Below are positions 1 through 40,771 of a stretch of DNA of 40,771 nucleotides, one piece after another. The stretch comes from Gemmatimonadales bacterium. GTDB taxonomy: Bacteria; Gemmatimonadota; Glassbacteria; GWA2-58-10. The notes under the pieces were generated by a model, which saw only the letters and a list, made by a program, of their open reading frames with translations, ran no database searches and had not been told where the DNA came from. The stretch lies in assembly GCA_024278175.1 (NCBI GenBank), contig JAJRTS010000094.1:1-40771 (forward strand), read 5' to 3'. The first letter of the stretch is position 1, and each line of letters begins with the position of its first letter. The position numbers and the translations under genes are program-made.

Positions 1-105
1 ATTGCATGTGGCTCTGGTAATCCGGAGGCCACCAATAGCAGACTGGTTGGATTCAAAGTCCCGATAAAGAAAAAACACCTTTTACCCTTGACCACGCACA
101 TAGCA

Positions 106-124
106 GCGTGTTGAAAAAACACGC
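106..124. repeat. Palindrome next to a promoter, shared with the 28.0-kb spacer
   Basis: Seven-base arms GCGTGTT (106-112) and AACACGC (118-124) flank a GAAAA loop. The same arm sequences, in the opposite order, form the palindrome at 28042-28065, and both copies carry TAGAAGCGTGTT on one strand. It lies just downstream of the minus-strand promoter at 131-160, so it could be an operator or the start of a structured leader. Confidence 0.5.
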
Positions 125-130
125 TTCTAA

Positions 131-160
131 GTTATAGTCTTTTCCCGGCCCCCCTGTCAA
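131..160 (-). promoter_or_regulatory. Sigma70-like promoter reading out of the left edge
   Basis: On the minus strand TTGACA (155-160) and TATAAC (131-136) are separated by 18 bp. The -35 is perfect and the -10 matches five of six. Transcription would run through the palindrome at 106-124 and leave the window. No gene in the window is served by it. Confidence 0.5.
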
Positions 161-185
161 GAGCGCGCAAAGTTGCCCCGGTCGC

Positions 186-214
186 TTGACAGGGCCTGCC
201 AGGCTGTGTATCTG
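186..214 (+). promoter_or_regulatory. Possible promoter for the small coiled-coil gene
   Basis: TTGACA at 186-191 is followed after 17 bp by TATCTG (209-214), a weak -10; TTATAA lies a few bases further on. It is placed about 85 bp before the start at 297. The -35 is convincing and the -10 is not. Confidence 0.35.
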
Positions 215-296
215 TTATAAGCACGGTTTTTCCGAACGTGCGCCAGCTCACGTGGGAGCATGCTTTGCGCAACCGGGGGCTGCATACAAGGGGGCG

Positions 297-560
297 ATGA
301 TGTCCGGCGCGGACGCGGAGTACGACGACAGACTGAAAAAAACAGTGCGCCGTAACAAGGGCGAGCTGGAGGAGTTGTTCCGGGAGTTGAAGGAAATCGG
401 CGAGGAGTTGCGCCGCGAGCACCTCCGCCGCGCGGAGGCGAACCGCGCCGAGGGAGCACTCGCCGGAGTCAACCGCATGTGCCGCATTTGTTTCAACAGT
501 TGCAAGCAGCCCGCCACGGTAAGAATCCACCACTGCGACCGTTTCGAGCCGGTTGGTTGA
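297..560 (+). CDS. Small charged coiled-coil protein with a Cys/His cluster
   Basis: This encodes 87 residues of a family I do not recognise. Residues 10-50 are very rich in Glu, Arg, Lys and Leu and should form a long charged helix or coiled coil. The C-terminal third has Cys62-x2-Cys65, Cys69 and His78-His79-Cys80, which could bind a metal such as zinc. I start at the ATG-ATG pair at 297/300 because a G-rich Shine-Dalgarno sequence lies just upstream; the frame is open further left, to a TTG at 186, but that overlaps promoter-like sequence. It is isolated, with the next gene on the opposite strand. The ORF may be real, but no homologue is recalled, so confidence is moderate. Confidence 0.5.
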   Translation: MMSGADAEYDDRLKKTVRRNKGELEELFRELKEIGEELRREHLRRAEANRAEGALAGVNRMCRICFNSCKQPATVRIHHCDRFEPVG

Positions 561-694
561 GCAGAATCCCCGGGTTAACGGCGGCCACGGCTTTTTCAGA
601 CCCCGGTTATCCCCCCCGCCAATCCTAAAGGGCACACAGCTACAACCGACAAAGAAGGCTCAAACCCGGGGCGACCTACGGCCGCCCCCACTCG

Positions 695-1486
695 TCAGAT
701 TATTTTCGGCCGGTTGGAGGTCAGCATCCGCCCGCCGTCCACGGGCATGGTCGTGCCGGTCACCCAGCGGCTGGCGTCGCCGGCCAGGTACAGCGCGGCC
801 TCGGCGATATCGTCCGGCCGCCCGTTGCGGCCCAGCGGATGGCAGACGCGCAGCTTGTTGTAGAACTCCGGCACTCCGTCCTCGCCCACGATCGGCACAC
901 TGAGCTCGGTGTCTTCCACCACCGCCGGGCAGATCACATTGACCCGGATCTGGTCGGGGGCGTGCTCCAGGGCCAGGGTCTGGCAGAGCATCTGCACGGC
1001 GGCCTTGCTGGTGCAGTAGAGTCCGGCCCCCGCCATCGCGCGCAGCCCGGCCACGGAGCTGATAGTTATGATCGAGCCGCCGCCGCGGTTTTTCATGTGC
1101 GGAATCACAGCAGTGCTGCAGCGCCAGGGCGCCCAGAGATTGGTCTTCATCAGCAGCTCGTAGGTCTGGTCGTCGGCCCGGGCCAACTCGTCGAACCGCA
1201 TGACCCCGGCGTTGTTGACCAGCACATCGACACCCCCGAAGCGGTTGGTGACGGTCCTGACCATCCCCTGGATCTGGGCCTGATCGGTTACATCGCACTG
1301 CAACGCCAGCGGGTTGTCGCCGCCGGGGCCGGAGGCGATTTCGGCCGCGGCCTGCTCCAGCTTGTCCACGCGTCTGCCGCAGATTACCACCTGCGCGCCA
1401 GCGGCAACGAACCTGGCCGCGATCGCCTTGCCGATCCCGGTGCCTCCGCCGGTTACGATAGCTACTTTTCCGTTCAACGTCAGCAT
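695..1486 (-). CDS. SDR-family NAD(P)-dependent oxidoreductase
   Basis: A classical short-chain dehydrogenase/reductase of 263 residues, the usual length. The Rossmann glycine motif TGGGTGIG is at residues 12-19, the NNAG motif at 91-94, a serine pair at 143-144, and the catalytic Y157-x3-K161. Two arginines after beta-2 (38-39) favour NADP(H), by family knowledge. It oxidises or reduces an alcohol or sugar-type substrate in the cytoplasm; the substrate cannot be read from sequence. I chose the ATG at 1486 because GGAGG lies six bases upstream; a GTG codon directly before it is an alternative. The SSS symporter gene lies upstream on the same strand after a spacer of about 180 bp, so the two may act on one imported compound, but co-transcription is unproven. 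Confidence 0.9.
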   Translation of the reverse strand: MLTLNGKVAIVTGGGTGIGKAIAARFVAAGAQVVICGRRVDKLEQAAAEIASGPGGDNPLALQCDVTDQAQIQGMVRTVTNRFGGVDVLVNNAGVMRFDELARADDQTYELLMKTNLWAPWRCSTAVIPHMKNRGGGSIITISSVAGLRAMAGAGLYCTSKAAVQMLCQTLALEHAPDQIRVNVICPAVVEDTELSVPIVGEDGVPEFYNKLRVCHPLGRNGRPDDIAEAALYLAGDASRWVTGTTMPVDGGRMLTSNRPKII

Positions 1487-1665
1487 CACAAACCTCCACG
1501 CACAATATTTGGGAGATAGAATAATTAAAGAAATTCCTGGAAATTGACTAACCCCGCAGCAAGCGACGGGAAAATCTTTCGATTAAAGAGTTGTCCGCCG
1601 TCTGTCCGGTCGCGGTGATAATCCGGCAAGCGAGAGCTCCGGCGGGCAGGGGGCTCTCCGTTTGT

Positions 1666-3441
1666 TCAGTCGGCGGGTAAAGTTTTATACCATGAACGGT
1701 ACATGATTCCCGCCGCCAGCGCAAACACAACCGCCAGCCTGGCAAACATCGCCCAGTCGTGGAGCATGAAATATATCGGGGCCATATTCAGTGCGAACAA
1801 GCCCACCGCGCCGACCAGGCAGTTAAACAGATCCAGCTTGAACATTTTCTCCCTGCACCAGCCGGGTGTGGAGTGGGCCACCAGTTTATGCACCGGCGCC
1901 CACAGGCCCCACGGCTGGGTGCGGCTGTAGAACTCCCGTAGCGTCCGCTCGTTGGTTGGAGGGGTCAGCAGCGCCACGGTTACCGACACGGCCAGCGAGA
2001 TCGAGATCATAATGAAGTAAAAAATGTAGTCCGGCATCACGTAGCCCCAGCGGGTCTGGATAACTTTCTGGGCCACGGCCACGAGAAAAGCCGCGATCAG
2101 GCCGAAACTGAATCCCCAGCCGTTGAAGCGCCACCAGTACCAGCGCAGCACCAGCGGAACCAGCATGCTGCCGCCCAGCATCCAGAACACCCAGATCCCC
2201 AGCTCGAACAACCCGCCCATCGACAGACCCAGCAACACGCCCGCGGTAACAAACAGCAGCGAACTCAGATAGGTGACAGTCAGGAACTCGCGGCGGCCGG
2301 CGTGGGGGCGGAAGTGACGGATATAGATATCGCGGATGACGTAGCTGGTGCCGTTGTTAATGCTGATACTGAACGTGGACATGAACGCGGCCAGAAAGCC
2401 CACCAGCACGAACCCTTTCAGACCCGCCGGCAACATCGTGTTGATCATCCTCGGCAGAACCATGTCCGTGTCGTGGATGTCGATCTGGGGCGTGGCCAGC
2501 GCCAGCAGGGCCAGGCCAACCACCAGCGTCCAGCGGGGAAAAGTGAGCAGTTCGTAGCCCGCGCCCTGCTTGCAGGTGTCACGCGCGCTTTTGGTCGAGA
2601 GCATGAACTGCATCCCGGCGCCGATGCCGGGGCCGCTGAAAAACGCGAGCAGGGTCTGGAAGCCCCACATCATCGCCCACGGCCAGAACAGGGCGAACGC
2701 CCCCCTGGGATAGCCCTCCAGGGTAACATCGGCCAGGTAATCTATCCGTGCGGTGGGCAGCATCAGCTCCCAGCCCGCCGGTGTGGAGCTGGCGATAAAA
2801 TCCGGCCCCACTGTCATGAACGCCAGGACCGAGATATAGATCGCCGTGAAAAAGAGGATGAACGTCTGGATCAGGTCGGTGTAAGCTACACTGAACAGCC
2901 CGCCGAGCATGGCGTAGAGGGCGGTAAAGCCGATCACCAGCACGCCCCAGAGCCTGGTGTTGATCTCCGGGTCCGCGCTCAGGACCGGCATGAACTCGCT
3001 GATAAACTTGCCCACGCCCACGTAGGCGTAGGTCACATAACCGATCAACGAGCCGATCGAGACGATGGCGATGGTGAGCCGGGGTAGCTCGCCGGCCCAG
3101 CCCTCGCCGAACCGGAAACTCATCCACTCGGCGGCGGTGACCACGTTGGAGCGCCTGATCCAGCGGCCCAGATGGCACATCAGCGCCACTCCGCCCACCA
3201 TCCAGAGGTTGTAGTAGAACGAGCGTACGCCCATGAAGTAGAGGATCGAAACGTTGATCATCGTGCCGGTAATGTCGATTGAGCTCATGCTGGAGCTCAT
3301 CGCGGTAATCCACCACGGGATCCGGTTGCCGCCCAGGAAATAGCTGCGGACCCCGTCGCTGGCCTTTTTCAGGTGCCCCACGCCGATGGCCAGCATGGTT
3401 GCCAGGTAGAGGCCGATAATCAGGTAATCGATAAATTGCAT
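1666..3441 (-). CDS. Sodium:solute symporter (SSS family)
   Basis: An integral inner-membrane protein of 591 residues with many hydrophobic segments. The start (an IDYLIIGLYLATMLAIGVG helix), then a YFLGGNRIPWWITAMSSSMSS motif near residues 34-53, is typical of SSS transporters, which couple Na+ entry to uptake of sugars, sugar acids, amino acids or vitamins. Length fits the longer sugar-type members. Later helices include a GGLFSVAYTDLIQ motif, also characteristic. The substrate is unknown; proximity to an SDR dehydrogenase fits import and oxidation of a carbohydrate, by inference. The ATG at 3441 has only a weak Shine-Dalgarno. Codon use and GC content match the neighbours. Confidence 0.9.
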   Translation of the reverse strand: MQFIDYLIIGLYLATMLAIGVGHLKKASDGVRSYFLGGNRIPWWITAMSSSMSSIDITGTMINVSILYFMGVRSFYYNLWMVGGVALMCHLGRWIRRSNVVTAAEWMSFRFGEGWAGELPRLTIAIVSIGSLIGYVTYAYVGVGKFISEFMPVLSADPEINTRLWGVLVIGFTALYAMLGGLFSVAYTDLIQTFILFFTAIYISVLAFMTVGPDFIASSTPAGWELMLPTARIDYLADVTLEGYPRGAFALFWPWAMMWGFQTLLAFFSGPGIGAGMQFMLSTKSARDTCKQGAGYELLTFPRWTLVVGLALLALATPQIDIHDTDMVLPRMINTMLPAGLKGFVLVGFLAAFMSTFSISINNGTSYVIRDIYIRHFRPHAGRREFLTVTYLSSLLFVTAGVLLGLSMGGLFELGIWVFWMLGGSMLVPLVLRWYWWRFNGWGFSFGLIAAFLVAVAQKVIQTRWGYVMPDYIFYFIMISISLAVSVTVALLTPPTNERTLREFYSRTQPWGLWAPVHKLVAHSTPGWCREKMFKLDLFNCLVGAVGLFALNMAPIYFMLHDWAMFARLAVVFALAAGIMYRSWYKTLPAD

Positions 3442-3612
3442 AATTCCCGGACCGGAAGACGCGTAGGCAGCGATGGTGTTTCAATCAATGTATGGCTTCA
3501 GAGGTGAAACCTGACGGTTGAAAGATAAACCTGCAGGGCAAAGGCAGAAAGTGTTTTTTTGACAGGCGGGGAAAGCGCTCCGCAAGGAAACCGTTGTCCG
3601 CGGCGGCTTTGG

Positions 3613-3641
3613 TTGACACTGATTCGCAAAGAATCTATATT
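3613..3641 (+). promoter_or_regulatory. Sigma70 promoter of the small barrel gene
   Basis: TTGACA (3613-3618), a 17-bp spacer, and TATATT (3636-3641). Both boxes are near consensus. Transcription would begin around 3648, giving a leader of about 36 nt before the ATG at 3684. Confidence 0.75.
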
Positions 3642-3683
3642 GTCGTACCCCCGCAAGTGAAACGGTAACCGTGAGGAGGACGG

Positions 3684-4172
3684 ATGCGAAGGGTTTCTTA
3701 TTCAGTATTGGTATTAACCACCTGCCTGATCACCACCACATCTTTGCAGGCGCGGGATTACGTGCTGGGATGGGGCGGACGGGTCGGCGCCGCTCTCGAT
3801 CCCGAACAGGTCTACGTGGGTTTCCATCTCGATCTGGGCGAAATAGCGGAGCGGGTGCGCCTGCAACCGAATATCGAAATCGGTTTCGGCGACGGCAGGA
3901 CCCTGGTGGCGATCAACCCCGAGGTGTTCTACCTGTTCAAGCCCCACGACCGCTGGACGCCCTATGCCGGCGGTGGGCTGGGGATCAACATTGTCAACTG
4001 GGACCACAGCGCCGACATGGACGATATGATGGAGACTCAGATCGGGCTGAACCTGCTTGGCGGTGTGGAAACCAAAATCAGCGACAGGGCAAAATTCTTC
4101 GGCGAGATCAAGTTCGGCGTGGGCGACAGCCCGGACGCCAAGTTGTCCGTGGGGCTGACTTTTTTGATGTAG
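3684..4172 (+). CDS. Small predicted outer-membrane beta-barrel protein
   Basis: A 162-residue exported protein. A Sec signal peptide covers about residues 1-23 (basic start, hydrophobic core, LQA before the mature Arg-Asp-Tyr). The mature part alternates short strands rich in Gly, aromatic and charged residues (GWGGRVGAAL, YVGFHLDLG, PYAGGGLGINIV, FFGEIKFGVG) and ends in a hydrophobic strand with Phe-Leu-Met, the pattern of small eight-stranded barrels. A perfectly placed GAGGAGG precedes the ATG and a strong promoter is at 3613. It stands alone. Function is unknown; a structural or porin-like role in the outer membrane is inference from the barrel pattern. Confidence 0.7.
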   Translation: MRRVSYSVLVLTTCLITTTSLQARDYVLGWGGRVGAALDPEQVYVGFHLDLGEIAERVRLQPNIEIGFGDGRTLVAINPEVFYLFKPHDRWTPYAGGGLGINIVNWDHSADMDDMMETQIGLNLLGGVETKISDRAKFFGEIKFGVGDSPDAKLSVGLTFLM

Positions 4173-4214
4173 CGCCCGACATCCGGGAGCCTTATTAACG
4201 ACTTAAAGGCAATG

Positions 4215-4241
4215 ACGGCAAAACACTCCGTGGCCGTTTTT
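4215..4241 (+). terminator. Weak Rho-independent terminator
   Basis: ACGGC (4215-4219) pairs with GCCGT (4233-4237) with an inner CAC/GTG pair and runs into five T residues. It sits 43 bp after the barrel gene. The A-rich bulge in the stem makes it weak. Confidence 0.4.
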
Positions 4242-4280
4242 AGTTGGCCGAATTGCTGTTAGTAGCCAATAAACATAAAG

Positions 4281-4310
4281 CCGGACGCACGCGCTGGTGC
4301 GCCCCTACAG
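4281..4310 (-). repeat. Interspersed repeat, copy 1
   Basis: Read on the minus strand it begins CTGTAGGGGCG and ends GTGCGTCCGG. The same two ends occur on the plus strand at 9675-9729, where the middle is longer and carries a palindrome. The interior forms an imperfect hairpin. It looks like a short dispersed intergenic element. Confidence 0.5.
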
Positions 4311-4477
4311 CAAGGACACGCAACCAATTTAGATTCGTTGAAAGATTTAAAACAGAAACCCTGCGGATAGCCGCGAGGTCTCTTATTGTTAATTCAGCCG
4401 CACAATAAAAAAACCTATTTCTTCTTACCCTTTCCTTCACCGCGTCCCTCACCTGCGCCCCGGTTTTTGCCTATGGG

Positions 4478-5677
4478 CTATTCGCCCTGCTCCACGAATA
4501 TCTCCCAGACCTTGCCGTTGTAGTCGGAGGCCAGCAACAGCACCGGGATTGACGCCGGCTCGTGCTTGGGCCCGGTGATATCGTTCACATCTGTCACCGG
4601 ACCCAGCAGCCGCACGGGATCACCCACGGTCCGCAGGCCGTCCGGGGAGAAATGCTGCAACAGGATCCAGTTGGGACGGTTATATTTCTGGTTGGCGCCG
4701 TAGGCCGTATAGGCCACCGCCGGGTGGTTTCCCAGCCAGAGCGCGATCGGTCGCGAGGGCTCTGCGATAGCGCTCAGCGGGGCGAAATCCACGTTGATCC
4801 ATTCCTGCTCTGCGTTGAGCACACGCGCCGCCAGCAGCGGTTTGCCTGGTTCGTCCAGGCTGGTCTTGGTGGCGGCGAACAGGCGCACCGCCCCTCGTTT
4901 CCCGCTCCCCGGCTTACAGAAATTGAGATGGTCGTCGGCGGTCTCGTTTCCGCTGGCCACCGTGTCGGGCGCGGACCATTCACCCGCGGGCGCGCCGTCC
5001 TGGTGACGGCTGAAAAGCACCTGCTCGGTGCTCTGGTTGCTCCACAGCACTCCCATCGCGCCGTCGGTGTTCACTATCACGCAGATATCGTCGCGATATA
5101 CGTCGTCTGTCAGCACCACCGGCGGGCCGAGCCTGTTGAGCTCCGGCGGGAGCATCCGGGTCACTATCCGGCGCGTATCCGCGCTGTCTGCGGGGTAGGC
5201 GAGCCAGAAAAGGCCAGCGCTGTCGCGGTCCACTGTCACGGTTTCGATAGTGCCGGTTTCCTTCACGGTCAGCGGCGGCGCTTTGAGCAGGTAACGGTTG
5301 TCCTCCCGGCTCCAGAGAAGCGAGACTACCGCCAGGCGGTTATCCTTGCACAGCGCGGCCACCACCAGGTCGCCCGCCGCGTAGACATCGGCCTGGCCCG
5401 GCAGGGATTTAAGAGCTTTGGTCAGGTGCTGCTCCACGCTCCACTGACCGTTATCATCGCGCCGCCACACGTTGCTGCCGCCTCCGCCCCAGGGCAGCCA
5501 GGCCCACCAGTGCCCGGCCGCGAACCAGACCTTGCTCTGAGGTTTGTCCGCCGTGGGTTCGTCAAGATAGCACTGCATTACAGGCTCTTCCTTGCTCAGC
5601 AGAGCGCCGACAGCACCGGGTAACGCAAAAACGCACAGGACCAGCAGGGTCAATAATCGAACCGGTAAACGCGACAT
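4478..5677 (-). CDS. Secreted protein of unknown function
   Basis: A 399-residue protein with a clear Sec signal peptide (basic start, then LLTLLVLCVFALPGAVGA, about residues 7-24). The mature part is rich in Trp, Gly and Asp and in short hydrophobic strands, consistent with a mostly beta, possibly propeller-like fold (for example WWAWLPWGGGG near residues 52-62 and repeated strand patterns such as AGLFWLAYP). I recognise no family. The ATG at 5677 is chosen because GGAGG precedes it by four bases; the frame is open further upstream, but that would bury the signal peptide. It is divergent from the tandem propeller operon that starts at 5914, so the two may share a control region and an extracellular process. 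That link is inference. Confidence 0.7.
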   Translation of the reverse strand: MSRLPVRLLTLLVLCVFALPGAVGALLSKEEPVMQCYLDEPTADKPQSKVWFAAGHWWAWLPWGGGGSNVWRRDDNGQWSVEQHLTKALKSLPGQADVYAAGDLVVAALCKDNRLAVVSLLWSREDNRYLLKAPPLTVKETGTIETVTVDRDSAGLFWLAYPADSADTRRIVTRMLPPELNRLGPPVVLTDDVYRDDICVIVNTDGAMGVLWSNQSTEQVLFSRHQDGAPAGEWSAPDTVASGNETADDHLNFCKPGSGKRGAVRLFAATKTSLDEPGKPLLAARVLNAEQEWINVDFAPLSAIAEPSRPIALWLGNHPAVAYTAYGANQKYNRPNWILLQHFSPDGLRTVGDPVRLLGPVTDVNDITGPKHEPASIPVLLLASDYNGKVWEIFVEQGE

Positions 5678-5913
5678 CGAACCTCCGGGTAAACGTAGTT
5701 TGAAGACAAGAGCGGATTGACACGCCGGAACGCGGAGTATAGATTCTTGATTCACAGGCATTAATCCCGCCGGCATCATAATCTATACCCTGTGCTTGCG
5801 AGTGACAATAGGAGTAGTTGGAGCCCGCCGTTTGTATTATTATTTAACAGATCATTATTGAAAAAGTGAAAATATATTAACCAGCTTCCGCACCGAACAA
5901 CAGGAGTCGGCCG

Positions 5914-7143
5914 ATGAGAGTAATAACCGGAATCATGCTGCTTGTTTTGGCAGCCATCCCGGCGGGGATTTCGTCCGCGGCGGAAATCAGCGCGGACAAC
6001 ATCAGGTTTATCGAGTACCCGAACTTTCCCGACGCCCACTCCACGTGGGGCTCGATAGGCTACAGCAGCCAGCACGACAAGGTGTTTATCGGCGTTACCA
6101 ACCATCGCGACAAGGTGGGACTCTACGAGTACGATGTCGCCGCCGACAACATCCGCCTGCTGGGGTTCCTGCCCGAGCTGGCCCACCTTCGCCCGTGGCA
6201 GTGGCAGGGCAAGATCCACAGCCGGATAACGGAGGGTCCCGACGGGGCGATGTATTTTTCCACCGATGGGGGCGAGAGCCGCGAGGAATTCCTGATGAAC
6301 CATCCCCAGGGTTACAACGGCGGCTATTTCATGCGCTGGGACCCGGCCGGGAACAGGTTCACCAACCTCGGCAACGGTCTGCGCTACGAGAGCATCAAGG
6401 ATATAACAATCGACCGGCTGAACGGTAACCTGCTGGGGATTTCCTATCCCCAGGGCCACCTTCTGCTCTACGATCAGGAGCGCAACGACGTCCGCGACCT
6501 GGGCCGGGTGGCCAGCGACCACATCCCCAGGGTGCTGTTCAGCGACAAGTTCGGCAACATGTACTACGACGACTGGCGGCAACGGCTGGTCAAGTACGAA
6601 CACGACACCCGGCAGTTACTGTTCAACCCGGACTCGGTGGCGATGTTCGCCAATACCCCGGGCTACCGGATAATAACCGGGATCACCGGGTTCGCCGAGG
6701 ACAAGCAGACCGGTCTGATCTACCTGGTTACCTACAGCTCCAAGCTGATCGCTTTTTATCCGAGCCGGCTGGGTTTCGGCAAGATGGTGGACCTGGGCGG
6801 GGTGTACGACGGGGACAAGGCGCCATACGACTACTACTGCCCAAACCTGTCGCTGGGGGCTAACGGCAAGCTCTACTATTTTATCGGCGGGCACGGGAAG
6901 TACGCGATCAAGGACCAGACCGTGCTGATGGAGTTCGACCCGCAGACGCGCACAAAGCGGATCGTGCTGCGTTTCCCGCTCGATACGATCAGTGAGGTCA
7001 CCGGCCACGGGGTGGCCGACAGCGTGGGTAACCTCTATTTCTGTGGCCGCCGCCGCGCCGCGGGCGCCGTGGATGTGGGCGAAAGCGGGGCCAGCCGGCC
7101 GTTTATGATCATCTTTAACCCCACAAGGGCGATTGACGGATGA
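5914..7143 (+). CDS. Exported beta-propeller protein, paralogue A
   Basis: A 409-residue protein with a Sec signal peptide (about 1-23, ending SSAA). The mature chain has repeated blade-like units in which a Gly/Asp turn precedes a short strand (GPDGAMYFST, FGNMYYDDW, NGKLYYFIGG, VGNLYFCGRR), as in SMP-30/NHL/streptogramin-lyase-type propellers. Conserved histidines occur in TNHRDK, the HLRPWQWQGK region, MNHPQGY and SDHIPR. The C-terminus carries CGRRRAA and GESGASRPF. An AGGAG lies seven bases before the ATG. The stop overlaps the next start in an ATGA, implying translational coupling with the second paralogue. Role unknown: periplasmic or extracellular sugar lyase, lactonase or binding protein are all possible for this fold. 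Confidence 0.75.
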   Translation: MRVITGIMLLVLAAIPAGISSAAEISADNIRFIEYPNFPDAHSTWGSIGYSSQHDKVFIGVTNHRDKVGLYEYDVAADNIRLLGFLPELAHLRPWQWQGKIHSRITEGPDGAMYFSTDGGESREEFLMNHPQGYNGGYFMRWDPAGNRFTNLGNGLRYESIKDITIDRLNGNLLGISYPQGHLLLYDQERNDVRDLGRVASDHIPRVLFSDKFGNMYYDDWRQRLVKYEHDTRQLLFNPDSVAMFANTPGYRIITGITGFAEDKQTGLIYLVTYSSKLIAFYPSRLGFGKMVDLGGVYDGDKAPYDYYCPNLSLGANGKLYYFIGGHGKYAIKDQTVLMEFDPQTRTKRIVLRFPLDTISEVTGHGVADSVGNLYFCGRRRAAGAVDVGESGASRPFMIIFNPTRAIDG

Positions 7144-8366
7144 AGCTGCTTCTTACACTAATGGCCCTGGCGGCCCTCGTCCCGCCGCCGGCGGTTACTG
7201 CTGCTCCGATTACGATGAACAACGTAAGGTTTGTCGAGTACCCGGACTTTCCAGACGCCCACAGCACCTGGCGCTCAATCGGCTACAGCACCCGCCAGAA
7301 CAAGGTTTATATCGGCGTCACCAACCATCGCGACAAGGTGGGGCTCTTCGAGTACGACGTGCCCACCCGGGCGATCCGCCTGCTGGGGTTCCTGCCCGAG
7401 CTGGCCCACCTTCGCCCCTGGCAGTGGCAGGGCAAGGTCCACTCGCAGATTCTCGAGGGCGCGGACGGCAAGATGTATTTCGCCACCGACGGGGGCGAGA
7501 GCCGCGAGGAATACCTGATGAACCACCCCCAGGGCTATTACAGCGGGCTGCTGCTGCGCTGGGACCCGCGGGCCGAAATCCTGGAGCAACTGGGCACGGG
7601 CCTTCCCAACGAGAGTATTAAGGATATCGCGCTGGATAATGTGGGCGGGCTGGTTTACGGGGTCAGCTACCCGTCGGTGCACCTGCTGCTCTTCGACCCC
7701 GGCAGCAACTACCTCCGCGACCTGGGCCGGGTGGGCAGCGACCACGTGCCGCGCTGCATCTTCAGCGACCGCTGGGGCAACGCCTATTACGTGGACTGGC
7801 GGCAGCGGCTGATAAAATACGAGCGCGACACGGGACGACTTCTGTTCAGCGAGCAGAGCATACAGTGGTTCCCGGGCACCACCGGGGAGCAGATAATCAC
7901 CGGCATACCCACCTACGCCACCGACACGGAGCTGGGCATTATCTACCTGATCACCTACAGCAACATGCTGGTGGCGTTCCGCCCGCAGAGGCGGGGGATC
8001 GGGGAGATCGAGATCCTGGGGCCGACCGTGGACAGCGACAAAACGCCGCCACCCGGTTATTCGCCCAACAGCGCTTTCGCAGACAACGGCAAGCTGTACT
8101 ACTTTGTCGGTGGGCACAACCGCTATGTGGTCAAGGACACGACGCTGCTGATGGAGTTCGACCCCGTTACGGGCAAGCGGAGAGTGGCGCTCAAGTTCCC
8201 GCTCGACGTGGTCAGCGAGGTGACCGGCTGCGACGTGAAAGACGCACAGGGGAATCTCTATATCTGCGGTCGCCGTCGCGCGGCCGATGCCCAGGACATG
8301 GGCGAGAGCGGGGCCAGCAGGCCGTTTCTGCTGATTTTCAATCCGGATAAAGACATAAGGGAATAA
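7140..8366 (+). CDS. Exported beta-propeller protein, paralogue B
   Basis: A 408-residue protein with a signal peptide (about 1-22, ending VTAA). It aligns with the preceding protein over its full length without large gaps; by eye well over half the residues are identical, including TNHRDKVGL, the PELAHLRPWQWQGK block, GGESREE, MNHPQGY, RDLGRV, DWRQRL, and the C-terminal CGRRRAA and GESGASRPF. This is a tandem duplication. The N-terminal signal regions and a few loops differ most, which suggests the copies have begun to specialise. The ATG overlaps the upstream stop by 4 bp. The two products may act together or as a heteromer, but nothing in the sequence proves this. Confidence 0.75.
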   Translation: MKLLLTLMALAALVPPPAVTAAPITMNNVRFVEYPDFPDAHSTWRSIGYSTRQNKVYIGVTNHRDKVGLFEYDVPTRAIRLLGFLPELAHLRPWQWQGKVHSQILEGADGKMYFATDGGESREEYLMNHPQGYYSGLLLRWDPRAEILEQLGTGLPNESIKDIALDNVGGLVYGVSYPSVHLLLFDPGSNYLRDLGRVGSDHVPRCIFSDRWGNAYYVDWRQRLIKYERDTGRLLFSEQSIQWFPGTTGEQIITGIPTYATDTELGIIYLITYSNMLVAFRPQRRGIGEIEILGPTVDSDKTPPPGYSPNSAFADNGKLYYFVGGHNRYVVKDTTLLMEFDPVTGKRRVALKFPLDVVSEVTGCDVKDAQGNLYICGRRRAADAQDMGESGASRPFLLIFNPDKDIRE

Positions 8367-8414
8367 ATCATTTCTGCCGACAACCGCGATACTGTCAAAC
8401 CAATGGAGGAGCCG

Positions 8415-9626
8415 ATGCTCAACAGGCTGCTGTTGCTTAGCGCCGCTTTGTTGCTGTGTGCCGCGCAGGCGCGGGCGGAGTACACATTTTTCACGCCCGA
8501 GGGTGCTTTCGCGGTGGAGGTCTCGCTGGAGAACCCGGGGCCGCGCCTGCGGCTGCCGATTTACCGCAACAGGATCACCTCGCTGGCCGCCCAGGGCGAC
8601 TGGGCTATCGGTGGAACCACGGCGCAGGAGGGCCTCAGCCCGTTCCTGTTCGCCGTAAGCCTGAGCGCTCAGGAGTTGAAAGTGGCCCATGACCTGACCG
8701 CCGACATCCCCGGTCAGCGGGCGATCAGGAGCGGATTCGGCCGGGTGGGCGAGGCCCTCTATGCCGGGACGATCGCCCAGGGCGAGGGAGCCGGGGGCCA
8801 TCTGATTAAAACAACGTTCAACGGTAAAGAATTTGCTGTCGAGGACCTGGGGATACCGCTGGAGGGCGAGGGTATCTTCGCCCTGACAGCCGACCCGGAG
8901 CGCCGGATGCTCTACGGGATCAGTTTCCCGCACGGCAAGTTTTTCAGCTACGAGATCGCCTCCGCCCGGGTGAAAGTGTTTGACGAGACCGCCATAACCA
9001 AAGAGCAGCACGGCTATTACCATCGCTACGCCCTTACGGATGAAGACGTGCTCAGCCGGGCGCTGGTGGTCGACAAGCAGGGCCGCGTGTGGGGCAGCCG
9101 TCCGGTGAACCGGATTTTTTACTATGACCCGGCCACGGACAAGCTGGTCACTATCGAGGAAGAGCTGCCCACTGTCTGGGGACGCCGTCCGCTGGGCCGC
9201 GCCGATAGTTGGGCCGTGGCTCCCGACGGGACGATCTACGGCGGTAACGCCGGCGACGGCCAGTTGTTCAGGATTGACCCCGTGAGCCTGCGGGTAAGCA
9301 ACCTGGGCAAGCCGATCATGAGTCCGCGGATGCCGGGGCTGGCGTTCGGCGCGGACGGCCGCCTGTACGGCATCGCCGGGGCGCTGCCGGGATACGCGCA
9401 CTTTTTCGTCTACAACACCGCTTCCGGCGACTATATCGACCTGGGCAATCCCCGCGTGCCGCTGATCGTGCCGGAGGTGGACTCGGAGTTCCCGTGGAGG
9501 GGTTTCCAGATCGCCACGGTTACCGCCACCCGGGACGGCAAGTATATTCTGCTGGGCGAGGATGAGTCGCTGAGCCAGTTGATCGTGCTGCCGGTCGATG
9601 GTGCGCCCGCGCAGCAGTGGCCGTAA
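8415..9626 (+). CDS. Exported beta-propeller-like protein, divergent third member
   Basis: A 403-residue protein with a Sec signal (LLLLSAALLLCAAQARA). Blade-like repeats are visible: RRMLYGISFPHGKFFSYE, QGRVWGSRPVNRIFYYDP, DGTIYGGNAGDGQLFRIDP, DGRLYGIAGALPGY. It shares the blade grammar, and the SYP/SFP-x-H/G motif, of the two upstream proteins but not their C-terminal signature. The ATG at 8415 is preferred over one at 8403 because GGAGGAG lies three bases before it. It follows paralogue B after 48 bp and is followed by a strong terminator, so all three are likely one transcription unit. Function unknown; the run suggests export of related carbohydrate-active or signalling propellers. Confidence 0.7.
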   Translation: MLNRLLLLSAALLLCAAQARAEYTFFTPEGAFAVEVSLENPGPRLRLPIYRNRITSLAAQGDWAIGGTTAQEGLSPFLFAVSLSAQELKVAHDLTADIPGQRAIRSGFGRVGEALYAGTIAQGEGAGGHLIKTTFNGKEFAVEDLGIPLEGEGIFALTADPERRMLYGISFPHGKFFSYEIASARVKVFDETAITKEQHGYYHRYALTDEDVLSRALVVDKQGRVWGSRPVNRIFYYDPATDKLVTIEEELPTVWGRRPLGRADSWAVAPDGTIYGGNAGDGQLFRIDPVSLRVSNLGKPIMSPRMPGLAFGADGRLYGIAGALPGYAHFFVYNTASGDYIDLGNPRVPLIVPEVDSEFPWRGFQIATVTATRDGKYILLGEDESLSQLIVLPVDGAPAQQWP

Positions 9627-9674
9627 ACCGGGCGGCGGTATTGTGCGGCGCCGGTGAACGTTATGGAATTAATC

Positions 9675-9729
9675 CTGTAGGGGCGGCCCATGGGCCGCCC
9701 TTTTTTAGAGAGGGATCCCGTGCGTCCGG
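9675..9729 (+). repeat. Interspersed repeat, copy 2, overlapping the terminator
   Basis: It begins CTGTAGGGGCG (9675) and ends GTGCGTCCGG (to 9729), the same ends as the element at 4281-4310 on the other strand. Its middle is about 25 bp longer and includes the palindrome that serves as the terminator of the propeller operon. Confidence 0.5.
9681..9706 (+). terminator. Strong Rho-independent terminator of the propeller operon
   Basis: A perfect 20-bp palindrome (9681-9700, arms GGGCGGCCCA and TGGGCCGCCC) followed directly by six T residues (9701-9706). It lies 54 bp after the third propeller gene. Confidence 0.85.
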
Positions 9730-9775
9730 GTCGTTTGCCGTGCGCTGGGGCCTTAAACGTGGGAGGGGCAAGTCT

Positions 9776-10132
9776 ATGGACAGGGAAAAACTGCTGGACT
9801 CGTTTGTTAACAGCATCCCGGACCCGGTGGCGATTGCGGGCACGGACCACACGGTGCTTTATTTCAACCGCGCGGCGCTGGAGTTGTTCAAGGGTAGCGA
9901 GCCGCCAGTGGGCAGATCGCTGCTCGCTTGCCATAACCGGCGGTCCAGGCAGAAGATTGAAGCGGTTCTGGAGCGGTTGAAAAACGGAGAGGACGAAGTC
10001 CGGATAACCACCCGTCAGGGCGAGGACCCGGAAAACCGCCAGCACACGTTCATGCGCGCGATCAGAAACGATGACGGCGAGTTGATAGGCTACTACGAGC
10101 GTTACATGTACTGGGGCAAGCGGATCGACTAG
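9776..10132 (+). CDS. Stand-alone PAS-domain protein
   Basis: A 118-residue protein that is nearly all one PAS-like fold. The beginning LLDSFVNSIPDPVAIAG, then VLYFNRAALELF, is a typical PAS start. The centre VGRSLLACHN followed by a helix with EAVLERLKNGEDE resembles the PAS_10 domain found at the end of DUF438 proteins, where a Cys-His pair follows VGR. The C-terminal strands (AIRNDDGELIGYYERY) fit that family. No kinase, cyclase or DNA-binding partner domain is attached, so it may bind a ligand or haem and act through another protein. Start at 9776 because GGGAGGGG lies just upstream. It lies downstream of a terminator and 10 bp from the end of a convergent gene. Confidence 0.7.
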   Translation: MDREKLLDSFVNSIPDPVAIAGTDHTVLYFNRAALELFKGSEPPVGRSLLACHNRRSRQKIEAVLERLKNGEDEVRITTRQGEDPENRQHTFMRAIRNDDGELIGYYERYMYWGKRID

Positions 10133-10142
10133 CAATGGCGGG

Positions 10143-10403
10143 TCAGGATTTTCGGTTGTTGTTCCTGAAGCGCAGCAAAAGCTTGACCAGGTAAATCGTG
10201 GGGTACAGTTCCAGGAGCGCCAGCACGGCCAGGATCACAATCCCGGTGCTGCTGAAAATGCTGTCCAGATCGTTGTTGACCAGCACGAAACAGATCGCCA
10301 CGCCCAGGATCAGAAAATAGACCAGGTTCCACCAGAAATCTGATCTGCGCTCGCCCAGTTGTGCTAGCGTACCGGCCGGGGCTGTGCTCTTCTCGTTACT
10401 CAC
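10143..10403 (-). CDS. Small two-helix membrane protein, partner of the S41 protease
   Basis: An 86-residue protein with two hydrophobic segments (about residues 25-42 and 53-72) and a basic C-terminus ending FRNNNRKS. The polar N-terminus (about 22 residues) contains no signal sequence. I do not recognise the family. Its start codon overlaps the stop of the S41 peptidase by 4 bp, so translation is probably coupled. It could anchor, localise or regulate the protease; this is inference from the overlap alone. Confidence 0.65.
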   Translation of the reverse strand: MSNEKSTAPAGTLAQLGERRSDFWWNLVYFLILGVAICFVLVNNDLDSIFSSTGIVILAVLALLELYPTIYLVKLLLRFRNNNRKS

Positions 10404-11998
10404 CGCGAGTCCTCCTCTTTGCTTTCACTCAGCTTTTGCAGGAGTTGTTTCTGGCCGGAATCACCTAGGGCCAGCACCTCCAGCGCGCGCTTCAACTGTG
10501 GATCGTGCAGCGCCACCAACTGGTAGGCCGCATTGTCGTCCCAGGCCACTTCGGCTATCCGGTAGGTCAGCAGGTAATCGGTGATATAGTCGCGGTAGCC
10601 TTCGAGCTTCTTGCTGTCCAGCCTGAACTCCTTACCATCCAGGTAGCTTACGAACGCGTCGAACACCCTGCGGTCGGCCTTGAACGGCAGTATTATCTCC
10701 GGGTTCATGCTTTTGTAGGCCACGGCGAAATCGAACGTATGCGAGTTGAGCCGGACGATGTAGGGGTCGGTGGCGGCGCTGTCCACCTTCGCTTCAACAT
10801 CGGGAGCTATCCCGCCGCCGCCGCGCACCTCGCGGCCCATGTCGGTCTCGAAAATGACCTGTTTTTTCTCTTTGTCGCCCTCATCGGCGGAGTCCCCACG
10901 CAGGGCCATGGTTCGCACGCGGCTAAAAAACTCGCGCTGGATATTCCGTCCGCTGGGTGTGTAGTAGCGCGCGGTGGTGATCTTGAGCACATCTCCGCTA
11001 CGCAGCGGATAGGTGGTTTGCACCAGCCCCTTGCCGTAGGAATTCCGGCCGACAATCACCGCCCGGTCGTGATCCTGAAGCGCCCCGGCCACTATCTCGC
11101 TGCTGCTGGCCGTGTACTCGTTGATCAGCACCGCCAGCAGGCCGTCCCTGAGCGGCGGCTTGCCGTCGGAGAAATAGCTGCTGCTGTCCTCGGCGCGGCG
11201 ACCCTTGATAGCCACTATCAACTGGCGGCCCTCCAGGAACAGCTCGCAGATCCGGATCGCGGCGTCGGTAAGGCCGCCGGAGTTGTCGCGAAGGTCCAGC
11301 ACCAGCGATTTCATGCCCTGATCCAACAGTTGCTCAAGGTACTGGCGAAGCTCCCCGGCAGAGCGCTCGGTAAACGAGGCCAGCCGGATATAACCCGTGG
11401 TCCCATCCAGCATGAAATGGCGCGTTACAGTGGGCACCACCACCGGGTTACGGGTCAGCGTGAACTTGAGCGGTTCCTCGGCCCCGTGACGGCTGACAGT
11501 CAGATCCACCCGCGTGCCCTTCTCGCCCAGCATGCGCAGGCTCACCTGCTCGGTTGTCCAGTTGTGTGTCGACTCGCCGTTGATCCGGATAATCCTGTCG
11601 CCCGGCTGGATGCCGTTGCGGTAGGCCGATGAGCGAGGATAGACGTTCATCACCACGATCTGCTCGTTGTTGCGCGAGATCGAGATGCCCGTGCCCACAT
11701 ACTCGCTGAGGACCTGGATTTCCTTGAAGCGCTCGAAATCCTTGGCAGGAATCAGCTCGGTGTATGGATCGAGCCCGTCGAGCAAACCCTCCACCGCGCG
11801 GTGGTAAAGGTTGTCGGAGGGGATATTGTCCACGTAGCGCAGGCTGACCTGGTTGACCACGTCCTGCAGCAGCAGCAGGCGCTTGTAGGTGTTGTCGCTG
11901 GTAGCCATCAACTGGCCGAACAGCCAGCCTACGAGCAGCAGGCCCAGCACGGTGGCGCTGGCGTATACGTAGGGGTTCCTGGCTTTCTTCAAGTTCAT
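10400..11998 (-). CDS. S41-family carboxy-terminal processing protease
   Basis: A 532-residue member of the CtpA/Tsp family. Order: a single N-terminal membrane anchor (about 13-32), a CTP N-terminal region ending in GLLDGLDPYTELIP (71-84), a PDZ domain (about 98-185, GIQPGDRIIRINGE), then the S41 catalytic core. The catalytic Ser298 lies in NEYTASSSEIVAGALQD and Lys323 in SYGKGLVQ, 25 residues apart as in Tsp. GIAPDVE follows. After the core about 130 residues form an extra helical tail. The enzyme should be periplasmic and trim protein C-termini. The upstream spacer carries AGGGG near the ATG. The 4-bp overlap with the small membrane protein suggests a shared role. Confidence 0.9.
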   Translation of the reverse strand: MNLKKARNPYVYASATVLGLLLVGWLFGQLMATSDNTYKRLLLLQDVVNQVSLRYVDNIPSDNLYHRAVEGLLDGLDPYTELIPAKDFERFKEIQVLSEYVGTGISISRNNEQIVVMNVYPRSSAYRNGIQPGDRIIRINGESTHNWTTEQVSLRMLGEKGTRVDLTVSRHGAEEPLKFTLTRNPVVVPTVTRHFMLDGTTGYIRLASFTERSAGELRQYLEQLLDQGMKSLVLDLRDNSGGLTDAAIRICELFLEGRQLIVAIKGRRAEDSSSYFSDGKPPLRDGLLAVLINEYTASSSEIVAGALQDHDRAVIVGRNSYGKGLVQTTYPLRSGDVLKITTARYYTPSGRNIQREFFSRVRTMALRGDSADEGDKEKKQVIFETDMGREVRGGGGIAPDVEAKVDSAATDPYIVRLNSHTFDFAVAYKSMNPEIILPFKADRRVFDAFVSYLDGKEFRLDSKKLEGYRDYITDYLLTYRIAEVAWDDNAAYQLVALHDPQLKRALEVLALGDSGQKQLLQKLSESKEEDSR

Positions 11999-12383
11999 CG
12001 AACGCCCCTGAAAAGAAATGCAAATTGATCAGCCCGGATTAGTCACGAAGCCTGACTTGTACGAGAGCAAGGAAGCGGGAATGCAGCTGTACCAATGTAC
12101 CGCAAGTTCCGCGATGACGCAGCTATTCGGACAAAGCAGGCGAGCCGAAGGTAAAAACATCGTTGCTTTTTACCATAACGGGATCATTATTACAAATCGG
12201 GTCGAGTTTTGAGTAATATCCCAGTAAGTTATTAATGTTTGCTGTTAAAAAATCGAACGATATTTTTATGAATAATCCGGGTTAGCTGTTTGTCCGGGCG
12301 CTAAAAACGGCCCGCAAGCGATAAATATTATCGAACTGTTAAGGATAAGTCAATACTCATTATACACTTCGCCCCCCGATAGT
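11999..12383. other. Spacer between S41 protease and glycosyltransferase
   Basis: A 385-bp region less GC-rich than the genes around it. One 64-codon frame (12018-12212) is open on the plus strand but has no good Shine-Dalgarno and no recognisable product. The part from 12210 to 12360 is AT-rich and may hold the promoter of the S41 operon or the end of the glycosyltransferase transcript. No clear hairpin was seen. Confidence 0.4.
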
Positions 12384-13994
12384 TCACTTCCCGGCCAGAC
12401 GCAGCAGGGCGTAACGGCCACGGCGGTAAAGGAGCGCTGGTTTTGCGCCGGAAAGTTGCTGAATTTCGCCCACCATATCCATGCGGGTCAGCACCCAGTC
12501 GGTCTCCTTGCCGGGGGGCGGTGGCCAGGACTGCTCGTCCGGGTTGAACCGGTAGGCCTTCGAGCCGGAGTAGAACAGGAACGAGGGCTTCCAGACCCGC
12601 CAGGTGGCAACCGTGGCGCCGGGAGAGAGTTGCCCCCGGCTGTCTTCGGCGAGTTGCTTAATCGCCTGCAGGCGCTCCACCCGTGGAATGGCAACCCCGG
12701 TGAGCACGACGAAAAAGAACGCCATCGCCACGGCGTTCGCCCAAACCCAGTTGCGCAAGCCGCCGGGGCCATGGGCCAGCGCGGCCGAGAGCACGATAAC
12801 CGCCAGCGGAGAGAGCCAGAGCCGGATTACGGCCGCAGGCTCACCGAGCTTGCGGCCCAGCAGACCCGCTCCCACCACGACAATCACCGCCGCCACCGCC
12901 GAGGTGCTCCAGGCCAGCGCCCGTCCGCCGGAACCCCGCTCGATCAGCCGCTGGATCAGGTTTGCCCCCAGTATCGCCGCCGCCGGCAGCAGCGACAGGA
13001 CGTAGTTGGGCAGCTTGCTGCGGCTGAAACTGAAAAAGAGCAGCATCCCGGCCAGCCAGCACAGCAGGAAAAGGTGCGGCCGGGCGGCCTCGCCGCGGGA
13101 AAACGCCTTGCGGGCGGAAGTATATACTCCGGCGACAACGGCCACTGTCCAGGGGAACGTGCCCGCGATCAGGACCGGGAGATAGTACCACGGCGGCCCG
13201 GAGTGCTCCCAGCGGTTGGTGAAATAGCGCTGAAGGTTGCGGCCGATAAAATGCTCGACCAGGAAATCCTGCCCGTGCAGGGCGTACATATAGCAGTACC
13301 AGGGCGCGGCAACCGCGGTGAACAGCAGCACGCCCCGCACTGGGTTAAGACGCGGGATTTGCCGCCATTGCCCGCTCAGCAGCAGAAAACCGCCGATTGC
13401 GATAGCCGGCAGGATTGCGCCCAGGGGTCCTTTGCACAAGAACGCCAGCGCCGCCGAGGCGTACATGATCCACAGCCACGCCCCGCCGGGAGCGTTGCGC
13501 CGCCAGGTTGCTTTAAGAAACGCCAGCAGGCTCAGGGCCACGAACACGGCCAGAAACATGTCCGGCACGGCCGAGCGGCTGTATACCGACGGCATGATCG
13601 CGGTGGCGCAGATTACCCCGGCTGTCAATCCCGCGCCGCCGCCGAACAGGATCGCCCCGGCCGAGGCGGTAACGAGGGTGAATCCCAGGCCCGCCAGCAA
13701 GCTGGGCAGGCGGGCGGCGAACTCGCTGGTTCCCAGCGCGCGCATGGCGGCGGCCTCCGCCAGGTAGAACCCCACCGGCTTGCCCCAGCGCGGGGCGTCG
13801 TTGAATACCGGGTCCAGCCAGTTGCCCCGCTCGAGCATCTCACGGGCGGTTTCCGGATAGTAGCCCTCGTCCGGGTCGAACAGGGGTGGGCCGCCCAGAA
13901 ACGGCAGCGAGACGGCCAGATAGAGCGCGGTCAGCACCAGCATGGCGCGCGCGTCCAGATTTTTTTGCCGAGGCGTGTCGCTCAAATCACTCAA
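12384..13994 (-). CDS. ArnT/PMT-like membrane glycosyltransferase
   Basis: A 536-residue polytopic protein. The first periplasmic loop has FDPDEGYYPETAREM (about 39-53), the acidic DxDE-type motif of the GT-C glycosyltransferases (GT83 ArnT, GT39 PMT), followed by GNW, then FNDAPRWGKPVGFY, also typical. About 10-12 hydrophobic segments follow and a soluble C-terminal region of about 100 residues. Such enzymes move a sugar from a polyprenyl phosphate donor to lipid A, a glycan or a protein on the periplasmic side. The substrate is unknown. The first codon is a TTG with AGG directly before it; a second TTG at 13985 has better spacing, so the exact start is uncertain. It lies 49 bp downstream of the glutathione peroxidase gene on the same strand. 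Confidence 0.85.
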   Translation of the reverse strand: MSDLSDTPRQKNLDARAMLVLTALYLAVSLPFLGGPPLFDPDEGYYPETAREMLERGNWLDPVFNDAPRWGKPVGFYLAEAAAMRALGTSEFAARLPSLLAGLGFTLVTASAGAILFGGGAGLTAGVICATAIMPSVYSRSAVPDMFLAVFVALSLLAFLKATWRRNAPGGAWLWIMYASAALAFLCKGPLGAILPAIAIGGFLLLSGQWRQIPRLNPVRGVLLFTAVAAPWYCYMYALHGQDFLVEHFIGRNLQRYFTNRWEHSGPPWYYLPVLIAGTFPWTVAVVAGVYTSARKAFSRGEAARPHLFLLCWLAGMLLFFSFSRSKLPNYVLSLLPAAAILGANLIQRLIERGSGGRALAWSTSAVAAVIVVVGAGLLGRKLGEPAAVIRLWLSPLAVIVLSAALAHGPGGLRNWVWANAVAMAFFFVVLTGVAIPRVERLQAIKQLAEDSRGQLSPGATVATWRVWKPSFLFYSGSKAYRFNPDEQSWPPPPGKETDWVLTRMDMVGEIQQLSGAKPALLYRRGRYALLRLAGK

Positions 13995-14043
13995 CCTGCG
14001 TGAAAAGGGCTAGCTGAAATTACCCCGGCAGAAGACGGCAGCC

Positions 14044-14646
14044 CTACCTGGCGGCCAGTTCCTGCTCGATCGCGGCGATAACCTGCTCGTCACCGGGCGT
14101 GGTTTTAGGTTCGAACCGGGCCACCACTCTACCGCTGCGGCCGAGGAGGAACTTGGTGAAATTCCACGGAATCTCACCGTCGAAACCGGGGTTGGTCTGT
14201 TCGCTGGTAAGATAGGCATAAAGCGGGCAGATGTCATCACCCTTGACCGAGACCTTCGAGAACAGCGGGAAAGATACGTTGTAATTGAGCGAGCAGAACT
14301 CCTTGATCTGCGGGTCGGTTCCCGGCTCCTGAGCGCCGAAATTGTTGGCCGGGAACGCCAGCACCGTAAACCCCCTGTCCCTGTACTTCTCGTAAATCTC
14401 CTGTAATTGCTCATACTGGGGCGTAAGCCCGCACTTGCTGGCCGTGTTGACCAGCAGGATCACCTGGCCGCTGTAGCTGGCCAGTTCCACGGTTTCCCCG
14501 TCGATGTTTTTCATCGAAAAATGCAGGAGCATGTTATCAGCTGCGGGTTTGCTGCTGCTGTCTGTCGGTTTGCCGCCGCTGCCCTGGGCGAAAGCCATCG
14601 AGGCGCTTGCCGCCACGGCGATCAAAGCGTTGAATATGCGGTACAT
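14044..14646 (-). CDS. Exported glutathione-peroxidase-family peroxidase
   Basis: A 200-residue protein of the GPx family. The peroxidatic Cys72 is in NTASKCGLT, the conserved Gln106 in NNFGAQEPG, and the Trp161-Asn162 of the catalytic tetrad in PWNFTKF. Cys118 in KEFCSLNYNVSFPLF is a candidate resolving cysteine, as in thioredoxin-dependent members, by family knowledge. Residues 1-20 (MYRIFNALIAV...SMAFA) look like a signal peptide, so the enzyme probably reduces peroxides in the periplasm. The ATG at 14646 is chosen because AGGAGGG precedes it; an ATG 12 codons upstream lacks one. It may be co-transcribed with the glycosyltransferase downstream. Confidence 0.9.
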   Translation of the reverse strand: MYRIFNALIAVAASASMAFAQGSGGKPTDSSSKPAADNMLLHFSMKNIDGETVELASYSGQVILLVNTASKCGLTPQYEQLQEIYEKYRDRGFTVLAFPANNFGAQEPGTDPQIKEFCSLNYNVSFPLFSKVSVKGDDICPLYAYLTSEQTNPGFDGEIPWNFTKFLLGRSGRVVARFEPKTTPGDEQVIAAIEQELAAR

Positions 14647-14986
14647 GTGTCCCTCCTGTACGGGAAGAAGATTGATAGTCATTATAGAACGTGCGATTCA
14701 ATATAATATCATGTTGGGCATAAATCGAGCGAGATTGAATGATTCAGGATATTATTCAGGAGGTTGGGCGGATTGTGGATTTTATTGGTTCGGAGGCGAT
14801 AAAAGGCATACCTCTTGTATTTAGTATTGACACTGCCGTACAATCATGTCAGTCTTTACGTCTTGGCTTTTGCGCAGCTGGATATATTCGAGAACATTTC
14901 GATTTGGCGAAAGTTATGGATAACGGGACATCCCTGAGATTGCAGGATTGAGGGAGATTAGAACGCAAGAGAACAGGAGAAATCTA
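14647..14986. other. Divergent spacer between peroxidase and acyltransferase
   Basis: Divergent control region of 340 bp. It contains a 70-codon open frame (14739-14951, plus) with no Shine-Dalgarno at its ATG; its product is not recognisable, and I treat it as unproven. The sequence around 14700-14740 is AT-rich and could hold promoters for both sides. Confidence 0.4.
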
Positions 14987-15784
14987 ATGTGCGGCTCGGC
15001 TTTTAATATCATGTACAAGGTTATCGATGATGTGGAGGGTGTCTGGGCGGCGCTTCATTTGCGTTACATCACTTACCGCCATGTAAACTTTATCAGCGCC
15101 AACAGCGACCTGATTGATGTGGATCCCTATGACTACTGTTCAACATACCTCGGAGCTTTCCACGTAAGTGCCGACAAACCGATGCTTATCGGCACAATGC
15201 GGATAATCAGCAGGAATGAATTCAGCAGTACGGCTTCTTGCGTCAGAGAGATAGTCGCTGCTACGAAAAGCGAAGAGTTCAAGGCGCTTAAAGAGCGACC
15301 GATGCCGTTTCCGATTATGGAATCTTTTTCGCTGCCCGCTGATTTCATAAAAGAGGAAGTCGAAACCGGCCCGGGGAAGCCGAAGCCGGACCATCTGGCC
15401 GAAATATCGAGGCTCGCGGTGCGACCCGACTACTGGTTCCGCAGAATCGATGTGGGGCTGCACCACCTGCTGATACTCGACACCTGGCTGGACCATCCCC
15501 GGCGTAATATCTTCATGGTTGCAATTCACCCCAGAGCACAGGCGAGATACGAACGGGTCGGTATGCGGCGCATACCTGGAACCGGACGGGTGTTGTATAA
15601 AAACGTGGATCAACTGGCCGTGGCCATGTCCGTCGATATCGAGTCTTTACTGAGAGTTGGCCCCGGATACAGGGAAAGCTGCGAGGCGAATTACGCGCAG
15701 TACAAAGCGGAAAACTATTTTCTCAGGGCAGTGAAGAAGAGGCTGCCGCGAAAATCGAAAGACCAGGATCTGAACAGGAATTAA
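14987..15784 (+). CDS. FeeM/autoinducer-synthase-like N-acyltransferase
   Basis: A 265-residue GNAT-fold protein of the group that includes N-acyl amino acid synthase FeeM, LuxI-type AHL synthases and exosortase-linked acyltransferases. Seen: an N-terminal helix region (VWAALHLRYITYRHVNFI, 19-36), then DPYDYCSTYLGAF (46-58), GTMRII (69-74), and AEISRLAVRPDY (138-149), in the order and spacing of this group. The C-terminal half has the hydrophobic strand IFMVAIHP and a YERVGMRRI segment. By family knowledge it would move an acyl group from acyl-ACP to an amino group. No receptor, exosortase or PEP-CTERM gene is visible nearby. The ATG at 14987 has AGGAGA upstream; the frame also opens at a TTG (14948) and at Met9. 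Confidence 0.7.
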   Translation: MCGSAFNIMYKVIDDVEGVWAALHLRYITYRHVNFISANSDLIDVDPYDYCSTYLGAFHVSADKPMLIGTMRIISRNEFSSTASCVREIVAATKSEEFKALKERPMPFPIMESFSLPADFIKEEVETGPGKPKPDHLAEISRLAVRPDYWFRRIDVGLHHLLILDTWLDHPRRNIFMVAIHPRAQARYERVGMRRIPGTGRVLYKNVDQLAVAMSVDIESLLRVGPGYRESCEANYAQYKAENYFLRAVKKRLPRKSKDQDLNRN

Positions 15785-15981
15785 TTTTTCGGATCAGCAT
15801 AATGTGATAACCGCATTAGATACATAATCTGCTATTGTTCTCCAATATCCATCAGCTATTCATGCGCGCAAGACCAACCCGCCAGGATAGTGAACCCGGC
15901 GAATGAGGGTAATAACGTGGCTGAAAATAAAAACGGCGGCGCCGGTGTACTGGTTTTTGGTCCCGGAGTTGTTCGTCACGC

Positions 15982-16009
15982 GTCTCGCTTGCGAAAGCAA
16001 GCACGAGAC
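15982..16009. repeat. Hairpin with GNRA loop after maf
   Basis: GTCTCG and CTTGC (15982-15992) pair with GCAAG and CGAGAC (15997-16009) across a GAAA loop, with a two-base bulge. It lies just past the end of the maf gene. No T run follows on either strand, so it is not a standard terminator; it may stabilise the 3' end of the dtd-maf mRNA. Confidence 0.4.
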
Positions 16010-16013
16010 ACGG

Positions 16014-16625
16014 TCAACTCCATTGCAACGGTCCGAACGGGTAGGCAATCCCGCGCTCGGCCAGTATCCGTACCAGCCGCGCCAGCGGCAGGCCCATCAC
16101 GTTGAAATAGCAGCCGTCCACTTTTTCCACCAGCGTGGCGCCGTAGCCCTGAATCCCGTAGGCTCCCGCCTTGTCCAACGGCTCCCCGGTTGCCACGTAG
16201 TGCCTGACATCCTCCTCGTCCAGCTCACGGAATTTGACCCGGGTAACCTCGAACACGCTCCGCACCCGGCAGCCCTCGGGGCCGGCCAGGGCCACGCCGG
16301 AGTAAACCTCGTGACTGCTGCCTGCCAAGCGGCGCACCAGTTCGCGGGCGTGAGCGGAATCACGGGGCTTGCCCAAGATGTCGCCGTCGTGGAAGACAAT
16401 CGTATCGGCCCCCAGCACAACCGAGCCGGGGTAGCTGTCAGTCAGTGCCAGCGCCTTGCGCTCGGCCAGGGTGCACACGTGCGCACCCGGCTCATCCGGG
16501 ACGCCGATCGTCTCGTCCACATGGGCGGGCAGTACGGTATGCTCCACGCCGATCAGGGTCAGCAGCTCGGTCCGTCTCGGGCTGGCGCTGGCCAGGATCA
16601 GGTGGGGACGCGTATTGTCGCTCAT
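16014..16625 (-). CDS. maf: Maf-family nucleotide pyrophosphatase (dTTP/UTP type)
   Basis: A 203-residue Maf/HAM1-type house-cleaning enzyme. The N-terminal loop ASASPRR (12-18), GADT (72-75) and DKAGAYGIQG (151-160) are all present. The last motif is typical of the YhdE-like dTTP/UTP pyrophosphatases rather than the YceF-like m7GTP enzymes. It hydrolyses modified or canonical nucleoside triphosphates to the monophosphate in the cytoplasm. It starts 17 bp after dtd on the same strand, so the two quality-control enzymes form a small operon. The start has GAGG about 11 bases upstream. Confidence 0.92.
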   Translation of the reverse strand: MSDNTRPHLILASASPRRTELLTLIGVEHTVLPAHVDETIGVPDEPGAHVCTLAERKALALTDSYPGSVVLGADTIVFHDGDILGKPRDSAHARELVRRLAGSSHEVYSGVALAGPEGCRVRSVFEVTRVKFRELDEEDVRHYVATGEPLDKAGAYGIQGYGATLVEKVDGCYFNVMGLPLARLVRILAERGIAYPFGPLQWS

Positions 16626-16642
16626 CTTTATGTCTGCCTCGC

Positions 16643-17080
16643 TCAGCGTTCGATTATCAGGGTAACAGGCCCCTGGTTTACCAGCTCCACGTCCATCATC
16701 GCCCCGAACCGCCCGGTGGCCGTTTCCACGCCGGCCTCGCGCAGCAACTCCACGAACCGGTCGATCAGCTTCTCGCTCACCGCCGGGTCTCCGGCTTTGA
16801 TGAACGAGGGCCGACGGCCCTTGCGGCAGTCGCCGTAGAGGGTGAACTGGCTGACCACCAGAATCGCGCCGCCCACATCCGCCAGCGAGAGGTTCATCTT
16901 GCCCTGATCGTCGGAGAATATCCGCAGGCCCACGCAGCGGTTGACCATCCAGGCCAGGTCCTGCCCGCTTTCCTCACCGTGCATCGCCACCAGCAGCATC
17001 AGCCCTGTGCCGATACGGCCGGTCGTTTCGCCACCGACAGTAACCGCGGCCCTGCTCACTCTCTGGACCACAACTCGCAT
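16643..17080 (-). CDS. dtd: D-aminoacyl-tRNA deacylase
   Basis: A 145-residue protein, the normal length for Dtd. The start MRVVVQRVSRAAVTV, the catalytic SQFTLYGD (77-84), and the NQGPVT motif (135-140) that gives the chirality filter are all present. It removes D-amino acids (and glycine) from mischarged tRNA. GGAG lies upstream of the ATG. It is the first gene of a dtd-maf pair. Confidence 0.95.
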   Translation of the reverse strand: MRVVVQRVSRAAVTVGGETTGRIGTGLMLLVAMHGEESGQDLAWMVNRCVGLRIFSDDQGKMNLSLADVGGAILVVSQFTLYGDCRKGRRPSFIKAGDPAVSEKLIDRFVELLREAGVETATGRFGAMMDVELVNQGPVTLIIER

Positions 17081-17267
17081 CCTTGTCGCTCCGTGTTCGA
17101 TTGTTTAATTTGAACCCAGCTATCATTCTGCTGCCCACTTGCACAATTTGGTGCCCGGCGGGCCTTCGTGTCAAGGTGCTAACCTGGCACGGGCTTCGGG
17201 GTTGAGACAGGGGCCGGGGGCAAGTTGCGGGCTACAGTTCGACGTCCAGGGATAACAACTCGGGGTT

Positions 17268-18812
17268 CTAGGCAGGTTTTTCAGCGGAATCTTTCGCGGC
17301 GTCTTTGGGCGGTTCCTCTTTTTTCTGCTCATTCTGCTTCTTCTCACCTCCGGCCGCCTGGGCCTTGGCCGGTGCCGGCGCGCCCTTGCCGGTTTTTTTA
17401 CCGCTGCCGGCCGTCTTGTCTTTCCCCTTACCGTTGTCTTCAGCTTCTTTTTCCCTGCCCCCACCCACCGCACGCTTGATATCGTCGTAATAATCGTCGT
17501 AGAACGCGTTGAGCTTGGGCGTGAGCAGTTTGCAGCGGTGGTATTCCCCGGTTCCCAGTTCACCGAGGCGCTGGATCAGGTTCACCGCCCGCACGGAAAG
17601 CTCCAGGAACGGACACTTGGTCACTTTTTTATTACAGACGAAAATTGTCGGGCTGTAGAGGCCGGTGAGCGGATAAGGGACGGCCGCCTCATAGGGACAT
17701 TTTTTTGTCAGCCGGTCGAGTTCGGAGTAGAAGTCAAATATATCGGTTAGTTCCAGGCCCAGCGTCAGCGCGTTTACCGCCCGGTCGTTAAGCTGTTTTT
17801 CCATCAACCGAATATTCATGTAGTCGACAATGTCTTTGGTGGACGCGCTCTCTCCGAACAGCCCGTCTTCCCGGCGCAGGAACATCTCGGCGACCACCAG
17901 AATGTTGGCCAGCGTCGCGTTGTTTTCCTGGCGCACGAAATCCCGCTCGGCTTTCTGCCAGCCGCACATCAGCTTGTAGGCTTTAAGAACGTCGTCGCCA
18001 AGATCGTATTTCTGCAGGTTGGTGATATTCTTCTGGATCGATTCCCAGTATATATTCTGCCGTTCCTCCTGTTGCGCCTTGATCACCCTGTCGCTCTCCA
18101 TCACCGCACCCCAGTTATGAAACAGACCGGTGATCAGAATCTTAGGCAAAATATCGGAGCGGTCCTTGAATATCGAGTCGAACTGCTGTGAGCAGGCGAT
18201 CGCAGCACTGAAAATACCGGTATTCAGCGCATGGTCTGCGAAAAAGATGGCCCGTTGATTTTCGGCGAACTCACAGACGAATCGCATGCGGAACAACTCC
18301 AGCGCGATCTCGTTACGGTCCAGGACTTTATCGGTCAACTCATCGAACATGGGCGTGAGATTGCGCATCAGCTTTTTGAACACGACCGCTTTCTGGCGGG
18401 AAAAAAACAGGCTCTTGATTTTTTCCTTGAGGCTCTTGCGCAGGCCGTCCATCAGCTTGGGTGACGACTTGATGAGAATGTTGAAATCCATCTCGGGATT
18501 GGATTCCCTGAATTTCAACAGCCGGCTGATTCTTTCCCAGGAGAGTTCAGTGTCTTTGGGGTAAAGTACCGTGCCCTTGTCGGAGCGAAGGTCGTCGGCC
18601 AGCTCGATTCCACTGCGCAACGACTGGGTGTTGATCGGATGGAAGTTGCTGAACTTGAGCATCGCGTTAAGGCCGCCGATCCGGATCGATTCGGCCTCTA
18701 CCACGAACAGGCTGCTGAGGTCCACCTGTTTATCTTCAGCCACGTGATATCCCGCGATAAAGGGGTACGAAATATTGTCGCTTACAGCAGACAGGGCGGG
18801 CAGTAAAACCAA
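17268..18812 (-). CDS. Protein with degenerate HD-GYP-like core and Lys/Ala-rich tail
   Basis: A protein of up to 514 residues. No standard family is certain. Residues 64-113 (LRSGIELADDL, then GTVLYPKDTELSWERISRLL) resemble the N-terminal region of HD-GYP phosphodiesterases, and 193-235 (ADHALNTGIFSAAIAC, then ILITGLFHNWG) match the HD helices, but the metal HD pair reads His232-Asn233 and no GYP motif is visible. So it may be a catalytically dead sensor or scaffold. Four Cys in the C-terminal third (KKCPYEA, FVCNKK, TKCPFLE, YHRCKL) could bind metal. Residues after about 450 are very rich in Lys, Glu, Ala, Pro and Gly and are probably disordered. The first codon is a TTG without a clear Shine-Dalgarno; Val24 (GTG) or Met51 may be the true start. 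Confidence 0.55.
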   Translation of the reverse strand: MVLLPALSAVSDNISYPFIAGYHVAEDKQVDLSSLFVVEAESIRIGGLNAMLKFSNFHPINTQSLRSGIELADDLRSDKGTVLYPKDTELSWERISRLLKFRESNPEMDFNILIKSSPKLMDGLRKSLKEKIKSLFFSRQKAVVFKKLMRNLTPMFDELTDKVLDRNEIALELFRMRFVCEFAENQRAIFFADHALNTGIFSAAIACSQQFDSIFKDRSDILPKILITGLFHNWGAVMESDRVIKAQQEERQNIYWESIQKNITNLQKYDLGDDVLKAYKLMCGWQKAERDFVRQENNATLANILVVAEMFLRREDGLFGESASTKDIVDYMNIRLMEKQLNDRAVNALTLGLELTDIFDFYSELDRLTKKCPYEAAVPYPLTGLYSPTIFVCNKKVTKCPFLELSVRAVNLIQRLGELGTGEYHRCKLLTPKLNAFYDDYYDDIKRAVGGGREKEAEDNGKGKDKTAGSGKKTGKGAPAPAKAQAAGGEKKQNEQKKEEPPKDAAKDSAEKPA

Positions 18813-18967
18813 GAGACAATATTGGCGCCAAAGGGGAAAAAGTCAATCAAGTTCGGTCCGGACCGGACTGTTTGTTCCGGATATCCTGACCTCGGTATAT
18901 TCAGTTCATCCAACAAGAAACGTTCATGACGCTCAGGCCGCAATCCGGGTGTACAAAGGAACCGCGC

Positions 18968-21025
18968 TCAAAGCTCCGTTCCCGCCCAGCGGGCCACGCG
19001 CTCCGGCGGTGCGGCGGTGGCGCGCATCAGCTCATCCGGGCTCTCCGAGCGCGGGCTGGCCCACACGGCCGCCACCAGCACCAGGCCGGTTCCTGCTTCC
19101 AGTTCCGCGCTAACAGAGGCCTGCATGGCGCGGGCGTGGAAACTGTTCAGGTCCTCGCGGCCGCGGAAACCGGCCAGCGGCCCGCTGCCGGTAAAGCCGG
19201 AAACTGAGCGGATGAACACTGCGTTGCCGCTGCTTTGTGCGCGGCCCCATTGCCAAAGTTTCCCGCCGGCTGTTTCCGGCCGCTCGTCCGCGCCGAGTCC
19301 CAGGGCGTAGGTGTGCTCGGCGGCGACAATCTTCCCGTCGCCCCCGAAACTGACCTTGTGGGCGCGCCACTGGATTTCCCCGTCGATCAGCACCATGCTC
19401 TCCACGTCGATTTTTTTCTCGCCCAGCAGTGCGCTCCATTTCCACTCCAGCATCTCGCCGCCAACGACCCGTCCGCTATAGGGAGTGTCGCGGCGGGCGT
19501 AGTTGCCGGAGCTGTCGGTAAAACTGAGTGCGCAATCGGGAGCCATCAGGTTATCGGCCAGCTCCACGTTGAACGGAAAGTGGCTGGAGTAGGAGAAGTT
19601 ATAATACTTGGCGCGGTAGTACCCGGGCTTGTCGCAGGAGGATTGCCAGAGCTGCACCTGGCCGCTTTTTTTGCAGCCGGCCGCCAGCATCTCCGGTCCC
19701 TGGATAAGGTGGCGGAAATCGTCCTGCTCCACGGGCAGGGCCTGTTCGGGGGCGGTCCAGAACGGGTCGTCGCTCGCCAGGCTGGCCGCGAAAAAAGCCT
19801 GCATACCCCAGTAAGGATGGCCGTTGTTAATATAACTTTCCTTGATCGAGGGGCTGGAATGGGGGGTCATTGTCTCGCGTAACTTGTGGTTTTCGCTGTC
19901 CCATGCCCCGGCCTGCCAGAGAAAGCGAAGGTTGAGGTTGCAGATCCGTCGCAGCAAGCCCGTGTCGTAGGGCCAGAGACCCATCGAGTGGGCCAGCGTG
20001 AGCGGGGTCAGCGTGCCCCAGCGGTAGATCAGCGAACGACCCCACATCACATGGCTGCCGTTGCCGCCGAACAGGTAGGGCGTGGTGCCGAGGAACTGTT
20101 CGAGGCGCGAGCGGAATTTTTGGCGAAGAGCCGGGAAGCGCTCACCGATCACCATGTCCCAGTACAGGTTATGGCTGGCGAACACCCAGAAGTTGTAATA
20201 GTCCCATTGGTCGCCGCTGGTGGTGTCGGTGTACCAGCCGCTGCCGGAGTACATGCTGTCGATTGCCTCGATATCTCCGCGAAACCACTGCTCATCACCG
20301 CTGAACTGCTCCCAGCGCTCGCCCAGCGCCAGCCGCACCGCGTGGTTGACCGCGGTGAACAGGGCCCAGTTGTTACGGCGCACATTTACCTGTGTGCAGC
20401 TTTCCAGCCAGCGCTGGATATTGCGGCGCTCGGCGGGCGTGAACTCGTCCATCAGTTGATCGCGCACCAGCCAGAGGCTGAAAGCCACTATCGAGCTTTC
20501 CACCTGGCGCTGGTCCCAGTCTTTGGGGCTGGCGTATTGCCAGAAATCCCGGCTTTGCGGATCGGTGCCGTGGCGCACGGCCGAGAGGAATATTTTGGCG
20601 GGGTCATAGTTTGTGCCATCCACTTCCAGCTGCAAATCGCCGTCCGGCCCGGCGATAACCGCGGCCAGAGCGGGCATGATCCTGGTCACCGAGTCGCAGG
20701 TATTGCCCCGCGCGGAGATGAAATTGTCAAGCATGGTCCCGCCCGCGTAGTCGCAGACGGCGAACGTATCCGAGGTGCGCACGGCGTTACGCACGAAACC
20801 TTCCAGGATCGTGCCGAGCGTCTGGCCCCACTGCTCCCGCCCCCATCCCGACTGCTCCACGCACCCGGCGGCGATTTCGCTCGGCGGCGGCACGGCCGGC
20901 TGTTGGCGGCTATCGCAACCCAGCGAGGCCAGCATCGCCCCTGCTCCACATGCCGTGGCGCTTTGACCCAAAAAAGTCCTTCGCGAGATATCGTCGCCGC
21001 CGGGCAAGCGGTTTTGATCGGGCAT
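18968..21025 (-). CDS. Tat-exported DUF2264 family protein
   Basis: A 685-residue protein. Residues 13-37 hold a twin-arginine signal (SRRTFLGQ, then a hydrophobic stretch) that ends in SLGC37, a lipobox-like but imperfect site, so it may be a lipoprotein. The body has many Trp and aromatic motifs (NNWALFTAVNHAVRL, GDQWDYYNFWVFA, YWGMQAFFAASL) that match DUF2264, an alpha/alpha-toroid family linked to carbohydrate-active proteins; the C-terminal 200 residues look beta-rich. The reaction is unknown; a role on uronic or other polysaccharide fragments is inference. The ATG at 21025 is used because AGGGAG is five bases upstream; the adjacent ATG at 21028 is an alternative. The gene is transcribed divergently from the RND pump gene. 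Confidence 0.8.
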   Translation of the reverse strand: MPDQNRLPGGDDISRRTFLGQSATACGAGAMLASLGCDSRQQPAVPPPSEIAAGCVEQSGWGREQWGQTLGTILEGFVRNAVRTSDTFAVCDYAGGTMLDNFISARGNTCDSVTRIMPALAAVIAGPDGDLQLEVDGTNYDPAKIFLSAVRHGTDPQSRDFWQYASPKDWDQRQVESSIVAFSLWLVRDQLMDEFTPAERRNIQRWLESCTQVNVRRNNWALFTAVNHAVRLALGERWEQFSGDEQWFRGDIEAIDSMYSGSGWYTDTTSGDQWDYYNFWVFASHNLYWDMVIGERFPALRQKFRSRLEQFLGTTPYLFGGNGSHVMWGRSLIYRWGTLTPLTLAHSMGLWPYDTGLLRRICNLNLRFLWQAGAWDSENHKLRETMTPHSSPSIKESYINNGHPYWGMQAFFAASLASDDPFWTAPEQALPVEQDDFRHLIQGPEMLAAGCKKSGQVQLWQSSCDKPGYYRAKYYNFSYSSHFPFNVELADNLMAPDCALSFTDSSGNYARRDTPYSGRVVGGEMLEWKWSALLGEKKIDVESMVLIDGEIQWRAHKVSFGGDGKIVAAEHTYALGLGADERPETAGGKLWQWGRAQSSGNAVFIRSVSGFTGSGPLAGFRGREDLNSFHARAMQASVSAELEAGTGLVLVAAVWASPRSESPDELMRATAAPPERVARWAGTEL

Positions 21026-21319
21026 CATAGCTCCCTGTTTTATGTTCAATTTTTGTGTGATCAATGGAGGTAGTTGGATTATACAATCGGCCGGGGCAGC
21101 GGACAAGTGGAATGCGGAGCAGGTGCGGGAAATATGTAACCATTGTCCGCCCGGACGTGTATAGTAGTGTAGGTTTCTGTCACAAACATCCATAATCCTT
21201 GACACTAAGCCGGGGAGTCAGCTAGTTGGACTTGCGCGTCCACAAACGCCCGGGGCCTGCCGGCGCGTCTCCCGGACCAATAGCGAGTTGCATTCGACGA
21301 TAACACGACTGGAGCACGG

Positions 21320-24300
21320 ATGAAGATAGTCAAGCTGTCGATTGGCCGGCCGGTGACGGTTACGATGCTGATGGTTACCCTGGTCCTGTTTGGCGCGGTA
21401 GCGTATCAGCGCCTGCCGATCAACCTGCTGCCCGATATCAGCTACCCCACTCTGTCCGTGCGTACCGAGTACGTGGGCGCCGCCCCCGAGGAAGTGGAAA
21501 ACCTGGTCACCCGCCGGATCGAGGAAAGTGTGAGCGTGGTGAACAAGGTAATCCGGGTCTCCAGCCGCTCGCGTCCCGGCCTGAGCGATGTGACCGTCGA
21601 GTTCGAGTGGGGCACGCAGATGGATTTCGCCTCGCTGGAGGTGCGCGAGAAGCTGGACCGCGTCCGCCTGCCGCAGGAGGTGGACAAACCGATCATCCTG
21701 CGCTACGACCCCAGCCTGGAGCCGATCATGCGGCTCGGGCTCACCAGCGATGAGATCGATCTGATCGCCCTGCGTACGCTGGCCGGACAGCGGCTGAAAA
21801 ACCGGCTGGAGACAATCGACGGGGTGGCGGCTATCGAGGTCTCCGGCGGGCTGGAGGAGGAAATCCATATCGAGCTGAGCGAGAGCCGGCTGGCCTCGCT
21901 GGGCCTGAGTGTCGATCAGGTGGCCCGGCGCGTGTCGGCCGAGAATGTCAACCTCACCGGCGGCACGCTCACCGACGGCGAGGCGGAATACCTGGTGCGC
22001 ACGCTGAACCAGTACAAAACTCCGGAGGAAATCTCCGAGATTATTATCGAGCGTCGCGGCCAGGCGCTGATCCGCCTCTCCGACGTGGCCACTGTGTCGC
22101 GCTCCTACAAGGACCGCACGGTTATCACCGAGATCAACGGCAGCGAGAACGTGGAACTGGCCGTATTCAAGGAGGCCGACGCCAACACGATCCTGGTGGC
22201 GCGGCGGGTCCACGAGCGCCTGGGCGAAATCCAGCAGGAATTCGGCTCCTCCAGCGGGATCAGGCTGGAAATAATCACCGACCAGAGCCGTTTTATCGAG
22301 CAATCGATCAGCGAAGTGCTTAAGACCGCCATCGTCGGTGGCCTGCTGGCCATAATCGTCCTGTTCGTGTTTTTGCAGCGGGTGGGGGCCACGGTCATTA
22401 TCGGCATGTCGATCCCGATCTGCGTGATCGCCACGTTTTTCTTCATGTACATCTCGGACGTCTCGCTCAACATCATGTCCCTGGGCGGCCTGGCCCTGGG
22501 GGTGGGCATGCTGGTCGACAACTCGATCGTGGTGCTGGAGTCTATCGACCGCTTCCTGCGCAAAGGACATAGTCCGGCGGCGGCGGCCGATGAGGGCGCG
22601 AGCCTGGTGGGCCAGGCGGTTACCGCCTCGACCCTGACCACGATCTGCGTGTTCCTGCCGATCATTTTCGTTACCGGTGTGGCCGGACAGCTTTTTACCG
22701 ACCAGAGCCTTACGGTTACTTTCAGCCTGCTGGCCAGCCTGCTGGTGGCGCTCACGTTAATCCCGATGATGAGCTCCGGGTTCAAGGGCGGGCGCGCGTT
22801 CGGCGCCGACACGCCCCCGGCGGCTTCCGATGGGAACCGGCAGGAGGAAAACCGGCCCCAAAAACGGCCCGGCCCCGGCTGGCTCTACATGCCGCTGGAT
22901 GCTGCCAAGTGGGTGATTAAATCCCTATTCTACTGGCTTTCGTTCCTCCTGCTTTCCGCGCTCAAGTGGACCGGGCTGATCGTGGGCGGGCTGATCAAGC
23001 TGCTGATAACCCCGCTGCTGATCCTTTACCGCGTGGTTTACGGCACTGTGGAGCGGCGCTACGCCCGCCTGCTGCCCTGGGTGCTCGACAACCGCCTGCT
23101 GACAGTTGCAATGGCCCTGCTGCTGTTCGCCTCGGCCGTGATGCTCTACCCTCGCCTGGGTATGGAGCTGATCCCCGAGATGAGCCAGAACGAGATCCAG
23201 GTGGGCGTGAAGATGCCGGTGGGCACGCCCGTGGAGCGTACCCGCGACGCGCTGGCGCGAATGCGGAGAATCGCCATGGGGGAGCCGGAGATCAAGCTGG
23301 TGTATGCTTCCGCGGGCCTGTCGGGCATGGCCGGCGGCGGGCTAAAGGAGCAGCGCGAGGATATCGGCCAGATCAACCTGATTCTCAGCGGCAGCCTCGA
23401 CCGCCAGCAGGAAGACCGGTTGATCGAACGCCTGAGAGAGCAATACGAGCTTATTCCCGGTACCTCGGTCAAGTTCGGCCGGCCGGTGCTCTACAGCTAC
23501 AAGACCCCGGTGGAGTTGGAAATCAGGGGCTACAACCTGGCCACCCTGGAGCGGATCGCCGGGGAGGTCAGCGGGCGGATGCGGCGGATCGAGGGCCTTT
23601 CGGATATCAAGAGCAGTACCGAGGGCGGCAACCCGGAAATCCAGATCTACTTCCGCCGCGACCGGCTGGCCGCCCTGGGCCTGAACCTGAGCGCGATGGC
23701 GGTGGCAGTGCGCGGCAAGGTGCTGGGCGATGTGGCCACCGAGCTGCACAAACTCGGCCGTCAGGTGGATATCCGCGTGCGCGTGGAGAAGCAGGACCGG
23801 GACCGGCTGGAGGATATCCGCAACCTGACCGTGGCCCGGGTCGATAACCGTCCGATTACCCTGGAGGCGGTTGCAGAGCTTAAAGTGGAGCAGGGCCCCT
23901 CGGAGATCAGGCGCGTGGACCAGGAGCGGGTGGCGGTGGTGTCGGCGGGGCTGGCCGGGATCGACCTGGGCGCGGCTATCGAGCGGATCAAGACCGCCAT
24001 GAGCGATATTGCGCTGCCGCCGGAAATCTCGCTTAATTTCGGCGGTCAGGGGCTGGAGATGAGCCGCTCGATGGACAGTATGATATTCGCGATCCTGCTG
24101 GCCGTGTTCCTGGTCTATCTGGTGATGGCCAGCCAGTTCGAGAGCCTGCTGCACCCGCTGGTGATCCTGTTCACGATCCCGTTCGGCCTTGTGGGCGTGG
24201 TCTGGTCGCTGTACGTAACCAGCGGTGTTATCAGCGTGGTGGCCCTGATCGGCGTGGTGATGCTATCGGGAATTGTGGTCAACAATGCAATCGTGCTGGT

Positions 24301-24562
24301 GGATTATGTAAACATGCTGCGCCGCGAGGGGATGAGCAAGCGCGAGGCCCTGCTCGATGCCGGCGCGGCAAGGTTGCGGCCGATCCTGATGACCACCGCC
24401 ACCACCGTGCTGGGCCTGCTGCCGATGGCGATCGGTTTCGGCGAGGGCAGCGAGGTGCGCGCTCCGATGGCCGTGGTGGTGATCGGCGGGCTGCTGGTGG
24501 GCACGTTCCTGACCCTGCTGTTGCTGCCGGCGGTGTATAGCTTGTTTGACTGGCGGGACTGA
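21320..24562 (+). CDS. RND-family efflux transporter permease
   Basis: A 1080-residue protein of the AcrB-like HAE-RND group. It has the first transmembrane helix then the conserved ALF-type porter start (INLLPDISYPTLSVRTEY), two large periplasmic loops and a C-terminal helix bundle. The TM4 proton relay reads GVGMLVDNSIVVLES with Asp400-Asn401, where AcrB has two Asp. The C-terminal LRPILMTTATTVLGLLP motif is normal. Between TM6 and TM7 (about 490-600) there is a longer linker with a polar stretch and two extra hydrophobic segments. No membrane fusion protein or outer-membrane channel lies beside it, so partners must be elsewhere. The spacing to neighbours suggests a single-gene unit. Confidence 0.92.
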   Translation: MKIVKLSIGRPVTVTMLMVTLVLFGAVAYQRLPINLLPDISYPTLSVRTEYVGAAPEEVENLVTRRIEESVSVVNKVIRVSSRSRPGLSDVTVEFEWGTQMDFASLEVREKLDRVRLPQEVDKPIILRYDPSLEPIMRLGLTSDEIDLIALRTLAGQRLKNRLETIDGVAAIEVSGGLEEEIHIELSESRLASLGLSVDQVARRVSAENVNLTGGTLTDGEAEYLVRTLNQYKTPEEISEIIIERRGQALIRLSDVATVSRSYKDRTVITEINGSENVELAVFKEADANTILVARRVHERLGEIQQEFGSSSGIRLEIITDQSRFIEQSISEVLKTAIVGGLLAIIVLFVFLQRVGATVIIGMSIPICVIATFFFMYISDVSLNIMSLGGLALGVGMLVDNSIVVLESIDRFLRKGHSPAAAADEGASLVGQAVTASTLTTICVFLPIIFVTGVAGQLFTDQSLTVTFSLLASLLVALTLIPMMSSGFKGGRAFGADTPPAASDGNRQEENRPQKRPGPGWLYMPLDAAKWVIKSLFYWLSFLLLSALKWTGLIVGGLIKLLITPLLILYRVVYGTVERRYARLLPWVLDNRLLTVAMALLLFASAVMLYPRLGMELIPEMSQNEIQVGVKMPVGTPVERTRDALARMRRIAMGEPEIKLVYASAGLSGMAGGGLKEQREDIGQINLILSGSLDRQQEDRLIERLREQYELIPGTSVKFGRPVLYSYKTPVELEIRGYNLATLERIAGEVSGRMRRIEGLSDIKSSTEGGNPEIQIYFRRDRLAALGLNLSAMAVAVRGKVLGDVATELHKLGRQVDIRVRVEKQDRDRLEDIRNLTVARVDNRPITLEAVAELKVEQGPSEIRRVDQERVAVVSAGLAGIDLGAAIERIKTAMSDIALPPEISLNFGGQGLEMSRSMDSMIFAILLAVFLVYLVMASQFESLLHPLVILFTIPFGLVGVVWSLYVTSGVISVVALIGVVMLSGIVVNNAIVLVDYVNMLRREGMSKREALLDAGAARLRPILMTTATTVLGLLPMAIGFGEGSEVRAPMAVVVIGGLLVGTFLTLLLLPAVYSLFDWRD

Positions 24563-24611
24563 TTTGATCTTTGGCACATCTCTTACCTTGTTTATCATTG
24601 GGAAGTAACAT

Positions 24612-25166
24612 ATGAAGAATAAAGACACCGTTGAAAATTTTGTTCGACTTATTGAAAGTAGGTCACAGGAAAACTCAGAAGCGATACATTTATTATTTTT
24701 AAATGCCAATATAACACAAGTTGTTTCAGTGATAAGGCAGGAATTAGACTCTTTAATTAGAGTGATTTTTCTTTTGAAGCTGAAGAATAAAACTGCAAGA
24801 TTGAATTTAATGAACGCAACTATTGAAGGAAAACACTGGAGAGATGAGAAAACAAACAGGCGGATAACAGACAGACAAATGGTAGAATTGGCAAATAGCT
24901 TAAAGGGATGGACCCAAGCGGTTTATAAGTTTGGATGTGCTTTTATTCACTTGTCTAATTTTCATGAATATAGGAGCAGAGATCCATTTGAGACTATTTC
25001 AAAAGAAGAAAAAGACAGAATTATTAAACACCTCAACAACTACCACGGAGGTCCAAAAACAATAAATCCAACGTTTAACGATATAATTCCATATTTCCCC
25101 GCTGTTTTCGAAAAAATAAATTCAAATCTTGGTATTTACCTAAAGGATTTAAAATCAAAAACATAA
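24612..25166 (+). CDS. AT-rich orphan gene, mostly helical protein
   Basis: A 184-residue protein of unknown family. The DNA is strikingly AT-rich and Lys/Asn/Ile-rich in product, unlike every other gene in the window, which suggests recent transfer. The protein looks all-helical: NITQVVSVIRQELDSLIRVIFLLKL near 33-57 and WTQAVYKFGCAFIHLSNFHEY near 98-118. The second segment, with an FIHLS and a following His, is reminiscent of HEPN-type and related phage-defence proteins, but I cannot confirm the R-x4-6-H motif. No partner toxin, antitoxin or nuclease is visible. A 500-bp spacer with inverted repeats follows. Confidence 0.6.
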   Translation: MKNKDTVENFVRLIESRSQENSEAIHLLFLNANITQVVSVIRQELDSLIRVIFLLKLKNKTARLNLMNATIEGKHWRDEKTNRRITDRQMVELANSLKGWTQAVYKFGCAFIHLSNFHEYRSRDPFETISKEEKDRIIKHLNNYHGGPKTINPTFNDIIPYFPAVFEKINSNLGIYLKDLKSKT

Positions 25167-25226
25167 TACCTTTTAGCGGATTGTCATACACCGAGATAAA
25201 CAAACGCAAAGAAGCAGTGGCCGCAC

Positions 25227-25340
25227 AATTCCCTTAGAAAAGGGAGTGCCTGCCGCAGGCGGGCGGGGGTTGTCCTTGCCAGTAGCTTTCAAGAGAGTTA
25301 AAAAGCACAACCCCCTGTTTCCCCCTTTGCTAAGGGGGAC
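25227..25340. repeat. Imperfect inverted repeat, unit A
   Basis: The left arm (25227-25273) has CCCTTAGAAAAGGG, then a GCCTG/CAGGC hairpin, then GGGGGTTGT. The right arm (25307-25340), read on the other strand, has CCCCCTTAGCAAAGGGGG then GGGGGTTGT. The arms share the same skeleton with differing middles. This looks like a small non-coding mobile or MITE-like element. Confidence 0.55.
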
Positions 25341-25458
25341 TAAAACCGTATACCCCTATCCACTGTGCGAACAAACCGAGATTGTGTGGATACTTGCACC
25401 ATGAGGAGCAAACCCTCGAAATCCCAATCAACATACTGGTAAAACGATGCCCGAAGAA

Positions 25459-25530
25459 TTCCCTCTTAGCAAAGGGGTGCTTTCACGGCAAAAAAAATCC
25501 CGCGTAAGCGGGCGGGGGTTGTTTGCCGTG
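25459..25530 (+). repeat. Related repeat, unit B
   Basis: It contains TTCCCTCTTAGCAAAGGGG (from 25459), a CCCGC/GCGGG hairpin (25499-25512) and GCGGGCGGGGGTTGT, the same order as the left arm of unit A. CACGGCA (25484-25490) and TGCCGTG (25524-25530) add an outer inverted pair. It is a second, single-armed copy of the same family. Confidence 0.5.
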
Positions 25531-25665
25531 TACAGCCCGGAGCCGGTGCCGGTAAACGACAAAAAAATTGCCCCGCTGCCCTTCCACGCTTAGATTTGCT
25601 TCGTAAAACAATAAAAAAACCAACAGGAAACTCACACCAACACGGCAAAAAAACGGAGGCAGACT

Positions 25666-27042
25666 TTGCAAGGCACCCCAGGCTTGATGGCTCAACTGAC
25701 CGATCTAGTCGGCTCTGTCAGCAATTTCGTCTGGGGCCCGCCGATGTTGATCCTGCTGGTGGGCACGGGAGTCTACCTCACGCTGGTGCTGCGCGGGTTG
25801 CAGTTCACCAGCCTGCTTCCCAGCCTGCACCTGGCGCTGATCAAGCGCAAGGACGACGACAGCGAGGGGGATATCACCCATTTCCAGGCGCTGATGACCG
25901 CGCTGGCCGCCACGGTGGGCACGGGCAATATCGCCGGAGTGGCCACGGCTATCGCCGCCGGCGGGCCCGGCGCGCTGTTCTGGATGTGGATCACCGGGCT
26001 GTTCGGGATGGCGACCAAGTACGCCGAGGCCCTGCTGGCGGTCAAGTACCGCACCACCGACAAGCGCGGGCTGATGTGCGGCGGGCCGATGTACTATATC
26101 TCCGAGGGTCTGGGCTGGAAGTGGCTGGGCGTGCTGTTCGCCGTTTTCGCCACTATCGCCTCGTTCGGGATCGGCAACATGGTGCAGTCCAACAGTGTCT
26201 GCGATGCGGTCCAGACCACTTTCGGCGTTTCGCCCGTGATTACCGGGATAATTATCACCCTGGCCACGGGGATGGTGATCCTGGGCGGGATCCGCTCTAT
26301 CGGCCGGGTTACGGGGCTGCTGGTGCCGCTGATGATCGTGTTCTACGTCCTGGCGGCGCTCTACGTGCTGATCCTCCGCTTTGACCAGCTTGGCGCGGCT
26401 TTCAGGCTGATTATCAGCTCGGCGTTTACTCCCACGGCGGCCGGCGGCGGGTTCGCCGGGGCCACGGTGATGATGACGATCCGCATGGGCGTGGCGCGCG
26501 GCGTGTTCAGCAACGAGTCCGGCCTGGGCAGCAGCGCAATCGCGGCCGCCGCGGCCCAGACCAGGCACCCGGTCCGGCAGGCGATGGTGTCGATGACCCA
26601 GACGTTTATCGACACGATAGTGGTCTGCACGCTCACCGGGCTGGCGATTATTGTCAGCGGCGTGTGGAACAGCGGAGAAACCGGCGCGGGGCTGACCACG
26701 CTGGCGTTCAACTCGGTGATCCCCGGCCGGGTCGGCGGCTGGATCGTGGCCGTGGGCCTGACCCTGTTTGCCTACAGCACGATCCTGGGCTGGAGCTATT
26801 ACGGCGAGAAGAGCCTGGAATACCTGCTCGGCGAGCGGGCGGTGATGCCCTACCGCCTGGTGTTCACGCTGATGGTGATGGTGGGTGCGGTGTCCAGGCT
26901 GAATTTCGTCTGGCTGGTGAGCGATGTGATGAACGGGCTGATGGCCGTGCCGAACCTGATCGGCCTGCTGGCGCTCAGCGGGGTGGTGGTTAAAGTGACA
27001 GCCGGCTATTTCAATTCGAAGTCCGCTGGTGGACTTTCCTGA
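25666..27042 (+). CDS. Sodium:alanine symporter family protein (AgcS)
   Basis: A 458-residue integral membrane protein. The family motif is clear: [20 protein letters not shown] (about 66-85), then [10 protein letters not shown] and [12 protein letters not shown]. Later [16 protein letters not shown] and [11 protein letters not shown] are also typical of AgcS (TC 2.A.25). It imports alanine, glycine or related amino acids with Na+. The start is a TTG, chosen because GGAGG lies exactly six bases before it; the nearest ATG, seven codons in, lacks a ribosome site. Its 3' end overlaps the 3' end of a convergent gene by 32 bp. The upstream spacer is full of repeats, so its promoter may have been supplied by the inserted DNA. 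Confidence 0.93.
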
Positions 27043-27727
27043 TCGCCTTGAAAATCATCTTCCCGCTCTGGGTACGATATTCACTGATCAGCAGCCCGCA
27101 CGAGTTTTCGATCAAATCGAACAGCTCGACACGCTTGAAGCGCGAGAGGTCCAGGCCTCCCTCGCTGCCCACGGATACTTTCTCCCGGTGAAAAATCCTG
27201 CGGAACCAGGGCCTGAGCAGCGGCAGTTCGGTGATCAGCTTGCGGCGGCAGAACGCGGCCAGGTTCTGTAACAGCAGCCGGGCGGTGTCCTTGGGATAGC
27301 AGGCGATAATCCCCGTGCCTACAATCATGTCGAATGCCTCGGTGGTGGGATAGGGGTTGAAGCTGCGGTAGATGATGTTTGGGTAGGGATTGAGACTGCT
27401 CGCCATCTCGGCCATCTGCTGCGTGGGAGCGGCACTGACCACGTCCACCTCGCCGCCCTCAGCCAGCTTGCGCGCCAGAGAGCCCGTACCGTTCTCCAGC
27501 ACCAGCACGCGTGTGTCCTGAAGGTCGCGCCGGGGATCAAGCAAACTCATCACCCTTTCGGCCAGCGCCAGGCTGTTATCGCGGAAAATGGCGGCCGCCT
27601 CCTGCTGCTTCTTCGCGGCCTGACCCGGTTCCAGCAGCGGCATTACCAGCTTCTCCAGGCGTTCGCTCACCCGCTGGGAGAACTGGATTATCTGCTGCTC
27701 CACCTCCCTGGCCTGATCGCTGCTCAT
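27011..27727 (-). CDS. SAM-methyltransferase-like protein
   Basis: A 238-residue protein. The N-terminal 50 residues are a charged helix or coiled coil ([23 protein letters not shown]). Residues 73-100 look like motif I and beta-2 of class I methyltransferases ([16 protein letters not shown], then [11 protein letters not shown]), where the usual ExGxGxG is reduced to [16 protein letters not shown] (132-141) fits motif II. The C-terminal half lies in the right place for a substrate domain. The product is unknown. The ATG at 27727 has a weak ribosome site; an ATG eight codons upstream is possible. It converges with, and overlaps, the AgcS gene, and a strong terminator lies just upstream of it. 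Confidence 0.6.
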
Positions 27728-27761
27728 CGCTGTATCCGTCCGTGTTCTCAATAAACCGACT

Positions 27762-27824
27762 AAAAAGCCGGGCCGGCTGTCCCCGCCGCTTTGGGTGCGG
27801 CGGGGACAGGTTCCGGTACCCGGC
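27762..27824 (-). terminator. Very strong hairpin terminator on the minus strand
   Basis: A perfect 13-bp stem (27777-27789 with 27797-27809, CTGTCCCCGCCGC and its complement) with a seven-base loop is extended by CCGG/CCGG and GCCGGG/CCCGGC pairs. On the minus strand the stem ends in TTTTT (27762-27766). It would stop transcription arriving from the oxidoreductase side before the methyltransferase-like gene. Confidence 0.7.
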
Positions 27825-27846
27825 CCATCGTTGACATGCTCTAGAG

Positions 27847-27874
27847 GGGCGTTGAAATAATACTCTCAACGCCC
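27847..27874. repeat. Perfect 9-bp inverted repeat
   Basis: GGGCGTTGA (27847-27855) and TCAACGCCC (27866-27874) with a ten-base loop. No T run follows. Its arms resemble, but do not equal, those of the palindrome at 28042. Confidence 0.5.
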
Positions 27875-28008
27875 TTGAATGAAAAGTTTTGCCCCGTTGC
27901 TTGTCAAGGGCAAGGCAAGCCGTTTCTTTTGCTGATCCTGTTACTTGTGCTATCCCAAGCGGTTGTATCACTTACTCCGGTTTGAGCCGGCATAGCGGGA
28001 AACGGCCC

Positions 28009-28037
28009 TTGACAACCGGGCACCCATACTTTTGAAT
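28009..28037 (+). promoter_or_regulatory. Promoter-like signal antisense to the broken oxidoreductase
   Basis: TTGACA (28009-28014), 17 bp, TTGAAT (28032-28037). It is followed directly by the palindrome at 28042 and would transcribe into the 3' end of the oxidoreductase gene in antisense. The -10 is only moderate, so this may be coincidence. Confidence 0.35.
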
Positions 28038-28041
28038 TTTT

Positions 28042-28065
28042 CAACACGCCTCTAGAAGCGTGTTG
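28042..28065. repeat. Palindrome shared with the left edge of the window
   Basis: CAACACGC (28042-28049) and GCGTGTTG (28058-28065), eight-base arms around CTCTAGAA. The same arm sequences form the palindrome at 106-124. Both sit a few bases after a TTGACA-type promoter. It lies 12 bp past the stop of the oxidoreductase gene. Confidence 0.5.
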
Positions 28066-28077
28066 CTCCGGCCAGGC

Positions 28078-29376
28078 TTAGCGGGGCCGGGGGGTTCCGG
28101 GCATCGGCACAGCCCGTTTGGGCGGAGTGGTGCTGAAATGATACTCGGCCGGGGCCAGGTCCAGATCGCTGCTGAGTATCTCTTCCCTGGTCACCAGCTT
28201 ACCGGTGTAGGCGGCCTCGCGGCCCATGATGCACGAGAGCGTACTGTCCACCGCGTAGTCCAGCGCATCGTTACGGGCCTTGTTGTTGCGGATGCTGTCC
28301 TGCAGCGCGGCGTGCTCTAACACTGTGGAGTTGTGTTTCTCGCGGTAGCGGAAGCGGTTCTGGCCGCGGATGGTCTGGTGGCTGTCCGTCTAGCCCAGAG
28401 TGCCGATTACACGGTTCTCGTTCCTGTTCTCGCAGTTGGCGATCTGACGCAGCATGCAGTAGACGTGAATGTCGTTCGGGTACTCGAAATCGACAGACAT
28501 GTGGTCGTAGATGTTGCCGAACTTGGGATCGGTACGCACCTGGCGACCGCCGTTGGCCACCGCGCTGATCGGGTACGCGCCCAGGGTCCAGTTCATCCTG
28601 TCCACCTGGTGGACCACCATCTCGACAATCTGGTCGCCGGAGAGCCAGGTCCAGTAGTACCAGTTACGGCACTGGTATTCCATTGCGCTCCAGCTCGGGT
28701 CGTTGCCGCGATGCCAGAGGAAACCGCCCATGCGATGAATGCTGCCGGCCTTGAACTCGCCGATAGCGCCGTCCTGTGCCCGCTTGATCGTTTCCTGGAT
28801 GGCGGGATCGTGACGCGACTGGAGGCCGACCACCACGCTCAGGCCCTTGTTCTTGGCTTCCTGGGCGGCGGCGCGCACCTTGCGGCAGCCCACCGGGTCG
28901 GTGGCGACAGGTTTCTCGGCGAACACGTTCAGTCCGCGCTTGACCGCTGCCTCGAAGTGCAGGGGACGGAAGCCGGGAGGGGTGGTCAGGATCACGTAGT
29001 CCAGGTCGGGTACGGCCAGCAGTTGTTTCCAGGCCTCGTCGCCGGTGAACATGTGGTCCTTGTCGACCTTGATATTTTTCTGCAGCTCGCCCTGCAGCTC
29101 ACGGGAGCCGGTCTTGAGGGCGTTGAGGCTTTTCTCGATCTGATCGGGCGCCACATCGGCCATCGCCACCAGATCGACACTGCCCTTGCCGGCCTCAAGA
29201 GCGTTGGCGCAGGCGCCGGTGCCGCGGCCGCCGACACCGATCGCACCGATTCTTAATTTATCGCTCTGGGCCCGGCCGGTGCGAACGAACGGAAAAGCGC
29301 TCAGCGCCGTGGCGGCCGCGGCCCCTGCTGTTATAAACTGGCGGCGGGAAAGCTTATTGTTTTCCTGAGTGGACAT
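28078..29376 (-). pseudogene. Tat-exported Gfo/Idh/MocA oxidoreductase interrupted by an in-frame TAG
   Basis: This is a Gfo/Idh/MocA-type NAD(P) oxidoreductase of 431 sense codons plus one internal stop. It has a Tat signal (SRRQFI, about 10-15, with cleavage near GRA36), a nucleotide-binding loop GAIGVGGRGTG (44-54), and the hallmark EKP in NVFAEKPVA. The reading frame is closed at codon 329 (28390-28392) by TAG but continues in the same frame for 103 codons, through RGQNRFRYRE and LDLAPAEYHF, to a natural TAA. A family C-terminus of this kind (ending PVPMPGT-like) is normal, so the stop is inside an otherwise intact gene. Other genes here end in TAG normally, so general recoding is unlikely. 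A single base change from TGG (Trp) would explain it. The ATG at 29376 has AGGAGG four bases upstream. Confidence 0.8.
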
Positions 29377-29564
29377 CATTCCTCCTGCATTGTATGGTAC
29401 GGACTCTTTCGGCGACGTTTTTCGGATAAGTCGGGAAGGCCCGGGACAGGCCGGACCGGTTGAAGGAGAAGCGTCCGGTCCGGCGGTTGGTTGCCGGATA
29501 AATATTATACTAGCTAAAAAGCGGTGGAGCAAGGAATCGTAACGTTAAGCCCGAGCAGGTTTTT

Positions 29565-32309
29565 TCAGCCCTCGTCATTGCTCTTGCCGGCCTCCATGGC
29601 CCTGTCAATCTCGGCGAGCAGTTTGAGGTTGCCGGTCGGTTCGGCGATCTGGCGGGCCTTGCGGCAGAGCCGCCGGGCATCGCCGGTGCGCCCCGCGCGA
29701 AAGTGCGCCCGGGCTCTGAAGAGCGCGGCCACGGCCCGGTGCTCATCCATGCCCTGTCCTGCCGCCAGCGTCTCTCCCTGCTCGATAGCCCGGCTACCCT
29801 CATCGCCACGGCCCAGGCAGTCGAGTACCTCGCCGCGGTAAAGCAGGTCCTGCACGGTCACCTGCGTGTTGCCGGTCTGACGGGCCAGGTGCAGGCTCTC
29901 GTCGAAATAGCGCAAGGCGTCGTCGTAGTGTCGCAGGTTGTAGTAATAGACGCCGATTGTCGAAAGCAGGGTTGCCACATAGGAGTAGTCCTGCTCCTCT
30001 CTGGCGTGTTCCAGGGCCCGAAGGTAGTATTCCAGCGCCCGGGCCACTTCCTTGATCTCGTAGTAGGCGTTACCAAGGTTGGCCAGCCAGATCCCCTGGT
30101 TGCGGATATTGCCGCCGCGACGGGCCAGGCTGAGCGCCTGGCGGTAGTAGTCGATCGCTGTCTCGTATTCTTGCATGGAAAAATAGACCGAGCCGATATA
30201 ACCCAGCCAGTTGCCTGTTTGCTGAAGGTCTCCGGAAGAGCGCAGGGCCTCAAGCGCCTTGTGGAACAGCTCCAGGGCCTGGCCGGTGTTTTCCTGCTCG
30301 TAGAGCAGGCGGCCCATGTTGCTCAGGGCTGTCACCGCCGCGGTTTCGTCATGACGGACCCGGGCCAGCTCCAGGGCTTGTTGCAGTGTGGCTTTCGCCT
30401 TGTCGTACTGCCCGCCGCGCTGCTGAATATAACCCATGCCCAGCAATGCTTCCAGGCGCTGATCGGCAAAAGTGTCCTTGCCGCAGAGCTTGAGCGCCCT
30501 GCCGAAAGCCTTGCCCGCCGGTTCGTAGTCCTCGCGTTTGAGGCGCAGGCTGCCCACGGCCAGCAGGCTCTTGATTTTGAGCAGAGGGTCATCGCACTGG
30601 AACGAGGCCACCCGGCTTTGCTCGAAATAGCGCGAGGCGCCGTCCCAGTCTCCCCGCAGTTGCATCATCTCTCCGAGCGCCAGGCTGGCCTCGAACAGAA
30701 CCCTGCTCTGGCCGCTGCCGGAGGCCAGGGCGTGGGCCGCACTCAGAACTCCCAGCGCTTTTTTATTCCTCCCGGCGCCCATCGATGCCCTCCCGGACTG
30801 CACCATCAGCAGCCCGTGGACCACCGTGGCCTGCTCACCGCCGCCGTCGGCCAGTTCCAGGCCGTTACGGGCCAGGGCTTCCTCGAACGAGCGCTGAGCG
30901 CCCTCGTAGTCCTCCAGCGCCAGCAGCCGCTCGCCACTGGCGGTAAGCAGCTGCACGGCCCAGTCATTCTTGAGCAGCCAGGCCCCGGAGAGCATCCCGG
31001 CCGCGGCGAACACCATGTCCCGGCCCTCGTCCTCGGCCAGCGCACAGAACATCTCCGCGCAGCGCTGGCGCAGAATACTCAGGCGTTCGGCGGGTACGGT
31101 GTCCAGCACGATATCCGCCACCAGCGGATGGGCGAAGCGCACTGTCCCGTTGGAGCCGGGTGCGTTGCGCGCGGCCAGGAAACCGTGATCCGCCAGCGAG
31201 TCCAGAACGTCTTCCAGGTTGTCGATCCGCAGCGAGCCGTGCGAGAGCAGTCCGGCCAGCATTTCCAGCGAGGAGAACGGGCCGAGTACCGTCACGGCCT
31301 GCAGCACGCCACGGCGCAGCGCGTCCAGCGGGCGCAGTCGCTCGCGCACCAGGCCACTGATGTCGATAATATCCAGCGCGCGGGTACGGGCCCGCAGGGC
31401 GCCGAGCAGTTCCTTGCGCGAGGAGGATGAGCGTTTCTCGGGATTTCGTTCGGAGAGCAGGTGGTAGCTTTCGATCAGAAACAGCGGGTTACCGGGCGAA
31501 CCCTCGATCAGCGCCTTGCGGGCGTGCTGGCTGAGCGTGCCGCCGCCGGCGGTTTCCTCCAGCATGACCAGCAGCTTACGGCAGTTGTGCCGTGAGAGCC
31601 GCCCCAGGGAGAATTCATGGAATTCCTGCAGGTAGTCGAGCCGGGCGCTGTAGGATCCGGTGCTGGAGGTAAGTATCAGCAGCGGCCAGAGGTGTTCCTT
31701 TTTATGGACCAGGTGCACCAGCAGTTCCAGGCTGCCCAGGTCCACGCGCTCCAGATCGTCGAACCACAGCACGGTCACCGGCGGGTCACTCTCGCCGGTG
31801 GCGGAGGCGCGCAGGGCCTGAAGGAAGCGCCGGACCGCGTTGAATACCAGCAGCCGGCCCCGTCCGGGGCGCCTGATACCGGTGTTGAACTCCACCGGAT
31901 AACTCACGCCCAGCAACTGGCCCAGCACCGGCAGGATCGCCTCGGCGTCGAACAGCTCAGCGGGCAGTTTGAGCGCGGTGAAAGCCGCCAGCCGCGCCTC
32001 CAGTTTTTCCTTGCGGGCGTACTCGTTTTCCCACGGCGCCATTTGAAGGTCGGTGGCCAGCGCATTGCTGAAAGTACCGTAAGGCAGGCCGGGGTTGACT
32101 GTCGTGTGCGGACGGATCAGCCGAACGGGGGCTTCGCCGCGGGTGGGGTATACCAGTTCCTCGATCAGGCGGCTTTTGCCGATCCCCTCCTCCGCGAACA
32201 CGTGCAGCCACAGAGCCTGGCGTTTACGCCTGGAGTCGAGGAATTCCCTGATCCGGCCGCTGAGAGCCTTGAGTTCTTTTTCCCTGCCGGTGAGTTCCAG
32301 TTCGAGCAT
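29565..32309 (-). CDS. STAND-like ATPase with C-terminal TPR array
   Basis: A 914-residue protein. The N-terminal part is an AAA_16/STAND-type NTPase: GREKELKAL at 8-16, Walker A AEEGIGKS (39-46), where the first Gly is Ala, and Walker B VTVLWFDDLE (178-187). A winged-helix-like or linker region follows to about 460. From there to about 900 a series of TPR units is visible, for example GQALELFHKALEALRSSG, YETAIDYYRQALSLARRGG and ARALEYYLRALEHAREEQ. No kinase, DNA-binding (LuxR/BTAD) or nuclease domain is attached, so it may be a scaffold or a sensor whose effector is a separate protein. The ATG at 32309 follows a GAGG; a longer start 30 codons upstream looks less likely. Confidence 0.8.
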   Translation of the reverse strand: MLELELTGREKELKALSGRIREFLDSRRKRQALWLHVFAEEGIGKSRLIEELVYPTRGEAPVRLIRPHTTVNPGLPYGTFSNALATDLQMAPWENEYARKEKLEARLAAFTALKLPAELFDAEAILPVLGQLLGVSYPVEFNTGIRRPGRGRLLVFNAVRRFLQALRASATGESDPPVTVLWFDDLERVDLGSLELLVHLVHKKEHLWPLLILTSSTGSYSARLDYLQEFHEFSLGRLSRHNCRKLLVMLEETAGGGTLSQHARKALIEGSPGNPLFLIESYHLLSERNPEKRSSSSRKELLGALRARTRALDIIDISGLVRERLRPLDALRRGVLQAVTVLGPFSSLEMLAGLLSHGSLRIDNLEDVLDSLADHGFLAARNAPGSNGTVRFAHPLVADIVLDTVPAERLSILRQRCAEMFCALAEDEGRDMVFAAAGMLSGAWLLKNDWAVQLLTASGERLLALEDYEGAQRSFEEALARNGLELADGGGEQATVVHGLLMVQSGRASMGAGRNKKALGVLSAAHALASGSGQSRVLFEASLALGEMMQLRGDWDGASRYFEQSRVASFQCDDPLLKIKSLLAVGSLRLKREDYEPAGKAFGRALKLCGKDTFADQRLEALLGMGYIQQRGGQYDKAKATLQQALELARVRHDETAAVTALSNMGRLLYEQENTGQALELFHKALEALRSSGDLQQTGNWLGYIGSVYFSMQEYETAIDYYRQALSLARRGGNIRNQGIWLANLGNAYYEIKEVARALEYYLRALEHAREEQDYSYVATLLSTIGVYYYNLRHYDDALRYFDESLHLARQTGNTQVTVQDLLYRGEVLDCLGRGDEGSRAIEQGETLAAGQGMDEHRAVAALFRARAHFRAGRTGDARRLCRKARQIAEPTGNLKLLAEIDRAMEAGKSNDEG

Positions 32310-32718
32310 CGGGAGAGCCTCGGGGAGAGCCGGGTCGCGATATGAGAAAAAAATGCCGTTTTGCGCCTGAAAGATAAGATGAAAAAATTGCCGGAACAAG
32401 TAAAAAACGGCGATTATTGCCGCTTTTTATTATCGGCGCTCGCTGCACACAACCATGAAAAAGGGTGGATGTTGAAAACATTGCGTCAGTTAACGGGCTT
32501 TGACAAGCGAAAAAGGAGGGCAGGTGCTTGACAAAGGAAAGGTGCCGAGGATATAGTTGAATTATGGATTGGATAAACCAATCTCAAACTTAAAGGAGAA
32601 AGTCTATTACGTAATAACAGCAGGGATATGAAAACGCGGCCGGCACCGGACAGCCTATCGTCAGCGAACGGGCCGGCAGGGCAGGAGCCAGCAGCTTAAG
32701 TTTCAGCCGGAGAGTTTC
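32310..32718. other. Divergent regulatory region between the STAND gene and ssb
   Basis: About 400 bp. It holds the ssb promoter (32528-32557), a second TTGACA at 32500-32505, an A-tract/CGGC/GCCG/T-tract hairpin (about 32403-32429), and two short frames in the ssb leader: a nine-codon frame from 32564 and a 23-codon frame (32628-32699) ending 19 bp before the ssb ATG. The short frames may be leader peptides; there is no proof that they are translated. Confidence 0.45.
32528..32557 (+). promoter_or_regulatory. Sigma70 promoter of ssb
   Basis: TTGACA (32528-32533), an 18-bp spacer, TATAGT (32552-32557). The transcript would have a leader of about 155 nt before ssb. Confidence 0.6.
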
Positions 32719-33138
32719 ATGGCTCAGCGAGATTTGAACAAGGTAATCCTCATCGGGAATATCGGCCGCGACCCGGACCTTCGCCAGACAGATAACGGCA
32801 GCGTGATAAGCACTTTTTCCCTGGCCACCAACACGACCTGGATGGGCAGGGACGGTGTGCGCAACGAGCGCACTGAATGGCATAACATCGTTGCATGGAA
32901 CCGCCTTGCTGAGATTTGCCACCAGATAATCCGCAAGGGCGACCAGATCTATGTCGAGGGGCGGCTGCGTACCCGCAGTTGGAACGATGAGAAAAACGAG
33001 CGCCACCACCGCACGGAAGTGATCACGGAGCAGATGATCAAGCTGTCCCACCAAGGCAACAAGGAAGGCGCCGAGGGAATGCCGACACCCGAGGATATCT
33101 CACAAGCTGGTGAAAATCAGTACACAGGCAGCCATTAA
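32719..33138 (+). CDS. ssb: Single-stranded DNA-binding protein
   Basis: A 139-residue SSB. The OB fold is clear: LNKVILIGNIGRDPDLR (6-22), TFSLATNTTW, TEWHNIVAWNRLAEI, and a KGDQIYVEGRLRTRSW strand near 73-88. The C-terminal tail is short and ends NQYTGSH, so the acidic DDDIPF-type tip that recruits partner proteins in most bacteria is absent. It binds single-stranded DNA during replication and repair, probably as a tetramer. A ribosome site (GGAGAG) precedes the ATG. In many genomes ssb lies between rpsF and rpsR; here it is outside that cluster and points towards it. Confidence 0.93.
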   Translation: MAQRDLNKVILIGNIGRDPDLRQTDNGSVISTFSLATNTTWMGRDGVRNERTEWHNIVAWNRLAEICHQIIRKGDQIYVEGRLRTRSWNDEKNERHHRTEVITEQMIKLSHQGNKEGAEGMPTPEDISQAGENQYTGSH

Positions 33139-33183
33139 AGTGACAGGCCCCGGGAGTTACCGGGGCGGAAGAAGTGCAAAAGC

Positions 33184-33339
33184 ATGAGCGGTAAAAAAGG
33201 AAAGAAACAACGGAAAGCAGCACCGGCGGACAAGCTGGATGCGTTGCGGATTGCGCTGAGCCTCAACGACAAGCCGTCGAATAAATTCATGAAGGCGTTC
33301 GAGGGCCTGATGCGCAAGGACAGCCCGGAGCAAAGCTGA
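33184..33339 (+). CDS. Small basic protein downstream of ssb
   Basis: A 51-residue product, not previously recognised by me. It begins with a run of Lys and Gln (SGKKGKKQRK), then an alpha-helical middle (DKLDALRIALSLND, then KFMKAFEGLMRKD), and ends SPEQS. The basic start could contact nucleic acid. GGAAGAAG lies upstream of the ATG. It follows ssb by 45 bp, precedes the shared terminator and so is likely co-transcribed with ssb. It may be a real small gene, but nothing more than composition and placement supports it. Confidence 0.5.
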   Translation: MSGKKGKKQRKAAPADKLDALRIALSLNDKPSNKFMKAFEGLMRKDSPEQS

Positions 33340-33383
33340 ACGGGTGCAGGCAGGTTTGTCGGAGGTGAATCCGGATAAATGAA

Positions 33384-33420
33384 AAAGGCGCTCCCACGCG
33401 GGAGGCGCCTTTATTTTTTT
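33384..33420. terminator. Bidirectional Rho-independent terminator
   Basis: A 12-bp stem with one bulge (AAAGGCGCTCCC with GGGAGGCGCCTTT) and an ACGC loop. A T run follows on the plus strand (to 33420) and another on the minus strand (at about 33382). It ends both the ssb unit and the leftward ribosomal-protein operon. Confidence 0.85.
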
Positions 33421-33450
33421 CATTGCCGGCCCCCAAGGGGGGAAGACGAA

Positions 33451-33894
33451 CTACTCCTTGACCACCCAGACCTTGATCTCGGTTTCCACCTCAGGATGGA
33501 GACTGATTCCGACCGTGTAGACGCCAAGCTGCTTAATCGGCTCAGCGAGCAGAACGCGCCGGCGTTCGACCTCGTGGCCCTGCTTGGCCATCTCGGCGAC
33601 AATGTCCGAGGTGCCGACCGAACCGTAGAGCTGCTCCTCCTCGCTGACCTTGACCTGAAAGGTGAGCGAGATGTCTTTCATCTTCTCGGCCAGTTTACGC
33701 GCGGCCTCGATTTCCTGCTCGGCCAACTGGAGAACTTTTTTCTTTTCAAATTCGATGCGCTTGAGGTTTCCCTTGGTTGCCGGATAGGCATCGTTGCGGG
33801 GAATAAGGTAATTGCGGGCGTATCCCGGCGCCACATCCACCACCGCGCCGATTTTGCCCAGTTGCTCGATATTCGAGCGCAGGATAATTTTCAT
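33451..33894 (-). CDS. rplI: 50S ribosomal protein bL9
   Basis: A 147-residue bL9, normal length. The N-terminal domain MKIILRSNIEQLGKIGAVVDVAPGY, with the GYARNYLIP motif near 24-32, then the long linker helix, then a C-terminal domain ending VWVVKE. It sits on the 50S subunit near the L1 stalk. The second of two adjacent ATGs (33894) is used because AGGAGG is a short distance upstream. It is the last gene of the rpsF-rpsR-DUF2232-rplI unit. Confidence 0.96.
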   Translation of the reverse strand: MKIILRSNIEQLGKIGAVVDVAPGYARNYLIPRNDAYPATKGNLKRIEFEKKKVLQLAEQEIEAARKLAEKMKDISLTFQVKVSEEEQLYGSVGTSDIVAEMAKQGHEVERRRVLLAEPIKQLGVYTVGISLHPEVETEIKVWVVKE

Positions 33895-33985
33895 CATTCC
33901 TCCTGGTAGGACTGTCTATCCTGAGAAAGCTTTCGCCAGTCAATCTTAGTTTAAATTTTTATCGCCAAACCCCGCCGGTCGCGCC

Positions 33986-34888
33986 TTAACTGCGCGAAAC
34001 GTTGTGGCGGAAATCGACCCAAGTGTCAAGCAGTCCCAGCGCCAGATGCACCATCACCAGCGGGGTGAAGCAGAGCATGATCACCAGCAGCCGCGGCAGC
34101 AAGCCGCCCTTGCGTTGCTGCACGAAATGAAATATCACCGACAGGCCGCGGACCACGTAGAGCACGCCCATCACAAACAACAGGTTGAGCGACAGGCGGG
34201 TGATTGCCTCGTTGCCGCCGGCCAGAACGCCGCCGGCCAGCCCGGCCACCACCGCCCAGACCCAGTTGTCCTCGAACCGGTACTGGGTGAATGTGTTGAT
34301 TCCCAGCGAGAGGTGGAACTCCGAGCGGCAGAAGCGCCGGAAAATAACTACCGCCAGCAGGAAACCCGCCACCATCATCAGCGTAAACTGACCCGGGATC
34401 AGCCGTACCACCAGTTGGTTCATCTCCTGCCAGGCGATCTCCTGTTCCACGTCTCCCGCCGTGTTCTCGGCGGCCATCTGCTGGAGCGCCTGCTGGGATT
34501 CCAGAACGTTCTTTTCCAGCGCACTCCAGCTCTCACCGGCTCCCGCACCGATAGTCACCGCGGTAACCAGCACGCCGACAGCGCAGCCGATCAGGGCGCT
34601 GGAGGTAACCGAACTGAACAGGTTCCCTTTCAGGCTGTGAACGGCCACCAGGGCGCTGGAAGCGGCGAACAGGAACAGCAGAGGATTGTACCAGAGTCCG
34701 AACGCGGCCAGCGGCATCAGGGCCGCCCCGGCCAACAACCGCCGGCGTTGTCTGCTCTCGCAACAGAGAATCAGCAGGCTCAGCGCCGCTCCGGCCCCGA
34801 TCATCAGGAACGGATTGGTGACGGCGATCGCGCCGGCAATCGCCAGCGGGAACCAGGAATTGCGCCAGTTGGATCGGGCTATCGACAT
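33986..34888 (-). CDS. DUF2232/YybS-family integral membrane protein
   Basis: A 300-residue protein with about eight hydrophobic segments and a polar loop near 117-155 (SWSALEKNVLESQQALQQM). Its place between rpsR and rplI is where a DUF2232 (YybS-like) gene lies in many bacteria, and the pattern fits that family. Function is unknown. The C-terminal part (TPLVMVHLALGLLDTWVDFR) is typical. It is 73 bp after rpsR and 91 bp before rplI on the same strand. The ribosome site is weak. Confidence 0.85.
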   Translation of the reverse strand: MSIARSNWRNSWFPLAIAGAIAVTNPFLMIGAGAALSLLILCCESRQRRRLLAGAALMPLAAFGLWYNPLLFLFAASSALVAVHSLKGNLFSSVTSSALIGCAVGVLVTAVTIGAGAGESWSALEKNVLESQQALQQMAAENTAGDVEQEIAWQEMNQLVVRLIPGQFTLMMVAGFLLAVVIFRRFCRSEFHLSLGINTFTQYRFEDNWVWAVVAGLAGGVLAGGNEAITRLSLNLLFVMGVLYVVRGLSVIFHFVQQRKGGLLPRLLVIMLCFTPLVMVHLALGLLDTWVDFRHNVSRS

Positions 34889-34961
34889 TTGACCATCCGC
34901 ATGGGCGGGGCGCGGCGCGCGGCGGCAGCAGTGCGCACACGGGCCGGAAACCGTTGTTTCT

Positions 34962-35204
34962 TTAACCTTCGAAATCGCCGATATACGGCAGCAACGCCAG
35001 GTGCCGCGCCCGTTTGATCGCGGTGGAAAGCTGGCGCTGATGCTTGGCGCAGGTGCCGCTGGTGCGCCGCGGAACGATCTTACCCCGCTCGGTGACGAAG
35101 CGGCCCAGCATTTTGAAATCCTTGAAATCGATAGCCTTGATCTTGTCTTCGCAGAATTTACATGTCTTCCTGCGGCCGCCGTCCATAGACCTGAACCTTC
35201 TCAT
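34962..35204 (-). CDS. rpsR: 30S ribosomal protein bS18
   Basis: An 80-residue bS18. The core [21 protein letters not shown] and [15 protein letters not shown] are standard. Cys15-x2-Cys18 and Cys52-x2-His55 form the zinc-ribbon-like C+ version, while many bacteria have lost it. AGGAGAAGG precedes the ATG. It is followed by the DUF2232 gene. Confidence 0.96.
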
Positions 35205-35321
35205 CTATCCTTCTCCTGATAAATTTTAGCTTTGACAAACGCCTCTTTGCTCTCCGTTCGCGCGCTGGAATACGTTCACAGCCCCCGCGCGAAAGAGAAA
35301 ATCGCCGCTGTGCTCCGGAAA

Positions 35322-35663
35322 TTATTTGTCATTCTCCTCGGAGGTTTTCTGCACGAGCACCCGCTCGGTTTCCGGATCGTAGATCACGATCAGGCTGCGG
35401 ATAACGATGTCGTTGATTCTCAGCCTGCGCTCGATCTGCTCGATCGCTTCCGGCTCGGCGTTGAAGCGGTAGATGCGGTAGAAGGCGTTTTCCTTCTTCT
35501 TCAACTGGAACGCCAACTTGCGCTTACCCCAGTCGATTGTCTCGTTCTCGATAATCTCGGCGCCCTGGGCGGTGAGGATTTCGAGCACTTTGTTGAAGGT
35601 ATTGTCGACCTCGGCATCTTCGATGGTCGGGTCCAGCAGAAGGACGATCTCGTATTTCTTCAC
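35322..35663 (-). CDS. rpsF: 30S ribosomal protein bS6
   Basis: A 113-residue bS6. MKKYEIVLLLDPTIEDAEVD and the IDWGKRKLAFQLKKKE block are typical, followed by FYRIYRFNAEPEAI. The start is GTG at 35663 with AAGGGAG seven bases upstream. It forms a heterodimer with bS18 on the 30S subunit. The 117-bp gap to rpsR, where ssb often lies, contains no gene. Confidence 0.96.
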   Translation of the reverse strand: MKKYEIVLLLDPTIEDAEVDNTFNKVLEILTAQGAEIIENETIDWGKRKLAFQLKKKENAFYRIYRFNAEPEAIEQIERRLRINDIVIRSLIVIYDPETERVLVQKTSEENDK

Positions 35664-35688
35664 GGGCCGTCTCCCTTCGGTCAGTTAG

Positions 35689-35714
35689 GTCCCCGTCACA
35701 GCCGTCACGGGAAC
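35689..35714 (-). promoter_or_regulatory. Leader hairpin ahead of rpsF
   Basis: On the minus strand GTTCCCGT and ACGGGGAC form an eight-pair stem around a ten-base loop (GACGGCTGTG). It lies 26 bp before rpsF. A bS6:bS18-binding leader is known in this position in many bacteria, so autoregulation is plausible, but I cannot match the known fold in detail. Confidence 0.4.
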
Positions 35715-35750
35715 AGGGGGTTAGTGTGCTGTAAGCTAAAGCGAGGGGAT

Positions 35751-35779
35751 AATTTAGCTGCGACGACGGGAAAAAGCAA
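35751..35779 (-). promoter_or_regulatory. Probable promoter of the rpsF operon
   Basis: On the minus strand TTGCTT (35774-35779), 17 bp, TAAATT (35751-35756). Moderate match in both boxes. It lies between the hppA terminator and the rpsF leader hairpin, which is the expected place. Confidence 0.45.
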
Positions 35780-35826
35780 GGTTAATTGTATCTTTTTGCG
35801 GAGAGGGTATAAAGGGCGCTTGATAT

Positions 35827-35866
35827 AAAAAGCCAAAGGGCACGGCGGATTGCCGCGCCCTTTGGC
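35827..35866 (-). terminator. Rho-independent terminator of the prs-hppA operon
   Basis: GCCAAAGGGC-A-CGGC pairs with GCCG-C-GCCCTTTGGC (35832-35866), broken by one A/C mismatch. On the minus strand TTTTT (35827-35831) follows. It lies 31 bp past the hppA stop. Confidence 0.85.
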
Positions 35867-35897
35867 CCTGTAATGCCATAACCGGAATGGCCCGCTC

Positions 35898-37979
<2,082 letters not shown>

Positions 37980-38032
37980 CACTGCTCTCCTGGTACCAGA
38001 AAAAGAAAAAATGATGCGTGCGGGTAATAACT

Positions 38033-38584
38033 TCAACGTGTATTAAAACGGCTCATTGCCGTTTCGATACCTTCTTTATAGAAACAAAACATCGCGTCGG
38101 AAGCGTCGTCGAAACGATCCAGCACTGCGTCTTCCTCATGGGGCTCGAACGGGCTGAGCACGTAATCGGCCAACTCGCCCGAGATCCGCTCTCCCGCTAC
38201 CCCGAAACGAAGACGCGCGCACCTGTCGGTGCCCAGGGCCTCGATTATCGACTTGAGTCCTTTATGGCCCCCGGCGCTGCCGTCCGGCCTGATTCTGATT
38301 GTTCCGGCGGGCAGGTCGGCCTCATCGTAACAGACAAGCAGATTTTCCAGCTTGAAGGGTCTGCGGCGCCACAGGGCGCTGAGCGCGACGCCGCTGCGAT
38401 TCATGTACAGGATAGGTTTGACAAAGAGGAAATCGAGTCCCTCGGCGGACCCCGCCGTAACCAGGCAGTTCGAGGTTCTGGTGAAATCAGCGAATCCCAG
38501 TTTATGGGCCAGATAATCCACGAACCAGAAGCCGATATTATGCCTGGTGTTTTCGTATTCCGGCCCGGGGTTGCCCAGGCCCAC
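38033..38584 (-). CDS. pth: Peptidyl-tRNA hydrolase
   Basis: Bacterial-type Pth. Seen: [17 protein letters not shown] with the catalytic His15, [10 protein letters not shown] (56-65), DEADLPAG with the catalytic Asp87, and GSAGGHKGL (102-110). It frees peptides from prematurely released peptidyl-tRNA. The first ordinary start in frame is this GTG, but it would cut off the conserved first beta strand ([10 protein letters not shown]), which is encoded just upstream. An ATA at 38623 gives the full N-terminus (196 residues, family-like) with AAGGAG eight bases before it, and overlaps the rplY stop by four bases as ATAA. The GTG has no ribosome site. The true start is therefore unsettled. Confidence 0.85.
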
Positions 38585-38619
38585 TACAACTCGAAGGTCG
38601 GATTCAGGCCGAGACTCTA

Positions 38620-39294
38620 TTATTCCTCGCTCTCCTTGTCGTCGGCGCCAGCCTCCGCGGCTTCGCCATCCTCAGGCAGCTCGCCCTCGGCCAGTTCCTC
38701 TTCTTCCTCGACCGGTTCGACTATCACAACCGGCGGCACAACACTCACAATCGAGCGATCTTCTTCGGTGAGTATCTCGAAATCACCGCTTTTCAGATCG
38801 GCGACATGGATGCTCTCGTTGATGTGCAACCCGCTGATGTCAATATCGATCTGGTTGGGAATACTGGTGGGCAGGACCATGATTTCCAGCTCGCGCAACA
38901 CGTGCTGAACTATTCCGCCCTGCTCGGTGACACCGGCCGGGTTGCCGTGCAGAATGATCGGCACATTGACCGGAATCTTACGGCCCTTGGGCACGCAGTA
39001 GAAATCAACGTGGTGCAGCACAGACTTGAACGGATGACGCTGAACTTCGCGGATGAGCGTCTTGTATTTCTTATTGACATCGCCGGAAAGGTCCAGATCG
39101 ACAATCGTGTTCTCGGTCGAGATGTGCTGCAGCAGGTGGTTCAATTCCCTGGCGTCAACCATCAGCGCCACAGTCTCTTCATCGGGACCGTAAACCACGC
39201 CCGGCACCTGCCCCGCGGCGCGCATGCGGTGCATCTCACCCTTACCGAAATGGTTGCGTGTCCGGGCTTTGAAAACTGGATTCTTACTTGCCAT
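38620..39294 (-). CDS. rplY: 50S ribosomal protein bL25 (CTC type)
   Basis: A 224-residue bL25 of the long CTC form. The N-terminal domain binds 5S rRNA (KARTRNHFGKGEMHRMRAAG at 9-28, then VPGVVYG). A second domain follows from about 95 (PKGRKIPVNVPIILHGNPAGV). The last 30 residues are an acidic tail rich in Glu and Asp (EEEEELAEGELPEDGE). AGGAG precedes the ATG. It follows prs by 36 bp and overlaps or abuts pth. Confidence 0.95.
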   Translation of the reverse strand: MASKNPVFKARTRNHFGKGEMHRMRAAGQVPGVVYGPDEETVALMVDARELNHLLQHISTENTIVDLDLSGDVNKKYKTLIREVQRHPFKSVLHHVDFYCVPKGRKIPVNVPIILHGNPAGVTEQGGIVQHVLRELEIMVLPTSIPNQIDIDISGLHINESIHVADLKSGDFEILTEEDRSIVSVVPPVVIVEPVEEEEELAEGELPEDGEAAEAGADDKESEE

Positions 39295-39330
39295 CGTACA
39301 ACTCCTGGAGTTTATACTTCGCTCGATTTA

Positions 39331-40275
39331 TCAGTCCACGAACAACGTGCTTACCGACTGGCCCATGTGGATATAACTTATGGCCTTGGCCAGCAGGTCG
39401 GCAACAGTGAGGACTTTCAGTTTCGGAAAAATTTTTTCCTCGGGGATCAGGATCGTATCGGTGAGCGCCACGCCGGTCAGCGGAGCACTCTGAAGGTTTT
39501 CAACAGCATTGCCGGAAAGCACCGGATGGGTGCAGCAGACCCAGACGTCTTTGGCGCCGTGCTCACAAAGCACGTTGCAGGCTCCGATCAGCGTACCGCC
39601 GGTGTCGATCATGTCGTCGACAACCACCACGTCCTTGCCGTCGACATCGCCGATAATGTTCAGGCTTTCGCTCACGTTGGGCCGCGGCCGCCGTTTTTCA
39701 ATAAAGGCCAGCGGGCAGTCCAGCCGGCCGGCGTAACCGCGCGCCATCTTGGCCCCGCCGATATCCGGTGAAACCACCACGGGATCCACCAACTTCAGGG
39801 AGCGGATAAAGTCCAGGAAGATCGGCAGGGTGTAGAGGTGGTCGCTGGGGATGTCGAAAAAACCCTGGATCTGGTGCGAGTGCAGATCGAGCATCATCAC
39901 CCTGTCCGCCCCGCTCATCGTGATCAGGTTCGCCGCCAGCTTGGCGCCGATACCCACGCGCGGCTGGTCCTTGCGGTCCTGGCGGCCGTAGCCGTAATAG
40001 GGGACCACCGCCGTGATCCGTCCGGCCGAGGAGCGCCGCAACGTATCGATAATCAGCAGCAGCTCCATAAAGTTATCCGCCGGCGGGTTTGTCGGCTGGA
40101 TCACGAAACAATCCGTGCCGCGGATGTTCTCCAGGATTTTGACGAAAATCTCGCCGTCGGAAAACCGTCCGACCTCGATCTTGCACAACTCCATGTTCAG
40201 GCAGCCGGCGATTTTCCCGGCCAGCGGACTGTTGGCGTTGCCGGAGATGATTTTCAGGTCGATTCCGGAGAACAT
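39331..40275 (-). CDS. prs: Ribose-phosphate pyrophosphokinase (PRPP synthase)
   Basis: A 314-residue class I PRPP synthase, the normal length. Seen: GRFSDGEIFVKI (36-47), YYGYGRQDRKDQPR (93-106), the catalytic loop DLHSHQIQGFF (130-140), and the PRPP-binding VVVVDDMIDTGGTL (216-229). It makes PRPP from ribose 5-phosphate and ATP for nucleotides, His and Trp. The ATG has GAGG about 11 bases upstream. It is the first protein gene of an operon that starts with tRNA-Gln. Confidence 0.97.
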   Translation of the reverse strand: MFSGIDLKIISGNANSPLAGKIAGCLNMELCKIEVGRFSDGEIFVKILENIRGTDCFVIQPTNPPADNFMELLLIIDTLRRSSAGRITAVVPYYGYGRQDRKDQPRVGIGAKLAANLITMSGADRVMMLDLHSHQIQGFFDIPSDHLYTLPIFLDFIRSLKLVDPVVVSPDIGGAKMARGYAGRLDCPLAFIEKRRPRPNVSESLNIIGDVDGKDVVVVDDMIDTGGTLIGACNVLCEHGAKDVWVCCTHPVLSGNAVENLQSAPLTGVALTDTILIPEEKIFPKLKVLTVADLLAKAISYIHMGQSVSTLFVD

Positions 40276-40334
40276 TTTATTTATCGTACCTCGTCAAACA
40301 AACCGGGCCGCATCTCTACGGCCCGGCGGTGAAC

Positions 40335-40409
40335 TGGCTGGGGCGGCAGGATTCGAACCTGCGAATGCGGGAACCAAAGTCCCGTGACTTACCACTTGTC
40401 GACGCCCCA
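40335..40409 (-). tRNA. tRNA-Gln (anticodon TTG)
   Basis: On the minus strand a full cloverleaf is visible: acceptor TGGGGCG paired with CGCCCCA, D arm GACAAGTGGTAAGTC, anticodon arm ACGGGACTTTGGTTCCCGC with TTG in the loop, T arm GCAGGTTCGAATCCTGC, discriminator G, and an encoded CCA. It lies 59 bp before prs and is probably co-transcribed with it. Confidence 0.96.
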
Positions 40410-40771
40410 TCGCACGGAAAATCAACGGGATTTACGCGCACAATCACAGTTTTCGAAAAGAAAAATTGACGTTAAAGATAAAATTCCCAACGATCTCTGT
40501 CAACTTTTTTAGCTGCGTATCGGTTCGACCGGTGTTTTCACCCCCCGGCAAGGATGGCATACATGCGACAGGAGTGTTATTTTTTTCTGACTCCGGCGTA
40601 TTGACGCGCGTTCGTTAGCTGATAAAGTGTTTAGAAGTTATTTGAAAACCTCTTAGTAATTTGCTGAAGGCAATCGAGTTAGTGGAATCGATATCGGTCG
40701 ATACCCCGTGAAGCTCAGGGCTTGTTTTTTTGTGGTGGGGCGGGGTCAGTCCCGGGCCGCATGTCTGAGCC
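40410..40771. other. Gene-free right edge
   Basis: About 360 bp, AT-rich near the tRNA. It holds the promoter of the tRNA-Gln-prs operon (40475-40503). No credible gene or partial gene is visible on either strand. Confidence 0.5.
40475..40503 (-). promoter_or_regulatory. Sigma70 promoter of the tRNA-Gln-prs-rplY-pth-hppA operon
   Basis: On the minus strand TTGACA (40498-40503), 17 bp, TATCTT (40475-40480). A perfect -35 and moderate -10, placed about 65 bp before the tRNA. No second promoter was seen before hppA. Confidence 0.7.

Follow-up and report, generated by a model that had tools for sequence, protein, structure and literature searches.

The widely conserved unit recognized in this study is an A-type propeller gene followed directly by a T-type gene, and the tandem pair of A and B, by which the locus had first drawn attention, is a duplication at the level of one Glassbacteria family. 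The three proteins A, B and T belong to an undescribed superfamily built on an ordinary propeller fold, for which known families give no explanation. As a best guess, to which we assign a probability of roughly 0.38, A and B are exported glycan-active or glycan-binding proteins that work together with T as a site-less partner. The genes lie within a stretch of 40,771 nucleotides (hereafter the window), in which the following features were located.

U, 4478 to 5779, minus strand: divergent neighbour, probably exported, of no assigned family; its orthologues adjoin the unit in genomes G001, G002 and G004.
A, 5914 to 7143, plus strand: putatively exported propeller of 409 aa, seven-bladed in the AlphaFold2 model, carrying the W45/H64/K100/H102/R206 site (ORF, model and conservation).
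Stop/start overlap (ATGA) of A and B, 7140 to 7143, plus strand (sequence).
B, 7140 to 8366, plus strand: 408-aa paralogue of A with the same site (62% identity over 393 aa; own orthologue group).
T, 8403 to 9626, plus strand: third propeller of 407 aa, a homologue of A that appears to lack the site of A (hhalign, pairing and model).
Intrinsic terminator 3' of T, about 9679 to 9707, plus strand (fold computation; centroid -20.5 kcal/mol, z -2.4).

The first-pass annotation of this DNA had described two genes for signal-peptide proteins of 408 and 409 residues that overlap by ATGA and resemble each other over the whole length, and both the ORFs and the sequence agree with this description. The alignment of A with B runs through 393 residues free of gaps (76% similar), and the N-termini of A and B, together with that of T, are hydrophobic and signal-peptide-like; judged from these sequences, all three proteins are probably exported out of the cytoplasm. 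The 4-nt overlap at the A/B junction is found also in G003, while the junction in G001 and G004 has a gap of +4. The strong terminator noted earlier was confirmed by fold computation as a 10-pair GC-rich stem with a loop of 4, followed by six T, and it was not listed by a simple consensus terminator scan; A, B and T probably form one transcription unit. The terminator palindrome was also considered as a dispersed repeat, which was ruled out by its single occurrence in the genome. A PAS-domain protein is encoded downstream of the unit. On the upstream side, at least 135 bp separate the starts of the divergent genes U and A, and U is perhaps co-regulated with A-B-T. U evolves faster than the three propeller genes: its identity is 63% and its dN/dS 0.36, where A, B and T show 78-81% and about 0.2. 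Its candidacy as a fourth member of the propeller family was dropped after comparison with the A-type profile (hhalign probability 0.6%).

The AlphaFold2 model of A, built on an alignment of 8 sequences (pLDDT 82.5, pTM 0.86), predicts seven four-stranded blades that fill the chain, the last one being closed by the N-terminal strand, with the blade borders read by eye from the DSSP string. A propeller is predicted also for T, by a weaker model (pLDDT 77.9, pTM 0.81). The A-type and T-type profiles are homologous (hhalign probability 100 over 336 columns at 20% identity), a match that takes in almost all of T, and T can be aligned with A by BLAST at 25% identity over 119 aa. The Foldseek search of PDB gave as the best match of A the copper oxidase GlxA (4unm; E 1.6e-10, TM 0.59, 12% identity), and for T a group of spliceosomal and other WD-type propellers; the matches are generic propellers of 9-14% identity. 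The earlier statement that no described family accounts for the set holds good, as no Pfam or NCBIfam model matches A, B or T above its cut-off. A and B are likewise free of sequence matches in PDB, so that no characterised enzyme family was found above cut-off in these three collections. The literature on tandem propellers, on PL22 and on virginiamycin B lyase offered nothing that explains the unit.

The distribution of A-type genes was searched by profile in two phyla. They are present in all six sampled genomes of one Glassbacteria family, and each of these six carries the A/B pair, which answers the earlier question of whether paralogue pairs recur. A narrow profile detected no relative in the remaining 389 genomes sampled from the same phylum, and a broad profile none in the other 243 genomes of a sample, the first few candidates per genome being scored in these large samples. 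Among 168 genomes of Fibrobacteres, A-type genes were found in two, G395 and G562, with several in each. Viral contigs searched with the A2 profile, and plasmids searched with B as the query, yielded no relative.

Each strong A-type cluster has a T-type gene immediately behind it and in the same orientation. This was seen at 22 of 22 loci, which belong to eight genomes of the two phyla: G000 (contigs C84, C101 and C50), G001 (C50 and C24), G002 (C34 and C211), G003 (C46 and C590), G004 (C84 and C1), G005 (C33 and C41), G395 (C717, C498, C414, C551, C226 and C274) and G562 (C70, C38 and C50). The pairing holds while sequence identity falls to about 21%. The profile E-values for this pairing are inflated, since the profiles contain the searched sequences themselves; it was single-sequence BLAST that first revealed the pairing. 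In four loci (both of G003, C226 of G395 and C41 of G005) T runs off the contig or comes close to its end, and C50 of G562 shows the order A-T-A. The best loci of Fibrobacteres carry no A/B pair; instead, a single A-type gene is followed by T with a 4-nt overlap, as in locus L035 of G395 (A-type 548-1807, T-type 1804-2964) and likewise in C70 of G562. The distance from A-type to T-type gene ranges from -11 to +77 nt, counted from longest-ORF starts after leaving out two loci with a start too far upstream, and the two ends often overlap or almost touch. A lone divergent T-like gene was found in G562 (C21; L095 6791-8044, plus strand) with no A-type neighbour, together with a few lone propellers that match the profiles weakly; this T-like gene adjoins one for a regulator of GntR type that has a sugar-binding domain. 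The third propeller had been taken as a more distant addition to the pair: it does exist, but the conservation of the gene order across two phyla indicates that T is the constant partner of A-type genes and not an extra.

Comparison of 23 A-type proteins revealed that W45, K100, H102 and R206 are invariant (23/23) and that H64 is conserved in 21. In the model of A, W45 and K100 lie in the blade-to-blade (DA) loops and H64 in a BC loop, while H102 and R206 stand at the start of inner strands. By blade assignment, these five residues together with Y134 are predicted to lie on a single propeller face, that of the DA and BC loops. This anterior face is the one used by most propeller enzymes (PMC8377490). 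The top loops are more conserved than the bottom loops among nine close A-type members (p = 3e-4), and no such difference is seen over all 23 (p = 0.49); the claim of a site thus rests on the specific residues.

The first-pass annotation had pointed to three His-containing blocks, TNHRDK, MNHPQGY and SDHxPR, as a possible metal or substrate site. All three are present in both A and B, but two of the three His are not kept across the family. The His of TNHRDK is H64, whereas MNHPQGY retains its Tyr (Y134, in 20 of 23) and SDHxPR its Arg (R206), in place of the His. The strongest His, H102 in the motif GK(I/V)HS, had been overlooked. A metal site receives no specific support from the conserved set, which consists of H/K/H/R plus W, and was dropped as the leading idea on this ground. 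A cytochrome-like role was dropped as well, since one CxxCH was found among the 23 A-type sequences.

The corresponding positions of 17 T-type proteins, read from an A-to-T alignment of about 20% identity in which single positions may be shifted, are occupied by I, V or L for W45, by His in one for H64, by Lys in one for K100 and by mixed residues, with His in two, for H102. R206 is partly lost only, with Arg or Lys in 12 of the 17. The structural residues G153, P283 and Y270 are largely common to A-type and T-type proteins. As far as the aligned sequences tell, T is an ancient paralogue of A without its conserved site.

The genes surrounding the A/T loci include several of carbohydrate type. 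Sulfatases lie near C50 of G000 and C211 of G002, a 3-keto-disaccharide hydrolase and a Gfo/Idh oxidoreductase near C101 of G000, a GH109-type oxidoreductase near C50 of G000, a GH106-like protein and an AraC-CBM9 regulator near C226 of G395, sugar-type ABC permeases near C498 of G395, and a GntR-type regulator with a sugar-binding domain (GntR/LacI-type) near C414 of G395. Other loci have URO-D-like and M28-peptidase genes (C24 of G001 and C41 of G005) or a glycyl-radical enzyme (C38 of G562). The unit in the window is flanked by genes for an SSF symporter, an SDR, an S41 protease and a PMT-type transferase, and is not a glycan locus. By this neighbour listing, the glycan reading is backed by part of the loci only. 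Elsewhere in the window, about 10-20 kb from A-B-T, a DUF2264 protein (18968-21205, minus strand) and a Gfo/Idh/MocA oxidoreductase (28390-29532, minus strand) are encoded; both families are frequent in carbohydrate loci. Three predicted ORFs of 311, 514 and 450 aa (15903-16838, plus strand; 17268-18812 and 21218-22570, both minus strand) gave no Pfam match at E <= 0.001.

In the reading we prefer, A-B-T would be expressed as one transcript for three exported propellers of one superfamily. A and B would be the ligand-binding and probably catalytic components, with the W/H/K/H/R set on one propeller face. T would be a dedicated site-less partner, and the gene pairing suggests that it most likely forms an extracytoplasmic complex with A, with B or with both. 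The likeliest ligand would be an acidic or otherwise modified glycan, and the likeliest chemistry, if any, a beta-elimination-type reaction by His, Lys and Arg, as in propeller polysaccharide lyases. The lyases of PL24, PL25 and PL42 use His or Tyr together with a neutralising Arg on one face of a seven-bladed propeller (PMC8377490, PMC12915356). Seven blades are predicted for A as well, and by blade assignment its H64, H102, Y134 and R206 would lie on the anterior face; by this analogy a lyase-like mechanism is possible in A and B. A and B do not share the sequence order of the catalytic residues of these lyases, and an A-type gene has as its obligatory partner a gene homologous to it. At E <= 0.1, BNR_4 (PF15892), the match given for PL42/GH145 (PMC8377490), was detected in none of the 23 proteins of A-type and none of the 17 of T-type. 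The same sequences lack both the Asp-box SxDxGxTW (BNR motif) and any match to the Pfam family of PL22 oligogalacturonate lyases. Against a glycan enzyme stand the lack of any family or structure match pointing to chemistry and the several distant loci with URO-D-like, M28-peptidase or glycyl-radical neighbours instead.

A and B might alternatively be non-catalytic propellers for glycan binding or sensing that take up a ligand on their top face and pass it to another protein, with T as a scaffold, much as hybrid two-component sensors use the Reg_prop propellers that they carry in the periplasm. We regard this as a tentative alternative, doubtful but worth keeping in mind. A, B and T resemble the sensor propellers such as BT4663 in their apparently exported propeller repeats and in weak profile matches that are strongest in T: Reg_prop is matched weakly by 5 of 23 proteins of A-type and by 4 of 17 of T-type, the BT4663 sensor 4a2l is matched by the T profile along some 100 residues (E 1.1e-9), 4a2l and 4a2m are among the Foldseek matches, and sugar-responsive regulators lie near some A/T loci. 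The hybrid sensors differ, however, in their fusion to kinase and membrane parts, whereas A, B and T are free-standing single propellers of 409, 408 and 407 aa whose genes encode neither a kinase nor a membrane domain, and both A and B stay below the Pfam cut-off for Reg_prop (B with 19.8 bits against 20.4, and A with no match). In addition, K, H and R that stay invariant at 21% identity would be expected of a catalytic protein more than of a binding one.

It is unlikely that A, B and T are propeller enzymes for small molecules, of the redox, lactone or another kind, with no activity on glycans, the nearby sugar genes being incidental. The best Foldseek match of A is indeed a copper oxidase of galactose oxidase type, weak matches to Kelch, SGL, SSL_N and lactonase families occur chiefly in T-type members, and the neighbourhoods are varied, including URO-D-like and glycyl-radical enzymes. 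Yet the structural matches are those of generic propellers, and A consists of the propeller only, without the additional domain of the copper oxidases (GlxA has 599 residues), and has no Kelch match in Pfam. SMP-30/gluconolactonase and strictosidine-synthase-like propellers are six-bladed. A is modelled with seven blades, and the SSL_N and SGL matches, mostly of T-type proteins, remain below the cut-offs.

The A/B pair is of old origin, and both copies are maintained. In a tree of 15 A-type proteins, A and B of the Glassbacteria family form two groups (support 85/92), with a single origin of the split in 82% of bootstrap trees; as each group holds orthologues from the six genomes, the duplication is older than the divergence of these genomes. 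NG86 estimates between G000 and G001 gave dN/dS of 0.144/0.681 for A, 0.141/0.720 for B and 0.131/0.824 for T, indicating that purifying selection acts on all three genes; with ratios of about 0.2 between genomes of the same genus, they are not chance ORFs. The concern that the pair might be unique to one strain and non-functional is contradicted by its presence in six genomes and by the selection on both copies. A and B are told apart by only four fixed differences (T258P, V272I, Y307G and C309S), and G005 carries an additional copy of A. In-frame stops were seen in the B copy of G005 (TGA; L032 2732-3979) and the T copy of G002 (TAG; L034, about 11318), and the second A-type gene (B) of G002 is interrupted by a run of N (L034 10157-10243); either decay or faulty assembly may account for these. 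A recent redundant duplication without functional weight, kept by drift while the second copy decays, would fit the few fixed differences and the two stops but is very improbable in view of the age of the duplication and the selection on A and B, the stops lying in fragmented MAG contigs where assembly errors are possible.

A more specific version of the preferred reading, which we hold to be rather improbable as a whole, is that this is a propeller enzyme family functional only as an A/T hetero-complex. Such a complex would be an enzyme/pseudoenzyme pair with glycans outside the cell as its substrates, and the A/B duplication of Glassbacteria would have provided two specificities. We found no description in the literature of such an arrangement of a site-bearing propeller with a site-less homologue. 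If A-type proteins are enzymes with an obligatory inactive homologue, the glycan metabolism of uncultured lineages would gain a family, and the unit would represent a clear case of co-inherited enzyme and pseudoenzyme. Genes that family libraries leave uncovered thereby become a defined and testable unit.
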